Part shown: piece after piece, positions 1-64,000 of the stretch
How the letters are laid out: each line of letters begins with the position of its first letter
Position numbering within the stretch: position 1 is the stretch's first letter
Assembly (NCBI RefSeq): GCF_029635795.1
Contig: NZ_CP114280.1
Span: 1,178,001 to 1,242,000 of the forward strand
DNA: 64,000 nt
Direction: 5' to 3'
DNA from: Dickeya lacustris
GTDB taxonomy: Bacteria > Pseudomonadota > Gammaproteobacteria > Enterobacterales > Enterobacteriaceae
Notes under the pieces: model-generated
The model's database searches: none
What the model saw: only the letters and a program-made list of their open reading frames with translations
Told to the model about the DNA's origin: nothing
Program-made: the position numbers and the translations under genes

Positions 1-204
1 TTGTCGGCGCTCGGTGCCTGGGTTGGGTGGCAAGCATTGCCGAATGTGGTGTTGATAGCGTCGCTGGCCGGGCTGTTGATAACACTGGCGTGGCGAGTGT
101 TGCGCCGCACGAGTATGCAACAACCGCTAGCGTTTGGCCCTTGGCTTGCGTTGGCGGGAGGCGTGGCGCTGACAGTGAATGCGTTGAGTCACGTTCACCT
201 GTGA
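1..204 (+). CDS. outO: Type II secretion prepilin peptidase OutO/GspO, C-terminal part (5' end outside window)
   Basis: Only the last 67 residues are present; the reading frame is open to the window edge, so the start lies upstream. Prepilin peptidases are inner-membrane aspartic proteases that cleave and N-methylate type II secretion pseudopilins and type IV pilins. Two hydrophobic stretches (about residues 10-30 and 45-62 of the fragment) and the family motif F-G-P-W-L-A-L-A-G before the last helix are visible. The catalytic aspartates would lie upstream and cannot be checked. Two Svx-like proteins and a NEP1-like protein further on are likely substrates of the Out system, which fits the name outO; a type IV pilus PilD orthologue is the alternative. 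Confidence 0.75.
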   Translation: MSALGAWVGWQALPNVVLIASLAGLLITLAWRVLRRTSMQQPLAFGPWLALAGGVALTVNALSHVHL

Positions 205-300
205 AGGTGATGGCGCGCAGTCTGCGCTGTTGCGTATTGCGCAGGCCCTGTGCCGATGGCCGCTATTTCGGGCCGGATATTCTGGATATAGCATTCTGAA

Positions 301-328
301 CATAACATTCCGGTCATAACATTCCAGT
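301..328. repeat. 14-bp tandem duplication downstream of outO
   Basis: Two adjacent copies of CATAACATTCC(G/A)GT, followed by the beginning of a third (CATAA). One of many short intergenic tandem duplications in this window. No function is evident. Confidence 0.75.
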
Positions 329-342
329 CATAAAAAGAAAAA

Positions 343-370
343 ACAGGCTGACGGGGAGCCGTCAGCCTGT
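343..370 (-). terminator. Rho-independent terminator of ypdK
   Basis: A perfect 12-bp stem (ACAGGCTGACGG / CCGTCAGCCTGT) with a GGAG loop. The A-rich tract lies on its left, so the U-tract forms in minus-strand RNA, which points to the small gene at 464-538 as the transcript being ended. Confidence 0.8.
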
Positions 371-463
371 CGTTTATTCGTCTTTCGTGTGTGCCTGATA
401 GAATTTTATGATTATGTTTGTCAGATGCTGCGGCTTAAAAGCGATGAGGAAATATCGTCAGGA

Positions 464-538
464 TTATTCCAGCATCAGTAAAAAAGTGCCTACCCATAAA
501 AACAAAATAAATGAAACGCCCATGAATAAGTATTTCAC
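464..538 (-). CDS. ypdK: YpdK-like 24-residue membrane peptide
   Basis: A GTG-started 25-codon frame with an AGGAG ribosome-binding site 8 nt upstream and its own terminator about 95 nt downstream. The translation begins MKYLFMGVSFILFLWVGTFL and closely resembles the 23-residue E. coli YpdK as I remember it. Almost the whole peptide is one hydrophobic helix, so it should be a single-span inner-membrane protein. Function is unknown in the family. The combination of start signal, homology and terminator makes it a credible gene despite its length. Confidence 0.7.
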   Translation of the reverse strand: MKYLFMGVSFILFLWVGTFLLMLE

Positions 539-1025
539 TGATTTCTCTCCTGCGTTGTCACGCCAGCAATGATCCCAATTGCGCTGTTTAGCGTTTTAGA
601 ACGGCATTATCGTTGCCGTCCTGCCTGCTATCGTTGTGCCCGCTTTGCATTTGTCGGGCAAATCCAGAAGCGTTACAGCCGATAGTGGAATCGGTGCTCA
701 ATCTACGCCGGAGCAGGGGCTGAATTCAATAGGCCAAAGGTTAAATATCTGGCGAATAGCATTTATATCTGGTCAATACGCCTGCATCGTGCTGAACACG
801 GCATCAGCGCGCCCGGTGTCGCTATTAAGCTGCCTTTTCTCCGCATTTTCGCAACATTTCATGGTGCTTGTCCCGCCCTCTCATTGAGATGCTGAAGCAG
901 AATACAAATCGGCCATGCCGTGGTAGGCTGTAAACCAGAACGATATTGTTATAAAAATGTAATGAAGGGATGTGGGGTGCGCGTCATCCCCCTGGCAGAC
1001 AATCAACAGGGAGACACAGAACCTG
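539..1025. other. Intergenic region upstream of ypdK and the hydrolase
   Basis: No convincing gene was seen. It should hold the divergent promoters of ypdK (minus) and the hydrolase (plus). An 83-codon plus-strand frame at 636-887 has no ribosome-binding site or recognisable protein character. Confidence 0.5.
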
Positions 1026-1601
1026 ATGCAGACAACAGAAGTGGATAATCGGCTGGCGGCGGTTGATGCTCGCCTGACTATGGTGCTGGTGCCGGGATTG
1101 CGTGACAGTGATGATGATCACTGGCAGAGCTATTGGGAACGTCGTTTTCCCTATTGGCGTCGCATTCGCCAAAAGGAGTGGTATCAGCCTCATCTGGATC
1201 GCTGGGTGCTGGCCATCCGGCGCGAGCTATCAACCTGTGACAGACCGGTGGTGCTGATAGGACACAGCTTTGGCGCGCTTGCCGCCTGTCAGATGGTGCA
1301 ACAGAATACGCCGGGTATTGCCGGTGTCATGCTGGTCGCCCCCGCCGAACCGATGCGTTTTGAAATAGAAGATCGCATTCATGCCACGCCGCTGTCTGTG
1401 CCGAGCCTGGCGTTTGCCAGCCATAATGACCCGTTGATGTCGTTTTCCCGCGCGGAATATTGGGCGAATGCCTGGGGAAGTGATTTGGTTGATGTTGGCG
1501 AAGGCGGCCACATTAATGCCGAGTCCGGGTTTGGCCCATGGGAGTATGGGTTGCAGCGTTTGGCGCGCTTTGCTGAAGGGCTACTGGACGAAAAAGTATA
1601 A
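1026..1601 (+). CDS. RBBP9/YdeN-type alpha/beta hydrolase
   Basis: A 191-residue cytoplasmic serine hydrolase of the RBBP9/YdeN family. The nucleophile elbow G-H-S-F-G (Ser81), an N-D-P aspartate (Asp135) and G-G-H (His162) give a complete Ser-Asp-His triad in the right order and spacing. Early motifs LVPGLRDSDDDHWQ and W..R......W are typical of the family. The ATG at 1026 is preferred over an in-frame ATG at 972 because the protein then begins just before the first beta strand. Substrates are not known for these enzymes. The gene stands alone and converges on the cbs operon; no functional link to siderophore synthesis is visible. Confidence 0.8.
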   Translation: MQTTEVDNRLAAVDARLTMVLVPGLRDSDDDHWQSYWERRFPYWRRIRQKEWYQPHLDRWVLAIRRELSTCDRPVVLIGHSFGALAACQMVQQNTPGIAGVMLVAPAEPMRFEIEDRIHATPLSVPSLAFASHNDPLMSFSRAEYWANAWGSDLVDVGEGGHINAESGFGPWEYGLQRLARFAEGLLDEKV

Positions 1602-1650
1602 CGCCGCGCCCATCGTCAAGCGAAGCCGCTTACCGCGTGAACGGTAAGCT

Positions 1651-1695
1651 GAATGAAAACAAACAGAGTAAAAACAAGCAGAATAAAAAAGCGGT
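1651..1695. repeat. 15-bp degenerate tandem repeat, three units
   Basis: Units start at 1651, 1666 and 1681. The first two share 12 of 15 bases (GAATGAAAACAAACA / GAGTAAAAACAAGCA); the third keeps only the first half and runs into the terminator stem. Confidence 0.65.
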
Positions 1696-1721
1696 TTGTG
1701 TCAGGCACGCGCCGCTTTTTT
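1685..1721. terminator. Bidirectional terminator between hydrolase and cbsP
   Basis: AAAAAAGCGG and CCGCTTTTTT form a 10-bp inverted repeat around a 17-nt loop, with U-tracts in both directions. It lies between convergent genes, so it probably ends both. Confidence 0.65.
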
Positions 1722-1772
1722 CAGGGAAAGCCCGTATTGGTCTCTCGTCTTGCTCAATGGTCTATCGCGCGA

Positions 1773-2213
1773 TTATGGCTGCATGATAGTGGTGGTGAGC
1801 CGGGCGATACAGCAGCAGCGGCCACCGCTATCAACAATCTCGGTTTGCCATACCTGCGAGCGTTTTCCCAGATGCAGCGGCTGGCAAATGCCGCGCACGT
1901 CGCCCTCCGTGACCGCCCGCAGATGACTGGCATTGATTTCCGTGCCGACCACGCTGGCTCCCGGCTTGCTACATAACCAACTCGCCATCGAGCCGAGCGA
2001 TTCTGCCAGCGCTACCGCCGCACCGCCGTGCAACAGGCCGAATGGCTGGCGGGTGCGCTCATCCACCGGCATTGTTGCCTCAAGGCTGTGTGCCGTTATG
2101 CCAGTAAAGCGAATACCCAGATGAGAGAGCAGGCTTGCGCCCGCCATCTGGTTGAGCGTGTCCAGCGACGCCTCACGCTGCCAGATAACACCCTTGGTGT
2201 GTTCTTTGTTCAT
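1773..2213 (-). CDS. cbsP: Hotdog thioesterase, EntH-like (CbsP)
   Basis: A 146-residue hotdog-fold thioesterase like E. coli EntH (YbdB), the proofreading enzyme that strips wrongly loaded acyl groups from the aryl carrier protein of catecholate synthesis. The family core Q-P-F-G-L-L-H-G-G-A-A-V-A-L-A-E-S is at about residues 56-73, with His62 and Glu72 as the likely active-site pair. It is the last gene of the cbsCEBAP operon and its ATG overlaps the stop of cbsA by one base. It should act in the cytoplasm on the carrier domain of CbsB. Confidence 0.85.
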   Translation of the reverse strand: MNKEHTKGVIWQREASLDTLNQMAGASLLSHLGIRFTGITAHSLEATMPVDERTRQPFGLLHGGAAVALAESLGSMASWLCSKPGASVVGTEINASHLRAVTEGDVRGICQPLHLGKRSQVWQTEIVDSGGRCCCIARLTTTIMQP

Positions 2214-2971
2214 CAGGCACCCAGCGTTGCGCCACCGTCGATAACAATATCCTGCAAAGTGATGTGGCTGGCTGACTCACTGGCCAGAAACAGCACCGTA
2301 TCGGTTATCTCCCGTGGGCGGGCTATTTTGCCAAGAGGAATACCCAACTTAAACTGATTGGGAAAACCGGCGATGGTGTGCTGTTCGGCATCAGCCGCGT
2401 GCCACAGGCTACGTTGCATCGGGGTGTCGGTTGAGCCAGGTGAGACCAGATTACAGCGCACGCCGTAAGGTGCCAGCTCCAGTCCGGCAGTCAGGCACAG
2501 GCTGCGCAGCGCCGCTTTTGAGGCGCAGTAAGCGGCCATGCCGACCCGGGGAACATGGGCGGCATTCGAGCCTATCGTGATGATGGCCCCCGCGCGTTGC
2601 TGCTGAAACTGTGGGATCAACGCCTGAAACAGGTGGAAAGCGCCCCCTGCGTTAATCCGCAGACAGTCTTGCCAGTCGGCCTGACTGAGCGCTTCGGTTG
2701 CCCCCATGCGCAAAATGCCCGCGCCATTGACCAATACATCCAGTCGGGGCGTGTGCGCCAGCAGGGTGGTACAGACATCGGCCACCGCCGCCGCATCGCC
2801 GATATCCATTTCGATGGCGCGAAAGGCCGGTGCGTTGCCGGGAAACGCGAGGTCAAAGCCGGTGACGTTCGCGCCCGCGTCAAGGAAGCGGCAGGCAATA
2901 TCATACCCGATGCCGCGTCCGGCCCCGGTTATCCACACCTGTTTGCCGCTGAAATCCGCGTTAATGCTCAT
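2213..2971 (-). CDS. cbsA: 2,3-dihydro-2,3-dihydroxybenzoate dehydrogenase (CbsA)
   Basis: A 252-residue short-chain dehydrogenase, EntA homologue, which oxidises 2,3-dihydro-2,3-DHB to 2,3-DHB with NAD+. The cofactor motif T-G-A-G-R-G-I-G is at about residues 15-22, N-G-A-G at 83-86, and the catalytic Y-C-A-S-K at about 144-148. C-terminal I-D-G-G-A-T-L-G-A is as in EntA. The start overlaps the end of cbsB in an ATGA arrangement, which implies translational coupling. Fourth step gene in the fct-cbsCEBAP operon. Confidence 0.93.
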
Positions 2972-3843
2972 GCCTCCTCCCGCACCGGCGTGAGGTACTG
3001 TTGCCAGTGGCGTAAGGTCGGTTTTTTCACCAGCGTGACGAAATCGACATCATGGCCTTGCTGTCGCCAGCGTGTCACCAGCGACATGATGCTGACCGAA
3101 TCCAGCAGCCCGTAATCGAGCAGGTTATCGTCGTCCGTTGGGTCGGCATCGCCATCCAACAACGGCAGTAATTCGGCGCGCAGGCGGCTCAGGCTGTTAT
3201 CCGGCTGTGCTGTCAATTCGGTTAATAGCTGCTCACTGTTGAGGACGCGCCCGCTGCGCCCGGCGGTGTAGCGTAACGCCATCATGTGCTCTTCGCGTGA
3301 AAAGTCGGCCAGCGCATCGGCTACCATGAACGGTTGGATATCACGCATAAAGGCGTCGGTGGCGGTGGTCAGGCAACCGATGTGAGCGTAAACCCCGCAG
3401 ATAATGAGCTGGTCGCGGCCAGTGGCGTGCAGGCGTTGCTCCAGATCGGAGCGGTGAAATGCGCTGTAGCGCCACTTGACCAGTACCGTATCGTGCGGCT
3501 CTGGCGTGAGTGCGGCGGTAATTTGTTGCTGTTCCGGGTGGCGGTTGAGCCCCGGCCCCCACATATCATTGAGCAACGCCCGGTCTTTATCGCTTTGCGC
3601 ATTCGGCTGCGCGGTATAGAACACCGGGATGCCAAGCTGATGGCAAAGCTGGCGGATACGCACGATATTGGCAATCAGTTGTGCCGTCAGCGGGCTGCCG
3701 GTTTCCCAAAAGTTCAGGAAATAATTTTGCATATCGTGAATCAGCAGGGCAGCGCGGTGTGATTCAACCTGCCACTTGACTTTGTTGACCGGCAACTCGG
3801 CCTTGGTGGGAAGCGGGTAACTGTTAAGCATCGGAATAGCCAT
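2968..3843 (-). CDS. cbsB: Isochorismatase / aryl carrier protein (CbsB)
   Basis: A 291-residue bifunctional EntB homologue. The N-terminal isochorismatase domain (about 1-205) opens with MAIPMLNSYPLPTKAELPVN, contains the catalytic Asp in L-L-I-H-D-M-Q and the late G-V-Y-A-H-I-G-C-L-T-T motif. It hydrolyses isochorismate to 2,3-dihydro-DHB. The C-terminal aryl carrier domain (about 215-285) has the phosphopantetheine site L-L-D-S at about Ser249, which receives DHB from CbsE and presents it to the first condensation domain of CbsF. Three bases separate it from cbsE, so co-translation is likely. Confidence 0.94.
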   Translation of the reverse strand: MAIPMLNSYPLPTKAELPVNKVKWQVESHRAALLIHDMQNYFLNFWETGSPLTAQLIANIVRIRQLCHQLGIPVFYTAQPNAQSDKDRALLNDMWGPGLNRHPEQQQITAALTPEPHDTVLVKWRYSAFHRSDLEQRLHATGRDQLIICGVYAHIGCLTTATDAFMRDIQPFMVADALADFSREEHMMALRYTAGRSGRVLNSEQLLTELTAQPDNSLSRLRAELLPLLDGDADPTDDDNLLDYGLLDSVSIMSLVTRWRQQGHDVDFVTLVKKPTLRHWQQYLTPVREEA

Positions 3844-3846
3844 GAT

Positions 3847-5475
3847 TTATTCTCCTGCGTTCGCGGCGGTTAGCGATTGCTGCGCCAGCTGGCGCAACCG
3901 TTGTTTATCAATTTTGCCCACGGCGGTTTCCGGCAGCGTGGACAGCTGTTCGAACCGGTCGGGCAGTTTGTAGTCGGCGATGCCCTGTTCGCGCAGATGA
4001 CGCCGTAGCGCGACGCTTTTCAGCGGCTCTCGCGTGACAACAAAGGCCCAGCTTTTCTCACCCATGACCGGGTCAGGTACAGCAACCAGCGCGGCGTTAA
4101 GAACATGCGGGTGGCGCAGTAGCAGGTTCTCTATCTCTTCTGCGGCGATTTTCTCGCCACCGCGATTGATCTGATCTTTTTCGCGGCCAACGACCTGTAG
4201 ATAGCCGTCGGCGCGTTGAATCACCACATCGCCGGAGCAATAAAAGCCATTGGCATCAAAGACCTGTTGGTTATGCGCCGGGCTGCGGTAGTAGCCGCGA
4301 AACGTGTAAGGCCCGCGTGTCATCAGGCGGCCCGCTTCGCCGTATGCCAGCGGATTGCCGTTGGCATCGGCTACCCAGACTTCATCATCGTCGCTGATAG
4401 GGCGACCCTGAGTGGTAAAGCAGAGGGTGTCGTCGTCATCCAGACGGGTGTAATTCACCAACCCTTCCGCCATACCGAAGACTTGCTGGAGCCGACAGCC
4501 CAGCTCGGCGGGAATACGTCGCGCGACGGCTTCGCTAAGGCGTGCGCCGCCGACTTGCAGCACTTGCAGGCTAGAGAGCGCCTGGCGATGGTCGGATAAC
4601 GCTGCCGCCTCCAGCCAGACAATGACTGCCGGTGGCACCAGCGCCGTTAGGGTGATGTGATGGCGTGCTATCAGCGCGAAGCAGTGCTCCGGGCTGGGGT
4701 CGCTTGCCATAACCACGGTGCCGCCGGCGTAAAATACGCCGAGCGATCCCGGTGAACTGAGCGGGTAATTATGCGCCGCTGGCAGGGCACACAGAAAACG
4801 CGTGTGCGCGCTGACCTGGCAGATCTCTGCGCTTGCGCGAATACTGTAGTAGTAATCGTTGTGGGTGCGTGGAATCAGCTTTGGCGTGCCGGTGCTGCCG
4901 CCCGAGAGCTGAAAGAAGGCCACTTCATCTGCCGGGGTGCCGGTCGCAGGCAGCGGCGCGTCGTCTGTTTGCAAAAGCGATGACAGGCTCTGCGCGCACT
5001 CTGCCCCATTATGCATAACGACGTGCTGTAACGATGGGCAGCGCTGGCGCAATTCATCGATAAAGCTATCGTCGGCGAACAGCGGATGGTTGCGGTCGGC
5101 AATCAGCAGCGCCGGAGCGATTTGGTCGGCGTAGGCGCACAGTTCGCTGCCTTGATGGTTGAACAGGGCATTGACCGGCACAATACCGGCGCGCAGTAGG
5201 GCGAAGAACACCAGATAGAATTCGGCCACGTTGCCGAGCTGAACCAGCGCGGTCTGCCCCGGTTTAAGCCCCCGGCGTTGCAGAGCGCTGGCCAGTTGAG
5301 CCACCTGCTGGTTCATTTGCCGGTAACTCAAGCTTCGCTCGCCATCGATGACTGCGATGGCGTCGCTTGCGGCGTGGCGGGTGAGAATATCGCACAGCGG
5401 TAAGTCGAGCCAGTAGCCCAGCTTGCGGTAACGCGCTTCTAGCTCGGCAGGCCAGCGGGTGAATTCAACCATCAT
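3847..5475 (-). CDS. cbsE: 2,3-dihydroxybenzoate-AMP ligase (CbsE)
   Basis: A 542-residue EntE homologue that adenylates DHB and loads it on the CbsB aryl carrier domain. Adenylation motifs are clear: [15 protein letters not shown] near residue 190, [15 protein letters not shown], and the hinge/lysine region [15 protein letters not shown] with a C-terminal V-G-K-I-D-K. The ATG at 5475 is chosen because an AGGAG lies 8 nt before it and the protein then starts as EntE does (short tail, then F-T-R-W-P). It overlaps the cbsC stop as ATGA. Confidence 0.93.
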
Positions 5476-6680
5476 GCTGCACACTCCTGATTTTGACGCA
5501 GCCCAAATGCGCGCAGCATGGTGCTCAATTTGACACCGGTTTCATGCCATTCTGACAGCGGCTGCGAGTCCGGCACGATACCGGCTCCGGCAAACAGCCT
5601 GACGCGTTGGCCCTGCACTTCGCCGCAGCGAATCGTCACCACCCATTGCCCCTGGCCGTGCTCATCGCACCAGCCGACAATGCCGCCGAATAAGCCACGG
5701 TTAAACGGCTCAAGCTCGGCGATGCGTGTTCTGGCCGCATCATAAGGGACGCCGCACAGCGCCGGTGTCGGGTGCAGCAGGCAGGCGAGGGTGAGCGCAT
5801 TAAGCGACGTGGCGTTGAGTGAACCCTGAATGCGGCTTGCTAAATGCCACAACACCGGCGTGCTCAGTAAGGTTGGCGAGTCGGGAATATCCAGCGTCGT
5901 GCAATAGGGGGCTAATACCCGGCGAATCTCATCGATCACCAGCCGGTGTTCGTGGCGGTCTTTGGCCGACGCCATCAGGGTACGCCGTAAGAGATTATCT
6001 TCTTGCGGGTCGGTGCTGCGACGGGCGGAACCGGCCAGTGGCTGGGTCAGCACCTGTTCCCCCTGCTTATGCAGCAGCAGTTCAGGGCTTGCGCCAATCA
6101 GCGCTGCCCCTTGATCCAATGGGACGTGGAAATTATAGCTCCAGGGGTTTTGCCGATTGAGTTGCAGCAACAAGCGCATTGAGTTCAGCGGTTGTGCGGT
6201 ATCGATATCCAGCAAGCGCGACAGCACGATTTTATCAAGCTCGCCGCTGCGCGTTGCCGCCACACCGTCGCTAACCATCTGGCAAAACAGCGCTTTCTCC
6301 GGTATCTCACGAATCTGCGTTGCGTTAAGCGCAGGGATGGCGCTCATGTCATCGGTCAGGGTATCGCGTGCAAACCACTGGGTATGCTGCGGGATAAACA
6401 GCCGGGCCGGTTGACGTTTGTCAAACGGGATGGCGCCAACCAGTACCGGATTGGCGATACCATCGCGGCGTGCGGCACGAAATTGTGTGGCCAACTGCTG
6501 CGTAAAGGCAGGCTCTGTATCGCAAGAGGGTTCCAGAATGGGTGAGAACGCCGCATAACACCCGCGTGCATATAGGCTGGCATGGGCATTAGGATGATGT
6601 TCAGGTGACAAAAACAGAAAATCGTCAGGCTGGAGTTGATGCGCATCCAACGAGGACGACGAGTTGGCAAGATTTGGCAC
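5472..6680 (-). CDS. cbsC: Isochorismate synthase (CbsC)
   Basis: A 402-residue EntC homologue converting chorismate to isochorismate, the committed step. The chorismate-binding core includes V-G-A-I-P-F-D near the N-terminus, [25 protein letters not shown] and the final G-I-V-G-W. The reading frame is open to 6740, but the GTG at 6680 has a strong AGGAG six bases upstream and gives a length close to EntC (391), so it is preferred. About 100 bp separate it from fct, the first gene of the operon. Confidence 0.92.
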
Positions 6681-6782
6681 AGGTCGCTCCTTTTGTCGTG
6701 GGGGAATGATAGTTTGGGCCATGGGTGATGCGGCCATCACAGGGCCGTTTCGCCCTGTGATGGTGTGATGTGCGATAGCGTG

Positions 6783-9008
6783 TTACCAACTGTAGTTAAC
6801 TGTGGCGACAACCGTGCGCCCGCTGCCGTAGAAGCAGGCTTCTGTGTTGTTGCATGAGGCGACATAGTGCTTATTGGTCAGGTTATTGACGTTTAACTGC
6901 ACTGTGGTGCCTTTGAGCCTCGCGGAGGCTTCGCCCAAGTCGTAACGGGCCATGGCGTCATACAGGGTGTAAGCCGGTACTTTGAAACTCTCGGCATTGT
7001 CGCCATAGGTGGTGCCGACATAGCGCACACCCGTACCGAATGTGGTGCCTTTCAGCACGCCGCTCTGGACGTTATAGCTGCCCCAGGCTGAGGCGGTATG
7101 ACGCGGAATAGACGATGGCGATTTGTTAACCTGATTGGCAGTAACACTGTCTTTGATAACGGCATCGGTGTAGGTGTAGGCCGCCATCAGGCTGATAGCC
7201 GGGGTTAACTGAGTGTGGAGTTCCGTTTCCAGCCCTTTGGAGCTGACTTTACCCAGTTGCTCGCTGTAACTACGTTTATATTCTGGGAAATAACGTGAGG
7301 CGCTGATGTTTTTCTGCGTAATATCAAACAGAGACACACTTAACAGGGTATTGCTGCCTTTAGGCTGGAATTTTACCCCAATCTCTTTTTGTTCACCGGT
7401 GGTTGGTTTAAATGCCGGGCTGCCAGGGACGCCAGAACCTAAGTCAGGCTCAAAGGACGTGCTGTAGCTGACATAAGGGGAAATTCCATTGTCGAACGCA
7501 TATAACAAACCGGCGCGACCGGTAAATTTACCGTCGTCACGTTCAGTGATGGCTTTTTCGGTATAGTCATTCGTGCTACTGCGGCTCCAGTCATGACGGC
7601 CGGATAGCAGTAAATTCCAGCGCTCCCATTCGAGCTGATCCTGAATATAGACCCCGAACTGATTGAGCTTCTTACGCTCATCAGTAGACAGTGTTGTCAA
7701 CATACTGTCGTTGACGGAGAGATTGTAATTTGGCTTTGCCCAATCAAACGGGTAGTCACTGCTGCGGTCAAGCCATAATTTCCTGTTGAGCGTCATCCAT
7801 TTGTAGTCCATGCCGCTTAATACGGTATGGTTAACCGAACCGGTAGAAAACGCAGCTTTCAACTGGTTATCGATAGCGAATTCGCCAATATCATTCTCTT
7901 CTTTCTGTGGTCTGCGCGAAATGGTGGTGTTGGTTGTATTGCCACCAGTGGTGTAGACCAGATATTTATATTTCTCCCGCAACTGCGAATAGCGAACATT
8001 TTGCTGGAAAGAGAAAACATCATTGAAAGAGTGATCAAGGCTATAGCCGATAGATCCTTGTTCCCGTTTTGATTGATTGTAACTGGGATCGCTAACGTTC
8101 AAATCATAAGGAATATAGCCCGCCTTCGTTTCCCACACTGTCCCGTAGGCTGGTAAGAAGTTGCGGAACCCCGCTTTGGGGTCATTTTGGTAGCTGGTCA
8201 ACAGCGTAAAACTGGTATCGCTGTTAGGCAGCCAGGTCAGCGCTGGGGCGATGGCCACACGCTGCTGCTTGTAATCATTGACAAATTCATTACGGGTGCT
8301 GCCAATACCGTTCAGGCGGTACAGCAGGGTTTTGTCATCGTTGAGTGCGCCACCAAAATCAAATGCGGCTTCGCCCAGATGCTGGTTGCCTGTGCTGAAC
8401 TGGACTTTGTGGATGTCTTCCGCCGTGGGGCGTTTGCTGGTCATGCTGATAAGCCCGCCGGGGTTGACCTGCCCGTACAGGACGGAGGCCGGGCCATGTA
8501 CCAGTTCAACGCGCTCAAGCAGCCACGGGTCGATTTTCCCCATCGCCGAACCTTGCCCACTTAGTCCATAGCTCAACCCATCAAGAAATTTGGGTGCATA
8601 GCGAAAGCCGCGTGAGATCACCTCATCGTTTCGGTTGGATGAACCGCGATAATTCGTGACGACCCCGCTGGAGTAATTAAGGGCATCGGAAACGGAAGAA
8701 ACCGCCTGGGCATCCATCTGGTCACGCGTCACAACGGTTATCGATTGCGGTGTTTTGATGAGAGGCGCGCTGGTTTTCGTACCGGATGCGCTCTCTTTCG
8801 CCACCATGCCTTTCATTGGCGCAGTTGTGCTTTCGCCTGAGCGTGCTTCCACCACCATGGTCTCACTGCTGGCGCTGTTTTCCGCTGCATTGGCAGACGT
8901 TGCCAGCAACAATGTGGATAATGTGGATGCAAAAACAACCGGCATACGGTTTCTGTTTTTTTGCCAAGACGTTAGTTTTATTAATTGTTTCTTCCTGGTG
9001 CGTAGCAT
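6783..9008 (-). CDS. fct: Ferric-chrysobactin TonB-dependent outer-membrane receptor (Fct)
   Basis: A 741-residue TonB-dependent receptor. A long N-terminal signal peptide ends after S-A-N-A-A; a TonB box (E-T-M-V-V-E-A) follows, then the plug domain with S-V-S-D-A-L-N-Y and [12 protein letters not shown], and a beta barrel ending in an aromatic residue (N-Y-S-W). Its position as first gene of fct-cbsCEBAP and divergence from the esterase/NRPS operon identify it as the ferrisiderophore receptor. AGGAGGGG stands 7 nt before the ATG. A Fur-like box in the shared intergenic region suggests iron repression. Confidence 0.9.
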
Positions 9009-9199
9009 CAGCGAACCCCTCCTGTAGAAAACATCATTTTTTATGCGTTACCAATCCCCTCGTTGTCGGCCGGGCTCTTCATCCTGGGTTTTGAAGTTGT
9101 TTAATTTAAAATCAATGTGTTGATGATTATCAAAACTGATTTTTGTCGGAGCTCACTCCGATATGCTCTGGCTGACATCGAGGACTGCATCTTATTGCA

Positions 9200-9218
9200 A
9201 ATGTAAATAGTTCTCAAT
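9200..9218. promoter_or_regulatory. Fur-box-like site between fct and cbsH
   Basis: Read on the minus strand, ATTGAGAACTATTTACATT agrees with the classical Fur pattern AATGAGAATTATTATCATT at 15 of 19 positions by eye. A weaker half-site (GATTATCA) lies near 9123-9132. The position between divergent siderophore operons fits iron control of both; binding itself is inferred. Confidence 0.6.
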
Positions 9219-9299
9219 ATGATTTGTATAAACGTGAGTTTTTGTCATTGTTTAAAGTAATGCATAAATTTTGTTAAACAAATGTAAGGATGTAACAGG

Positions 9300-10661
9300 A
9301 TGAGCCAGAGCATGGGGGCATCAGCTGTACTGCCGGTAGGTTTTACTGCGGCACTGCTGTCATCCCGCGAGGTTGGGAGTGAAGCATGGTGGCGGCAACT
9401 CGCTGTCTTTGGCACGCCGCTGGTGGAAGCGTTGGATGCATCCCGGGTCACGGCCACCTTTTTCTGGCGCGATCCGCAAGGGGATGAGCGGCACTCCCAG
9501 ACCGTGCGGGTGTATGCCGATGTCAATGGCGTTACCGATCACCACAGTATTGACCCGCAGAGCCTGACGCGTCTGGCCGCCACAGATGTGTGGTACTGGT
9601 CGGTGGTGCTTGAGCATGACTGGCGAGGTAGCTATTCGCTGATTCCGGTGTCGGCAGCGCAGTGCCCACCGCGATTCAGTGCCGATGCCCAACAGCGTGA
9701 GCAGCAGCAACGGGCATGGTGGCGTGCCGTGTCTGAGGCGGCGATAGCTGACCCGCTGAACCGCTATCAACCGTGGGGAGCGCAGCTTTCACTGGCGCAG
9801 ATGCCCAACGCCTTGCCGCAACCGGCCTGGCAGGCGGTGGATAACGCACAGTCGCTCGCGCCGGATACCAGCCGGTTGACGACGTTTATCTGGCATAGCC
9901 AGCGGCTTGGCAACCAGCGCCGGGTCTGGCTCTATACCACCGGCAACAGCCAAGAGCCTGCGCAGCGTCCGCTGGCGATATTGCTCGACGGGCAGAAGTG
10001 GGCGGTGGAAAAACCGGTGTTTGCCGTGTTGGATGCGCAAACCGCCGCCGGTGTGCTGCCACCGGCGGTATGGCTGTTGATTGACGCCATCGACATGCCG
10101 ACCCGCAGCCGCGAATTGCCCTGCTGCGCCGAGTTTTGGCTGGCGTTACAGCAGGAGTTATTAGTGCAAGCGGCGCAGATAACGCCATTTAGCGATGACC
10201 CTGACCGCACCGTGGTGGCTGGACAAAGCTATGGCGGATTGGCCGCGCTCTATGCCGGGCTGAACTGGCCTGAGCGGTTTGGGCGAATTCTCACGCAATC
10301 CGGCTCATTTTGGTGGCCGGAGGTGCGCTTTATCACCGATTTTGCCAAGCGTAACACACTGACGCCGGGGCAATTAATCCATCAGGTTCGCCAGGGCGGG
10401 CGTACTGCCAGGCCGCTGGTTATCTTTCAGGAAGCGGGGCGACGTGAAGCGGATATCGCGTTTGTTAACCAACAGATGCGCCATGCATTGTCTGCCGCCG
10501 GGCATCGCCTTTACTGGCGAGAGTACGCCGGTGGGCATGACACGCTGTGCTGGCGCGGCGGGCTGATCGACGGCCTGTGCTGGCTGCTAAACGACGGCGC
10601 ATCCACCCTCCCGGCTTTCCTGCCACACGACCTAACCCCCATGAATCAGGAGCAAGCATGA
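9300..10661 (+). CDS. cbsH: Fes-like catecholate siderophore esterase (CbsH)
   Basis: A 453-residue homologue of enterobactin esterase Fes; the chrysobactin-system counterpart is CbsH. The N-terminal third resembles the Fes cap region (F-F-W-R-D-P-Q-G). The C-terminal alpha/beta hydrolase (esterase D type) has L-L-D-G-Q-K-W, the nucleophile motif [12 protein letters not shown] and a late G-G-H-D motif. It is expected to hydrolyse ester or oligomeric ferri-chrysobactin in the cytoplasm to free iron. AAGGA lies 9 nt before the ATG. It heads a plus-strand operon with mbtH and the NRPS. Confidence 0.88.
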
Positions 10662-10894
10662 GTCAGGAACAATCTAATCCCGTTGATCAATGTAATCCCT
10701 TTGATGATGACAGGCTGACATTTCAGGTGCTTATCAACGCACAACAGCAATACAGCCTGTGGCCGGTGTTTGCCGCCGTGCCCGCAGGATGGCAGGCCGT
10801 GTTTGGCCCGCATTCGCGCGCGGCCTGTATCGAGTACATCGAAACGCACTGGCAGGACATGCGCCCGTTAGTCCTGCAAGCGAATGAAGCCTGA
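10658..10894 (+). CDS. ybdZ: MbtH-family NRPS partner (YbdZ-like)
   Basis: A 78-residue MbtH-like protein. These bind NRPS adenylation domains and help their folding and activity. The family signature is present: N-P-F-D-D at about 12-16, [14 protein letters not shown] at about 32-45 and [14 protein letters not shown] at about 58-71. Its ATG overlaps the cbsH stop (ATGA), and the NRPS gene begins 49 bp downstream, so it surely serves CbsF. Confidence 0.93.
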
Positions 10895-10943
10895 GCCAAC
10901 AGACGGTCAGCGTGGTGTGTGTTGAGGGAGTAAGGAAAATAAC

Positions 10944-13900
10944 GTGTCAGAATCATGTTTAACGCCCGCGCCAGACGCGGCGTATCGCGAACTGCCGCTT
11001 GTAGCGGCCCAGCCCGGTATCTGGATGGCGGAACAACTCGCCAATGAACCGAATATATTTACCGTAGCCCATGCGCTGGAATTGCATGGCCCGATTGATG
11101 CCGCCTGCCTGTGTCTGGCAATTGACGACGGGTTGGCGGAGGCCGACACCGTACAGGCGCGCTTTGGCCTGAATGCGCAAGGTGAGCCGGTGCAGTGGCT
11201 GCCTGCGGCGGGCCACCGTACTGCTACGATAGCCGCAGAGGTGCTTGATTTGAGCGCGGCTGAGGACGGCGAGCGCGCCGCTTTTGCCCTGATGCACGCG
11301 GATCTCGCCGCTGCGCTGCCAGCCGATGGCGACTCGCCGCTTTATCGACAGGTCATCATGCGGGTGTCGGCTGACCCTGAACGCTGGTTTTGGTATCAGC
11401 GTTTTCACCATTTGATGCTGGACGGCTTTAGTTTTGAGGCGCTGACGCAACGCATCGTGGCGATTTACAACGCCCGCTTGCGTGGCGAAACGCCACCGCC
11501 GTCGCCGTTTACCGGGTTTGCCGAGGTGGTTGAGGAATATCAGGCGTGGCAAGGCTCGCCCGAGAACCAGCGCGCTGGCGAATTTTGGCAACAGCACGCC
11601 CGTGATTTACCGACGCCGGTGTCGCTGGCGACAGACCGGGTTGACGCGCCGGACGCATCGACCCGCCATCTGCATCACGCATTGACGCTGCCTGCCGCAC
11701 CGTTGATGTCGCTGGCGCAACAGCTGGGCGCACGGGTGCAGGCAACGGATGTGCTGATGGCCGCGCTGATGGTCTATTTGCATCGCATGAGCGGTGAAAC
11801 GCGCCTGTCGGTTGGCTTTCCTTTCATGCGCCGGATGGGGTCGGTGGCGCTCAGTGCCACCGGGCCGGTGGTGAATGTGCTGCCGTTACAAGTGCAGTGT
11901 CAGGCCGGGATGACGCTGACCGACGTGGTGCGGGACGTGCAGGCGGAAATTCAGCGAGTGCGTCGCCACCAGCGCTATGATGCCGAACAACTGCGGCGCG
12001 ATCTGGGGCTGGTGGGCGGCAGCGAGGCGCTGTATGGCCCGGTGATTAACGTTAAGGTTTATCACGCCGAGATGACGCTGGGCGATACGCCGGTCACACC
12101 GCATGTACTGGCGATGGGGCCGGTAGATGACCTGGAATTCACGATAGAGATGCAGGGCGGCCAACTGCACCTGACGCTGGTGGCCAACCCGACGCGGTAT
12201 GACGCAAGCGCATTGCAGGCGCACGCCCGGCGTTTAGCGCAAATGATAACCCGTCTGGTGCAACAGCCGGATAGCGATATTCGCACGCTGCCGCTGCTCG
12301 ATGAGCAAGAGTGGCGAAATATTGACAGCTGGGGGCGCGGCCCGCAATTGACGTTGCCTGCGTCGCTGCATACCGTGCTCGATTGCCTGCAACAGCAGGT
12401 GATGCAGCAGCCCGATGCGCTGGCGGCGGTGTGCGGCGAGAGGCGCTTAAGCTATCGCCAATTGTCCGCCCGTGCGATGCAACTGGCGCGTTGGCTGATG
12501 GCGCAAGGCATCGGGACTGGCGATGTGGTCGCTATTGCCGTGCCGCGCTCGCTCGACTCCGTGGTGGCTATCTTTGGGGTACTGGCGAGCGGGGCGGCTT
12601 ACATGCCGCTGGATCTCGACTACCCCAAAGAGCGGCTGGCGCTGATGTGTGAGGATGCACAGCCGGTGCAGGTGCTCACGCACCAGCGTGTTCGCGCGCA
12701 AATTCCCGATGGCCTATCGGTGCAATGCCTGGACGATGCACCCTGGCAGGCGGCCTGCGCTCGCTTGTCTGGTGAGCGGGTGACGGATGAACAGCGGCGC
12801 ACACCGCTGCGCGGTGAGCATCTGGCTTACATGATTTATACCTCGGGTTCGACCGGTAAGCCCAAAGGGGTGATGAGCACCCACGCCGGGTTGCTGAACC
12901 TGATGATGTCCCACTCCAGTTTCCTGTTTGGGCCGGCGATGGCGCGCTTTGCCAAACAGCATGGCCGCCGCCTGCGCGCCGGGCATACCGCCTCGTTCTC
13001 GTTCGACTCTTCCTGGGAACCGCTGTTTTGCATGATGATGGGCAGCGAGTTACACATTTTCGATGAGGAATTGCGCAAAGACGCCTGGGCATTGGTGCAG
13101 CATTTCACGCACACGCCAATTGACCTGTTGGATATCACGCCGTCGTTTTTCACCCAAATGATCGACAGCGGCCTGCTGGAAGCCGATAACCATCAGCCTG
13201 CGTTTGTGATGATAGGCGGTGAAGCCGCCACGCCGAGGCTGTGGCAACTGATGCGCCAGCATCCGCAAATGGAGATCCATAACTATTACGGGCCGTCTGA
13301 ATACACCATTGATACGCTGGGCGCACGGGTGACGCAGGCTGACCAACCGGTGCTGGGCCAGCCGGTCGCCAATACCCGCGTTTGGCTACTGGATAACGCG
13401 CTGCAACCGGTGCCGGTCGGCGTGGCGGGGGAGCTGTATATCGCCGGGCCGGGGCTGGCGCGCGGGTATCTGCATCGGCCGGATTTAACCGCCAGCCGCT
13501 TTGTCGCCTGTCCGTTTATTCCCGGCGCGGTGATGTACCGCACCGGCGACGTGATGCGCTGGCGTCATGACGGGCACCTGACGTTCATTGGCCGCAGCGA
13601 TCACCAAATTAAAATTCGCGGCTTTCGCGTTGAACTGGGCGAGGTCGAAAACGCACTGGTGGCGCTGGAGCTGGTCAGCAGTGCGGTGGTGATTGCCGAA
13701 CCGTTAGGCGCGACGCACCGGCTGATTGGTTACTGCTCGCTGCCTGATGCCGCCGAGCGACAACGGCCAGACATCGCCGCTCGCCTGCTAGAGCAACTGG
13801 CGCAACACCTGCCGGATTACATGCTGCCATCGGTACTGATGGTGATGGCCGAACTGCCGCTGACGGTAAACGGCAAAATCGACCGTCAGGCGCTGCCTAA

Positions 13901-16900
13901 ACCTGAACCGGCGCAGGAAGCCGTTGGCCGCGCGCCAGAAACTGCGCACGAGCAGATGATTTGCCAGGCGATTGCCCGGTTACTGAAACTTACCGCCGTC
14001 AGCGCCGAGGCGGATTTCTTCGCCCTCGGCGGCGACAGTATTTCTGCCATGGGGCTTGGCACGCTCTTGCGTCGGGAAGGGTGGGTGTTACGCCCGAAAA
14101 CGATTTTTGCCGAACGCACACCGGCGCGGATGGCGCAGGCGCTGCAACCGCTTGACACGCAGCCCGCCGCCAGTATCAGCCAACGCACGGGCGTGCTGGA
14201 TGGCCTGCCGATGGTACACAGCTTTGCCCGCCAGACGGGGTTGAACACGCTTTTCGCCCACGGTGTGTTCGTGTCATTGCCGCCTGCACTGCAAGCGGAA
14301 CATCTGGCACAGGCGTGCCGTGCGCTGGCGCAGGCTCACCCGGCGTTGTGTGCGGTTCTTCGTGACGGGCAACTGGTGATTGACGCATCCGCCGAGCCTG
14401 CGATAGCGCAAACGGTATGGCAGGTTGCGCCAGCGCAAACGCTGGAGCAGTGTGCGGATGAAGCGTTTGAGCACGCCGTCGCCCGGCTTGACCCGGCGTC
14501 TGGCGTCATGGCATATGCCGTGTTGTTACAGCGCGCGGGAGCGGCGAGCGCATTGGTGCTGGCGGCACACCATCTGGTGGTGGATGGCGTGTCATGGCGC
14601 ATTCTGTTGCCGGAGCTGCGCCAGGCGGCACTGGCGGCGATGGCCGGACACGCGTGCGAGCTGCCGGCAGAAAGTTGCTCGTTATACGACTGGTCTGCCA
14701 GCCTGAAAGCTCAGGTTGCGGCGCGCCGCGCCGAGTTACCTTTCTGGCAGGCGGTGATGAGTCCGGCGCTGGCGCGGCTGGGCCGCGTGGCGTTTGACCC
14801 GGCGCGCGATCGTGAACGCTCACGCCAGCAGCAACGTCGCACCATGGATGCCGGGCTAACGCGGGCGGTGCTGACTACGTTGCCAGCGTGCTTTCAGGCG
14901 CGGGTTGATGAGGTGTTGCTGGCGGCGTTCGTCTCGGCCTGCCAGCAGCATTTTGGCGTGCAGCCGCTGCGCCTGATGCTGGAATCCCACGGGCGCAGCG
15001 ACAGTCTCGATGGGCTTGACCCCAGCCGCACCGTCGGCTGGCTGACGGCTGAATATCCGGTGCTGATTGAACCGGCAGCGCAATCGCCGCATGAACAGGC
15101 GGCGCAGATACGTCAGGTAAAACGCGCCTTGCGCGCCGTGCCTGACTATGGCATCGGCTATGGCATGCTGCGCTATCTTGATGCGCACAGCGGCCCTCAA
15201 CTGGCAAACCTTGAACACGCAGCGCCAGACGTGCTGTTCAACTACCTCGGGCGCTTTGACGCACAAGACGGCCTCTGGGCACCCCGGCAAAGCCCGCGCC
15301 ATTTCCACGATGCCTTTGCCGTGACCCAGTCACCGGATATGCCGCTGTCGCACCCGCTGGATATCAATATTTTTGTTGATGAGCAGGGAGCGGAACCGCA
15401 ACTGGCGATCCACTGGGGCTTTGCGCAGGCGGTGTTCACACCCGAGGATATCGACGCGCTGCATCAGTATATGGTGGCGGCGCTGGCGCAGTGGCGCGAT
15501 TGCGCCGCGCAGGATGCGCCGTACGATACCTGTGTCGCCGCTGAAGTGGCGCTGGCGGAGGTCAGCGATAGCACGCTCGATACGCTGCGCCAGCACTACG
15601 GGCCGCTGGCGACGGTGTTGCCGGTACTGCCGTTGCAGCAGGGGCTGCTGTTCCAGACGCAGGTGGCCGACAGCCGTGGCAGTTACAACTCACTCACCCG
15701 CCTGTCGCTGCGCGGCCCGCTGGCGGTTCCACAATTGCGTCAGGCGCTGGAAGCCGTGGTGCGCCAGTACCCGCAGCTCGCCGCGCGTTTTGACACCGCA
15801 TTGACGCCGCAGCCGTTACAGCTGTTGCCGCTGTTGCGCCATGATACGTGCTACTGGCCGCTGGAAAGCCGCACGCTCGCGGCCATGAGCGCCGACGAGG
15901 AGCAGGCGTGCCTGCGGCAACTGGAACAGGCGGAGCTGGCGCGTGATTTGCTCCATCAGCCGTCTTCGCTGTTACATGCGTTACTGGTCAGCCATGCTGA
16001 CGGCGAGCGCCATACGCTGTTTTTGAATGCTCACCATCTGGTGGTGGATGGCTGGTCTACGCCGGTTTTCCTGCACGCGCTGTTTACCGCGCTGTATCAG
16101 GGCCCGGCGGCGCTGACGCCGCCATCGGTGCCTTACCACCACATTATTCGCCAGCTGGCGGCCCGCGATGCACAGGCCTCGCGCCAGCGCTGGCGCGAGG
16201 TACTGGCCGAGGCGCGGCCAACCTTGCTGTTTGGCGATGGCCCGCATACCGGTGAGGTCCGTGAACTGGCGTTGTCGCTGCCGCCCGCACAAGAGCAACG
16301 GTTGCTGGCGCTGTGTCGCCAGTCAGGTCTGACGCTCAATACCGTGATGCAGGGCGTGTGGGGGTTACTGCTCAGTGCCTGTAGCGGGGCGGATGATGTG
16401 GTGTTTGGTTCACCGGTGTCCGGGCGGTTTGGCCAGATTGACGGCATCGAGCAGCATGTCGGGCTGTTTAGCAACACCTTACCGGTGCGGGTGCGTTTTG
16501 AGGCTGACCGCCCGTTACTGGCGCAGCTGGCTGAATTACAGGCGCAGCAAATCCAGCTAGTGGAACATGACGATATCGGCCTTGGCGAGATTCAGCACAT
16601 TGCCGCAAGAGGCACGCTGTTTGACACGCTGCTGGTGGTGGAAAACTACCCGGATGGCGCGGCGTTGAGTCAGCCCGGCCAGGCGCTGCGCTGTGAAGCG
16701 GTCACTAACCGTGGCTATACCCATTATCCGCTGACGCTTTTGGTGCTGCCCGGCCAGCGCCTGCAACTGTTGATGGAATATCGCGCCAGCGTAACGCAGC
16801 CACAGCAACTGGCACAGCGCTTGTTGCGCGTGCTGACACAACTGATTGAGACGCCAGAGCGTGCGTTATCGGACTGGGACTGGCTGTTGCCGCAGGAGCA

Positions 16901-19490
16901 GGCGCTGCTGGAGGCGACCAATCAGACCGAATGGGCGCTGCCGCCCGGCACCTTGCCTCAGGCGCTGGTCAGGCAGGCCGAGCGCACGCCCGATGGGATT
17001 GCGCTGGTCGATGCCGAACACCAATTGCGCTACCGGCAGGTGCGTTTACAAACCCGGCTGCTGGCCGACCGGCTGATAGACGCGGGGGTTCAGCCCGGCG
17101 ATATCGTGGCGGTGGCGTTGCCGCGCTCGGTGCGCTTGAGTCTGGCGCTGTATGCCATCGTGGAAATAGGCGCAGCCTGGCTGCCGCTGGACACCGGCTA
17201 CCCGGACGACCGGCTGGCGTTGATGGTGGAGGATGCCACGCCCCGGCTTATCATCACCGAAAAGGCGGAGCAGGCGCGCTTTAGCGCGCTGGCACCGCTG
17301 CTGCTGTTAGACACCCTTGCCGATGAGCGCCTGCAACCGCGTCATGCACCGGTTGTGGTACAACCTGAGCAGGCGGCGTATGTGCTTTACACCTCCGGCT
17401 CGACCGGGCGGCCAAAAGGCGTGGTGGTCGGGCATCAGGCGATTGTTAACCGGCTAGCGTGGATGCAGCATCAGTACCCGCTACAGGCGGATGATGTGGT
17501 GTTGCAGAAAACGCCATGCAGTTTTGATGTGTCGGTCTGGGAGTTTTTCTGGCCGTTGATGACCGGTGCCCGGCTGGTGATGGCCCCGCCGCAGGCGCAC
17601 CGCGACCCGCAGGCAATACGCCAGTTGATTGATGACTATGGCGTCACCACACTGCATTTTGTGCCGTCGATGCTGGCCGCCTGGGTCAGTACGCTGGAGC
17701 GCTGGCCGCGTGAGAGCATCGGGTGTGCCAGCCTGCGCCGCGTGTTCTGTAGCGGCGAAGCCTTGTCTCGCGAGCTGGCGTTAAGTTATCAGTCGCTGTT
17801 GGGCAGTGAGTTGCACAATTTGTATGGCCCGACGGAAGCGGCGGTGGATGTGACCTGGCAGCCAGCGTTTGGTGCGGCGCTGGAGCATTGCGCCTTGCCG
17901 GGTATTCCGATTGGGCGACCGGTGTGGAACACCCGCCTGCGCATTCTCGATAGCGCCCTGCGACCGGTACCGCCCGGCGTACCGGGTGACTTGTACCTGT
18001 GCGGTGTGCAACTGGCGCAGGGCTACTTACGCCGCCCGTCGCTCACCGCCAGCCGGTTTGTGGCTGACCCGTTCGCCTGCGGCGAGCGCATGTATCGCAC
18101 CGGAGATATCGCCCGCTGGCTGGACGATGGCGCGGTGGAATACCTCGGGCGCAGCGATGACCAGTTGAAAATTCGCGGGCAGCGTATCGAACTGGGTGAA
18201 ATTGAGCAGGTGTTACTGGCGCAACCCGGCGTGGCGCAGGCCGTCGTCGGGGCCTGTGCGCTGGGGGATGCCGGGCAATGGCACGGTGCGGATGCCCGTC
18301 AACTGGTGGCCTGGCTGGTGGCGCAGCCCCAGACAGCGCTAACGCCCGAGCGCATACAACAGGCGCTGGCGCAGCAGTTACCGGCGCACATGGTGCCCGC
18401 GCATTATGTGCTAATGGAGGCTTTCCCGCTCAGTGCAAACGGCAAGCTTGACCGTAAAGCGCTGCCTGCGCCGGTTGTTCGTCAGGCTCAGGGGCAAGCG
18501 CCCAATACGCCGTCACAACGTGCGGTTGCCGCGCTGTTTTGCGAATTATTGGCCTGCGAGGCCGTCTCTCTGGGCGATGACTTTTTCGCGCTGGGCGGCC
18601 ATTCGCTGTTGGCGATGCGCCTGGCAGCCGATCTCCGCCGCCACGCACCGCGCACGGTGTCTGTCGGGCAGATCATGGCGGCCCGCACGGTTGAGCGCAT
18701 TGCGCTGTTGCTGGAGGATAACCCGGATCAGCGCGTCTCGGATGGTAACGGCGAAACCCTGCCGTTGCGAGCCGGGCGCGGGCCGGTGCTGTTTTGCCTG
18801 CATCCGGCGTCTGGTTTTGCCTGGCAATATAGCGGCCTGTTGCGTTATCTGGACGGCGATTATCCGATTATCGGGTTGCAGTCGCCCCGGCCAGAGGGCG
18901 GGATAGCGCAGTGTGACAGCCTCGATGCCATGTGTGAGCGCCATCTGGCGACCATCCGGCATCACCAACCGCAGGGGCCCTATTATTTGCTGGGGTACTC
19001 ACTGGGCGGCACGCTGGCGCACGGTATTGCCGCCCGCTTGCAGCAGGCCGGTGAACAGGTGGCGTTTTTAGGCCTGCTGGATACCTATCCGCCGGAAGGA
19101 CAGGACTGGCGCGCACCGGATGAAGCCGATGCCCGTGAGGAGGTTGAACGCGAGCAGGCCGGGTTTATGGCTGATACCGAGGCCGAAAACGACCCGCAAT
19201 TGCGCGCGGAGCGGGCGGCGATGTTTGGCAATATCGTCGCTAACTATCAGGATGCGGTGCGTTTGCTGTCAACGGCGCGCTCGTGGCGCTATGACGGCGA
19301 AGCCACGCTGTTTGTGGCAACGCGCACAGTGCCGCAGGGCATGGACATCGCTGCGACCTGGGCGCCGTATGTCGGCTCGCTGGTGCAATATCCCCAGCCC
19401 TGCGACCATGCCGATATTCTCTCACCGGCCTCGCTGGTGGAACTGGGTCCGCTGCTGAACCGGTTGCTGCATCGCCGTGACGGGGTGTGA
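10944..19490 (+). CDS. cbsF: Two-module chrysobactin NRPS (CbsF), C-A-T-E-C-A-T-TE
   Basis: A 2848-residue peptide synthetase. Order, with approximate residues: condensation (H-H-L-M-L-D-G near 155), adenylation 1 (Y-T-S-G-S-T-G-K-P-K-G near 632), carrier 1 (G-G-D-S, Ser1032), epimerase (H-H-L-V-V-D-G-V-S-W near 1209, later F-N-Y-L-G-R-F), condensation 2 (H-H-L-V-V-D-G-W near 1697), adenylation 2 (near 2149), carrier 2 (G-G-H-S, Ser2554), thioesterase (G-Y-S-L-G-G, Ser2686). Pocket residues of A2 (D-V-W-H-F-S-L-V-D) match the serine code; A1 has F-D-S-S-W-E-P and an acidic residue before I-T-P-S-F-F, fitting a basic residue such as lysine. With the epimerase this predicts DHB-D-Lys-L-Ser, i.e. 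chrysobactin; the TE may release monomers or ester oligomers. GTG start with TAAGGA upstream. Confidence 0.92.
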   Translation: MSESCLTPAPDAAYRELPLVAAQPGIWMAEQLANEPNIFTVAHALELHGPIDAACLCLAIDDGLAEADTVQARFGLNAQGEPVQWLPAAGHRTATIAAEVLDLSAAEDGERAAFALMHADLAAALPADGDSPLYRQVIMRVSADPERWFWYQRFHHLMLDGFSFEALTQRIVAIYNARLRGETPPPSPFTGFAEVVEEYQAWQGSPENQRAGEFWQQHARDLPTPVSLATDRVDAPDASTRHLHHALTLPAAPLMSLAQQLGARVQATDVLMAALMVYLHRMSGETRLSVGFPFMRRMGSVALSATGPVVNVLPLQVQCQAGMTLTDVVRDVQAEIQRVRRHQRYDAEQLRRDLGLVGGSEALYGPVINVKVYHAEMTLGDTPVTPHVLAMGPVDDLEFTIEMQGGQLHLTLVANPTRYDASALQAHARRLAQMITRLVQQPDSDIRTLPLLDEQEWRNIDSWGRGPQLTLPASLHTVLDCLQQQVMQQPDALAAVCGERRLSYRQLSARAMQLARWLMAQGIGTGDVVAIAVPRSLDSVVAIFGVLASGAAYMPLDLDYPKERLALMCEDAQPVQVLTHQRVRAQIPDGLSVQCLDDAPWQAACARLSGERVTDEQRRTPLRGEHLAYMIYTSGSTGKPKGVMSTHAGLLNLMMSHSSFLFGPAMARFAKQHGRRLRAGHTASFSFDSSWEPLFCMMMGSELHIFDEELRKDAWALVQHFTHTPIDLLDITPSFFTQMIDSGLLEADNHQPAFVMIGGEAATPRLWQLMRQHPQMEIHNYYGPSEYTIDTLGARVTQADQPVLGQPVANTRVWLLDNALQPVPVGVAGELYIAGPGLARGYLHRPDLTASRFVACPFIPGAVMYRTGDVMRWRHDGHLTFIGRSDHQIKIRGFRVELGEVENALVALELVSSAVVIAEPLGATHRLIGYCSLPDAAERQRPDIAARLLEQLAQHLPDYMLPSVLMVMAELPLTVNGKIDRQALPKPEPAQEAVGRAPETAHEQMICQAIARLLKLTAVSAEADFFALGGDSISAMGLGTLLRREGWVLRPKTIFAERTPARMAQALQPLDTQPAASISQRTGVLDGLPMVHSFARQTGLNTLFAHGVFVSLPPALQAEHLAQACRALAQAHPALCAVLRDGQLVIDASAEPAIAQTVWQVAPAQTLEQCADEAFEHAVARLDPASGVMAYAVLLQRAGAASALVLAAHHLVVDGVSWRILLPELRQAALAAMAGHACELPAESCSLYDWSASLKAQVAARRAELPFWQAVMSPALARLGRVAFDPARDRERSRQQQRRTMDAGLTRAVLTTLPACFQARVDEVLLAAFVSACQQHFGVQPLRLMLESHGRSDSLDGLDPSRTVGWLTAEYPVLIEPAAQSPHEQAAQIRQVKRALRAVPDYGIGYGMLRYLDAHSGPQLANLEHAAPDVLFNYLGRFDAQDGLWAPRQSPRHFHDAFAVTQSPDMPLSHPLDINIFVDEQGAEPQLAIHWGFAQAVFTPEDIDALHQYMVAALAQWRDCAAQDAPYDTCVAAEVALAEVSDSTLDTLRQHYGPLATVLPVLPLQQGLLFQTQVADSRGSYNSLTRLSLRGPLAVPQLRQALEAVVRQYPQLAARFDTALTPQPLQLLPLLRHDTCYWPLESRTLAAMSADEEQACLRQLEQAELARDLLHQPSSLLHALLVSHADGERHTLFLNAHHLVVDGWSTPVFLHALFTALYQGPAALTPPSVPYHHIIRQLAARDAQASRQRWREVLAEARPTLLFGDGPHTGEVRELALSLPPAQEQRLLALCRQSGLTLNTVMQGVWGLLLSACSGADDVVFGSPVSGRFGQIDGIEQHVGLFSNTLPVRVRFEADRPLLAQLAELQAQQIQLVEHDDIGLGEIQHIAARGTLFDTLLVVENYPDGAALSQPGQALRCEAVTNRGYTHYPLTLLVLPGQRLQLLMEYRASVTQPQQLAQRLLRVLTQLIETPERALSDWDWLLPQEQALLEATNQTEWALPPGTLPQALVRQAERTPDGIALVDAEHQLRYRQVRLQTRLLADRLIDAGVQPGDIVAVALPRSVRLSLALYAIVEIGAAWLPLDTGYPDDRLALMVEDATPRLIITEKAEQARFSALAPLLLLDTLADERLQPRHAPVVVQPEQAAYVLYTSGSTGRPKGVVVGHQAIVNRLAWMQHQYPLQADDVVLQKTPCSFDVSVWEFFWPLMTGARLVMAPPQAHRDPQAIRQLIDDYGVTTLHFVPSMLAAWVSTLERWPRESIGCASLRRVFCSGEALSRELALSYQSLLGSELHNLYGPTEAAVDVTWQPAFGAALEHCALPGIPIGRPVWNTRLRILDSALRPVPPGVPGDLYLCGVQLAQGYLRRPSLTASRFVADPFACGERMYRTGDIARWLDDGAVEYLGRSDDQLKIRGQRIELGEIEQVLLAQPGVAQAVVGACALGDAGQWHGADARQLVAWLVAQPQTALTPERIQQALAQQLPAHMVPAHYVLMEAFPLSANGKLDRKALPAPVVRQAQGQAPNTPSQRAVAALFCELLACEAVSLGDDFFALGGHSLLAMRLAADLRRHAPRTVSVGQIMAARTVERIALLLEDNPDQRVSDGNGETLPLRAGRGPVLFCLHPASGFAWQYSGLLRYLDGDYPIIGLQSPRPEGGIAQCDSLDAMCERHLATIRHHQPQGPYYLLGYSLGGTLAHGIAARLQQAGEQVAFLGLLDTYPPEGQDWRAPDEADAREEVEREQAGFMADTEAENDPQLRAERAAMFGNIVANYQDAVRLLSTARSWRYDGEATLFVATRTVPQGMDIAATWAPYVGSLVQYPQPCDHADILSPASLVELGPLLNRLLHRRDGV

Positions 19491-19495
19491 ATGTA

Positions 19496-19521
19496 TGAGT
19501 GACGTCAGTGAGTGACGTTAG
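19496..19521. repeat. 13-bp tandem duplication after cbsF
   Basis: TGAGTGACGTCAG and TGAGTGACGTTAG are adjacent, with a third partial TGAATGA after them. It begins six bases after the cbsF stop codon. Confidence 0.7.
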
Positions 19522-19596
19522 TGAATGAGCGGTATGGCGGTCGGTGTGATTACCGGCCGCCATGCGGATTATTCGTGCGGGTTATTCATCTGTCTG

Positions 19597-19624
19597 GCCG
19601 CCGGGTTCGCCCGGCGGCTTTTTT
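19597..19624 (+). terminator. Terminator of the cbsH-mbtH-cbsF operon
   Basis: A perfect 9-bp GC stem GCCGCCGGG / CCCGGCGGC with a TTCG tetraloop followed by six T residues: a textbook intrinsic terminator about 110 bp after the NRPS stop. Confidence 0.9.
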
Positions 19625-19642
19625 ATTGCGGCTTATCGCTGT

Positions 19643-20440
19643 TTATGGCGCGGGATGGTAACGGCCGCAGGGCACGATCAGCGGCGTGTGGGAAACCGGG
19701 TCATCGATAATGATAGAGCCCATACCAAAGACCGCCTGCACCAGCTCAGGGGTCATGATGTCAGCCGGAGCGCCTTGCGCCATCACTGCGCCTGCGCGCA
19801 TCACAATCAGATGGTCGGCATACCGGCAGGCCTGGTTCAAATCATGCAGCACCGCCACCAGCGTGCGATCGTGTTGTTGGTTCAGTTCACGAAACAGATC
19901 CAGTAACTCGATTTGATGGGCGATATCCAGCCAGGTGGTGGGTTCATCGAGCAGGAGCAGCGGCGTTTGCTGGGCCAGTACCATCGCTATCCAGACGCGC
20001 TGGCGCTGCCCGCCGGACAAGGTATCGACCGGGCAATCTGCCAGCTCGCTGACGTGGGTGGCGGCCATCGCGGTGGTAACGGCGCGCTGGTCGGCCTCGC
20101 TCCACTGACGCAGTAGCGTCTGGTGCGGGTAACGCCCACGGGCCACCAGATCCATCACCGTGATGTTATCCGGCACAATCGCCTGTTGGGGCAGCAACCC
20201 TAGCTGGCGAGCCAGTGTTTTGGTGGCAATACGGTGGATGCTGGTGCCATCAAGCAGCACATCACCGGCCAATGGCGTTAATAAGCGGCACAGCGCGCGC
20301 AGTAAGGTCGATTTACCGCAGGCGTTAGGGCCGATAATGACGCTAAATTTACCGCTCGGGATCGCCACATTCAGGTCGCGGGCGATAATGCGGTGCTCAT
20401 AACCCAGTGTCAGGTGCTCGGCGCACAAAAGGTGTGTCAT
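19643..20440 (-). CDS. fepC: Ferric-catecholate ABC importer ATPase (FepC-like)
   Basis: A 265-residue ABC ATPase of the FepC/FecE type. Walker A is G-P-N-A-C-G-K-S-T at about 37-45, the signature L-S-G-G-Q-R-Q-R at about 140-147, Walker B L-L-L-L-D-E-P-T-T-W-L-D at about 160-171, and the switch histidine is in V-L-H-D-L-N-Q-A. It energises transport through FepD/FepG-like permeases encoded just upstream in the same orientation. In Dickeya work chrysobactin permease genes have their own names; I use the E. coli homologue names here. Confidence 0.88.
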   Translation of the reverse strand: MTHLLCAEHLTLGYEHRIIARDLNVAIPSGKFSVIIGPNACGKSTLLRALCRLLTPLAGDVLLDGTSIHRIATKTLARQLGLLPQQAIVPDNITVMDLVARGRYPHQTLLRQWSEADQRAVTTAMAATHVSELADCPVDTLSGGQRQRVWIAMVLAQQTPLLLLDEPTTWLDIAHQIELLDLFRELNQQHDRTLVAVLHDLNQACRYADHLIVMRAGAVMAQGAPADIMTPELVQAVFGMGSIIIDDPVSHTPLIVPCGRYHPAP

Positions 20441-20526
20441 CTGAATTACTCTTTATAGACGTTATACAGGGCGTTAGACGGTGTCGCGCATAAAACATAC
20501 CGCACGTAGCAAGGGCGCATGGCGGA

Positions 20527-21576
20527 TTAGCGACGCGCCTCGCGGATAAGCAGCCAGAGAAGATAAACCCCGCCGACGCATACCGTGACAGAGCCCACCG
20601 GCAACTGTCTGGCGGTAAACAGGTGCTGGGCGGTGATATCGGCGGCCAGTAATAACAACCCGCCGGTCAGCGCGCTAATGCACAGCGGAACCGCGCTGGC
20701 CCGGCTAAGGCGGCGGGCGATTTGCGGGGCCGCCAGCGCAATAAACGACACCGGCCCGGCGCAGGCGGTGACGACGGCAATCAGCACAATGCCGCATAGC
20801 ATCAGCCATAACCGGCTGGCTTCGGCATGCACACCGAGCGCCCGGGCGCTGTCGTCGCCCATTTCCAGTAACCGCAGGCGGCTGGCGAGAAACTGCACCG
20901 CCAGCAGTGCGATGGGAATACACCACAGCCCCGGCGCCGCTTTACCCCAGGTCATGCCGTTGAGTGAACCGGCTCCCCACAGGGCGGCCGACATCACCGT
21001 TTCCAGCGCGCCGGTTATCATCAGCCAGGTATTAAATGCAGAGAGCACCGCGCTGATGGCGATGCCGATAATGATCAAGCGAAAGCCGTTGATACCGCGT
21101 CGCCACGCCAGCAGGTAGACCGCCAGCGCGCTGGCAAGCCCGCCTAGCACCGCACCGACCGCGACCTGATAGCCGCTGCCTTGCAACAGAATCAGCGTGA
21201 TGAGTGCGCCGGTATGCGCGCCGGTATTAAAGCCCACCACATCCGGGCTGCCGAGCGGGTTGCGGGTCAGCGACTGAAATATGGCGCCGCTCACGCCTAA
21301 GCCTGCGCCAAGCAGCAGCGCCATCAGCGCGCGCGGCGCACGCCACTGGGTGACGATAGTCACGGTGGCGGCATCCCCTTGTCCGGCAAATGCCTGCCAT
21401 ACGGTAAGCGCCGATAGCGGCAACGTACCGAGGCTAATGGCAAGCGTAAGCAACAGCAGGCAGGCGAAACACAGTAATACGCCAACCCACAGCGTGCGCA
21501 GTGACAGTCGGGCATTGATAGCGCCGCCGGGCGAGCCCAGCAGCAGCGTTTGATTCACGTTTATCCGAAAGATCAT
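20527..21576 (-). CDS. fepG: Ferric-catecholate ABC importer permease (FepG-like)
   Basis: A 349-residue FecCD-type inner-membrane permease with about ten predicted helices and the family signatures P-L-A-S-P-D-V-V-G-F-N-T-G and G-P-V-S-F-I-A-L-A-A-P-Q-I-A-R-R. The frame is open upstream to 22038, but that stretch is antisense shadow of fepD. The ATG at 21576 gives a normal length and begins 11 bp after the fepD stop. It should pair with FepD to form the permease channel for the ferrisiderophore. Confidence 0.88.
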   Translation of the reverse strand: MIFRINVNQTLLLGSPGGAINARLSLRTLWVGVLLCFACLLLLTLAISLGTLPLSALTVWQAFAGQGDAATVTIVTQWRAPRALMALLLGAGLGVSGAIFQSLTRNPLGSPDVVGFNTGAHTGALITLILLQGSGYQVAVGAVLGGLASALAVYLLAWRRGINGFRLIIIGIAISAVLSAFNTWLMITGALETVMSAALWGAGSLNGMTWGKAAPGLWCIPIALLAVQFLASRLRLLEMGDDSARALGVHAEASRLWLMLCGIVLIAVVTACAGPVSFIALAAPQIARRLSRASAVPLCISALTGGLLLLAADITAQHLFTARQLPVGSVTVCVGGVYLLWLLIREARR

Positions 21577-21587
21577 GATGGGTTTTC

Positions 21588-22616
21588 CTATGACGGACGC
21601 CGACGAACCAGCCAGATTAATACCGGCGCGCCGAGAAAGGCCGTCACGATAGACACGCGTAGCTCTCCGGCCACGAGAAGGCGGCCAACGATATCGGCAC
21701 TGAGCAGCAGTAATGGGGCCATGAGCATGGAGTAGAGCAGAACCCAGCGTTGGTCTGACCCGGCCATACGGCGGGCAAGGTGCGGCACCATCAGGCCGAC
21801 AAACCCAATCGGGCCTGCCAGCGCGGTTGCCGAGCCACACAGCAGCATCACCGCCAGCATCGCCATCAGGCGAGTTTGCCCTACCCGGGTGCCGAGCGCG
21901 CTGGCGAGGTCGTCCCCCATGCTCAGGGTATTGAGCGAGCGCGCAGTCAACAGCGCCAGCGCACAGCCCAACAGGATGGCAGGCGCGACCCACATGATGT
22001 TGCGAAGTGAGCGAATATCCAGCGTACCGGCTTCCCACAGGCGTAGCTGGTCGAAGGCCTGCGGGTTAAGTAGCGTGAGTGACGAGGTAAAACCGGAGAG
22101 GACAGCGCTGATGGCGACGCCAGCGAGCGTCAGGCGCGCCGGATTAACGCGCCCGCCGCATAAGGTGCCGATGACCCACACCATTAAACCGGCTGCGAGT
22201 ACGCCAAGCCAGGCAAAACCGAGCCATGACGCCATATCGGTGATGCCAAAAACGCTAATTCCCAGCACGATGGCGAAGCTTGCTCCTGCGTTGACGCCGA
22301 GAATGCCGGGGTCGGCAAGCGGATTACGGGTCAGCGCCTGCATCACCGCACCCGCTGCGCCCAGCGCCATACCAACCAGGACTCCGGCCAGCGTGCGCGG
22401 CCAGCGAGCCTGCAAAATAATGGTGCTGTCCGGCCCTTGCAGATAGCCGGTCAAACTCTGCCAGACGACCTCTGGCGCAATGGCGCGGGCACCGAACATC
22501 AGGCTGGCGAAACAGATAACAATCAGTAACAGCAGGCAGGGAAATACCCCGCTGAGGCGGCGCAAGCGGGCAGCGGATCTGCCGGGCATTCGTGCCGTCG
22601 AGTCATATTCAGACAT
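21588..22616 (-). CDS. fepD: Ferric-catecholate ABC importer permease (FepD-like)
   Basis: A 342-residue FecCD-type permease, multi-helix throughout. Family signatures are N-P-L-A-D-P-G-I-L-G-V-N-A-G-A-S-F-A and G-P-I-G-F-V-G-L-M-V-P-H-L-A-R. It is first of a minus-strand fepD-fepG-fepC operon and diverges from the EntS-like exporter across a Fur-box-like site. It forms half of the cytoplasmic-membrane channel for the ferric siderophore delivered by the FepB-like lipoprotein at 24135-25196. Confidence 0.9.
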   Translation of the reverse strand: MSEYDSTARMPGRSAARLRRLSGVFPCLLLLIVICFASLMFGARAIAPEVVWQSLTGYLQGPDSTIILQARWPRTLAGVLVGMALGAAGAVMQALTRNPLADPGILGVNAGASFAIVLGISVFGITDMASWLGFAWLGVLAAGLMVWVIGTLCGGRVNPARLTLAGVAISAVLSGFTSSLTLLNPQAFDQLRLWEAGTLDIRSLRNIMWVAPAILLGCALALLTARSLNTLSMGDDLASALGTRVGQTRLMAMLAVMLLCGSATALAGPIGFVGLMVPHLARRMAGSDQRWVLLYSMLMAPLLLLSADIVGRLLVAGELRVSIVTAFLGAPVLIWLVRRRPS

Positions 22617-22652
22617 AGAGATTGATAAGAAATACTTTATTTAAAAATGCAT

Positions 22653-22671
22653 ATGATTATTATTATCATTA
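22653..22671. promoter_or_regulatory. Fur-box-like site between fepD and entS
   Basis: ATGATTATTATTATCATTA is a near-palindromic AT-rich site very similar to the Fur consensus, placed between the divergent importer operon and exporter gene. Iron-dependent repression of both is inferred. Confidence 0.7.
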
Positions 22672-22845
22672 ATGTGGTGGCGTGGCTAGACGGAGATGGC
22701 GTTAATTCGCCGACACCTTGATCTCACCCCGATCTTACGCCGGATAACGCCAGCCACGGCTCATCGCGCTGTTCGCCAGCAAAAACATTCTGGGCGGGCG
22801 GCTAACCACGCTCCTTTCATCAACACAGGGATTCGACGAATATTC

Positions 22846-24114
22846 ATGGCTAAGTCCTCCTTCTTCCTTGATTTCAGCTTGTTGCGGCACAATGCGCATT
22901 TTCGCGCGATTTTCTTCGCCCGCCTGCTGTCGGTGTTTGCACTCGGTATGCTAACCGTCGGCGTACCGGTACAAATTCAGGCATTAACCGGATCAACGTT
23001 GCAGGTCGGCGTGGCTGTCGCGCTCGATGGCGTGGGCATGTTCATCGGGCTGATGGTGGGCGGCGTGTTAGCCGATCGCTTTGATCGCCGCAAGCTCATT
23101 CTGTTTGCCCGTGGCACGTGCGGCATCGGTTTTGTCGCCCTGAGTCTGAATGCCTTTTATGACAGCCCATCGCTGTTGGCGCTGTATGTGTTGTCCGCCT
23201 GGGATGGCTTTTTTGGCGCACTGGGGATGACGGCATTAATGGCGGTCATTCCGCACCTAGTGGGCCGGGAGAACCTGCCCGCCGCAGGTGCGCTGACCAT
23301 GCTGACGGTGCGACTCGGCGCTATCCTCTCACCTGCGCTGGGCGGGGTGATCATTGTTGCCGGTGGTGTTGGCTGGAACTTTGCTGTCGCTGCGGTGGGG
23401 ACGCTCGCTACCCTGATTCCGCTGGTGCGCCTGCCGGTGATGCGCCCGGCACCGGGAGAGCCTGAACACCCGATAGAGGCGCTGATGGGCGGCTTGCGCT
23501 TTGTTTGCTCGCATCCGGTGGTGGGAAGCGTGGTGTGCGTGGGCATGTTGCTCAGTATGGTCGGAGCCATGCGGGTGCTGTTTCCGGCGCTGGCGGCCGA
23601 GGCGTATCAGGCTGGGCCATCCGCCGTTGGCTTAATGTATTCAGCGGTGCCGCTCGGTGCCATGTTGGGGGCGTTCACCAGCGGCTGGGTGCCGCACGTA
23701 AAGCGGCCCGGCCAAATATTACTTGGCTGTGCGCTAGGGGCGTTTTTGGCGGTTGCCTCACTCGGCCTGTTTAACCACCTGTTACCGGCATTGCTGGCAT
23801 TGGTTGGCTACGGCTATTGCAATGCGATTGCCTCTTTGTTGCAGTTTACGTTGATTCAAAGCCACACGCCGGATGCGCTGCTTGGCAGGGTGAACAGCCT
23901 TGGCAGCGCGCAAGATGTGTGCGGCGATTCTGGCGGCGCGCTGGCGCTGGGCGTGATGGGGAAACTGCTGGCACCGGCGATGAGCATTCTGTCGTTTGCC
24001 GGTGCGGCGATAGCGATAACGGCGCTGCTGTCTTTGCTGGTTCGGCCATTGCGCCACAGCGGTTTTGGTCAGGCTGAGGTGGAAGACCCCCAGCCTGGCG
24101 ATAGCGCCGCGTAG
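22846..24114 (+). CDS. entS: Catecholate siderophore exporter, MFS (EntS-like)
   Basis: A 422-residue major-facilitator transporter that closely parallels E. coli EntS: F-F-A-R-L-L-S-V near the start, V-P-V-Q-I-Q-A-L-T, the MFS loop motif G-G-V-L-A-D-R-F-D-R-R-K, A-R-G-T-C-G-I-G-F, and V-G-R-E-N-L-P-A-A-G-A-L-T-M-L-T-V-R-L-G. It should export newly made chrysobactin across the inner membrane. The upstream in-frame extension to 22696 lacks EntS similarity, so the ATG at 22846 is chosen although its ribosome-binding site is weak. It converges on fepB with a 20-bp gap. Confidence 0.88.
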   Translation: MAKSSFFLDFSLLRHNAHFRAIFFARLLSVFALGMLTVGVPVQIQALTGSTLQVGVAVALDGVGMFIGLMVGGVLADRFDRRKLILFARGTCGIGFVALSLNAFYDSPSLLALYVLSAWDGFFGALGMTALMAVIPHLVGRENLPAAGALTMLTVRLGAILSPALGGVIIVAGGVGWNFAVAAVGTLATLIPLVRLPVMRPAPGEPEHPIEALMGGLRFVCSHPVVGSVVCVGMLLSMVGAMRVLFPALAAEAYQAGPSAVGLMYSAVPLGAMLGAFTSGWVPHVKRPGQILLGCALGAFLAVASLGLFNHLLPALLALVGYGYCNAIASLLQFTLIQSHTPDALLGRVNSLGSAQDVCGDSGGALALGVMGKLLAPAMSILSFAGAAIAITALLSLLVRPLRHSGFGQAEVEDPQPGDSAA

Positions 24115-24134
24115 CGGGCAAAACGGCAACCGAA

Positions 24135-25196
24135 TTACTGGGCTGTCGGCGGGGCAAAAGACCGCTCAATTTGCGTCAACATATTGTTGGCGCTGTAATA
24201 ATCGAGGCGGAAGGTATCCGCGCCCATCGCCCAGATGCGCCGTTGCATAACCGGCTCAAGATGGCTGAGAAACGGGTTGGCGATAAGCCGGTTAACGGTA
24301 TTGTCATCGTTAGCAAACAGCAACAGTGATTGACCGTTGAGGCTGGCGGCCATGTTCTCTCCCGAAATCTGCACGATATCCTGCCGTTTCCCCATCCGGG
24401 TTTCGGTGGGCAGATTATCCGGCAGGGCCGCCAGTTGAAAACCCAGCTCCGAGAGTAGCTGCCCTTGTGCAGAAGCTCGCGTCCACAGGTTAACGCCGCG
24501 CCCATCTTCGTAATACACCAGTGCGGATACCGGCTGCGGCGGTAAGACAATCGCTTGTTTAACCTGCAACACCCGCTGTTCAAAATGGCTTATCACGCGT
24601 TTGGCATCGCTGTCATGGCTCGTGGCATACCCCAGATATTCCGCTAACTGTTGCCAGCTTTTATCGCCGTAATCCACCACCAGCGTTGGCGCAACGCCAG
24701 ATAACTGGTCGTAGAGTTTGAGCGCGGAGTCGCCGCCGGTAGCGGAGATGATAATGAGATCGGGCGCGGCTGCGGCAATCGCCTCGGCATTTGGCTCAGT
24801 GATATACAGCGCTTTCACCCCCCTCGCTTTAGCCTGTTCGCTCCATTGACGAAAAAAGCCCAGCTCATCGGAAACGGCGGTATTGGGGCTGGTAGCGCCA
24901 GAACCGATTAAGGGGGCATTAATCGCCAACAGGGTGCCGCTTAACGTCACGCTGGTGGAGACAATCCGGCGCGGCGGTTGCGTCAGTGTGAGCGGGCCTT
25001 TCGGTGTTTGCAGCGTGCGCGGCCAGCCTTCAGATACCTGACTGGCGCGAGCGGGGGGCGGGGCGGTTGGCGGGGCGTCGCATCCGCTGAGTATCACGAG
25101 CGCCAGCAGGCACAAACGCCGCCACCCGGTGTGATACCAGCCAGAGAGCAATGATGTAACGCGTGTTTCCGGCATACGCCTGTCTGATGCCTGCAT
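24135..25196 (-). CDS. fepB: Ferric-catecholate periplasmic binding lipoprotein (FepB-like)
   Basis: A 353-residue class III periplasmic binding protein strongly resembling FepB (I-V-S-T-S-V-T-L-S-G-T-L-L-A-I, L-I-I-I-S-A-T-G-G-D-S-A-L, the C-terminal T-F-R-L-D-Y-Y-S-A). The N-terminus has a hydrophobic segment ending L-S-G-C at about residues 36-39, a lipobox, so it is probably anchored to a membrane, whereas E. coli FepB is usually described as soluble. A start at the second Met (residue 8) is equally possible. It captures ferrisiderophore behind the Fct receptor and passes it to FepDGC. Confidence 0.88.
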   Translation of the reverse strand: MQASDRRMPETRVTSLLSGWYHTGWRRLCLLALVILSGCDAPPTAPPPARASQVSEGWPRTLQTPKGPLTLTQPPRRIVSTSVTLSGTLLAINAPLIGSGATSPNTAVSDELGFFRQWSEQAKARGVKALYITEPNAEAIAAAAPDLIIISATGGDSALKLYDQLSGVAPTLVVDYGDKSWQQLAEYLGYATSHDSDAKRVISHFEQRVLQVKQAIVLPPQPVSALVYYEDGRGVNLWTRASAQGQLLSELGFQLAALPDNLPTETRMGKRQDIVQISGENMAASLNGQSLLLFANDDNTVNRLIANPFLSHLEPVMQRRIWAMGADTFRLDYYSANNMLTQIERSFAPPTAQ

Positions 25197-25604
25197 ACGA
25201 TGACCTTAGTGAATAAAAAAGAGAAATACCGTCGCATAAGGTTATCGATAATGCGTCTCATAAACAACATTGTCTGTGTGATGATGAATTCATACTAATG
25301 ATTTTTTTAATCAAAAATTACTGGTGAGATCTGCTGAGTTTTTCTGTTTAGTCGATTTCATCTGTTTTTTTATTAAAAACAAATGAATGTAATGTGTCTG
25401 CTTTTGTCAGCAAGGCGTCAGGCATTCGTATCACTGTGTTTGGAAGTGTAATATTATTAATGAATCCATCTCATGTATGGATGGCTATCCCCCATGAACA
25501 CGACAATAGGGTTCAGCCATTACGGTAAAGAAACGGGGCGATAGTCGAAGGGTCATGAAGACCTCTGGCTGCCTTTTTACGTCTAAGTGGGAAGCTTTCC
25601 CGTA

Positions 25605-25685
25605 TTGGAAGGTAAAAACGTTGGAAAGTAAAAACCTTGGAACGTAAGAACCTTGGAACAATAAGAACACTGAAACGTAAGAAGG
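25605..25685. repeat. 16-bp degenerate tandem repeat, five units, upstream of svx
   Basis: Units starting at 25605, 25621, 25637, 25653 and 25670 share TTGGAA..TAA.AAC (the fourth is 17 bp). The block ends about 37 bp before the first svx start codon, so it lies in or near the 5' leader. The rest of the 526-bp gap (25197-25722) is AT-rich; no gene was seen. Confidence 0.8.
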
Positions 25686-25722
25686 CGTTACCTCATTATT
25701 ATCATGCTCGGAAAACGGACTT

Positions 25723-27579
25723 ATGTCGCAGATAAAAAAATCGCTTTCTCTGGGGCGCTGCTTGCTGGCGGCGGGTAGCCTGCTGGCAGCGAATGCTGCA
25801 TATGCTGATGAAACCTGTGTGGCAGGGAATTGGCAAGCCAGTAATGTCAGAGATATGCCCGCAGTACAGTATCAAACAGACCATTTTGCCTTTCGCTGGA
25901 GCAGTAATCAGGTCAAACAGGCTGATGTGGTAGCCGCAGGTAAACAACTGGAGTTGATTTGGGATAAGTTCATCAACCAGATCAAATTCCCGCAGCCTTA
26001 TTGCAATGCCACCACCAAGTACAAGGCGAATATTCACATCGACCCCTCATTTGGTCTCACCGGCGGTGTGGCTGATGGTAACACCATGGGGATGTGGATA
26101 GGCCCCGGTACACTGCTGGATCACTGGGGACTGGCGCATGAGTTCACCCATGCGTTGCAGGGGCAAACCGGTAGCTACCAGTCTTACGGCAATCAAAACT
26201 TTGTTGGCTGGATTTGGGAATCTCACGCGAACTGGATGGCGCATCAGCTAGATGAATACCGTGGCACCTCGGCGCATTGCTCTGACATGCTGGTCAACTA
26301 CCCGCATATGTATCTCGGTTCGACCCGCGATCGTTACTGCAACTGGCAGTTCATGGAGCATTTGAAAAACCGTTACGGTTATAGCGCCGTTAACGATCTC
26401 TGGGCCAAGGCACCGAAAGTCGGCAGCGCAGAGCAGAACACTACCGATCCGTTCAGCGTGCTGAAAAACAACATGGGCTGGAGCCAGTCGCAGTTGAATG
26501 ACTTCTTTGGCGAGTGGGCGCTGCGCAATGTGAACTGGGATTACACCGACCCGGATGGCTATGATCGCGGGAGTTTCTATCGCCGTACCTATGGCGGATA
26601 TGGCGCGGTAACGCCGTCACAGCAAACGGCCGATCAACTGCTGCGCACCACGTCGCTGGAGCCGGTGAGCGCATCAGGCGTGCGTCGTTTTGCTGTACCG
26701 TTTGATCAGGCGCCTCAGCGTTGGGGCTATAACATCGTGCGCCTGCTGCCAGACAGCGGAGCGACCAAAGTCACCGTGTCATTCCAGGGGATTGTGCAAA
26801 GCGTGCCTGCGGTTAACCGCTTGCCGGGGCTGAAAAACGAACCCGCTTCCCTGACGCAGCCAGACTCCGACTGGCGCTGGGGGGTGGTGGCGATCGACTC
26901 AGCTGGTAAAGCACGCTACAGCGCATTACAGCGCGGTGCGGCGGCCAAACTCAGCAATTTCGCGGTGAAATCTAACGATAAAGGGCTGTATCTGGTGGTG
27001 ATGGGGACACCGTCGCAAATGCATCAGATAACCTGGGATCAGCCGTATTACTCGCTGTATCGCTACCCCTGGACGGTGGATGTGACCAATGCCTGGCCGG
27101 AAGGCGCGCAGCCAAACGCTCCGACCCCGACGGCCAATGGGCGTCGTCACAGCAATGGCGGTGGTTGGGTAGCCGCTGGCGCGGAAGTGGCGTCTACGGC
27201 GTATGTCGGCCCTTATGCGCGCGTGATTGGCGGCAAAGTGCTCGACTATGCCCGCATTGAAGACCATGCCACGGTATTAAGCGGCACGGTGTCTGGCAAT
27301 GCCCGCGTCAGTGGCCTGACAGTGGTTCAGGGTGACACGGTTATCAAAGACAACGCCCAGGTGAATACCGTCTTTAAAGGCCCGGGAGCGTTTGAAACGG
27401 GCGTGGTGGTCTCGGGTACGGCGCAATTCCGGGGCGATGCGGAAATCCGTGGTGCTTCGGCATCGCGCGGCGTGTTCTACGGTTTCATTGATGCCGATGC
27501 GGTGAAAGACACGCAATCCGGTGCCAGCCTGAGCGAGGCCGTGCCGGAAGTCACCGAACGCCCGGCTTACGCTAAATAA
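25723..27579 (+). CDS. svx: Svx/AvrXca-like secreted protein with HExxH motif, copy 1
   Basis: A 618-residue secreted protein of the Svx/AvrXca family; Dickeya homologues are called AvrL/AvrM and are type II secretion substrates. A signal peptide of about 29 residues ends A-Y-A before D-E-T-C. A zinc-protease-like motif H-E-F-T-H (His139-His143) is followed 22 residues later by W-E-S-H (Glu166), a possible third ligand. The C-terminal quarter (about 480-590) has hexapeptide-like turns (A-R-I-E-D-H-A-T-V, G-N-A-R-V-S-G) typical of a parallel beta helix. The protein ends A-V-P-E-V-T-E-R-P-A-Y-A-K, the same as its neighbour. Catalysis is inferred, not shown for the family as far as I know. Confidence 0.8.
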   Translation: MSQIKKSLSLGRCLLAAGSLLAANAAYADETCVAGNWQASNVRDMPAVQYQTDHFAFRWSSNQVKQADVVAAGKQLELIWDKFINQIKFPQPYCNATTKYKANIHIDPSFGLTGGVADGNTMGMWIGPGTLLDHWGLAHEFTHALQGQTGSYQSYGNQNFVGWIWESHANWMAHQLDEYRGTSAHCSDMLVNYPHMYLGSTRDRYCNWQFMEHLKNRYGYSAVNDLWAKAPKVGSAEQNTTDPFSVLKNNMGWSQSQLNDFFGEWALRNVNWDYTDPDGYDRGSFYRRTYGGYGAVTPSQQTADQLLRTTSLEPVSASGVRRFAVPFDQAPQRWGYNIVRLLPDSGATKVTVSFQGIVQSVPAVNRLPGLKNEPASLTQPDSDWRWGVVAIDSAGKARYSALQRGAAAKLSNFAVKSNDKGLYLVVMGTPSQMHQITWDQPYYSLYRYPWTVDVTNAWPEGAQPNAPTPTANGRRHSNGGGWVAAGAEVASTAYVGPYARVIGGKVLDYARIEDHATVLSGTVSGNARVSGLTVVQGDTVIKDNAQVNTVFKGPGAFETGVVVSGTAQFRGDAEIRGASASRGVFYGFIDADAVKDTQSGASLSEAVPEVTERPAYAK

Positions 27580-27605
27580 TAACCGACTAAAGACAGTATC
27601 AACAT

Positions 27606-27637
27606 GAAAAGGGAATCGGGTAGCCGGTTCCCTTTTC
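27606..27637 (+). terminator. Stem-loop after svx copy 1
   Basis: GAAAAGGGAA and TTCCCTTTTC pair as a 10-bp stem around a 12-nt loop 26 bp after the stop; the U-run is part of the stem. Possibly a weak terminator or transcript-stabilising hairpin between the tandem genes. Confidence 0.55.
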
Positions 27638-27719
27638 GTCAGGGACATCGTGTGCTGCGGCGTAAATCAGGAGTAACGCGCGGTCAGCACAGTGAAGAAC
27701 TCAGTTAAAGGATGACGTG

Positions 27720-29612
27720 ATGGTACATATCAGGACTGTGACCCGGATGGTCAAAGGTGCGTTGATTCTCGGTGGCTTGTTTACATTGACTCCGGCGTTC
27801 GCCGATGAAACCTGCATCGCAGGTAACTGGCAGGCCGATACGTCTGTGACAGGTATGCCCGCCGTGAAATATCAGAGCGCGCATTTTGCTTTTCGCTGGA
27901 AAGACAGCGATGCGGGCAAACTGAATACGCAAGACGTTGAGGCAGCGGCAAAGCGGTTAGAGCAAGCCTGGGACAAGTACGTTAATCAGATTAAGTTCCC
28001 AGAGCCTTATTGCAACAGTAAGGTGAAACTCAAAGCTAACGTCCACCTCGACCCGACGTTTGCGTTGACCGGTGGCTTGGCGTCGAATGGCAGTATGGCA
28101 ATGTGGATTGGCACGGAAGAGCTGAAGAACACATGGTCGATCGGATGGGCGATAGCACATGAGCTGGCACATGCGCTGCAAGGTCAGACCGGCGGTTTTC
28201 AGGCCACTGCGCCGGGCAGTATCAATTATATGGGGTGGTTCTGGGAGGCCCACGCTGACTGGATGACTCACCAACTGGATGATCTTCACCATACTCAGAC
28301 TGACCGGGTGGAAGAAGCGATTAATACGCCGCATTTGTATCTTGGCAACACGCGTACCCGCTATGGCGGCTGGATGTTCCTGGAAAACCTGAAAAACCGT
28401 TACGGCTATAAAGCCGTCAATGATTTGTGGGCGAAAGCGCCGAAATCAGGCGATCCTGGGCAGGCGACGGCCGATCCGTTTAGTGTGCTGAAAAGTAACA
28501 TGGGCTGGAGCCAGTCTGAGCTGAACGATTTCTTTGGCGACTGGGCATTGCGTAATGTTGGCTGGGACTATACTGACCCGGATGGCTATAACCAGGGCGC
28601 GGTTTATCGCCGCATCGTGGGCGGCTATGACGCCTTCGAGCCAAATGGCGGCAACTCACATCGACTTCTGCGTGTCGCAATGCTTGATCCTATCAGCAAT
28701 ACCTCAGGCGCGCGTCGTTTTGGCGTACTCTACGAGCAGGCACCGCAGCGCTGGGGTTACAACGTGGTGCGACTAATACCAGACAGTGGTGCCAGCCGGA
28801 TCAGCGTGAAATTCAACGGTGTTGTCCAGAATGTGGCGGCGGTCAATCGCTTCCCCGGCCTTAAAAACGATCCGGTTGCACTGGTGTCGCCTGATTCCGA
28901 CTGGCGCTGGGGTCTGGTGGCGGTCAATGCATCAGGTAAGGCGCGTTACAGTGCGTTACAGCGTGGTGCCAGTAACACCGTTAATAATTTCTCTATCAAG
29001 AAAGGTGAAAATATCTATCTGGTGGTGATGGGGACACCGACAGAGATGCACAAAATTAAATGGGATCAGGCTTACTACGGCGTGTATCGCTACCCTTGGA
29101 CGGTGGATCTGACCAATGCCTGGGCCGATGGCAGTCAACCGAATGCACCAACGCCGACGGCTAATGGCCACCGCCATCGTAACGGTGGCGGCTGGGTTGC
29201 CGAAGGCGCACAGGTGGATGACACCGCGTATGTCGGGCCGTATGCCAAAGTGCTGGGCGGCAGCGTGTTAGGTAACGCCCGCATTGAAGACCATGCGATG
29301 GTCATCGGTGGCACGGTATCGGATAACGCCCGCATCAGCGGCCTGACGGTGGTTCAGGGTGATGCGGTGATTAAAGATAACGCGCAGGCCAATACCGCAC
29401 TCTGGCCGCTCGGGTTAACGGTTCCCGGGCTGGTGGTGTCCGGGAATGCGCAACTGCGCGGAGATATCGATGCGCAAGAAGCGAATATGGCGATATCGCG
29501 CGGGGTTTTCTATGGCTATTTGACCAATGCAGAGAGCCGAGACAAACAGGCCGGTGCTGACCTGAGCGAGGCCGTTCCGGAAGTCACCGAACGCCCGGCT
29601 TACGCAAAATAG
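27720..29612 (+). CDS. svx: Svx/AvrXca-like secreted protein with HExxH motif, copy 2
   Basis: A 630-residue paralogue of the preceding gene, 137 bp downstream and collinear along its whole length. Signal peptide to A-F-A before D-E-T-C; H-E-L-A-H (near residues 147-151) followed by W-E-A-H; same beta-helix-like C-terminal region and identical last 13 residues. The ATG at 27720 is preferred to the adjacent GTG at 27717 because AAAGGATG is better spaced. The tandem arrangement indicates gene duplication, with divergence in the N-terminal and internal loops (for example the stretch after the WEAH motif). Export through the Out machinery is inferred. Confidence 0.8.
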   Translation: MVHIRTVTRMVKGALILGGLFTLTPAFADETCIAGNWQADTSVTGMPAVKYQSAHFAFRWKDSDAGKLNTQDVEAAAKRLEQAWDKYVNQIKFPEPYCNSKVKLKANVHLDPTFALTGGLASNGSMAMWIGTEELKNTWSIGWAIAHELAHALQGQTGGFQATAPGSINYMGWFWEAHADWMTHQLDDLHHTQTDRVEEAINTPHLYLGNTRTRYGGWMFLENLKNRYGYKAVNDLWAKAPKSGDPGQATADPFSVLKSNMGWSQSELNDFFGDWALRNVGWDYTDPDGYNQGAVYRRIVGGYDAFEPNGGNSHRLLRVAMLDPISNTSGARRFGVLYEQAPQRWGYNVVRLIPDSGASRISVKFNGVVQNVAAVNRFPGLKNDPVALVSPDSDWRWGLVAVNASGKARYSALQRGASNTVNNFSIKKGENIYLVVMGTPTEMHKIKWDQAYYGVYRYPWTVDLTNAWADGSQPNAPTPTANGHRHRNGGGWVAEGAQVDDTAYVGPYAKVLGGSVLGNARIEDHAMVIGGTVSDNARISGLTVVQGDAVIKDNAQANTALWPLGLTVPGLVVSGNAQLRGDIDAQEANMAISRGVFYGYLTNAESRDKQAGADLSEAVPEVTERPAYAK

Positions 29613-29659
29613 GCGGTATGCAGGGCTGGTCGCCGTTTATCGGCTGACCATCGGGGTAT

Positions 29660-29687
29660 AAACAACGGGGCGCAAGCCCCGTTGTTT
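29660..29687. terminator. Bidirectional terminator between svx copy 2 and the phosphatase
   Basis: AAACAACGGGGC and GCCCCGTTGTTT form a perfect 12-bp stem with a GCAA loop between convergent genes; A and T tracts on both sides allow it to work in both directions. Confidence 0.85.
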
Positions 29688-29733
29688 ATGGCCGAGCGGT
29701 GTTGTCTGTGGCAGAGGGGCGGCGAAGCGTCAA

Positions 29734-30543
29734 TTACTGCCCGCTCCAGGCGCGCAACTGCTGTTCACGCACCCGCAGTTTCTGCTCTGGCGACAGCTTG
29801 TTGTAGTCTTTGTCCAGCCCGCTTTCCCAGTCGCCGTAGAGCGGATTTGGCAACACAATAAACTGAGTGCCGAATTTGGCCCGGTTAGCGCTGACGAATG
29901 CCCGGCGCTCATCGTTCAATTTGTGGTAAGTCGCTGCGCCGAAATCATTCAGATTATCGCCGACATACAGCACAATCTGGTTGCCTTTTGCGCTGATTTC
30001 ATCAAAGCGCGCCTGCTTGTTGCTATTTCCCTTACTCAGCCACAGCGTCTGATCATTCACGTTTGGAAAACCGAGTTTACGCATGTTCTCTTGGGTGTCT
30101 GCCGCTTCGCTTTCCAGCCGGTTGGACACATACAGCACCTGGCCGCCATGACTGTTGACGTAACGGGCGAACTCTACCGCACCGGGGATCGCCCGCGCCT
30201 GGCTTGCATGTGACCAGCGGGTCCAGCTTGCCGGGCTAAACGGTTGGCCTTGTTTAGCCTGCCAGCCGCTGTATGCGCTGTTATCCAGCATGGTTTCATC
30301 TATATCGACCACCACCACTTTTTTCTTGCCTGCTGCGGTTTGAGCGGCGTCGAATGCTACGCGGGCTGAATTAAAGGCTTGATAGCACAATGCCTGGTAT
30401 TCACCCGATTGCTGAAACCAGTTAAGCGCAAGAACCGACTGATGAGAAAGCGCAGCCTGTGCGTCCGGCTGATGCGTAGTGGTACAACCGGTTAACGCCA
30501 GTGCAGCCGCCAGCGCACTGGCAGCGAACGTCAGTTTTTTCAT
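29734..30543 (-). CDS. Acid phosphatase / 5'-nucleotidase, lipoprotein e(P4) family
   Basis: A 269-residue lipoprotein: signal peptide with lipobox L-T-G-C (Cys20), then a HAD-fold class C acid phosphatase. The nucleophile motif D-I-D-E-T is at about residues 80-84, with W-Q-A-K-Q-G-Q-P-F, Y-V-S-N-R (motif II) and V-G-D-N-L-N-D-F (motif IV). Members of the e(P4) family release phosphate from nucleotides such as NMN in the periplasm or at the outer membrane. It converges with svx and is monocistronic. Confidence 0.85.
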   Translation of the reverse strand: MKKLTFAASALAAALALTGCTTTHQPDAQAALSHQSVLALNWFQQSGEYQALCYQAFNSARVAFDAAQTAAGKKKVVVVDIDETMLDNSAYSGWQAKQGQPFSPASWTRWSHASQARAIPGAVEFARYVNSHGGQVLYVSNRLESEAADTQENMRKLGFPNVNDQTLWLSKGNSNKQARFDEISAKGNQIVLYVGDNLNDFGAATYHKLNDERRAFVSANRAKFGTQFIVLPNPLYGDWESGLDKDYNKLSPEQKLRVREQQLRAWSGQ

Positions 30544-30692
30544 GAAATATCCTTGTGATTGACGGAGGAGTCAGAGCCTGCCGCGATGGTAAGCCTGTCT
30601 GTAACCTGTGTGTATGGCCTGATGCGGTTTGTCATCGAATCAGGAATGGCCTGATGAGTAAATACGCTGGTTGAATTTGTTCTTACTTTTTT

Positions 30693-30756
30693 AATGTTTG
30701 TCACGATTAATGTTTGTCATGATGAATACTTGTCACAACGAATGCTTGTCATCCAT
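30693..30756. repeat. 16-bp degenerate tandem repeat, four units
   Basis: Units at 30693, 30709, 30725 and 30741 share AAT..TTGTCA. The first two differ at two positions. It lies in the 800-bp gene-free gap between the phosphatase and nip. Confidence 0.8.
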
Positions 30757-30794
30757 CAGGAGTCTCAGCGCGCGGCCTCCTGCCATCGCGCCTG

Positions 30795-30826
30795 GTGTCA
30801 ATAGTGCTCGGCGTCAATAGCGGTTG
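30795..30826. repeat. 16-bp tandem duplication
   Basis: GTGTCAATAGTGCTCG is followed directly by GCGTCAATAGCGGTTG. The unit length is the same as in the block 40 bp upstream but the sequence is unrelated. Confidence 0.6.
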
Positions 30827-31343
30827 GTGGGAATGGCCCGCGTTGTGTTGCGTCATTAACAGCAAAAGGTCGGAAGGTTGAGCCCGCTGAAGATATTTTA
30901 TTTTTAATACCAATAATGGCGCAGCGTAAATAATGCATCTGCTATTTATTTTTTAAGGGGTTTCTCGGTTTTATGACATCAGGGTTTTTTACAATATGAA
31001 GAATAAAAGAAGATTTAACCAATTATTTAAAAAGAAAATATTTCAATTGCGTGAATTTTTATTGATATATTAGCGGCGATATCTAAATCTTGATGCAAAT
31101 TTGCATTATTGGCTGGAGAAACGGTCGGTTATTTTAAAAATAAACGGCTGTCAGGGTGGTTATGCCTTTTTTATCTTATTTTTTGATTGTTTTTTTATTA
31201 ATCTGATGACTAAGATGTTTTTATATTTTGATGTCTGTTTTGTGCAAATATTTCCCATCACATAAAGAATACGCTTTCTTTGCCGTAAAAAGCACTTATG
31301 GGCAATGATGCCCAATGTAAGTAAAACAGAAACAGGAGATGAT
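30827..31343. other. AT-rich leader region of nip
   Basis: No gene is visible. Base composition drops sharply, with long A/T runs (about 30960-31210), as is common upstream of silenced or acquired virulence genes. The nip promoter should lie here, but no confident -35/-10 pair was picked. Confidence 0.4.
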
Positions 31344-32135
31344 ATGTTTTTAAAGAAAACCGCTGTTCTGGCCACCCTTCCTTTCTGGGTCATGTTTTCC
31401 GCGAATGCTGATGATTTTGATAAATTAGATCAGGCGTTGCCAGCGGGGGTGAATGCTGCCGCTATTGCGCCCGTATTTGATTTTGATACCGATGGTTGCC
31501 TGCCGAGCGCAGGGGTGAGCCGCAGCGGGCAACAAAATGGCGGCCAGAAACCGACGGGGAGCCTGACCGGTGCATGTCGCTGGAAGACCTTCTTGGATAA
31601 ATCAAATACGTTGCACCGCTATGCGTGTATTAACAACGGCGGCAATCGTTATTGCGGTCATTTTTATGCGCTGTATTTTCTGAAAGATCAAATACTGGCT
31701 GGCGTAAATAGCGGCCATCGTCATGACTGGGAATATGCCGCCGTCTGGACAAAAAACGGTGCGGTCACGCACGGGAGTTTCAGCGCTCACGGTAAATTGA
31801 CGACAACGGCTGCCTCGAATATCGATAAGCAAAGCGGCCATTTGAAGTTTGTTTACCATAAAGACGGCGCGCTGACGCATGCATTCCGTTTTGCCGATTT
31901 CGGTGAACAGGCGGAAAACCCTTACAATACGTTCGTCACACCTGATATCGTTAGCTGGTATTCCATTCATGGTGATGGCATCAGCAATCAGGAAATGCGT
32001 AATAAATTGAATTCTTTTAATTATGAATCAGCTGATATTCCAATGAAAGACAGCAACTTTCTTTCCAATCTCAATGCCGGTAAGCCTGGCGATTATCCGG
32101 CCTTTACGCAGGCCAGTATCGACAGTTCTAAATAA
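31344..32135 (+). CDS. nipE: NEP1-like necrosis-inducing protein (Nip)
   Basis: A 263-residue NPP1/NLP cytolysin, a secreted toxin of soft-rot bacteria that damages dicot plasma membranes. Signal peptide about 1-22 ending S-A-N-A. The hallmark heptapeptide G-H-R-H-D-W-E is at residues 124-130, with cysteine-bearing stretches D-G-C-L-P and L-T-G-A-C-R before it. The ATG at 31344 has AGGAG five bases upstream; an in-frame start at 31305 would only lengthen the signal peptide. Secretion by the Out system is known for the Pectobacterium homologue and is inferred here. It sits about 200 bp from a satellite attachment scar. Confidence 0.9.
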   Translation: MFLKKTAVLATLPFWVMFSANADDFDKLDQALPAGVNAAAIAPVFDFDTDGCLPSAGVSRSGQQNGGQKPTGSLTGACRWKTFLDKSNTLHRYACINNGGNRYCGHFYALYFLKDQILAGVNSGHRHDWEYAAVWTKNGAVTHGSFSAHGKLTTTAASNIDKQSGHLKFVYHKDGALTHAFRFADFGEQAENPYNTFVTPDIVSWYSIHGDGISNQEMRNKLNSFNYESADIPMKDSNFLSNLNAGKPGDYPAFTQASIDSSK

Positions 32136-32344
32136 AGCCGCTTTAGCCGGGCCTGGCTCGGCTATTTGCTCTTACCTGTATTTTAAAACGAGTCGCCACA
32201 TTTACGCGCCCGATCAGATAACATCCTCTCAGCCTTATTCCTTATTCACGACATCGACAAGAGGCAACGCGCAGTTTGCCGACGGACATTGGCCGTGCTC
32301 TGCCGTATGAGACGGTGTATAAAAAGACAGGGTATAAAAAGACG
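32136..32344. other. Gap between nip and the att-flanking repeat
   Basis: No gene. Contains a weak hairpin (AGCCG / CGGCT near 32145-32165) followed by a short T-rich stretch, which may be the nip terminator, and the 15-bp repeat described separately. Confidence 0.35.
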
Positions 32345-32355
32345 GTGTATAGAAA
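32311..32355. repeat. 15-bp tandem repeat at the outer edge of the long direct repeat
   Basis: GACGGTGTATAAAAA, GACAGGGTATAAAAA and GACGGTGTATAGAAA follow one another without gaps. The third copy overlaps the beginning of the 179-bp direct repeat that recurs next to the integrase. Confidence 0.75.
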
Positions 32356-32523
32356 AAAGACAGAACCTGTCATATACACAATTTTATACACACAATGGCC
32401 GGGCTTCTATAGGCTTTGGTTGGATGGTATAGGACAGGGGTTTTTTCTTTTTGCTTGTTTTTAAAGGATTTTTAGACTTGCTGAGAAGGTGTGAGACGGG
32501 TCGATGGCGTCCCCGACAGGAAT
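32345..32523. repeat. Left copy of 179-bp direct repeat ending in the att core
   Basis: Matches 43548-43726 over its full length with about ten mismatches by eye. Its last 19 bp (32505-32523) are identical to the 3' end of the tRNA-Arg gene plus CCA. The other 160 bp equal the integrase-to-tRNA spacer, which should be inside the element, so its presence outside the left att core suggests a remnant of another related insertion. Confidence 0.85.
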
Positions 32524-32923
32524 GGAATTTAATAAATAAAATATTGAATTTTAAGTATTTTCTTGTTTTTTATTTTGTTTTATACATGTAGTTATACGCA
32601 TTTATGATAAATTTTATTCTGCCTTACTGAATTAGGACATGGCTGCACTCTGTCTATTTCTCTTGTTATTTTCATTTCTTTACAAAAGATTATTTCGTGA
32701 GCTTCAAATTGTTGAATATAGGTGAATAATGGTGAATACAGGTGAGGAGTGGTAAGAACAAAAATAATAAGATCTGTTATTCTTTTTCACACGCCGCTGT
32801 TACAAATCCTGCATATTTACATGGTGGCATTAAGATGTAACTCTATATCTATCCAACCGGTTCTTACCTAATCTGAGATTTTCTCACATGGTCTAATTGT
32901 ATTTGTTTTGAGGAAGGGAATGT
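32524..32923. promoter_or_regulatory. AlpA upstream region with 10-bp direct repeats
   Basis: AT-rich, gene-free. At 32711-32760 five tandem decamers occur (GTTGAATATA, GGTGAATAAT, GGTGAATACA, GGTGAGGAGT, GGTAAGAACA). They resemble the P4 alpha-protein iteron decamer GGTGAACAGA as I remember it, so they may be a second origin-type or regulatory site. Confidence 0.5.
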
Positions 32924-33112
32924 ATGAGTTTATCTATTAATGAAAATAATGATGTGCGATTAATCCGTCTGAAGGATGTGATATCAAAAACAGGGTTGCC
33001 GCGTTCAACACTTTACCGCCGAATGAAAGAAGGATTGTTTCCACTGAATGTGTCTATTGGAGAAAACTCTGTAGCGTGGGTGGAGCATGAGGTTAATGAT
33101 TGGATTGAATGA
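32924..33112 (+). CDS. alpA: AlpA-family regulator
   Basis: A 62-residue AlpA-type helix-turn-helix protein. The recognition region L-K-D-V-I-S-K-T-G-L-P-R-S-T-L-Y-R-R-M-K-E-G-L-F-P (about 16-40) is the family hallmark, followed by W-V-E-H-E-V-N-D-W-I. In P4-like elements the homologue (Vis/AlpA) controls integrase expression and excision. AGGAAGGG precedes the ATG. First gene of the rightward satellite operon. Confidence 0.88.
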   Translation: MSLSINENNDVRLIRLKDVISKTGLPRSTLYRRMKEGLFPLNVSIGENSVAWVEHEVNDWIE

Positions 33113-33139
33113 TAGTTTGAAGAATAGAAAGAGCATGAA

Positions 33140-33997
33140 ATGAAAAAAATTCCTTTTTGTAAGCATAGCCCATCAATGAATATTATTGCGGCGTATGTTT
33201 CGATCCCTTTTGAAACTGATCACGGTGATGGTGGTTTTGCTATTCGGGTGATTGAGATTTACCGTTTATTCAAAATGGAACGATTGTTAGCTGAGTTTGA
33301 AGTGCTGACCGGCTATGGTGCGTCCTGGTATCGGTGCGACGCTGAAGAAATTAACGCATTGGTTGAGCGCGGTACGGCTATCTGCGACGCGGCACGCCAA
33401 GCAAGCCAGGAAGCCGAACGTGAAAAAGTACAGTGTGAGAGTCTGCTCACCAATCTTAGCCAGGGGGCTTTTGATGCAGCTAAATGGCGTATGTCACTTA
33501 AAGAAGCATTAAGGCAAACACAGGATAAGGCATTACGGGCGAAAGATAACGCTGAACGAGCCAGGTTAGTATTAAATGCTCGACTGGGATTATTAGGGCT
33601 GTTGCGTCCGGTGGTTGAGGATATGTTGAGTAAGCGTATCAAGGGGCTGAGAAATAAGGTAATGGAACAACTACCGATTATCGAGTTGCCCGCTTATACC
33701 TATCAGGTTTCATTACACCCCTGTGGGTTGGAAGAAAAATCACATATTAGTGCCTGGAAAACAATGGATGCATTACAGTCGGCTATTCAGAAAGTAGTAA
33801 ACCATTGCCGTACTCCTACGGATAAATATGAGTTAAATCACCACGGTGTTGAAAAAGCAGAATTATGCCGGTGTTATTACAGTGCTGATGGTGAGCTATT
33901 TCGTCAATTAATGCCGGTTGCCGATTATGTAGATTCCATGTTGCCTGGGAAAGTTGCTTTTTCTAAAAAGCAAAGGTTAATGAAAAGCGATATCTAA
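33140..33997 (+). CDS. Uncharacterised satellite protein with central coiled coil
   Basis: A 285-residue protein that I do not recognise. The N-terminal part (1-75) is a mixed alpha/beta region; about residues 80-150 are highly charged and helical with heptad-like spacing (A-R-Q-A-S-Q-E-A-E-R-E-K and later T-Q-D-K-A-L-R-A-K-D-N-A-E-R-A-R), predicting a coiled coil; a hydrophobic stretch L-G-L-L-G-L-L-R-P-V-V follows. No signal peptide. It is 27 bp after alpA and 35 bp before the capsid gene, so it belongs to the same transcript. A scaffold-like or capsid-associated role is possible from position and coiled coil only. Confidence 0.6.
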   Translation: MKKIPFCKHSPSMNIIAAYVSIPFETDHGDGGFAIRVIEIYRLFKMERLLAEFEVLTGYGASWYRCDAEEINALVERGTAICDAARQASQEAEREKVQCESLLTNLSQGAFDAAKWRMSLKEALRQTQDKALRAKDNAERARLVLNARLGLLGLLRPVVEDMLSKRIKGLRNKVMEQLPIIELPAYTYQVSLHPCGLEEKSHISAWKTMDALQSAIQKVVNHCRTPTDKYELNHHGVEKAELCRCYYSADGELFRQLMPVADYVDSMLPGKVAFSKKQRLMKSDI

Positions 33998-34032
33998 CCA
34001 AGTTTATCACTCCATTTAAAAAGGAAATAACC

Positions 34033-35031
34033 ATGATTCACGTTAATGCTCCGGCATTGGCGGGGGAGTTTCATCGAAATTTTACCCGTGGTGTGCAATT
34101 TATTAATAAAGAAAAAGGCAGCTTTACTATTTCGGCTGGTGCTGAGAAACAGTTGCGTATCGCGCTGATGGAATCGGGCTGGATGATGCAGGGCATTACC
34201 TTGCTTGATGTGGATGACGGGGCCGGGCAGGCGATTACGCTCGGTGATAATAGCCTGCATACCGGGCGCAGTCTTAACGGGCGTTTTAACAAACCGCTGG
34301 CAGTGAATGGCACCCCTTATGTTTTGGTTGAAACGGATACGTGCGCGTCGCTCAGTTATCACCAGATGTCTGCCATTGCCAATTTGGGAGGCATTGAACA
34401 CTTTACCCGTGTGGTATCTGATTTCTTCGATCGTGTGATGGCATTGGATATCCTGCGCATCGGCTTTAATGGTGCCTTTATTTCACCGGAAACCCGCCCC
34501 GAAAAATATCCCAGAGGTCAGGATGTCAACCTAGGCTGGCACGCGCTGGCCAAGCAGTTCAACGGCGGTTCTCAGGTTCTGACGGATGCCTTTACGTTGG
34601 GGCCGGGAGGGCATTTCCCCCATCTGGATGCACTGGCAAACCATTTAATCACTGAAAAAATTCCAGAAGGTTTTCGGGATGATCCGCGCTTGGTGGTGTT
34701 GGTCGGGGCAGAACTGGCGGCAATGGAACGGTTACGACTGTTCATGATGGCAGACAAACCTGCTGATACGGCTGCTGCACAGATGGCGACCAGCTCTGTA
34801 GCCGGGCGCTTTGCCTTTGTACCGCCGTTTATGCCGGGAAAACGCCTGGCTGTCACCACTCTGGACAATTTACACGTCTACACGCAGATGAATACCCGTT
34901 ATTTCCGAGCGGCCTTTATCGATGACCGCAAGGTTTATGAGCATAGCTATTTGCGTAATGAAGGTTATGCGCTGGGGGATGGGTACTTATATGCCGCTGC
35001 TGATGAAAACGCCGTGACGTTAGTGCAGTGA
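34033..35031 (+). CDS. P2-family major capsid protein (gpN-like)
   Basis: A 332-residue protein matching the P2 gpN family: F-N-G-A-F-I-S-P-E-T-R at about 150-160, D-V-N-L-G-W-H-A-L, then H-L-D-A-L-A-N-H-L-I...D-P-R-L-V-V-L-V-G-A-E-L, and a C-terminal N-L-H-V-Y-T-Q / E-G-Y-A-L-G-D-G. gpN forms the icosahedral head shell of P2 and, when resized by Sid, of P4. P4 itself has no capsid gene, so its presence here is notable; the length is near P2 gpN (357). It is followed after 7 bp by a gpO-like gene. It may build element-specific heads or interfere with helper heads. Confidence 0.85.
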   Translation: MIHVNAPALAGEFHRNFTRGVQFINKEKGSFTISAGAEKQLRIALMESGWMMQGITLLDVDDGAGQAITLGDNSLHTGRSLNGRFNKPLAVNGTPYVLVETDTCASLSYHQMSAIANLGGIEHFTRVVSDFFDRVMALDILRIGFNGAFISPETRPEKYPRGQDVNLGWHALAKQFNGGSQVLTDAFTLGPGGHFPHLDALANHLITEKIPEGFRDDPRLVVLVGAELAAMERLRLFMMADKPADTAAAQMATSSVAGRFAFVPPFMPGKRLAVTTLDNLHVYTQMNTRYFRAAFIDDRKVYEHSYLRNEGYALGDGYLYAAADENAVTLVQ

Positions 35032-35038
35032 GGACGGG

Positions 35039-35548
35039 ATGAACGATTCACAGTTAAGTACGGGGTGGTTTTGTGTTGCCACGCAAGGGGCAACGATTGA
35101 CGGGCGTTACATTGAGCCGGAATGGCTTATCGATATGGCACAAACCTACGATCCCAAGCGCTATACCGCGTTGATTTGGGAAGAGCACCGGCGTGATGCG
35201 GATAACCTGGGGGAAGTGCTGGCGGCCCGGCATGAAATCCATCAGGGGGAGATGCGCTTATATGTGCGTATCCGGCCAACGGCCAGATTGGTGCGCTACA
35301 ACGAGAACGGGCAAAAACTGTTTTGCTCGATTGAAGTCGCTGAGGATTTTCCGTCAGAAGGGCGTTTTTATCTCAGTGGGTTGGCTGTTACTGACAGCCC
35401 AGCCAGTGGAGGAACATCCCGGCTGAGTTTTAGTCGTAATCGAGCGTATTTCTCGCGTCGGGGGAAACCGATCCACTGTAGTCAGCCTATTCCTTGTCAT
35501 TTTTCTTTGTCGCCATCTGGCTGGTTTGCTGCTATTTCCGGTGGCTGA
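35039..35548 (+). CDS. gpO-like capsid maturation protease lacking the scaffold domain
   Basis: A 169-residue protein equal to the N-terminal protease half of P2 gpO (284 residues). The catalytic triad known for gpO is conserved: Asp21 in T-I-D-G-R, His50 in W-E-E-H, Ser97 in F-C-S-I-E; S-G-L-A-V-T-D-S-P-A-S follows as in P2. After about residue 140 similarity ends and a short unrelated tail finishes just before a strong terminator, so the helical scaffold domain is absent. It may process capsids without acting as scaffold, or rely on the helper gpO. Confidence 0.8.
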   Translation: MNDSQLSTGWFCVATQGATIDGRYIEPEWLIDMAQTYDPKRYTALIWEEHRRDADNLGEVLAARHEIHQGEMRLYVRIRPTARLVRYNENGQKLFCSIEVAEDFPSEGRFYLSGLAVTDSPASGGTSRLSFSRNRAYFSRRGKPIHCSQPIPCHFSLSPSGWFAAISGG

Positions 35549-35560
35549 GGCGGGGCCAAA

Positions 35561-35593
35561 AAACACCCGGTGCGGTGGTTGCACCGGGTGTTT
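35561..35593. terminator. Terminator after the capsid/protease genes
   Basis: AAACACCCGGTGC and GCACCGGGTGTTT form a perfect 13-bp stem with a 7-nt loop and an A/T tract on each side. It separates the capsid genes from the Ash/Icd segment. Confidence 0.8.
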
Positions 35594-35636
35594 CTGTCAT
35601 ATCAGGAGTGTCTCATCCATGAGAACAGGAAGGACT

Positions 35637-36374
35637 ATGTACGCGATAACGTTTCCCGTCAATCGTAGGAGTTCGGATAAAAACCGCTTGCTGTCACCAG
35701 AAAACGGGGGGTATAGTTTTCCCGTTGCCGCAAAATCGGCAACCGGGCGTAGGAACCCGAAACGTTTACAGGCGACACCAGACGCGCCATGCGTCTTTTT
35801 TATTGTCGATGCTTTTGCACACCTATCGAAAATGGCTTTTTGCCATGCAGAATCAATGGTGGGCTGGGCAGGGCAGCCTTCGGGCTGGCCGGTTTCCTGT
35901 AACGCCGGTATTCCTACCCCTGCTCAGTCCACCACCCGCAGTGTAGGAACTCAGGTGGTGGGTATTTTACCCAGTTACAGGAGGCTACCTTTATGGTTGC
36001 GACCCCTACCCAAACTCACCCTGAATTTGTCTTTCTATTCCTGGCTGTACGCCGTTCAGATATTGATGCCGTACCACACCGTGAAAGCGTGGTGGCTCCC
36101 AATGAACAGTGTGCCCGCCGTTTACTGGCGCGTGATTATGTTCTTGCCTTTGCAGGGCGTTTGCCGGTTATCGGAGGTCGCCATGTTTGATGATACCCCG
36201 CTGGAACTGGATGAGGTGCTTGATCAATGTCGTGCGCTGGCCTATGCCCTGATTGAACTGGATCAGCTGGAAGTGCGAGAGATCCTGATATTTATTCTGG
36301 CTGAACGCCTGAACCTGTTATATCGCCTTAATGAATCCCCGGAGCCAGATAACCCGGAGGATACCTATGAATAA
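35637..36374 (+). CDS. Ash-family protein frame (may end functionally inside the Icd gene)
   Basis: The frame carries the Ash-family block S-P-E-N-G-G...V-A-A-K-S-A-T-G-R-R-N-P...A-T-P-D-A-P-C-V-F-F...S-M-V-G-W-A-G, found upstream of alpha-type primases in P4-like satellites. AGGAAGG precedes the ATG. The frame continues without stop through the Icd-like gene (another frame) and into the short MFDDTPLELDE gene, giving 245 residues. The first about 115 residues are the credible Ash part; whether the rest is translated as a fusion is uncertain. In P4 this segment also holds the immunity RNA, which could be here too, for example at the AACGGG/CCCGTT hairpin near 35702-35725. Confidence 0.5.
   Translation: MYAITFPVNRRSSDKNRLLSPENGGYSFPVAAKSATGRRNPKRLQATPDAPCVFFIVDAFAHLSKMAFCHAESMVGWAGQPSGWPVSCNAGIPTPAQSTTRSVGTQVVGILPSYRRLPLWLRPLPKLTLNLSFYSWLYAVQILMPYHTVKAWWLPMNSVPAVYWRVIMFLPLQGVCRLSEVAMFDDTPLELDEVLDQCRALAYALIELDQLEVREILIFILAERLNLLYRLNESPEPDNPEDTYE
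35993..36190 (+). CDS. Host cell division inhibitor Icd-like protein
   Basis: A 65-residue protein resembling the Icd-like family of P1/P4-type elements: T-Q-T-H-P-E-F-V-F-L-F-L-A-V-R-R-S-D near the start and A-R-R-L-L-A-R-D-Y-V-L-A-F-A-G-R-L-P-V at the end. Inhibition of host division is described for P1 Icd; it is inferred here. An AGGAGG lies upstream of the ATG. It overlaps the Ash frame entirely, in a different phase, and the next gene starts 8 bp before its end. Confidence 0.7.
   Translation: MVATPTQTHPEFVFLFLAVRRSDIDAVPHRESVVAPNEQCARRLLARDYVLAFAGRLPVIGGRHV
36183..36374 (+). CDS. Small satellite protein, uncharacterised
   Basis: A 63-residue acidic, leucine-rich protein (MFDDTPLELDEVLDQCRALA, then E-I-L-I-F-I-L-A-E-R-L-N-L-L-Y-R-L) with GGAGGTCGCC before the ATG, so it is probably translated on its own. 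It is in the same frame as the upstream Ash frame. Four-base-type overlaps with icd and the next gene indicate a tightly packed operon. Function unknown. Confidence 0.6.
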   Translation: MFDDTPLELDEVLDQCRALAYALIELDQLEVREILIFILAERLNLLYRLNESPEPDNPEDTYE

Positions 36375-36618
36375 CGCTAATTTTCCATGTGCCCACACCC
36401 AGTGTGGTGATGAAACAGTTCAAAGGGAGATGCTGGTTGCCGGATTAATGGCGGATCTATTGCGTGATCGTGACGGTATGGTGACGCAACCCCTCAATGT
36501 AGAAAGCGTGGCAGCGGTCTTTGAATGTGTGCATGAACAGCTCAATGATGCTGTTAGCAATAATGCGTTTATGTCAGAAGCGCTATCGCCGGATGAAGGG
36601 GGGGCGTGTGACGCATAA
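36367..36618 (+). CDS. Small satellite protein before the primase, uncharacterised
   Basis: An 83-residue protein (MNNANFPCAHTQCGDETVQR at its start). The ATG at 36367 follows GGAGGATACCT and overlaps the preceding gene by 8 bp; its end overlaps the primase GTG start by 11 bp. Similar short ORFs precede alpha-like primases in P4-type islands. No domain is recognised. Confidence 0.6.
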   Translation: MNNANFPCAHTQCGDETVQREMLVAGLMADLLRDRDGMVTQPLNVESVAAVFECVHEQLNDAVSNNAFMSEALSPDEGGACDA

Positions 36619-39295
36619 ACATCAATTGTCATCGACAGTAAAGGCGGCCAATGGCCGCTGGGGGCAGATTTTACCGGCATTAGGGATAAGCGTACCGGGA
36701 AATGGCAGGCATGGAGCCTGCCCAACATGCGGCGGGTCTGATCGTTTTCGGTTTGATGATAAACAGGGGCGCGGCACCTGGTTCTGTAATCAGTGCGGTC
36801 ATGGTGACGGCTTAGACCTGGTGCAACGGGTCAATGGCTATGACGCGAAAACTGCGGCTGATGCTGTGGCTGCCGTGCTGTCGTTACTGGTGGTGCAACA
36901 GCCTGCTGATTCGCCCGCCAGAAAGGATACTGACGATGGCGAAAAGCGCCGTCTGTTTCAGGCGACTTACCGGCATTTGCGGGCGCAGAGTACACCCGGC
37001 GACAGTGTATATCTCACCAGTAAAGGGTTAACGGGGCTGTCTTTGCCCCTGATTAGCCATGAGCAACGTAGCGGCGGTGTGGCCTTTCCTACCGGTTCGC
37101 TGCTGTTGCCGGTGAGCGATATCCACGGGCAGATTATCGGTGCTCAACTGATTAGCCCTTCGGGGGATAAGCGGCTGTTGCCAAATTCGGTACTGAGCGG
37201 GGGATTTATTGCTGTTCAGCCGGTGCCGGAAGCCATGCCAGAGCAGGTGACAATCACCGAAGGCTACGCCACAGCGTTAACCGTGGCCGCAATGACGGAG
37301 GGGATCACCGTGGCGGCGGTGGCCGCCAGTAATCTGCTGAATGTGGCGCAGGCGTTCCGGTTGCGCTGGCCGGAGGTTCGGCTGGTGATTGCCGGTGACA
37401 ATGATCTGATTGATGGTAAAGAAAACACCGGCAGGCAGTGGGCGGAGAAGGCTGCGAAAGCGGTCGATGGCTGGGTGACACTTCCCCCTACGCGCCATAA
37501 AGCTGATTGGGATGACTTTCGACAGGAGCATGGCCCGGAACGGGCCAAAGAAGCCTTTCGGGAGGAAATGGTGCTTTATGGCAAAGGTAAAACCCGTCTG
37601 CCGCAGGGGTTCCGGCTTACCCAGGAATATCTGTGGTTTGACAAGCAGGTGAACAAGTCCGATGGCGATGTGGAAATTCGTAATATCAAGATATGCAGCC
37701 CGCTGCGGGTAACAGCCATTACCTGTGACATTGACGGCAGCAACTACGGCCGCTTGTTGGAGTGGGAAGATACCAACGGCATCCAGAGAAAATGGGCGAT
37801 GCCGATGGAAATGCTGGGCGGCAGCGGGGAAGAGTTACGCCGGGTGCTGCTGGTTAATGGGCTGTCGTACATCAACACTAACGGCCAGGCGCGGGCGCAC
37901 CTGATGGAATATATCTCGTTGTGCAAGCCTGACCGCAAAGTGACCTGTGTAGACAAAACTGGCTGGCATGGTGCGGTATACGTGTTGCAGGACGAAGTGA
38001 TCGGCGATGAGGCGGATACGGTGATCCTGCAAACGGCCTGTGTTCAGGGGCGTGATTTTCGTACTGCCGGATCACTGGCGGACTGGCGTGAACAGGTCGC
38101 ACGGTATTGCGTGGGTAATGCCCGTGTTGCATTTGCAGTTAGCCTGGCTTTTGCTGCACCACTGCTGAAACTGGCCGGTGTCGGCGGCGGTGGTTATCAC
38201 CTGAAAGGGGAATCAACGGACGGCAAAACCACCACCATGAAAGTAGCAGCGTCAGTCTGTGGCGGCGCGGATTACTGGCATACCTGGCGAGCGACGGGCA
38301 ACGCGCTGGAAGGCACCGCCAGCCGCCGTAATGATGCCGCCCTGATGCTGGATGAAATCCGCGAAGTGGACGGGCGCGAAGCCGGAAATATCGCCTATAT
38401 GCTGGCGAACGGCCAGGGCAAAGCGCGGGCCAGAACGGACGGCAGTGTCAGGGAAACCAGCCGTTGGTGTCTGCTGTTTTTGTCTACCGGAGAATTATCG
38501 CTAGTGGAACATGCCGCCAATGCCGGGGAGCGAACCTATGCCGGGGTTGAAGTGCGGATGGTACAAATCCCCAGTGATTCCGGTAAATACGGCGTATTTG
38601 AAACATTGCACGGTTTTGCCGGAGGCAAGGCGCTGGCCGAGCATTTAGAGCAGGCGGTAACGCAATACCACGGCACGGCGTTTCGTGCCTGGCTGCATCA
38701 CCTGACGGCGGATTTGCCCGGTATGACGACCAAAGCCAAAAGCCTGTTAAAGACCTACACCCGCGAGATGACGCCGCAGGATGCCGGTAATCAGGTGGGC
38801 AGGGCGGTCACGCGCTTTGCGCTGGTGGCAATGGCCGGAGAGCTGGCAACCCAAGCCGGTATAACCGGTTGGCCTGCCGGGGAAGCATTGCAGGCGGCCA
38901 AAAGCTGCCTGGCGGCGTGGATGGCTGATCGTGGTCATGCAGCCAATCAGGAAGAAGCGGCCGCACTGGAGCAGGTGAAAACCTTTATGACGCGCAACCA
39001 GTTTAGCCGTTTTGCTGACTGGCATAACGAGCAAAGTCGCCCGTCCAATATGGTGGGGTTTCGTCAGGTGGTGAAAGGTGGCCACAGCAAAGAAGCCGTC
39101 ACGCTTTTCTATGTGCTGCCATCTGGCTGGAAAGAAATCTGTCAGGGGTTTGATGCCAAAAAGGTGGCGCAGTTGTGTGCCAGGGCGGGGTATCTGGACT
39201 TACCGGATGATGCCAGCCGGACACAGAAAAACATCCGCCTGCCAGAAATAGGCGTCAAGCGGGTGTACCAGTTTAACAGCAGCGTTTTAGGGTAA
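36608..39295 (+). CDS. Alpha-like primase-helicase (zinc ribbon, TOPRIM, DUF927)
   Basis: An 895-residue replication protein. The N-terminal zinc ribbon is C-P-T-C-G-G-S-D-R-F-R-F...W-F-C-N-Q-C-G-H-G-D (about 38-70). A TOPRIM-type block I-T-E-G-Y-A-T-A-L-T and V-I-A-G-D-N-D follows at about 215-265. The C-terminal DUF927 helicase has Walker A G-E-S-T-D-G-K-T-T at about 534-542 and Walker B A-L-M-L-D-E-I near 576. This matches P4 alpha in role: primer synthesis, unwinding and origin binding. The GTG at 36608 is chosen for its AAGGGGG and overlap with the previous gene. The iteron field directly downstream is its likely target. Confidence 0.85.
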   Translation: MTHKHQLSSTVKAANGRWGQILPALGISVPGNGRHGACPTCGGSDRFRFDDKQGRGTWFCNQCGHGDGLDLVQRVNGYDAKTAADAVAAVLSLLVVQQPADSPARKDTDDGEKRRLFQATYRHLRAQSTPGDSVYLTSKGLTGLSLPLISHEQRSGGVAFPTGSLLLPVSDIHGQIIGAQLISPSGDKRLLPNSVLSGGFIAVQPVPEAMPEQVTITEGYATALTVAAMTEGITVAAVAASNLLNVAQAFRLRWPEVRLVIAGDNDLIDGKENTGRQWAEKAAKAVDGWVTLPPTRHKADWDDFRQEHGPERAKEAFREEMVLYGKGKTRLPQGFRLTQEYLWFDKQVNKSDGDVEIRNIKICSPLRVTAITCDIDGSNYGRLLEWEDTNGIQRKWAMPMEMLGGSGEELRRVLLVNGLSYINTNGQARAHLMEYISLCKPDRKVTCVDKTGWHGAVYVLQDEVIGDEADTVILQTACVQGRDFRTAGSLADWREQVARYCVGNARVAFAVSLAFAAPLLKLAGVGGGGYHLKGESTDGKTTTMKVAASVCGGADYWHTWRATGNALEGTASRRNDAALMLDEIREVDGREAGNIAYMLANGQGKARARTDGSVRETSRWCLLFLSTGELSLVEHAANAGERTYAGVEVRMVQIPSDSGKYGVFETLHGFAGGKALAEHLEQAVTQYHGTAFRAWLHHLTADLPGMTTKAKSLLKTYTREMTPQDAGNQVGRAVTRFALVAMAGELATQAGITGWPAGEALQAAKSCLAAWMADRGHAANQEEAAALEQVKTFMTRNQFSRFADWHNEQSRPSNMVGFRQVVKGGHSKEAVTLFYVLPSGWKEICQGFDAKKVAQLCARAGYLDLPDDASRTQKNIRLPEIGVKRVYQFNSSVLG

Positions 39296-39321
39296 TTCTC
39301 GCGCGTATCTTATTTTTCTGA

Positions 39322-39509
39322 GGTAACAGAGGTAACACTGGTAACAGACAGGCAGGACAAGGGGGAAACCTGTTACCAGTAAGGCATAGTCACTGGTAAC
39401 AGTGGTAACACTTACAAGTTTGTTACCAGCGTTACCAGCAGGAATAAGACAGAGGTAACAGAGAAAAGTTAGATATATCAAGGCTGTTACCAGTGTTACC
39501 GCTGTTACC
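39322..39509. repeat. Iteron field: twelve GGTAACA elements, likely replication origin/crr
   Basis: Forward copies of GGTAACA start at 39322, 39331, 39340, 39395, 39404 and 39454; inverted copies (TGTTACC, one CGTTACC) start at 39371, 39421, 39430, 39485, 39494 and 39503. Within clusters the spacing is exactly 9 bp, and the field is nearly symmetrical (3 forward at left, 3 inverted at right). P4 alpha binds similar repeats at ori and crr. This fills the gap between primase and ogr. Confidence 0.8.
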
Positions 39510-39598
39510 ACGCGCAGAGAAGAGACAGACAATTGGAATGGCCGCTCGTAAGGGCTTTTTTCCTGGCGGGCGGTAGGTGAAGAAAAGGTGAGGAACTG

Positions 39599-39925
39599 AT
39601 GAGAGTAATGCGCGTGTATTGTCCTGAATGTAGTTCGCTGGCGGTGGTGCGAAAGACCAATCGCAAACATCCACAGATTGCCGATATCTACTGCGCCTGT
39701 AGCAATATGGAATGCGGTCACACGTTTGTGATGAACATGACCTTTTCACATACCTTAAGCCCCAGTGCGTTGACACATGGCCGACTGATGAAAAACATGA
39801 TTGATGCCATCGCACCAGACAAACGCCAGGAAATGATCGACCTGTTAAGCCAGGCACAGGATGACGACCAAAAGGTGAGTAGACCGCAAGGGCCGGTGAG
39901 CGCCACGGCGCAAAGTCGGCGCTGA
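39599..39925 (+). CDS. Ogr/Delta-type zinc-finger late transcription activator
   Basis: A 108-residue Ogr/Delta family protein. The zinc motif C-P-E-C (Cys8, Cys11) and C-S-N-M-E-C-G-H-T-F (about 33-42) is characteristic, as is R-K-T-N-R-K-H-P between. In P2/P4 these proteins bind upstream of late promoters with RNA polymerase; in satellites they let the element activate its own and helper late genes. GGTGAGGAACTG precedes the ATG. Its presence points to a P2-like helper. Confidence 0.88.
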   Translation: MRVMRVYCPECSSLAVVRKTNRKHPQIADIYCACSNMECGHTFVMNMTFSHTLSPSALTHGRLMKNMIDAIAPDKRQEMIDLLSQAQDDDQKVSRPQGPVSATAQSRR

Positions 39926-40355
39926 TAGGCTCCTTGTCTCTGTGTTCTCACCGTTCACGTTTTTCAGTGTGCTGAATATTGCCATTCGCGTGTAAGCCGC
40001 ATCCGGCAAGGGATTGCCGGAGCGTTGGCTGGTTTTATCGTGATCCCTTCGTTGCCGAAAAATCCACGCAAAATAAAAAATATCCTTTCCAGTCATGTAG
40101 ATAATCTCCAATTTGTATGGTATTTCCCTTCCCCCAAAAAGCCTGAAAACTGAAAAATGCTGAAATGTGTTTCAATCATTTCAGTCGGGCTGTGTACGCT
40201 GATAGCCCAGGCACCGCACGGGCTGGCGCTATGGTTTGTAGAAAAGGAAAACTGAAAAATTTCATGACTACGAAAACCGCAGGCGGGTGCGGTGTAGTGC
40301 CGATTTTGTCTGTTTCAGGTTTTTTTAAATGAAAAACAGTAGTATTCTTTTGTTC
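39926..40355. other. Gene-free region between ogr and the SLATT-RT unit; possible cos region
   Basis: No gene is visible. Structures seen: an 8-bp stem TCCGGCAA/TTGCCGGA at 40002-40021, an 8-bp stem CTGAAATG/CATTTCAG at 40160-40184, and a G-rich stretch at about 40283-40318 (GGCGGGTGCGGTG, then GTGCCGATTTTGT and TTTCAG) that recalls the P2/P4 cos sequence from memory. A cos site here would match P4 organisation, but this is unproven. Confidence 0.35.
40343..40348 (+). promoter_or_regulatory. Possible -10 element for the candidate RNA / SLATT-RT transcript
   Basis: TATTCT lies 8 bp before the first base of the closing stem at 40356; it matches four of six bases of TATAAT. The -35 region is only T-rich (around 40320-40326), so the promoter is tentative. 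Confidence 0.3.
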
Positions 40356-40472
40356 GAGACGTATCGCTTTGCGATCATCCAGCCTGCTGGGTGCAACTAA
40401 TTTTGGGAGGCTTGTCCTCTAGTTCTACTAGTCTGTTTACAGGCGTTACACGATTACTACCTAAGGCGTCTC
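40356..40472 (+). ncRNA. Candidate structured ncRNA upstream of SLATT-RT
   Basis: About 117 nt that can fold into a closed multi-branched RNA. GAGACG (40356-40361) pairs with CGTCTC (40467-40472). Inside are consecutive hairpins: ATCGC/GCGAT (40363-40375), ATCCAG/CTGGGT (40377-40392), GAGG/CCTC (40407-40419), TAG/CTA (40420-40430) and TCTG/CAGG (40432-40443), then about 22 unpaired nt before the closing strand. It ends 19 nt before the SLATT start and has no reading frame of its own. Several defence RT families use an ncRNA encoded next to the RT as template, so this may be the cognate template or a leader. Structure was drawn by eye; no covariation was tested. Confidence 0.42.
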
Positions 40473-40491
40473 ACTCTTTTAAGGACTAATA

Positions 40492-41055
40492 ATGACTAAT
40501 GCTTTCTCTGATAAAATATGGTGGACGCGTAAGGCTAAAATTAAATCTGAGCGTAGACTGTTGAATTTGGATTATTACTCTCAATTTTTATTACTTTGGT
40601 ATTCTTCTTTTTTAGTATCTTACTCGATTTATTCACTTGTGAAGCCTCCAACTAATGATAATGAATCAGTTATTATGGTCGCTTTATCTGTGTTAATTCT
40701 TGCGCTTACCCTATTCATCAATAATATGAATTATAAAGGGCGGGCGATGCTTATTAAACAATGTTATGAAAAGCTTAGTGTAATACACACAACCTCCCTA
40801 AGTTGTGAAAATGTTATTGAGTTAGATAAAGAGTATCAATCAATACTGGCAGCATCAGAAAATCATCTTGAAAGAGACTTCATCAAAGCAATAGTTGATG
40901 AGTATAGTAATACTAGCGATAAAACACTATTAACTAAGACTCCATCTTACTGGCATAAAATTCAAGTTTGGTTTTACATTTTTCGTAATGTGACTGTTTT
41001 TATATTACTATTTATTTTCCCTTTTGTGATTTTAATCTCTTTGCGAGGGGCTTAA
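40492..41055 (+). CDS. SLATT-domain membrane protein (predicted defence effector)
   Basis: A 187-residue membrane protein with the look of a SLATT domain: charged N-terminus (W-T-R-K-A-K-I-K-S-E-R-R-L-L), helix 1 about 27-49, helix 2 about 60-78, a central cytoplasmic helical region with K-E-Y-Q-S-I-L, and a C-terminal hydrophobic helix about 160-183. SLATT proteins are predicted pore-forming effectors of anti-phage systems, and comparative work has linked some to reverse transcriptases. The stop codon overlaps the RT start (TAATG), so the two are translationally coupled. The gene is very AT-rich compared with its flanks, a sign of transfer. Confidence 0.75.
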   Translation: MTNAFSDKIWWTRKAKIKSERRLLNLDYYSQFLLLWYSSFLVSYSIYSLVKPPTNDNESVIMVALSVLILALTLFINNMNYKGRAMLIKQCYEKLSVIHTTSLSCENVIELDKEYQSILAASENHLERDFIKAIVDEYSNTSDKTLLTKTPSYWHKIQVWFYIFRNVTVFILLFIFPFVILISLRGA

Positions 41056-42389
41056 TGAGTGCATTTGATGTTTTTAAAAAACACTTTAGAACTAAAAACC
41101 TCCAAAGAATTTATAAAGATGTTGTGTCTTTATCCTCTGCCTGTGGTGTGGATAATATGACACATGAGGTATTTTTGAGATTTCAAAAAGAAGAAATAAA
41201 AACAATTCGGCGAAAATGTCTTGCTGGGAATTATAAGTTTAATAAATACAAATTAAAACTTATTAGTAAAGGTAGAGGAAAAGCCCCTAGGGAAATATCT
41301 ATACCTACTATACGAGATAAGATTGCATTTCGCGCAATTTGTGATTTTTTACAAGAAGTTTATCAAGAAAATTTAGTCTTTGATTTACCACAAAATATGG
41401 TTTTAAGTCTAAAAAACGTCATGAGTGAAAATAAATATAATTACTTCATGAAATTTGACGTGGCTAATTTTTACCCTTCAGTGATTCATGATAAATTAAT
41501 AAGTAGACTACGAGCAAAAATTCGAGATGAGCGAATATTATCTTTGATACAAAGTGCTATTAGCTCAGCAACAGTATCTAAACCAAAACATGATGATTTG
41601 CTTTCAGAGCGAGGAGTCCCACAAGGATTATCGATTTCCAATATACTTGCGGCTATTTATTTACTAAATATTGATAACCATTTTCGTAATAATCCGGGGG
41701 TTAAATATTATAGATATGTCGATGATATAATGATTCTTTGTGACTCATCAGTTGCTCCAACGATAACGGATAGTCTGATATCTCGCTTCAGACGCTTGGG
41801 GCTAAATATTTACGATCCTAGAAAAAATCCAGAAAAATCTAGTGTTGGCTATCTGAATAGGGATGAGTTCGGATATTTAGGGTATTATTTTCTCGGCAAG
41901 AAAATTACGGCTAGAAAAGGGTCTGTTGAGAATCTACGGGAGTCGCTATTAGCTATATTTACAGGTTATAAGCACTCGAAACTAAAGAATCCTAAATTTT
42001 TAGAGTGGCGAATTAATTTAAGGGTTACAGGTTGTATATTTCTAAATAAATCAAAAGGGTGGATGTACTTCTTTTCAGAGATTGAAGATGAAGTTTTGCT
42101 ACATGAATTAGATGCTTTTTTGGAAAGGTTATGTAAAAGATTTTGTGTTAATTTAAAGTTAAAGTCGTTTGTGAGAACTTTTTATCAGATTAAGCATAAT
42201 CGACGTGAGACTAATTACATTCCCAATTTCGATAAGTATGACTTAGATCAAAAAGCATACGTATTGACTCATTATTTTAATAAAAGCGTGAAAAATATGG
42301 AGGATGAAGAAATTGAGTATCATTTTAATAAAAGAATATCTAGGCAAGTCAAAGATATTGAAACTGATGTTAAAGATGCTGGTTATTAA
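41055..42389 (+). CDS. Defence-type reverse transcriptase (UG/DRT-like), SLATT-associated
   Basis: A 444-residue reverse transcriptase. Motif order: R-E-I-S-I-P-T-I-R-D-K (domain 1), M-K-F-D-V-A-N-F-Y-P-S (motif A, about 131-141), E-R-G-V-P-Q-G-L-S-I-S-N (motif B, about 190-201), Y-Y-R-Y-V-D-D-I-M-I-L (motif C, about 217-227), F-G-Y-L-G-Y-Y-F (motif E). After about residue 290 comes a helical, basic C-terminal region with no maturase X/En domain, and no intron structure surrounds it, which argues against a group II intron. Retron hallmarks N-A-x-x-H and V-T-G were not found. AT-rich and coupled to SLATT. It most likely belongs to the unknown-group defence RTs; the exact class cannot be set by eye. 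Confidence 0.8.
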   Translation: MSAFDVFKKHFRTKNLQRIYKDVVSLSSACGVDNMTHEVFLRFQKEEIKTIRRKCLAGNYKFNKYKLKLISKGRGKAPREISIPTIRDKIAFRAICDFLQEVYQENLVFDLPQNMVLSLKNVMSENKYNYFMKFDVANFYPSVIHDKLISRLRAKIRDERILSLIQSAISSATVSKPKHDDLLSERGVPQGLSISNILAAIYLLNIDNHFRNNPGVKYYRYVDDIMILCDSSVAPTITDSLISRFRRLGLNIYDPRKNPEKSSVGYLNRDEFGYLGYYFLGKKITARKGSVENLRESLLAIFTGYKHSKLKNPKFLEWRINLRVTGCIFLNKSKGWMYFFSEIEDEVLLHELDAFLERLCKRFCVNLKLKSFVRTFYQIKHNRRETNYIPNFDKYDLDQKAYVLTHYFNKSVKNMEDEEIEYHFNKRISRQVKDIETDVKDAGY

Positions 42390-43545
42390 TAAAATCAGAA
42401 TACCAACGCAGCATTCTGCTACGGCCTTCTAAATACTGCGCATGATTATAAGTTCCACGGATGGAGTTTTTATCAACATGCGCAAGCTGCATTTCAATCC
42501 ATGCGCTGTTAAATCCGTGTTCATGCAAAATCGTACTCATGGTGTGGCGAAAACCATGACCGGTTAAACGTCCGTGATAACCCAGGTTTTTTATCACTTT
42601 GTTGATAGTGGCATCGCTTATCGGTTTTCTGGTGTCGTTTCTTCCTGGGAAAACGAATTCATAGTAACCGGTTAGTGTCTTTAACTCTTTCAGGATAGCG
42701 ATTGCCTGTGTAGACAGCGGCACCAGGTGCGGGCGTCGTTTTTTCATGCGCTCTTTCGGGATTTCCCACAACGCATTATCTAAATCAAATTCACCCCATT
42801 TTGCGGCACGCAGTTCAATGGTTCTTACGCCGGTCAGCATCAAAAGCTGTGTGGCGTATTTAGTTATCTTACTGCCGGTGTAATTGTTTAGCGCAGCGAC
42901 AAACTCAGGTAGCTCACTTTCGGTCAGGAACGGGAAGTGTTGGCTTTGAGGCTTATTCATGGCGCTGGCTAGATCAGGTGCCGGGTTGTACCTTGTACGT
43001 CCGGTCACGACCGCATAGCGGAAGACTTCACCACACCGGCGGCGGATCTTGCTGGCTTGCTCTAATGCCCCGCGTTTTTCGATTTTTTGCAGAACAGCCA
43101 AGAGTTCAAGTGGCGTGATTTGGTCTATCGGGCGTTTACCCAGGAACGGAAAAACTTCCTTTTCCAAATAGCGTATCACTTCTTTGGCATACCCTTCTGA
43201 CCAGGTTGATAGTTTCGAAGCGTGCCATTCTCTTGCTATGGCCTCGAAGGTATTTTCTGTAGAGAACTGAAGCGACAATTTTTCCGACCTGCGGGCATCG
43301 CTGGGGTTGATGCCGTTGGCTAACATCGCTTTAGCTTCATCTCGCTTCTTCCGCGCTTCAGCAAGGGATATGTTGTCATAGGTGCCAAACGAAATGAGCT
43401 TTGGCTTTCCGGCAAACCGGTAGCGGAAACGCCAGCCTTTAGTACCGGTGCTGTCGATCAGTAAAGACAGCCCATTGCCGTCGTTGAGGGTATAGGGTTT
43501 ATCCTGGGGTTTGGCCTTTTTGATTTTGATGTCAGTCAGCAACAT
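42370..43545 (-). CDS. int: P4-type tyrosine integrase
   Basis: A 391-residue tyrosine recombinase with the DUF4102 N-terminal arm-binding domain (L-T-D-I-K-I-K-K-A-K-P...L-N-D-G-N-G-L-S-L-L-I) and catalytic residues in T-G-V-R-T-I-E-L-R, H-G-F-R-H-T and the final Y-N-H-A-Q-Y. It would insert the element at the 3' end of the tRNA-Arg gene about 160 bp away and, with AlpA, excise it. It converges on the RT gene with a 20-bp overlap of their ends. Its GC content is higher than that of the cargo. Confidence 0.93.
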   Translation of the reverse strand: MLLTDIKIKKAKPQDKPYTLNDGNGLSLLIDSTGTKGWRFRYRFAGKPKLISFGTYDNISLAEARKKRDEAKAMLANGINPSDARRSEKLSLQFSTENTFEAIAREWHASKLSTWSEGYAKEVIRYLEKEVFPFLGKRPIDQITPLELLAVLQKIEKRGALEQASKIRRRCGEVFRYAVVTGRTRYNPAPDLASAMNKPQSQHFPFLTESELPEFVAALNNYTGSKITKYATQLLMLTGVRTIELRAAKWGEFDLDNALWEIPKERMKKRRPHLVPLSTQAIAILKELKTLTGYYEFVFPGRNDTRKPISDATINKVIKNLGYHGRLTGHGFRHTMSTILHEHGFNSAWIEMQLAHVDKNSIRGTYNHAQYLEGRSRMLRWYSDFINNQHL

Positions 43546-43547
43546 AT

Positions 43548-43726
43548 GTGTATAGAAAAAAGATCGAACCTGTCATATACACAATTTTATACACACAATG
43601 GCAGAGCTTCTATAGGCTTTGGTTGGATGGTGTAGGACAGGGATTTTTTCTTTTTGATTGTTTTTAAAGGATTTTTAGACTTGCTGAGAAGGTGTGAGAC
43701 GGGGTGGTGGCGTCCCCGACAGGAAT
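43548..43726. repeat. Right copy of 179-bp direct repeat, with int upstream sequence and att core
   Basis: Starts immediately upstream of the integrase start codon and ends inside the tRNA gene. It includes paired TATACACA motifs at 43576-43583 and 43588-43595, 12 bp apart, which could be arm-type integrase or AlpA sites and the int promoter. The att core is 43708-43726. Confidence 0.85.
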
Positions 43727-43782
43727 CGAACCTGTAACTAGCCCTTAGGAGGGGCTCGTTATATCCATTTAACTACGGGGAC
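43708..43782 (-). tRNA. argW: tRNA-Arg (anticodon CCU)
   Basis: Read on the minus strand: acceptor GTCCCCG pairs with CGGGGAC, anticodon stem AGCCC/GGGCT encloses loop CTCCTAA with anticodon CCT, and T-arm ACAGG/CCTGT with TTCGATT. Discriminator G and an encoded CCA follow. Its 3' part is the att core used by the satellite and is intact after insertion. tRNA-Arg(CCU) is a well-known integration target in enterobacteria. Confidence 0.95.
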
Positions 43783-43973
43783 GTAGCGGCGCTGATTATA
43801 CCAGATTTCATTGCGGCCATAAGTCTTTACTGGTGCGTTTGCTCACTCCGCCACCAATTTTGCCTTAAAATCCTTGGTACAAGCCGCTATTTGCGGTGCG
43901 GTAGCGATATTGCAGACGGTGTTAGCGGTTATGCTGTGGTGGCGCACAATTGGCGCTGGCGCTCTGCCATTGA

Positions 43974-44001
43974 TTGCCGCAGTATCCGCATCCGGTATAA
44001 T
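43974..44001 (+). promoter_or_regulatory. Probable mlaA promoter
   Basis: TTGCCG (43974-43979), a 16-bp spacer and a perfect TATAAT (43996-44001), about 180 bp before mlaA in an otherwise gene-free 400-bp interval. Confidence 0.6.
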
Positions 44002-44183
44002 CGTGCCCGTTTCTCAACGCCGTTTTTTAGCGTGTAGCTAAGGGGCGTTGGTGTTATTGAGTGGCTGGTGTGGCGGGCGATATCGTGCCCGGTGTATTAA
44101 AATAATGACATGTGGTTGTGTACGCTGGCGGCCAGGCAGCAATCTGTGCAGACTGCATGAAAGTTCGGCAGGGAGAGAAGGTT

Positions 44184-44945
44184 ATGAATTTTCGTCTGAC
44201 GGGTATTGCCCTGGTGAGTGTATTGCTTGTGGGGTGCGCCAGTTCTAAAAACTCGCCGCCAGAGCAGCGCTCGGATCCGCTGGAAGGGTTCAACCGAACC
44301 ATGTTCAGCTTCAACTACAACCTGCTTGATCCTTACGTCGTGCGCCCGGCAGCGGTAGCCTGGCGTAATTATTTGCCGCAACCCGCCCGCAATGGTTTGA
44401 CCAATTTTTTCGTCAACCTGTCTGAACCGGCGACCATGGTGAATTACTTTGCTGAGGGGAAACCCTATCAGGCAATGATTCATTTCAACCGCTTCTTCCT
44501 GAACACCTTGTTAGGTATGGGCGGGTTGATCGATGTGGCTACGATGGCTAATCCTAAGCTTGCGAAGGAAGATCCGCATCGTTTTGGCAGCACACTCGGT
44601 CACTATGGTATGGGGTACGGCCCTTATCTGGTCTTGCCCGCTTACGGAAGCGCGACGCTGCGTGAAGACGGCGGCGGTGTGGTTGATACGCTCTATCCGC
44701 CATTGAGCTACCTGACGTTCTGGATGACGGCTGGTAAGTGGATGGTGGAAGGGCTGGAGACCCGTGCGAACCTGCTGGATTCAGACGCCCTGCTGCGTAA
44801 CTCCTCCGATCCGTATTTGATGATGCGCGATGCCTACTTCCAGCGGCATGATTTTCTTGCCAATGATGGAAAATCGGCACCGGTGGCAAACCCGAATGCC
44901 AAGTCGATTGAAAGCAGTCTCGATGAGATTGATGCAGGAAAATAA
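44184..44945 (+). CDS. mlaA: Phospholipid-retrograde transport lipoprotein MlaA (VacJ)
   Basis: A 253-residue outer-membrane lipoprotein. Signal peptide with lipobox L-V-G-C (Cys18). Family motifs D-P-L-E-G-F-N-R-T-M-F-S-F-N, Y-V-V-R-P-A-A, R-F-F-L-N-T-L-L-G-M-G-G-L-I-D-V-A and G-P-Y-L-V-L-P-A-Y-G are all present. MlaA removes misplaced phospholipids from the outer leaflet and passes them to MlaC. The ATG at 44184 (AGGGAGAGAAGGTT upstream) begins the signal peptide; upstream in-frame starts do not. It is followed by a terminator and convergent fadL. Confidence 0.95.
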   Translation: MNFRLTGIALVSVLLVGCASSKNSPPEQRSDPLEGFNRTMFSFNYNLLDPYVVRPAAVAWRNYLPQPARNGLTNFFVNLSEPATMVNYFAEGKPYQAMIHFNRFFLNTLLGMGGLIDVATMANPKLAKEDPHRFGSTLGHYGMGYGPYLVLPAYGSATLREDGGGVVDTLYPPLSYLTFWMTAGKWMVEGLETRANLLDSDALLRNSSDPYLMMRDAYFQRHDFLANDGKSAPVANPNAKSIESSLDEIDAGK

Positions 44946-45003
44946 CGCATAGCATGACCAGCGGTGGGCTGGCGGTATCGTGGTTTTATCACCGTATACA
45001 ATA

Positions 45004-45032
45004 AGGGCTGCCTGTGTGCAGCCCTATTTTTT
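45004..45032 (+). terminator. Terminator of mlaA
   Basis: AGGGCTGC/GCAGCCCT stem with a 6-nt loop, then A and six T residues, 56 bp after the mlaA stop. Confidence 0.88.
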
Positions 45033-45047
45033 GCGGTTCGATGGGGA

Positions 45048-46313
45048 TCAGAAGCGGTAGTTGACGTTCACGCCATACAGCCACGCCTGGCCTTTTGAGG
45101 TGAAGTTATAGCTTGGCAAATTTGGCGCTACACCGGCTTCATGAATAGTCACTTTTTGCCCATGCATATAAGAGACGCCGACATCGACGGATGCATCCTT
45201 GTTAAAGGCATAGGTGGTACCGGCACTCAACCATAACCTGTCTTGATCGGGAATCGAAATGGTGCGTTTGTCCGCTGGCACCGGGCTGTCGTCAAAGGCG
45301 ATACCGGTGCGGAACGTCCAGTTATCGTCGTAGTAATAGGTGGTGCCCAGTGCGATGCGGTAAGCATCGCGGAAATGTTCATCTTTCTGGAAGAGCGTCT
45401 GGCCGTTGCTGCCGGTCGCGCGCAGCTCCTGAAATGCGCTCCAACTGGTATAGGCAAAGCTGTAATGTACCGCCCACTTAGGCGCGACGCGGTGATAGGC
45501 GGATAACTCCCACATTTCCGGCAGATTCAGCGTCAGGTCGCCGGGGATGGTGACGCCGCTGGTGCCGCGCGGTACTGCCATGGCGCTACGGAAAGCGCCT
45601 TTGAAATCGATATCGACCTTGGAGCGGTAGCTCAGGCCAAAGCGGTTGTTTTTATCCAGCTCATACAACAGACCGGCGTTCCAGCCATAACCCCACTCTT
45701 TGCCGTCCAGATGGGTAATTTCAGCGCTGCGGTTGACGTTCAGTACCGGCGCTAATTCCCCCGCAGTACGCACAATTTTGGCATCGGCGTAGACGGCATT
45801 AACACCCAGCCCAACGCTAAATTGCTCATTGAGACGGTAGGCGGCGCTCAGGTTGAGGTTGGAGGTTTTCAAGTCCGTTTTGCCGCCGATGGAGCCCGCA
45901 TTGAACGTGTCGCTAAACTCGGTCGCCAGACCAAAGTTAGTGGTAGCGGAAGCGCCTACTGCCCAGCGCTCGTTGAGCGGCATAATGAAATGCAGGTTCG
46001 GCACCCAGGCGTGCGGCGCAATATTGTCAGCGTTGGCGTCCTTCCCGCTGGAACTGGCACCGCGCAGATTAATATCGGGATTGATGTACGTGACTCCGCC
46101 TGAGAACGACGGGCGATCGAACAGGGTCATGGTGGCCGGGTTGCGGCTACCGGACGTGGCGTTATCTGCGATAGCGCTTTCACCAGAGAAAGCGCGTCCC
46201 AGGCCGGATGAGGAAAACTAATTCAACTGGAAACCCGCAGCGTTCGCATTTGATGCCATCAGCGCCAGCGCCACAGCAAGTGATGTTTTTTCTAACAGGA
46301 CTTTCTGGCTCAT
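45048..46313 (-). pseudogene. fadL: fadL, long-chain fatty acid porin, interrupted by an amber codon at position 32
   Basis: The full-length frame from the ATG at 46313 encodes a typical FadL of 421 codons: signal peptide ending N-A-N-A, mature start A-G-F-Q-L-N, and a barrel ending in Y-R-F. Codon 32, Glu in E. coli FadL (L-N-E-F-S-S-S-G), is TAG (complement of 46218-46220); one G-to-T change from GAG would explain it. The frame is otherwise intact and well conserved ([11 protein letters not shown]), so the loss is recent, a sequencing error, or suppressed. Reinitiation at Met in M-T-L-F would lack the signal peptide and hatch. A FadR-like operator lies upstream. Confidence 0.85.
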
Positions 46314-46391
46314 GACCAAGACCTCACTGAACGTTTGTGTTTTGTTAAGCGTGTAACAAGGGACGCGCATTGTAGGGGGGGTTAGGGGACT

Positions 46392-46408
46392 GACAAATCA
46401 GACCAGTT
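46392..46408 (-). promoter_or_regulatory. FadR operator-like site upstream of fadL
   Basis: On the minus strand AACTGGTCTGATTTGTC, close to the FadR consensus (A-x-CTGGTC-x-GAC-x-TG). It lies 79 bp upstream of the fadL ATG, as expected for fatty-acid-responsive control. A weaker related stretch is near 46480-46495. The rest of the 46314-46692 interval is AT-rich and gene-free. Confidence 0.6.
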
Positions 46409-46692
46409 TCAAAAAGTATAAAAGTAAAACAATAAAATGTTTCCCATTGGTTTTGTGTTTGTTGCAAAAATGATTCAAAAATCAGACTTGGTTAACAAAT
46501 ATCGCCATTTGCCGCGTTGTCATTAGCGTATTTCATTGAAAAAAAACATTAAAATGTGATTTTTGTCACGCAATGTCCCTGAATTCAGTAAGTGCTAGTG
46601 AGGCGTGGTCGGGAGAGGTAAAATGTGCACAGAATAAAGTAGATGGTGTACTTCTTAATCAGAAGTTGCTGTCGTTGCCAAGGAGTTTTGCC

Positions 46693-46989
46693 ATGACAAA
46701 CGCGATAAACAAATGCAGTGCGGAAGAAACCGCAGCCTGTTGCTGTGTGGATGTGGGAACCGTGATGGACAATACTGATTGTACAGCGTCTTACTGCCAC
46801 GTATTTAGCGACAGAGACAGCGCTGAACAGATGGTTGACCAGTTGACGCAAAAAGCACGTGCCGTTGAATCTGAGCCGTGTGCGATTAGCACCCGGTTTA
46901 GTGATGTTGAAGGCGGCGTCCAGCTTGATATGGACTTTACCTTTAGCTGCCAGGCTGAAACCCTGATTTTCCAACTGGGTCTGCGCTAA
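46693..46989 (+). CDS. yfcZ: YfcZ/YiiS (DUF406) family protein
   Basis: A 98-residue cytoplasmic protein of the YfcZ family, function unknown. Cysteine-rich N-terminal part (K-C-S-A-E-E-T-A-A-C-C-C-V-D-V-G-T-V-M-D-N) and C-terminal F-S-C-Q-A-E-T-L-I-F-Q-L-G-L-R are family features. The ATG at 46693 is preceded by AAGGAG; the longer frame from 46573 has no ribosome-binding site. Position between fadL and fadI is conserved in enterobacteria. Confidence 0.9.
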   Translation: MTNAINKCSAEETAACCCVDVGTVMDNTDCTASYCHVFSDRDSAEQMVDQLTQKARAVESEPCAISTRFSDVEGGVQLDMDFTFSCQAETLIFQLGLR

Positions 46990-47060
46990 TCGCTATGCGG
47001 CGGTTGCGGTAAACCTGCTTCTGCGGCTGACATTTCTGGTTGGCCGCATCATTCTTATTG

Positions 47061-47096
47061 CCCCGTTCTCACTCACCGCCCCGTTCTTACTCACTA
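47061..47096. repeat. 18-bp tandem duplication between yfcZ and fadI
   Basis: CCCCGTTCTCACTCACCG is followed at once by CCCCGTTCTTACTCACTA (15 of 18 identical). Confidence 0.75.
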
Positions 47097-47213
47097 CCAG
47101 TGTGGTGCAGTTCTCTCTTTGCTTCTCTCTTGTTTGCATAATGTTATCTTCAGGTTAACAATTGAGTGCAAATCTGTTTGGCACGTCAACGCTACTGAAA
47201 ACGAGATGAGCTT

Positions 47214-48533
47214 ATGATGAGGCAAGAGGCCATGCCGCTGCTGACCCCGCGCGGTGAGCGCGTTGCGATTATCGCGGGGCTGCGCACCCCGTTTGTCCGT
47301 CAGGCGACAGCCTTTCACGGCGTACCGGCATTAGAACTTGGCACGGTGGTGGTGAACGAGCTGCTTATTCGAAGCGGTATAGCGCCCGAGCAGGTTGAAC
47401 AGTTGGTGTTTGGGCAAGTCATTCAAATGCCGGAAGCGCCCAATATCGCGCGTGAAATCGTGCTGGCCAGCAACCTGAGCGCTCACACTGATGCCTATAG
47501 CGTGTCGCGCGCTTGCGCCACCAGTTTCCAGGCGGTTGCCAATGTCGCGCAAAGTATTCTGACCGGCGCGATTCACACCGGCATTGCCGGTGGGGCGGAT
47601 TCGGCCTCCGTGCTCCCTGTCGGTGTGAGCAAAGCGCTGGCGCGTACCTTGTTGGACATCTCAAAGGTGAAAACGCTGCATGGCCGATTGGCGCTGTTGG
47701 CGCGTTTACGGCCAAAGGATTTACTGCCAGTAGCGCCGTCAGTCGCGGAATACTCTACCGGGTTGCGCATGGGCGATTGCGCAGAGCAGATGGCCAAGCG
47801 TTATGGCATCAGCCGGGAAAGTCAGGATGCCTTTGCCCATCGCTCGCACCAGCTGGCGGCACAGGCATGGGATGAGGGCGCGCTGCGCGATGAGGTGATG
47901 ACGACCTGGGTGCCGCCTTATCAACACGCGATTTCTGAAGACAATACCTTTCGCCGCGATAGCGACCTCGCACGCTATTCTCGTCTAAAACCGTCGTTTG
48001 ATCGCCGTTATGGTAGCGTGACGCCAGGCAATAGTTCGCCCCTGACCGACGGAGCTGCGGCAATATTGCTGATGAACGAATCACGCGCGACAGCGCTGGG
48101 ATTAACACCGCTTGGTTATCTGCGCAGTTACGCATTTTGCGCCATTGATGTGCATCAGGACATGCTGGCAGGCCCGGCTTATGCAACGCCGCTGGCGCTC
48201 GACAGAGCCGGTATTGGCCTGGGCGATCTGACGTTGATTGATATGCATGAAGCGTTTGCGGCTCAGACACTGGCGAACGTGCAGCTGTTTTCCAGCAGCC
48301 AGTTTGCGCGTGATGTTTTGCAGCGCCGCGCGCCGCTTGGCGAGGTTGACATGGGCCGGTTCAATGTACGGGGCGGGTCGATAGCCTATGGTCATCCGTT
48401 TGCGGCGACAGGCGCGCGAATGATAACGCAAACCCTGCATGAGTTACGCCGTCGCGGCGGCGGGCTGGGGTTGGTAACGGCATGTGCCGCCGGTGGGTTA
48501 GGCGCGGCAATGGTACTGGAGAGCCAGCCATGA
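47214..48533 (+). CDS. fadI: Acetyl-CoA C-acyltransferase FadI (3-ketoacyl-CoA thiolase)
   Basis: A 439-residue thiolase, the alpha partner of the anaerobic fatty-acid oxidation complex FadIJ. The acyl-enzyme cysteine is Cys101 in S-R-A-C-A-T-S-F-Q; the other active-site motifs M-H-E-A-F-A-A-Q and C-A-A-G-G-L-G-A-A near the end are intact, with G-H-P-F-A-A-T-G before. It cleaves 3-ketoacyl-CoA with CoA. An alternative start at the fifth codon-level ATG (47232) is possible. Its stop overlaps the fadJ start, so the subunits are co-translated. Confidence 0.94.
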
Positions 48534-50722
48534 AGACAGATACGAGGCCAGATGCCTGGCACGCTGGCGGCAGCGAGCCGCAGGCGTTAGCGTTAGCGAT
48601 GCGTTCGGACAACATTGCCGTGATAACCATCGATGTGCCCGGCGAGACCGTGAACACCCTGAGAGCCGAGTTTGCCATGCAGATGAGCGGAATTCTGGCG
48701 CAACTTCAGGCGTATCCACCGGTGAACGGGGCGATTATCGTCTCAGGCAAACCGGCTTCATTTATTGTCGGCGCTGATATTGGCATGCTGGCTGCCTGTG
48801 AAAATGCCAAGGCCGCAGAGCAGTTGGCGCAAACTGGCCAGCAGGTGCTTGCTGCGCTGGCGGCATTGCCGTTTCCGGTGGTCGCCGCGATTAACGGCGA
48901 TTGCCTTGGCGGGGGGCTTGAGCTGGCGCTGGCCTGTGATTATCGCGTGTGTAGCGATGACGACAGTACGCGTTTGGGGTTGCCTGAAGTGCAACTGGGA
49001 TTGCTGCCAGGCGCTGGGGGCACGCAGCGTTTGACGCGGCTTATCGGCGTAGACCGTGCGCTGGAGCTGATTTTAACTGGCCGACACGTGCGCCCGATGC
49101 AGGCGCGGCGCATCGGCATCGTGGATGAGGTTGTCCCGACCGACGTGCTCATTGACGCCGCGATACGTCAGATTCGTCAGGGTAAGAGGCCAGTTGCCAG
49201 CGCCAGCTGGCGTCACCGATTACTGATGCTGCCCTACCTGCGACGTTGGTTTTTCCAGCGGGTGGAGCGCATTGCGCAGGCGAAGGCGCAGGGCCATTAT
49301 CCGGCAATCGGGCAGATTCTGGCAGCGGTGCGTGCCGGGCTGGAACACGGTGAAACCGCAGGCTATCAGCAGGAAGCGGCGGCGTTTGGGCACTTGGTGA
49401 TGTCGCCGCCATCACGGGCATTACGCCGGTTGTTCTTTATTCAGCAGCGGCTGAAAAAAAATACGGCCACCGCTACCCCCGCAAACAGGCTACGGCAGGT
49501 TGGCGTCGTGGGCGGCGGGTTGATGGGCAGCGGTATTGCCGTCGTCAGTGCGTTTAAGGGGCAACTGCCGGTACGGATTAAAGACATCCATCTGCCCGGC
49601 GTGAGCCAGGTGCTACACGATGGCTGGCAGCAGTTGCAACGTCAGGTGCAGCGGCGGCAAATCACGCCGGCGCAACAGCGTCAGCAAATGAGCCGTCTTA
49701 GCGGCGGTACCGATTATCGCGGGTTTGAGCGAGCGGATGTGGTGATTGAAGCCGTGCCGGAGGAGCTGGCGCTTAAACAGCAGGTGGTGCGTGACATTGA
49801 GGCGATAACATCGCCCAGTGCGGTCTTTGCGACCAATACATCGTCGCTGCCGATTCATCAGATTGCCTCTGTCTCGACACGGCCAGAACAGGTTATCGGC
49901 CTGCATTATTTCAGCCCGGTGGCAAAAATGCCGCTGGTAGAGGTGATTGCCACGGCGCAAACCAGTGCGCACACGCTGGCCACGGCGTTGGCGCTGGTGA
50001 AAAAACAGGGAAAAACCGCAATCATCGTGGCGGACAAAGCCGGTTTTTATGTCAATCGTATTCTGGCACCTTATCTGAACGAGGCGGCACGCTGTTTGCT
50101 CGAAGGCGAACCGGTTGAATCGATAGACCAGGCGCTGGTGCGTTTTGGCTTCCCGATTGGGCCTTTTGCGCTGCTCGATGAGGTCGGTATCGATGTGGCA
50201 ATGAAGATTGTGCCGGTACTGGCTGATGCGTTGGGCGAGCGCTTCTCTGCGCCGCCGGTGCTCGATGCAATGGCGCGTGATGGGCGCAAAGGCCGTAAAA
50301 ATCACCGTGGTTTTTACCGCTATACCGCACCGCGTTATGCACGGCTGCGCGGCATGTGGCGCGCGCCTGCGCGTGAAGCCGATCCACAGCTCTATCGCTT
50401 GCTGGGGGTGACACCCAAAGCGCACCTTGATCCGGCGATGATTGTGCAACGGTGCGTGATGATGATGCTTAATGAAGCGGCGCATTGCCTGGACGAACAG
50501 GTGATTCGCTGTTCTGGCGATGGCGATATGGGGGCGGTGATGGGCATTGGATTTCCGCCATTTCTGGGCGGCCCGTTTCACTACATGAATAGTCTGAGCC
50601 CGAAAACGGTGGTGGCGACGCTGCACACACTACAGGCGAAATATGGCGCGCGCTTTGCGCCAGCGCAGGGGTTGACAGACCGCGCAGCGAAAGGGGACAT
50701 ATTTGATGACGAGGCCGAGTAA
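48530..50722 (+). CDS. fadJ: Fatty acid oxidation complex multifunctional subunit FadJ
   Basis: A 730-residue protein with an N-terminal enoyl-CoA hydratase/isomerase domain ([27 protein letters not shown]) and a C-terminal 3-hydroxyacyl-CoA dehydrogenase domain ([12 protein letters not shown] near 330, [24 protein letters not shown]). Together with FadI it performs beta-oxidation under anaerobic conditions. The ATG overlaps the fadI stop (ATGA). If fadL is truly broken, uptake of exogenous long-chain substrates for this pathway would be impaired. Confidence 0.94.
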
Positions 50723-50733
50723 CTACGCGAGAA

Positions 50734-50778
50734 GCGCTGTGGTAGTCAGTGCTACGGTAGTAAACGCGGCGGTAAGCG
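50734..50778. repeat. 15-bp degenerate tandem repeat after fadJ
   Basis: Units at 50734, 50749 and 50764 share .CGC...GGTA..; the block begins 11 bp after the fadJ stop codon. Confidence 0.6.
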
Positions 50779-51437
50779 CTCACGATGGCATCAATCGAAC
50801 GAGCGATTTTACGGGTATCCTTCTGACGGTGCCCAGATTCTGTTTCCCTGAATGTTGGGCATAATAACGCGGTAGACTATTTTTTTATTTGCCGCATTTC
50901 AGCGGGACTTACCCCTTATGGATAAGCCTCTTTCACTATAGTGAGCGCAGCGTTTTTTTCCATCCTTTCGCGGGGTGAAACCGCGAAAGAGTGGAAATGC
51001 AGTTGCAAAATAAAATCAGGGGTGTTTTATATTGTATTGGCAATAAACCTGATGCTTTTATCTAAAAATCCATTTTCTCATGGTGTAAACCATCGTAAAA
51101 ATAGCAGCAATCTCAATTTGACAGCACAAAATGACGTGGTTGTTTTGATTTTATCCTTGCTGTCGTCAAGGGGAATAGGCTGAAAATCGCGACGTTGCCG
51201 ACGGAAATCGCCTACTCAGAGCTCCCATGTGGGTGAATGCTCATCAATCAGGTTGCGATTCAATCGCAATTGGGGTAAAACCATGCGCTTTATGTTGGTC
51301 AAAACACCATCAGTGGTATCAATCGACACCTGATACCAGGTTGTGACCTGCCGCAAAACGGTATTGAGCCGGTTCGGTTAATCTGACGTTATCCTCAGGG
51401 TTTTATTGCCCTTTTTTCATCAAAATAGCGGTGTAAT
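50779..51437. other. Gene-free interval upstream of sixA with several hairpins
   Basis: No convincing gene; an 80-codon frame at 50941-51183 lacks a ribosome-binding site. Stem-loops seen: CTTTCGCGG/CCGCGAAAG at 50965-50989, a short-loop TTGCGATT/AATCGCAA near 51252-51269, and TGGTATCA/TGATACCA at 51314-51338. It could hold a small RNA or only the sixA promoter region. Confidence 0.4.
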
Positions 51438-51959
51438 ATGCAAGTTTTGATCATGCGCCACGGTGATGCTGTACCTGACGCAGCCAGTGATGCTGTGCGG
51501 CCTTTGAGTCTCCGGGGGGAAGATGAGTCCCGGTTGATGGCCGCCTGGCTTCACAGTCAATCGATTGCGATTGATAAAGTGTTGGTAAGCCCTTATGTGC
51601 GGGCGCAACAGACGCTACAGGTGGTAGCAGAGCAACTCTCACTGCCGCAAAGCGAATGTCTGTCTGAATTGACACCAGGCGGTGACGCCGGGCAGGTGCG
51701 TGATTATTTGTATGCGCTAGCGCAACAAGGGGTGCAAGGGGTGTTGTTGATATCCCATCTGCCGCTGGTGGGCTATCTGGTGGCCGAGTTGTGCCCCGCA
51801 CAGACGCCGCCGATGTTTGCTACGTCTGCTGTTGCCAGTATCCAGGTGAATGACCAATCCGGCATGGGCGAATATTGCTGGCAGATTGGCCCAACACAGC
51901 TTGCCGCGAAACAACTGGCTGCAAAACAACTGGCCGCGAAACAGCAGGCTGCGAAATAG
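51438..51959 (+). CDS. sixA: Phosphohistidine phosphatase SixA, with a repetitive C-terminal tail
   Basis: A 173-residue histidine phosphatase of the RHG family: M-R-H-G-D-A (catalytic His8), S-P-Y-V-R-A-Q-Q-T, and L-I-S-H-L-P-L-V near residue 110 supply the active site. SixA removes phosphate from HPt domains and from NPr of the nitrogen phosphotransferase system. Beyond the usual end (about 153 residues) it has the tail Q-L-A-A-K repeated four times, encoded by four 15-bp tandem units at 51897-51956. The tail is an unusual extension and probably a recent in-frame tandem duplication. Confidence 0.92.
   Translation: MQVLIMRHGDAVPDAASDAVRPLSLRGEDESRLMAAWLHSQSIAIDKVLVSPYVRAQQTLQVVAEQLSLPQSECLSELTPGGDAGQVRDYLYALAQQGVQGVLLISHLPLVGYLVAELCPAQTPPMFATSAVASIQVNDQSGMGEYCWQIGPTQLAAKQLAAKQLAAKQQAAK
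51897..51956 (+). repeat. 15-bp in-frame tandem repeat, four units, in sixA
   Basis: Units begin at 51897, 51912, 51927 and 51942, each CA(G/A)C(T/A)(T/G)GC(C/T)GC(G/A)AAA, encoding Q-(L/Q)-A-A-K. The stop codon follows directly. Confidence 0.9.
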
Positions 51960-51996
51960 CGCCCATCCTCACACGGCTGACGCCATTCACCGCATT

Positions 51997-52050
51997 GTTG
52001 ATACCACGCTAGCTGTTGATACCATGCGGGCTGTTGACACCGCGCTATAT
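51997..52050. repeat. 18-bp tandem repeat, three units, between sixA and smrB
   Basis: Units at 51997, 52015 and 52033 start GTTGATACC, GTTGATACC and GTTGACACC. The last unit overlaps the 3' end of smrB (minus strand). Confidence 0.8.
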
Positions 52051-52596
52051 GGCGTCGGTGTCATCGTCACTCTCTTGGGCAACCAGTACCAGCAGCGCGG
52101 CATCGCCGCCAAATTCTTTCGGTGCCTGGTGAAAGGCCAGGACATCAGGGTGTTGTGCCAGCCACAATGGGGTTTGCTGTTTCAGTATGTGCTTGCCGTG
52201 GCCGTGCATCACACAGGCGCAATAAACGTGCTCGCGCTGGCAGGCGGCCAGCAGCGCACCCAGTTCCTGCTTTGCCTCTAACTGCGTGAGCCCATGCAGG
52301 TCAAGAAACAGCTCGGGTGAGTAATCGCCCCGGCGCAGTTTCTTCAGCTCATAGTGGCTGGCACCGGGGCGCACATAACGCATCGGGCCATCGTTTTCCA
52401 ACAGCGGCTGGAATTCGTCAGAGAAGTAGAAACTGGCGTCCACCTGCTCCTGGAGGATACGTCGTGCGGGCAGCGTGCTGGTTTTATGGCGCGCCGGGCG
52501 GTGGACGTAAGTATCCTGACGTAGTTGACTTGCTCCGGCCACCGAGGTGCGAAACAATGTCTGGGCTTCCTCATCCAGCATAAATTTCTTTTTCAT
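52045..52596 (-). CDS. smrB: Ribosome-rescue endonuclease SmrB (YfcN)
   Basis: A 183-residue Smr-domain nuclease. The C-terminal Smr domain contains [12 protein letters not shown] and [11 protein letters not shown], the D-L-H and H-G-H-G motifs of the family; the N-terminal part has [17 protein letters not shown] as in YfcN. E. coli SmrB cuts mRNA at collided ribosomes. The last residues are encoded by the edge of an 18-bp tandem repeat, so the C-terminal tail may be altered. Divergent from prmB, as in E. coli. Confidence 0.93.
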
Positions 52597-52784
52597 GCGT
52601 GCATCACTCTGTCATGTCGTGGTGTCTTGTGCTGATAGTCTACCTTTTTCCCTGCGGGTTACTAAAAAAAACCGCGTTCACCGCCCGTGGCCGAGCGCCC
52701 ATCGACGGTGATATCTGCTGATTTGTCGGCGTCTTCGTGGCACACTACCGCTCTCACACAGAGAGCCGTCTGCGGAGGACAAAC

Positions 52785-53717
52785 TTGGACAAAATTTTCG
52801 TCGATGAGGCAGTCAACGATCTGCACACCATTCAGGATATGTTGCGTTGGGCGGTAAGCCGTTTTAACGCAGCGGGCATCTATTACGGGCACGGTACAGA
52901 CAACCCTTGGGATGAAGCGCTGCAACTGGTGTTGCCAAGCCTGTTTTTACCTATTGATATCCCTGAAGATATGTACCATGCACGGTTGATTGCGAGCGAG
53001 CGTCATCGCATCGTCGAGCGGGTTATCCGCCGTGTGAATGAGCGTATCCCTGTCGCTTATCTGACGAATAAAGCCTGGTTCTGCGGACTGGAGTTCTACG
53101 TAGATGAGCGGGTACTGGTGCCGCGCTCACCGATTGGCGAGCTGATCCACCAGCGTTTCGCGTCACTGATAGCGGCCAACCCGCAGCATATTCTGGATTT
53201 GTGTACCGGCAGCGGGTGTATTGCCATTGCCTGCGCTCAGGCGTTCCCTGAAGCGGAAGTCGATGCGGTAGACATTTCTGCGGATGCGCTGGCGGTAACA
53301 GAGCAGAACATCCAGCAGCACGGTATGGAGTATAACGTCACGCCGATCCGCTCAGACTTGTTCAATTCGCTGCCCGCCTTGCGCTATGACCTGATTGTCA
53401 CGAACCCGCCGTATGTGGATGAAGAAGACATGTCTGATTTGCCGCAAGAGTACCGATTTGAACCGGAACTCGGGCTGGCGGCAGGCAGCGACGGCCTGAA
53501 ACTGGTGCGCCGTATTCTGGCCGATGCGCCGGACTATCTGAGCGACGACGGGGTGCTGATTTGCGAAGTGGGCAACAGCATGGTGCATCTGATGGATCAA
53601 TACCCGGATATCCCTTTCACCTGGCTGGAGTTTGATAACGGCGGCGATGGGGTGTTTATGCTGACCCGCGATCAACTGCTGGCGTGTGCCGAACATTTTA
53701 GTCTGTATCGTAATTGA
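52785..53717 (+). CDS. prmB: Ribosomal protein uL3 glutamine methyltransferase PrmB
   Basis: A 310-residue SAM-dependent methyltransferase that modifies a glutamine of ribosomal protein L3. The SAM motif [13 protein letters not shown] is near 138-150 and the catalytic N-P-P-Y near 207-210. A TTG start at 52785 is assigned because GGAGG lies 7-8 nt upstream and the protein then begins [19 protein letters not shown] exactly like E. coli PrmB with the same 310-residue length. First of a prmB-aroC-mepA-yfcA-epmC-yfcL series. Confidence 0.94.
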
Positions 53718-53744
53718 TTATCTCCGTTAATTGATTATTACCGT
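53711..53744. repeat. 17-bp tandem duplication at the end of prmB
   Basis: TAATTGATTATCTCCGT followed by TAATTGATTATTACCGT. The first unit contains the prmB stop codon. Confidence 0.8.
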
Positions 53745-53748
53745 TAGA

Positions 53749-53774
53749 TGACGTCGTTCTCGCAAACGACGTCA
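53749..53774. terminator. Stem-loop between prmB and aroC
   Basis: TGACGTCGTT/AACGACGTCA form a perfect 10-bp stem with a CTCGCA loop, but no T-run follows. Possibly attenuating or stabilising. Confidence 0.5.
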
Positions 53775-53848
53775 GTGAAGATGAGGTTTTCGGGTGTGCA
53801 AAGCGTTTGCAACCCGTGGCTGAACTTGTTGAATGCTAAGGAGTTGTG

Positions 53849-54934
53849 ATGGCAGGAAATAGTATTGGTCAGTTTTTCCGTGTCACCACGTTTGGTGAGT
53901 CCCACGGTATTGCGCTGGGATGCGTGGTGGATGGCGTACCGCCGGGAATTGCCCTGACCGAAGCTGATTTACAGCACGATTTAGACCGTCGGCGTCCCGG
54001 CACCTCGCGTTATACCACGCAGCGCCGCGAACCGGATCAGGTTCGTATCCTGTCTGGCGTGTTTGAAGGGGTGACGACGGGCACCAGCATTGGTTTGCTT
54101 ATCGAGAATACCGATCAGCGTTCGCAGGATTACAGCGCGATTAAAGACCTGTTTCGTCCGGGGCACGCCGATTACACCTATGAGCAAAAATATGGCTTGC
54201 GCGATTACCGTGGCGGCGGTCGTTCTTCGGCTCGCGAAACGGCGATGCGTGTGGCGGCCGGTGCAATCGCTAAAAAATACCTGCAACAGCAGCATGGCGT
54301 GCAAATCCGGGGTTATTTGTCGCAGATGGGCGATGTGACCTGCACGTTGAAAGACTGGGCTCAGGTTGAGCAAAACCCGTTTTTCTGCCCCGACCCGGAT
54401 AAACTCGACGCGTTGGATGAACTGATGCGCGCGCTGAAAAAAGAAGGGGACTCCATCGGCGCGAAAGTCACGGTTGTGGCGGATTCTGTACCGACGGGCC
54501 TCGGTGAGCCGGTCTTTGACCGTCTGGATGCCGATATTGCCCACGCCTTGATGAGTATCAATGCGGTGAAAGGGGTAGAAATTGGCGATGGTTTTGCCGT
54601 GGTCAATAAGCGCGGCAGTGAAAACCGCGATGAGCTCACGCCCGCAGGTTTTTTGAGCAATCACGCCGGTGGTATTTTAGGCGGTATTAGCAGCGGGCAG
54701 TCGATTGTGGCACATCTGGCACTCAAACCGACCTCCAGCATTACTGTGCCCGGACGCACGATTACTCGTGATGGCCAGGCAACCGAAATGATCACGCGCG
54801 GCCGTCACGACCCGTGCGTCGGCATTCGTGCTGTGCCTATCGCAGAAGCGATGATGGCCATCGTGTTGATGGATCATCTGTTGCGCCAGCGGGCGCAGTG
54901 CGGAGATGTGCGCTCATCGGTGCCGCGTTGGTAA
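53849..54934 (+). CDS. aroC: Chorismate synthase AroC
   Basis: A 361-residue enzyme making chorismate from EPSP with reduced FMN, last step of the shikimate pathway; chorismate also feeds CbsC in this window. Signatures G-E-S-H-G-I-A-L-G near the N-terminus, [16 protein letters not shown] and [12 protein letters not shown] are all present. The ATG at 53849 (AAGGAG upstream) matches the E. coli start (MAGNSIGQ). Confidence 0.96.
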
Positions 54935-54981
54935 TACGCTGACTGACGGCAGGCAATCGGTCGCACAGGCTGTTGTCTGCG

Positions 54982-55019
54982 CGAATGTTGCCTGCCCGAA
55001 TACGGATAGGCAACATTCG
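54982..55019. repeat. Inverted repeat between aroC and mepA
   Basis: CGAATGTTGCCT and AGGCAACATTCG form a perfect 12-bp stem with a 14-nt loop 48 bp after aroC. No T-run follows, so it may be a transcript hairpin rather than an intrinsic terminator. Confidence 0.6.
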
Positions 55020-55047
55020 AAACCGCGTAAGCATCGTCACTATCAAC

Positions 55048-55086
55048 GAGTCAATATCAACAGAGTCAATATCGTCAATATCAATG
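55048..55086. repeat. Short irregular repeat at the mepA start
   Basis: GTCAATATC occurs three times (55050, 55065, 55074) within 35 bp; the last copy leads straight into the mepA ATG. It replaces a normal purine-rich ribosome-binding site, so translation may be weak. Confidence 0.65.
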
Positions 55087-55914
55087 AAAATAAACTGGAT
55101 TGGGATAGCCGCCTTGCTGCTGAGTAGCGCAGCGCTGGCAAAAACACCGTGGCAGGAAATCACCCACCCGGTCGCGGGTTCGCCGCAGGCGATTGGCGGA
55201 TTTGCCAATGGCTGCATTATCGGCGCACAACCGCTGGCCTTGCAGTCACCGGATTATCAGGTGATGCGCGTTGATCAGCGACGCTATTTTGGCCACCCGG
55301 ATTTATTGTCGTTTATCAAAAGATTAAGTGAGAATGTTCACCGCAGTAGCGGCGGTACGGTACTGATTGGCGATATGGGGATGCCGGCCGGTGGGCGCTT
55401 TAGCAGCGGTCATGCCAGCCACCAATCGGGTCTGGACGTCGATATCTGGCTGCAATTGCCGCGTCAGCGCTGGAGTCAACAGCAATTACTGGAGCCGCAA
55501 CCGCTTGATTTGGTTCAGGCTGATGGTAAGAACGTGAACCCGCGCCTGTGGTCGCCAGATGTGATGAAACTGGTGAAAACGGCGGCGCAGGATAGCGACG
55601 TAACGCGCATCTTTGTTAACCCGGCTATCAAAAAGCAGCTCTGTCTGGATGCCGGTAGCGATCGTAACTGGTTGCATAAAGTGCGTCCCTGGTTTGCCCA
55701 TCGTGCGCATATGCATGTCCGGCTGCGTTGCCCGGCAGACAGTCTCGAGTGCCAAGAGCAGGATACGCCGCCTGCGGGTGATGGGTGTGGCGCAGAATTA
55801 AACAGTTGGTTCCAGCCGCATAAACCGGGGGCGGGCACGCCGGCTAAAACCACGCCGCCACCGCTGCCGCCATCCTGTCAGGCACTATTAAACAGACACT
55901 TTACTGCGGAATAA
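55084..55914 (+). CDS. mepA: Penicillin-insensitive murein endopeptidase MepA
   Basis: A 276-residue periplasmic LAS-family metallopeptidase that cuts DD- and LD-crosslinks in peptidoglycan. Signal peptide 1-19 (M-K-I-N-W...A-A-L-A). Zinc-site motifs [19 protein letters not shown] near residues 108-126 and [12 protein letters not shown] at about 203-214. The ATG at 55084 starts the signal peptide; an upstream in-frame stretch to 54973 is repeat sequence. Three bases separate it from yfcA. Confidence 0.93.
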
Positions 55915-55917
55915 CTC

Positions 55918-56718
55918 ATGGAATGGTTTGTCGTTGGGCCAGATATTCTGATCTTGCTGTTTCTCGCCAGTGTGATTGCCGGTTTTGTTGACTCGATTGC
56001 CGGTGGCGGCGGTTTGCTGTCGATTCCGGTATTGCTGGCCGCCGGGTTATCTCCGGCACAGGTATTGGCCACCAATAAATTGCAGGCGGTAGGCGGCTCG
56101 TTTTCCGCCAGCCTCTATTTTATTCGCCGCCGCGCGGTGGATATGAAGGTGTTGCGACTGGCCGTACCGCTGACGTTTATTGGCGCGGTGTTTGGCGCCT
56201 GGCTGATTCAGCAAATCCACGCTGATTTTCTACGTCGATTGCTGCCGGTGCTGGTCATCGGTATCGGCCTCTATTTCTTGCTGATGCCGAAAATTGGCGA
56301 AGGCGATCGCCACGCGCGGGTAGGGATGCTGGTGTTTTCACTGTTGGGTGGGGCGAGCGTCGGTTTTTATGATGGCTTCTTTGGGCCCGGTGCCGGTTCT
56401 TTTTATGCGCTGGCGTATGTCATGCTGCTGGGCTTTAACCTGTCGAAAGCGACCGCTCATGCCAAAGTGCTTAACTTTACCTCTAACTTCGGCAGCCTGC
56501 TGTTTTTCATTCTCGGCGGGCAAGTGGTGTGGGGCATCGGATTGGTGATGCTGGTCGGGCAGATTATTGGCGCGCGACTGGGGGCCAAAATGGTGCTGAC
56601 GCGCGGCCAGAAGTTGATTCGCCCGATGCTGGTTATTATGTCAGCCCTGATGAGTATTAAATTGATTCACGACAACCATGGCAGCGACATAGCCCGCTGG
56701 CTGGGACAGCTATTCTAA
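55918..56718 (+). CDS. yfcA: TSUP/TauE-SafE family membrane protein YfcA
   Basis: A 266-residue polytopic protein of the sulfite-exporter TauE/SafE (TSUP) family with about eight helices. Typical motifs: G-F-V-D-S-I-A-G-G-G-G-L-L-S-I-P at about 22-37 and G-F-Y-D-G-F-F-G-P-G-A-G-S-F at about 148-161, the internal duplication of the family. Substrate unknown for YfcA. It overlaps the epmC start by one base. Confidence 0.92.
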   Translation: MEWFVVGPDILILLFLASVIAGFVDSIAGGGGLLSIPVLLAAGLSPAQVLATNKLQAVGGSFSASLYFIRRRAVDMKVLRLAVPLTFIGAVFGAWLIQQIHADFLRRLLPVLVIGIGLYFLLMPKIGEGDRHARVGMLVFSLLGGASVGFYDGFFGPGAGSFYALAYVMLLGFNLSKATAHAKVLNFTSNFGSLLFFILGGQVVWGIGLVMLVGQIIGARLGAKMVLTRGQKLIRPMLVIMSALMSIKLIHDNHGSDIARWLGQLF

Positions 56719-57296
56719 TGACAACATTGACGAAAAATACCCCGGTTCAGACTACCGTTTCACATCATTATGAGCAGTTGATTACGGTTTTTAATCAATG
56801 CTTTAGCGAACAGTACCAGACCCGATTAGTCAAAGGGGAAGAGGAGCCGATTTATCTGCCCGCCGATGCCGATACGCCCTATCACCGTATCGTGTTTGCC
56901 CATGGTTTTTACGCCAGCGCCATGCATGAGATTTCGCATTGGTGTATTGCGGGTGCGGCGCGGCGTCAACAGGTGGATTTCGGCTACTGGTACTGCCCGG
57001 ATGGGCGCGATGCGCAAACCCAGCGCCAATTCGAAGTGGTAGAGATAAAACCACAGGCGCTGGAGTGGATGTTCTGCGTTGCAGCCGGGTTCCCGTTTAA
57101 TGTCAGTTGCGACAACCTTGAGGGGGATGTCGAACCTGACCGCATCGATTTCCAGCGCCGGGTTCATGCGCAAGTGATGATTTACCTGCAACAGGGCGTG
57201 CCGGAGCGACCGGCGCGTTTTATCAAAGCGTTGCAGGATTTCTATCACACCGCGCCGCAGACGGCGGCAGATTTTCCTTACCCGCAAGACCTGTAA
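56718..57296 (+). CDS. epmC: Elongation factor P hydroxylase EpmC (YfcM)
   Basis: A 192-residue homologue of EpmC, which hydroxylates the beta-lysylated Lys34 of EF-P. Conserved stretches H-H-Y-E-Q-L-I, E-P-I-Y-L-P-A-D-A, H-E-I-S-H-W-C-I-A-G (His-x-x-x-His iron site) and D-F-G-Y-W-Y-C-P-D-G-R-D-A-Q-T-Q are intact. About ten extra N-terminal residues compared with E. coli come from starting at the ATG that overlaps the yfcA stop; a later start is possible. Confidence 0.92.
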   Translation: MTTLTKNTPVQTTVSHHYEQLITVFNQCFSEQYQTRLVKGEEEPIYLPADADTPYHRIVFAHGFYASAMHEISHWCIAGAARRQQVDFGYWYCPDGRDAQTQRQFEVVEIKPQALEWMFCVAAGFPFNVSCDNLEGDVEPDRIDFQRRVHAQVMIYLQQGVPERPARFIKALQDFYHTAPQTAADFPYPQDL

Positions 57297-57349
57297 TCAC
57301 GGGTCGTAAGGCAAGAACAAAAACCGGCAACATAACTTAAGGATCACCA

Positions 57350-57625
57350 ATGATCGCAGATTTTGAGGCGCGTATCCTGACGCTGATTGACAACATGGTA
57401 GAACATGCCAGCGATGACGAGCTGTTTGCCAGCGGCTACCTGCGTGGCCACCTGACGCTTGCCGTCGCGCAAGCACAAGCGCATGGCGAGCAGACCACCC
57501 AGGCGCTTAACTATCGGGTGCAGGAAAGCGTGCGTCAGGCCATCGACAACGGCGAACTCTCCCCGCCCGACCAGGCCCTGGTCACGCAGATGTGGGATTC
57601 GCTATACCAACAAGCACAGCAATAA
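57350..57625 (+). CDS. yfcL: YfcL family protein
   Basis: A 91-residue soluble acidic protein of the YfcL family, unknown function. Begins [20 protein letters not shown] and has [16 protein letters not shown] as in E. coli YfcL. Last gene of the block; followed by a strong terminator. Confidence 0.9.
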
Positions 57626-57634
57626 GCCCGCCAG

Positions 57635-57659
57635 ACACCCCGTTAAGGGGTGTTTTTTT
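57635..57659 (+). terminator. Terminator after yfcL
   Basis: ACACCCC/GGGGTGT stem with a 5-nt loop and seven T residues. Confidence 0.9.
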
Positions 57660-57719
57660 CTGTGCGTGATTCTTCCGGCGGCGGCAGGCAAGCGTCGCGT
57701 TCTGCCGGTTAACTGAATA

Positions 57720-58625
57720 TTACGATGCAGGTAACGCTGCGGCTTTGCGTAACCGAAACAGCAATGCCTGACGCGCATGGGCAACGCGCGGCTGACGCAG
57801 TGCGCTGGGCTGCCAGAGCAGGTAATAACTGCGGCTGGCGCGGGCGATAGGCGCTGGGATCTCTTGCAACTCCCCGCGTTCGATATACGGCGTGCAAAGG
57901 TAGGCAGGCAGAGCGCTCCAGCCGAACCCTTCACGCAACAGGCTGCACAGCGCGCGTAAATCCTGGCCGACCATCGCCGGGAGCAGCGTGGGAGCCTGTA
58001 CGCGGTTGGCGCTAAACCAGTTGTCAATCAGCGGCATGGTCAGGCTGTAGGCCAGTACCGGTTCGATTTGCATCGCGGCCAGCGTATCCGGTGCGTTCAT
58101 CAGCCGCTTGACGACCGAAGGGGCGGCAACCGCCATGATTTCGTCGGTGAGCATCAACTCGCTTTTCAGGCGCTTGTCTTGTGAGGGCGCGGCGGAAATT
58201 CCCAAATCGCAATACCCTTCAATCAGCCCCTGGACGATGGCGTCGTAATCTCCGGTTTGCATCCTGATGCGCACTCCTACCTCCAGCAGAGGCAATAACT
58301 GTTTGGCGACCACTTCGGCAAGAAAATCGGCATGACCGATGATTTGCAATGCACCGGCCAGTTCCAATGAGCGCGTTCTTGCCGAGGCAAGGGCACTTTC
58401 CGCCTCATCTAGCCTGTCGCCAATGTCTGCCGCCAGCTCATCGGCGACGGATGTGGGAGTAACGCCACGGGTTTGCCGCTCGAATAGCGGGCGGCCAATT
58501 GACATCTCCAGACCGGCAATATGCTGTGATACGGCGGGTTGCGTCAGGTTTAGCGTTCGCGCAGCGCCGCTGATAGAGCGCTGGCGGTATACCTCAATAA
58601 AGGTTCTCAGTCTGGCAATAGACAT
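57720..58625 (-). CDS. LysR-type transcriptional regulator
   Basis: A 301-residue LysR-family regulator. The N-terminal winged helix-turn-helix (R-L-R-T-F-I-E-V-Y-R-Q-R-S-I-S-G-A-A-R-T-L-N-L-T-Q-P-A-V-S-Q-H-I-A) is canonical, followed by an effector-binding domain. It diverges from the aldehyde dehydrogenase gene across about 280 bp and so probably regulates it and perhaps the downstream DJ-1, GST and Ohr genes. Effector unknown. Confidence 0.9.
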   Translation of the reverse strand: MSIARLRTFIEVYRQRSISGAARTLNLTQPAVSQHIAGLEMSIGRPLFERQTRGVTPTSVADELAADIGDRLDEAESALASARTRSLELAGALQIIGHADFLAEVVAKQLLPLLEVGVRIRMQTGDYDAIVQGLIEGYCDLGISAAPSQDKRLKSELMLTDEIMAVAAPSVVKRLMNAPDTLAAMQIEPVLAYSLTMPLIDNWFSANRVQAPTLLPAMVGQDLRALCSLLREGFGWSALPAYLCTPYIERGELQEIPAPIARASRSYYLLWQPSALRQPRVAHARQALLFRLRKAAALPAS

Positions 58626-58902
58626 AGCTTACCCATAATTATTTTTATACCTATACCTAAGTATGCTAGTTGGTCACAAGCGATTAACACCGGTAAAGTG
58701 CACTCCATCAAAGCATAACTGCCTGCGGTTAAGAAGGTGGCTTGCAAGATATAAAGGAAAATTTATATCGAAATGATGCTGGCAACACAGGATATGGTCT
58801 ATCGTTTCATCAGGCCATGAGCAGGGTCAAGACAGGTTACGGGCCTGTGGCATTCCAGCTGTGTTGAGTGAACGTTGCAGGTAATTTTAAGGAATCATCA
58901 CC

Positions 58903-60321
58903 ATGCCTTTAGCGCAAACGCATAATGATTTAAAAGCGATATTACAGACCATGAAAAACGCTCATATCGCGCATGGCCCGGCTGATGCGGCGTTGCGTCG
59001 CGACAGATTGATTCGTAGCGCACGGCTTATCCGTGAAAACTATGTGTCACTGAGCCAGGCGATGGATGCGGATTTTGGTCATCGTAGCGTGTATCAGTCG
59101 CTGGTCGCCGATATGGCGACCACCGTGCGGGCGCTTGAGCATTCAGCCGAGCATGTGGCGCAGTGGATGCAACCGGAGCGCGTTGAGAGTCCGATGCCCG
59201 GTATGCAGGCCTGGATACAGCAACAGCCGCTTGGCGTGGTTGGCGTGATAAGCCCGTGGAATTTCCCGATTAATCTGGCGTTTGCGCCGCTGGCAGGGGT
59301 TTTCTCTGCGGGTAATACCGCGATGCTGAAGCCTTCTGAGTTAACGCCCGCTACCTCAGAACTGCTGGCCGAGCTGATTGCCCGTTATTTTGACCCGCTC
59401 GAACTGGAAGTGGTGTTGGGCGATGCCGCTGTCGGTGCCGCGTTCAGCAGTTTGCCGTTTGATCATTTGGTGTTTACCGGTAGCTCCGGCGTTGGTCGCC
59501 ATGTGATGCGCGCCGCCGCCGATAATCTGGTGCCGGTCACACTGGAACTGGGCGGTAAGTCGCCGGTGGTTATCGATAACGATGCGGATATCGGCCTGGC
59601 TGCGCAACGGACATTAACGGTGAAAACCTTCAATGCCGGGCAGATTTGCCTGTCGCCAGACTATGTGATGCTGGCGCAGGAAAAAATCGATGACTTTATT
59701 CATGCCAGCAAAACCTTTATGGCCGGGGCGTTCCCAACGTTGCAGCGTAACCCGGACTACACATCGATTATTACCGCGCGCCATTACGAACGCTTAATCG
59801 GCCTGCTGAATGATGCAGCCAGCCGTGGCGCGACGCTGGTGAGCCTGGCCCCTCAAGGCGAGCCGGATTTTGATGCGGGTTCACGCAAAATTGCGCCGCA
59901 TCTGGTGCTGAATGTCACCGATGATATGCAGATTATGCAGGAAGAGATTTTTGGCCCGTTGCTGCCGATACGCACGACGGCCTCACTGGATGAAGCGATT
60001 GCCTATATCAATGCGCATCCGCGCCCGCTGGCCGCGTACTACTTTGGCCAACAAGCGGCGCAGCAAACAGCGTTTGCTGAACGCACCACATCCGGTGCGC
60101 TGGTCATCAATGATGTGATGACACATGCAAGTATTGAAGCACTGCCCTTTGGTGGAGTTGGCGCATCCGGTATGGGCGCTTATCACGGCATTCACGGTTT
60201 CCGCCGTTTCAGCCATGCCAAACCGGTGGTGGTGCAAAATGAAGAGGGAACGTTAAACCTGCGTTTGCGTGCGCCCTATAATGACAAATTATCCCAGCTT
60301 GAAGCGTTTCTTAACGGCTAA
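58903..60321 (+). CDS. Coniferyl-aldehyde-dehydrogenase-like ALDH
   Basis: A 472-residue NAD(P)-dependent aldehyde dehydrogenase resembling coniferyl aldehyde dehydrogenases. Catalytic Cys249 in N-A-G-Q-I-C-L-S, general-base Glu in L-E-L-G-G-K-S-P, cofactor region P-W-N-F-P-I and F-T-G-S-S-G-V-G, and C-terminal P-F-G-G-V-G-A-S-G-M-G. For a plant pathogen, a role against lignin-derived or other toxic aldehydes is plausible but inferred. First gene of the probable stress operon. Confidence 0.87.
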   Translation: MPLAQTHNDLKAILQTMKNAHIAHGPADAALRRDRLIRSARLIRENYVSLSQAMDADFGHRSVYQSLVADMATTVRALEHSAEHVAQWMQPERVESPMPGMQAWIQQQPLGVVGVISPWNFPINLAFAPLAGVFSAGNTAMLKPSELTPATSELLAELIARYFDPLELEVVLGDAAVGAAFSSLPFDHLVFTGSSGVGRHVMRAAADNLVPVTLELGGKSPVVIDNDADIGLAAQRTLTVKTFNAGQICLSPDYVMLAQEKIDDFIHASKTFMAGAFPTLQRNPDYTSIITARHYERLIGLLNDAASRGATLVSLAPQGEPDFDAGSRKIAPHLVLNVTDDMQIMQEEIFGPLLPIRTTASLDEAIAYINAHPRPLAAYYFGQQAAQQTAFAERTTSGALVINDVMTHASIEALPFGGVGASGMGAYHGIHGFRRFSHAKPVVVQNEEGTLNLRLRAPYNDKLSQLEAFLNG

Positions 60322-60361
60322 TGTGACGTCACCCGACAGGGGTGACTCAAGGAGAATGACA

Positions 60362-61039
60362 ATGAAAGTATTAATGGTATTAACATCTCACGATCAGTTA
60401 GGCAACACAGGCAAGAAAACCGGTTTTTGGCTGGAAGAGTTCGCGGCCCCGTATTATGTGTTTAAAGATGCAGGCGCTGAGGTAGTGCTGGCATCACCGG
60501 CTGGCGGGCAACCGCCGTTAGACCCGAAAAGCGATTTGCCAGAGTTCCAGACGGAGTTGACCCATCGCTTCAAGGCTGACCCGGCGGCACAGCAGGCATT
60601 GGCAACCACCGTAACGCTCGATAGCGTGCGTATGGAAGATTTTGACACGGTGTTTTATCCGGGTGGACATGGCCCGCTGTGGGATCTGGCGGAATCGCAG
60701 ACCTCTATTGCACTGATTGAAGCCTTTGAACGCGCCGGAAAACCGATTGGTTTCGTTTGCCACGCACCGGGTGTCTTGCGCCATGTGAAAGCGGCGAATG
60801 GCGAGCCGTTGATTAAAGGCCGTCGTGTGACCGGCTTCACCAACTCGGAAGAAGCGGCCGTGGAGTTAACCGATGTGGTGCCGTTCCTGATTGAAGACGA
60901 GTTCCAGAAACTGGGTGGCGTGTACTCGAAAGGCCCGGATTGGCACCCCTACCTGGTTGAAGATGGCAAACTGGTTACTGGCCAGAACCCAGCCAGTTCA
61001 GAAGTGGTTGCCAAGGCATTGTTAAAACAACTGGCGTAA
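60362..61039 (+). CDS. DJ-1/PfpI family (class I glutamine amidotransferase-like) protein
   Basis: A 225-residue DJ-1/PfpI superfamily protein of the HchA/Hsp31-like branch. Nucleophile elbow F-V-C-H-A-P-G (Cys near residue 138) with the early E-E-F-A-A-P-Y and the Y-P-G-G-H-G-P-L-W-D-L motif. Relatives are glyoxalases III or deglycases/chaperones, so it may detoxify glyoxals. The ATG at 60362 is preferred to that at 60356 because the latter is only one base from GGAG. It lies 40 bp after the ALDH gene. Confidence 0.85.
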   Translation: MKVLMVLTSHDQLGNTGKKTGFWLEEFAAPYYVFKDAGAEVVLASPAGGQPPLDPKSDLPEFQTELTHRFKADPAAQQALATTVTLDSVRMEDFDTVFYPGGHGPLWDLAESQTSIALIEAFERAGKPIGFVCHAPGVLRHVKAANGEPLIKGRRVTGFTNSEEAAVELTDVVPFLIEDEFQKLGGVYSKGPDWHPYLVEDGKLVTGQNPASSEVVAKALLKQLA

Positions 61040-61065
61040 TCGGCTGAGAAAAGGAAACAGGCACA

Positions 61066-61695
61066 ATGGACATCAGACTACATCACCTGAATGACTCGCG
61101 TTCTATGCGCATTCTCTGGTTGCTGGAAGAAGCGCAGTTACCTTACGAGATAGTGCGTTATCAGCGTGATGCAAACACGCATTTGGCTCCAGCCGCGCTC
61201 AAGGCGATTCACCCGCTGGGGAAATCACCGGTGGTGGAAATTGATGGCAAAGTGATTGCCGAATCGGGCGCGATTGTTGAGTACATCATCAAAAAATATG
61301 CGCCGCATTTGGCACCCGATGAGCAGGATGCGAGTTATGTAGAGTATCTGCAATGGGTTCATTTTGCAGAAAGCTCGGCCATGTTGCCTGTATTACTGAA
61401 AGTCTTTAATCAGTTTGAGAAAAATACCGGTCAGACGCTGAATTTTCTCGATGGTTATGCCGAGGTGGAATTCAGCAAAGTGTTTTCCTACCTCAATGAC
61501 TATCTGGCTTCACGGGAGTTTATTGTCGGTCAACGTCTGAGTGGTGCTGATTTTATGCTCGGTTTCGTGGTGAGCCTGGTGATAGCGCGGTTTAACCTTG
61601 GTCAGCAATACCCGCATATTTTGCGTTATACGCAGCGGATGGCCGCTATCCCAAGCTGGCAAAAGGCACAACAACTGGATGCCCTTCCCGCATAA
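61066..61695 (+). CDS. Glutathione S-transferase family protein
   Basis: A 209-residue GST: thioredoxin-like N-terminal half (N-D-S-R-S-M-R-I-L-W-L-L-E-E-A, P-L-G-K-S-P-V-V-E-I-D, E-S-G-A-I-V-E-Y-I) and all-helical C-terminal half (G-Q-R-L-S-G-A-D-F-M-L near 150). It conjugates electrophiles with glutathione or acts as a peroxidase; the Ser near residue 11 may be catalytic. It starts 26 bp after the DJ-1-like gene, so a common transcript is likely. Confidence 0.87.
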   Translation: MDIRLHHLNDSRSMRILWLLEEAQLPYEIVRYQRDANTHLAPAALKAIHPLGKSPVVEIDGKVIAESGAIVEYIIKKYAPHLAPDEQDASYVEYLQWVHFAESSAMLPVLLKVFNQFEKNTGQTLNFLDGYAEVEFSKVFSYLNDYLASREFIVGQRLSGADFMLGFVVSLVIARFNLGQQYPHILRYTQRMAAIPSWQKAQQLDALPA

Positions 61696-61764
61696 CGGGA
61701 GCCCGGTTTGATTGATGTCAGATGATATACATGCGGTATCTAACCCAATTGAAGGAGTCACAGT

Positions 61765-62190
61765 ATGGCGGTTGAAAAAGTGCTTTATCGCGCACAGGCC
61801 TCGGTAACGGGTGGTCGTGACGGACATGCGACGTCAGATGACACGCATCTGGATTTAAAATTTAGTACCCCCCGTGAACTGGGTGGCCTGGGCGGTTCCG
61901 GCACTAACCCCGAACAGTTGTTTGCCGCCGGTTATGCCGCTTGTTTTACTGGCGCGCTGAAGCTGGTGGCATCGAAAGAGAAGGTGCTGGTGCCTGCCGC
62001 GACGGTGGTAGAAGGCCTGGTGGGGATCGGCCAGTCAGGTAGTGGTTTTGGTATTGAAGTCGAATTGCGTATTACCATTCCGGGTATGGACAAGGCACAG
62101 GCCGAGGCGCTGGTTGAAAAAGCGCATCAGGTTTGCCCTTACTCCAACGCGACTCGCGGCAATATCGACGTGACGTTGACGGTGCTGTAA
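61765..62190 (+). CDS. ohr: Organic hydroperoxide resistance protein Ohr
   Basis: A 141-residue Ohr/OsmC-family thiol peroxidase reducing organic hydroperoxides. Two redox cysteines are in place: [10 protein letters not shown] (about Cys60) and [11 protein letters not shown] (about Cys124), as is the conserved R of T-P-R-E-L-G-G. It completes the group of aldehyde, glyoxal, electrophile and peroxide detoxification genes; about 70 bp separate it from the GST gene, so it may also have its own promoter. Confidence 0.93.
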
Positions 62191-62220
62191 GCCGCTGGCG
62201 GATAACCCGTTATCGGCAAC

Positions 62221-62255
62221 AACGCCCGGTGATGTTTCAGTACATCCCGGGCGTT
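62221..62255. terminator. Stem-loop between ohr and azlD
   Basis: AACGCCCGG/CCGGGCGTT, extended inside by GATGT/ACATC, gives a stem of about 14 bp between convergent genes. Only a short T-run (TTT) follows. Confidence 0.65.
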
Positions 62256-62305
62256 TGTCTGTCACTGGGTATAGCGTTTTAACGCGCTCGCCGTCTGCCT
62301 TCCCG

Positions 62306-62620
62306 CTACAGCAAGCCCAGGCAAAGCAGGTAAAAGACACCCAGACTTGCCACCACCGCCAGCAAGGTCTGGCGAATCCACCAGGCTATCACCACACTGG
62401 CGATGGCACCCCATAAATAGGGGTTTTCAGGAAAAGGCCGCAGCGTCTGCTGCTGTAGCAAAATAATCGGGCCGCATATGGCGGTGAGCAGGCACGGGGC
62501 TGAGTAGTTGAGCGCTTCGCGCACCAGTGGCGCTAACCGAACCGGGATGCCGGGCTCCAGAAATACCGCGCGATAGCAAAACACCACTAACGCCAACAGC
62601 AGTAGTAATCCCCAGCTCAT
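62306..62620 (-). CDS. azlD: AzlD-family branched-chain amino acid exporter small subunit
   Basis: A 104-residue polytopic protein with three to four helices, family AzlD/YgaH, starting MSWGLLLLLALVVFCYRAVF. It works with AzlC to export valine or similar branched-chain amino acids. Its start overlaps the azlC stop (ATGA). Confidence 0.85.
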   Translation of the reverse strand: MSWGLLLLLALVVFCYRAVFLEPGIPVRLAPLVREALNYSAPCLLTAICGPIILLQQQTLRPFPENPYLWGAIASVVIAWWIRQTLLAVVASLGVFYLLCLGLL

Positions 62621-63345
62621 GCGCTTTCACCTCGCAGTCGTGCGGTCAGAACACAGACCGCCATTCCGCCAAGACCGGCAATCACCAGCGTCCCCTCAAT
62701 ATACCAATAGGCCAGCCCCATCGACATAAACAGTGAAAACAGCGTGCCTGTTAGTATCGACAGGCGTTTCACCATCGGGACAATCAGCGTAATGAAAGTG
62801 GCAATAATAGAAAAATCAAGGTGGTAGCGTTCAAGATGCGGGATGGCGTTGGCCATCATCACGCCGGCCAGACTGCACAACACCCAGCACAGATAAAACG
62901 TCAGGCCCGCGCCGATGAGATACGCCGTCGTCAGGCGGGATTTGGCCGTCACCGTAAGGGCAAACAACTCATCGGTGAGTAAAAAACCCAGCAACAGGCG
63001 ATAACGTGCGTGAAGAGGGGCGATGAATGGCCGTAACGTCAGGCCGTAAATCAGGTGCTGGGCCGTTATCACCATCACCGTTAACAAAATGGTCAGGGTG
63101 CTGCTGCCGGACATCACCAGCCCGAGCGTGACCAGTTGCGCGGCTCCGGCGAAGATAATCGCTGACATTCCCAGCGCTTGCCAGAAAGGTAGCCCGGCTT
63201 GCACCGCCATTGAACCGGCCAGAATGCCCCAGGGGATCACGGACAGGCAAAGCGGCAACATGGCGAGACTGCCGTGCAGAAACCGGCGCGATGCGGAGTC
63301 CGGCGTGTTTTGGTGTAATAACAGATTAAGTGATGAGTCTGGCAT
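62617..63345 (-). CDS. azlC: AzlC-family branched-chain amino acid exporter large subunit
   Basis: A 242-residue inner-membrane protein of the AzlC/YgaZ family: L-P-L-C-L-S-V-I-P-W-G-I-L-A-G-S near the start, F-A-G-A-A-Q-L-V-T-L, and F-L-L-T-D-E-L-F-A-L-T in the middle. About seven helices. Encoded with azlD and lying 80 bp downstream of an AraC-type gene on the same strand, which may regulate it. Confidence 0.88.
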   Translation of the reverse strand: MPDSSLNLLLHQNTPDSASRRFLHGSLAMLPLCLSVIPWGILAGSMAVQAGLPFWQALGMSAIIFAGAAQLVTLGLVMSGSSTLTILLTVMVITAQHLIYGLTLRPFIAPLHARYRLLLGFLLTDELFALTVTAKSRLTTAYLIGAGLTFYLCWVLCSLAGVMMANAIPHLERYHLDFSIIATFITLIVPMVKRLSILTGTLFSLFMSMGLAYWYIEGTLVIAGLGGMAVCVLTARLRGESA

Positions 63346-63425
63346 AACAACCCTCCTTCAGGTTTATTGCCCGAAGGATAGCCACCGGTTGTGCGAGGGT
63401 ATTGAAAGAAATTGCGCGTAGTCGG

Positions 63426-64000
63426 CTATTTAAGGGTGCGGACAAATTCCCCCGGCGTGATGCCGATTGCGCGTTTGAAATGGCGGTTGAAATGGCTTTG
63501 GTCGGAAAAGCCGCAGCGGGAGGCCACGTCTGACAGGCTGACACCGTTAATCAGCAATGAGCGAGCCTGACGCAAGCGCGCCTGAATCAGGTAAGCATGC
63601 GGCGGCATGCCGATGAGTGACTTGAATTGCCGGAGAAAATGCCACGGGCTGAGGCCAGCCATCTGCGCCAGTTGCAGCAGGCTGGTATCTTGCTCCGGGC
63701 ACTCATCAAGCCAGCGCTTTGCGCGCAAAATGGCGGGCGTCGCCTGCGCCAGGGCCCGACCATCTGCTGGCGTCTTGCTATAGCGCATCATCAGCCAGCT
63801 CAGTGAAGAAAACAGCAGCGTCTCTTTGAACAGGCTGTTGTCAGCCTGTGATAGCAAGGTAAAAGCCAGCCGTAACTGGGCTGACAGACCGGGGTCATGC
63901 ACGACGGCATCGGGAAACCAGGGGGTGCTGCCTTGCGGTATGCGCAGGTCACGCGACAGATGGCATAACAATGCCGGTGACGGATAGATAGCGCGATAGG
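63426..64000 (-). CDS. AraC-family transcriptional regulator, N-terminus outside window
   Basis: The frame is open to the window edge, so the 5' end is missing. The visible 191 codons include the C-terminal double helix-turn-helix: L-A-Q-M-A-G-L-S-P-W-H-F-L-R-Q-F-K and S-D-V-A-S-R-C-G-F-S-D-Q-S-H-F-N-R-H-F-K-R-A-I-G-I-T-P-G-E-F, the AraC signature. The upstream part is probably a cupin-type sensor domain. Adjacent, same-strand azlCD suggests control of amino-acid export. Confidence 0.88.
   Translation of the reverse strand, partial: YRAIYPSPALLCHLSRDLRIPQGSTPWFPDAVVHDPGLSAQLRLAFTLLSQADNSLFKETLLFSSLSWLMMRYSKTPADGRALAQATPAILRAKRWLDECPEQDTSLLQLAQMAGLSPWHFLRQFKSLIGMPPHAYLIQARLRQARSLLINGVSLSDVASRCGFSDQSHFNRHFKRAIGITPGEFVRTLK

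Follow-up and report, generated by a model that had tools for sequence, protein, structure and literature searches.

The locus raises the question of what is encoded in the noncoding stretch directly upstream of a SLATT-reverse transcriptase (RT) gene pair. The window, meaning the whole 64,000-nucleotide stretch of Dickeya lacustris DNA that was analysed, places this pair in a P4-like satellite. The noncoding segment very probably encodes a structured template RNA for an anti-phage RT of the DRT10 (UG17) type. The first-pass annotation had already proposed a template RNA of a defence RT, and homology together with comparative structure now supports DRT10 as its class. As described in a preprint by Tang et al. 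from October 2025 (PMC12632851), DRT10 consists of a UG17 RT, a SLATT protein and an upstream ncRNA. Among the top entries that the literature search covered, this is the one paper describing DRT10 together with its ncRNA. RIP-seq in that study places the ncRNA upstream of SLATT, and RIP-seq together with mutants identifies it as the cDNA template (PMC12632851). The pairing of UG17 with SLATT_5 was noted earlier, SLATT_5 being reported beside 82% of UG17 RTs in the UG17 passages of PMC8934634, and a DRT3 preprint also cites DRT10 (PMC13174585, in excerpt). The elements of the locus, by window position, are:

39599-39925: Ogr/Delta gene, the upstream neighbour of the module.
40343-40348, + strand: -10-like TATTCT, a putative promoter element of the ncRNA and operon, 7 nt before the first paired base.
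40355-40473, + strand: predicted DRT10 ncRNA core (model positions 1-119, the core ends being the model ends), scoring 135.7 bits and E 3.8e-36 with R1, a covariance model built from seven loci of which the window is one.
40492-41055, + strand: SLATT_5 membrane protein gene, putative effector (187 aa; Pfam PF18160, 2e-21; PADLOC RTasSLATT, 1.8e-55).
41055-42389, + strand: UG17 (DRT10) RT gene (444 aa; PADLOC RT_UG17, 6.6e-160; Pfam RVT_1, 5.3e-24).
42370-43545, strand opposite to the RT: integrase gene, downstream, its 3' end overlapping the RT end.

The RT belongs to UG17 by a wide margin, the next specific PADLOC class being Drt3a (7.7e-33). DRT9 (UG28) was rejected for the window, as the Drt9 model reaches 6.3e-15 against 6.6e-160 for UG17 and the loop has no U run. 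DRT3 (Drt3a plus Drt3b) was rejected as well, the RT being single, with the SLATT gene before it and the integrase after it. The window RT has YVDD at residues 221-224 and ends in Tyr444. The priming residue is Ser456 in Eco3DRT10 and likely Tyr444 in Eco1DRT10 (PMC12632851). Across 129 full-length RT sequences (120 listed proteins, the window's own included, plus 12 chosen loci, minus three short ones), YVDD is present in 128. Of the 129, 81 end in Tyr and 44 in Ser, 125 together, and in the remaining four a Ser, Thr or Tyr is found among the final three residues; this C-terminal count leaves out L011, L012, L018, L019 and L020, more distant loci without a terminal Tyr or Ser, and also L009, L010, L021 and L027, which do end in Tyr or Ser.

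Some relatives depart from the common protein layout. L016 and L017 have Phe at the Tyr444 position, and the protein extends to a Ser-Ser end that keeps a terminal hydroxyl. The RTs of L018, L019 and L020 are UG17-like and have other C-terminal ends (DEGEIYPK in L018 and L019); tblastn gives no SLATT match at these loci. L009-L012 encode longer proteins (541-684 aa; RT_UG17 5.5e-97 to 7.0e-111) with no SLATT or ncRNA match, and are perhaps a different RT class. L043 and L048 lie on one viral contig where the ncRNA is a full model match; the RT looks frame-shifted, since its UG17 matches fall in two frames.

The SLATT-RT module is placed between the Ogr/Delta gene and the integrase of the satellite, with a tRNA-Arg next beyond the integrase. 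This site is the kind of P4-satellite defence hotspot that the hotspot passages of PMC9122126 describe. The same module, at ~76% DNA identity, occurs in five of 5,426 complete E. coli genomes. The two carriers inspected have a P2-type capsid gene, DUF927 and Ogr/Delta on one side and the integrase and tRNA-Arg on the other. The E. coli search matched 473 genomes; the 468 besides the five carriers cover <80% of the query, and the 15 listed among them match the left flank only. A second search (492 genomes matched) gives the left flank only in 29 of 30 rows spread over its matches. In the rows listed, the flank common to other E. coli stops at 40308-40327, just 5' of the -10 element, and the RNA is therefore part of the cargo. 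Inside this common flank, at 40286-40302, lies a terminator-like hairpin followed by T's, which may insulate the cargo from upstream transcription. Three E. coli elements (L058-L060) carry other genes in the same hotspot: a Shedu nuclease, a DprA and HAD-like pair, and unnamed proteins. A transposase gene of the IS3 family interrupts Ogr/Delta in L058. Upstream in the window's element, Rfam identifies C4 antisense RNA, an a1/b1 target and isrK at 35711-35939. C4 is the immunity RNA of P4-like elements. A search for an attachment site gave no second copy within the window of the 24-nt stretch at the tRNA end.

By comparison with its relatives, 40355-40473 is a conserved structured RNA. A closing stem encloses five hairpins and an open loop of 22 nt. 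The first-pass annotation had described a segment at 40356-40472 closed by GAGACG and CGTCTC, and these coordinates hold letter for letter. The five hairpins that it drew are conserved as the same helices. It had also seen no reading frame here, and the + strand indeed has no long one: an ATG frame of 23 aa (40329-40400) and a GTG frame of 32 aa (40391-40489) are all it holds. The spacing of 19 nt to the SLATT gene that it gave is likewise exact (40473-40491, ATG at 40492), the gap being 18-19 nt with the stem end at 40472.

At E <= 1e-60, genomes with an RT_UG17 match number 5 of 392 in the family, 10 of 394 in the order, 2 of 369 in the class and 3 of 398 in the phylum, each count including the window's own genome. 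Family searches with RT_UG17 give 10 of 178 genomes in another family, 2 of 86 in a third, and 1 of 2, 1 of 7, 2 of 70 and 1 of 4 genomes in four genera. A protein search at E <= 1e-30 gives 120 proteins among the matches listed, of 1743, from 8000 candidates scored. A scan of genome contigs with the single RT returns two relatives only, and the whole-genome family searches yield more. The first viral scan has no relative and a viral scan with an alignment has 11 loci; phage records contain no RT relative at E <= 1e-20. For plasmids, a near-DNA search for the module has no match, and a protein search finds eight plasmid records.

R1 gives 26 matches at E <= 1 in 358,385 bases, covering 48 of 57 sources, and all 26 are immediately 5' of SLATT genes; of these, 10 either belong to the model or have the same score as a member, and the weakest match overall is L024 (E 0.43). 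Outside this search are L005, L014, L017, L046, L047, L048 and L054 (copies or near copies) and L025 and L041 (fragments). A match is present in 25 of the 26 searched sources whose RT is at least 49% identical, and the remaining one, L053, has none because a contig end cuts off its upstream DNA. In the window's own genome (4.37 Mb) the window RNA is the sole R1 match at E <= 10, with scores computed for 150 of 215 first-look candidates. Where RTs are 29-38% identical (19 loci), model R2 finds the RNA in six at E <= 0.017, namely L024 (itself in the model), L036, L034, L023, L035 and L015, and the RNA models have no match in the other 13. In 28 sequences delimited by eye, the RNA ends ~8-23 nt before the approximate SLATT start. 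A DNA pattern search of viral contigs gave seven stretches. Three of them, L040, L042 and L044, have no RT or SLATT match and were rejected, the weak R2 match of L042 (E 0.17) being taken as chance.

Folding of the single sequence is, on its own, weak evidence for structure. The 117-nt segment has z = -2.13, with 4 of 200 shuffles folding as well, and a 144-nt segment has z = -1.10, with 32 of 200. The minimum-energy fold keeps SL1, SL2 and SL4 and swaps SL3 and SL5 for a long-range pairing. Comparative evidence in the form of covariation is strong, and at the level of aligned sequences it settles the question of structure. In alignment A3 (seven close RNAs aligned with MAFFT, and a hand-written structure of 33 pairs), 96.1% of cells are paired and 10 of the 33 pairs have changes on both sides. 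The mean for shuffles is 2.2, none of 500 reaches the observed count, and slid controls give 0-1. Further pair types, one of the five measures, barely exceed the shuffles (55 of 500 reach the value). RNAalifold on A3, unaided, returns the same six helices with both-side changes in 8 of 32 pairs; in its consensus the loop's last base alone is paired, extending the closing stem. Alignment A4 comprises the 26 R1 matches (22 distinct sequences) and has 95.6% of cells paired and both-side changes in 26 of 33 pairs, a result that leans towards structure because the alignment is fitted to it; the shuffled mean is 19.1, 0 of 500 shuffles reach the count, and slid controls give 6-10. The covariation among SLATT-RT relatives to which the first-pass annotation had looked for support is thus present, and it extends to the compensatory changes expected in the closing stem. 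The parts of the RNA are:

40356-40361 with 40467-40472, + strand: closing stem P1 (GAGACG with CGTCTC); both-side changes in 1 of 6 pairs in A3 and 5 of 6 in A4; one pair, AU in the window, is GC in all six other A3 sequences.
40363-40375, + strand: SL1 (ATCGC-TTT-GCGAT); both-side changes in 3 of 5 pairs in A3 and 5 of 5 in A4.
40376-40393, + strand: SL2 (CATCCAG....CTGGGTG); both-side changes in 4 of 7 pairs in A4.
40396-40401, + strand: linker ACTAAT, before SL3; invariant in 10 of 10 sequences of alignment A1.
40406-40420, + strand: SL3 (GGAGGC...CCTCT); both-side changes in 4 of 6 pairs in A4.
40421-40429, + strand: SL4 (core of CTAGT/ACTAG); both-side changes in 3 of 3 pairs in A4.
40431-40444, + strand: SL5, directly 5' of the template loop; both-side changes in 5 of 6 pairs in A4.
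40445-40466, + strand: template loop GTTACACGATTACTACCTAAGG, unpaired in the structure used.
40446-40457, + strand: A-B-A' (A, TTAC, 40446-40449; B, ACGA, 40450-40453; A', TTAC, 40454-40457).

DRT10 copies A-B and re-anneals at A', and the A-B-A' arrangement governs the tandem repeats (PMC12632851). SL5 is likely the 5' template boundary element, its position matching that of the boundary stem-loop SL5 in the same study. The loop reads G-TTAC-ACGA-TTAC-TACCTAAGG, and the predicted cDNA repeat is therefore 5'-TCGTGTAA-3' (8 nt). This unit was not seen in the DRT10 text that the analysis covered. Two places had been suggested for the template in the first-pass annotation. The stretch GATTACTACC (40452-40461) does lie in the template loop and holds A', but A-B begins 6 nt earlier, at 40446. 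The CTAGT/ACTAG hairpin corresponds to SL4 and is a structural element, judging by its conservation.

Repeats in the loop were measured by the longest one with its first copy beginning within the loop's first four bases, a start rule chosen by the analysts. The mean is 4.06 nt over 18 distinct A4 loops, which are not independent trials because the sequences are related. Letter shuffles of the loops have a mean of 2.68 and a highest value of 3.39, and 0 of 2000 are as high as the observed mean. Shuffles keeping the first five bases have a mean of 3.01 (0 of 2000 as high). Swapping heads between loci gives 3.48 (1 of 2000 as high), and this control is the weakest because the relatives have common TTAC/TTAA heads. 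A is TTAC, TAAC, TTA, TCA and similar across relatives, with A' copying A. Of the 18 distinct loops, 16 begin GTTA and two GTTC; the template loop is called poorly conserved in PMC12632851. The relatives' predicted repeat units, as parsed by script, are 5 to 11 nt long.

The RNA sits in the 5' leader of the SLATT gene, 18-19 nt ahead of its start, and might be a leader, attenuator or riboswitch controlling SLATT-RT in cis rather than an RT template, the alternative that the first-pass annotation had raised. RNA and mRNA are probably one primary transcript, since no terminator-like site lies between the RNA and the gene. The same lack of a terminator-like site after the loop speaks against an attenuator, as does the position of the AAGGA ribosome site outside the RNA fold. 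A riboswitch is not suggested by Rfam 15, which has no family at the locus at the gathering threshold, nor within 40200-40700 at E <= 1. All occurrences of the fold in the searched DNA precede SLATT genes, the loop keeps A-B-A' repeats that a leader would not need, and published work has shown homologues to serve as templates bound by the RT (PMC12632851). Control in cis is thus very improbable as the function of this RNA. The TATTCT at 40343-40348 had been proposed as a -10 element. Its position relative to the first paired base is as described, and the scoring script preferred the overlapping TAGTAT (40340-40345) as the window's best hexamer. In 18 of 25 loci the best -10-like hexamer lies 5-14 nt upstream of where the model begins, a count that includes several close relatives and has no control, and a promoter scan of 40150-40620 gave no two-hexamer sigma-70 site. 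The -10 element before the RNA is suggestive only.

A different choice concerns the register in which a DRT10 ncRNA would be copied here. The loop contains several short repeats, and the template could also be read as AC-ACGATT-AC (40448-40457), which shifts the phase of the 8-nt tandem repeat but leaves the repeat itself unchanged, or as TAC...TAC (40447-40460), giving an 11-nt unit. Eco1DRT10 has a 2-nt A/A' and a cryptic re-annealing site within B (PMC12632851). The E. coli relative L013 has a 444-aa RT with a Tyr end and the same ACACGATTAC stretch, and is the sole type reached by DNA searches of the 5,426 complete E. coli genomes. If Eco1DRT10 is of the L013 type, this would be consistent with AC-ACGATT-AC, the cryptic site being ACAC. 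The TTAC-TTAC pair is nevertheless the longest match in the loop, under a rule that allowed the first four start positions only, and another register appears rather unlikely.

In the preferred reading, 40355-40473 encodes the noncoding RNA that a DRT10 system, carried as cargo of a P4-like satellite hotspot, uses as template for repeat synthesis of the published type. Confidence in it is high and covers both the part read from the DNA itself and the part carried over from published DRT10; the effector step is graded separately. By analogy with published DRT10, the RT would bind the RNA, start DNA synthesis on its own C-terminal hydroxyl (Tyr444) and copy TTACACGA as far as the SL5 boundary. 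By slippage, the new GTAA end would re-pair with the downstream TTAC and the cycle would repeat. The product would be long single-stranded (TCGTGTAA)n attached to the RT. Exonuclease I (ExoI, SbcB) of the host might keep this DNA short, and infection might disturb the ExoI balance so that the DNA acts on SLATT, the cell is harmed and the phage is stopped; both of these last steps are uncertain.

The effector step can be read in two opposite ways. Tentatively, DRT10 may guard ExoI: the tandem-repeat DNA would be a SLATT-activating ligand that SbcB keeps too short or scarce, and a phage that blocks, titrates or outcompetes ExoI would trigger SLATT. According to the satellite passages of PMC9122126, sbcB is essential in an E. 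coli whose P4-like satellite carries an RT-SLATT pair. Excerpts of PMC12483538, which apparently refer to the same study, name the RT of that strain UG17 and read ExoI as mitigating toxicity; they also show a like ExoI balance for DRT9. ExoI digests in vitro-synthesized Eco3DRT10 cDNA (PMC12632851), and the word SbcB is absent from the main text of that paper. Its authors propose the inverse, that tandem-repeat cDNA holds SLATT inactive and that its loss on infection frees the toxicity. This is a plausible model, though short of probable; it is in line with the fall of Eco3DRT10 cDNA upon infection (PMC12632851), but it predicts that loss of a cDNA-degrading nuclease is harmless or protective, whereas sbcB is essential instead (PMC9122126 and PMC12483538, both in excerpt). 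The two models stand at about even odds, and the ExoI guard is taken as the working hypothesis. The activating-ligand reading joins the published essentiality of sbcB to the repeat product and contradicts the printed inhibitor model. The differing repeat units of the relatives are natural variants with which to ask whether SLATT reads the cDNA sequence or mere repetition.

The locus is, on well-supported grounds, a new member of DRT10 and not a new kind of system, because the DRT10 enzyme is already known for telomerase-like repeated DNA. At the sequence level, every DRT10 feature tested is present in the window. It shares with the published systems (PMC12632851) the UG17 RT clade, the adjoining SLATT gene, a conserved structured ncRNA placed 5' of SLATT, an A-B-A' arrangement in a loop behind a stem-loop, the catalytic YVDD, and a C-terminal Tyr like Y444 of Eco1DRT10. 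It differs in its own predicted 8-nt repeat unit and in having a closing stem with five hairpins, where the Eco3 RNA has, in the paper's wording, a central stem-loop and four smaller ones. The RT-SLATT system of E. coli H120 (Rousset et al., PMC9122126, compared by its description only, in excerpt) also has RT and SLATT in a P4-like satellite hotspot beside int, but its left neighbour is psu and that of the window is the Ogr/Delta gene. DRT9 (UG28; PMC12483538, in excerpt) resembles the window's system in its upstream ncRNA, protein-primed repetitive cDNA, ExoI-curbed toxicity and occasional SLATT, and differs in its poly-U template and poly-dA product, the window RT being UG17. In the published DRT10 model, a short template, alignment copy and boundary stem are also common to eukaryotic telomerase, which instead lengthens the ends of chromosomes, starting from a DNA primer; the window's system is not claimed as a member. 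The locus thus provides a real RT template RNA without an Rfam 15 family, found by tool-free reading of the sequence, and a new member, with a testable repeat unit, of a family proposed as a bacterial relative of telomerase.
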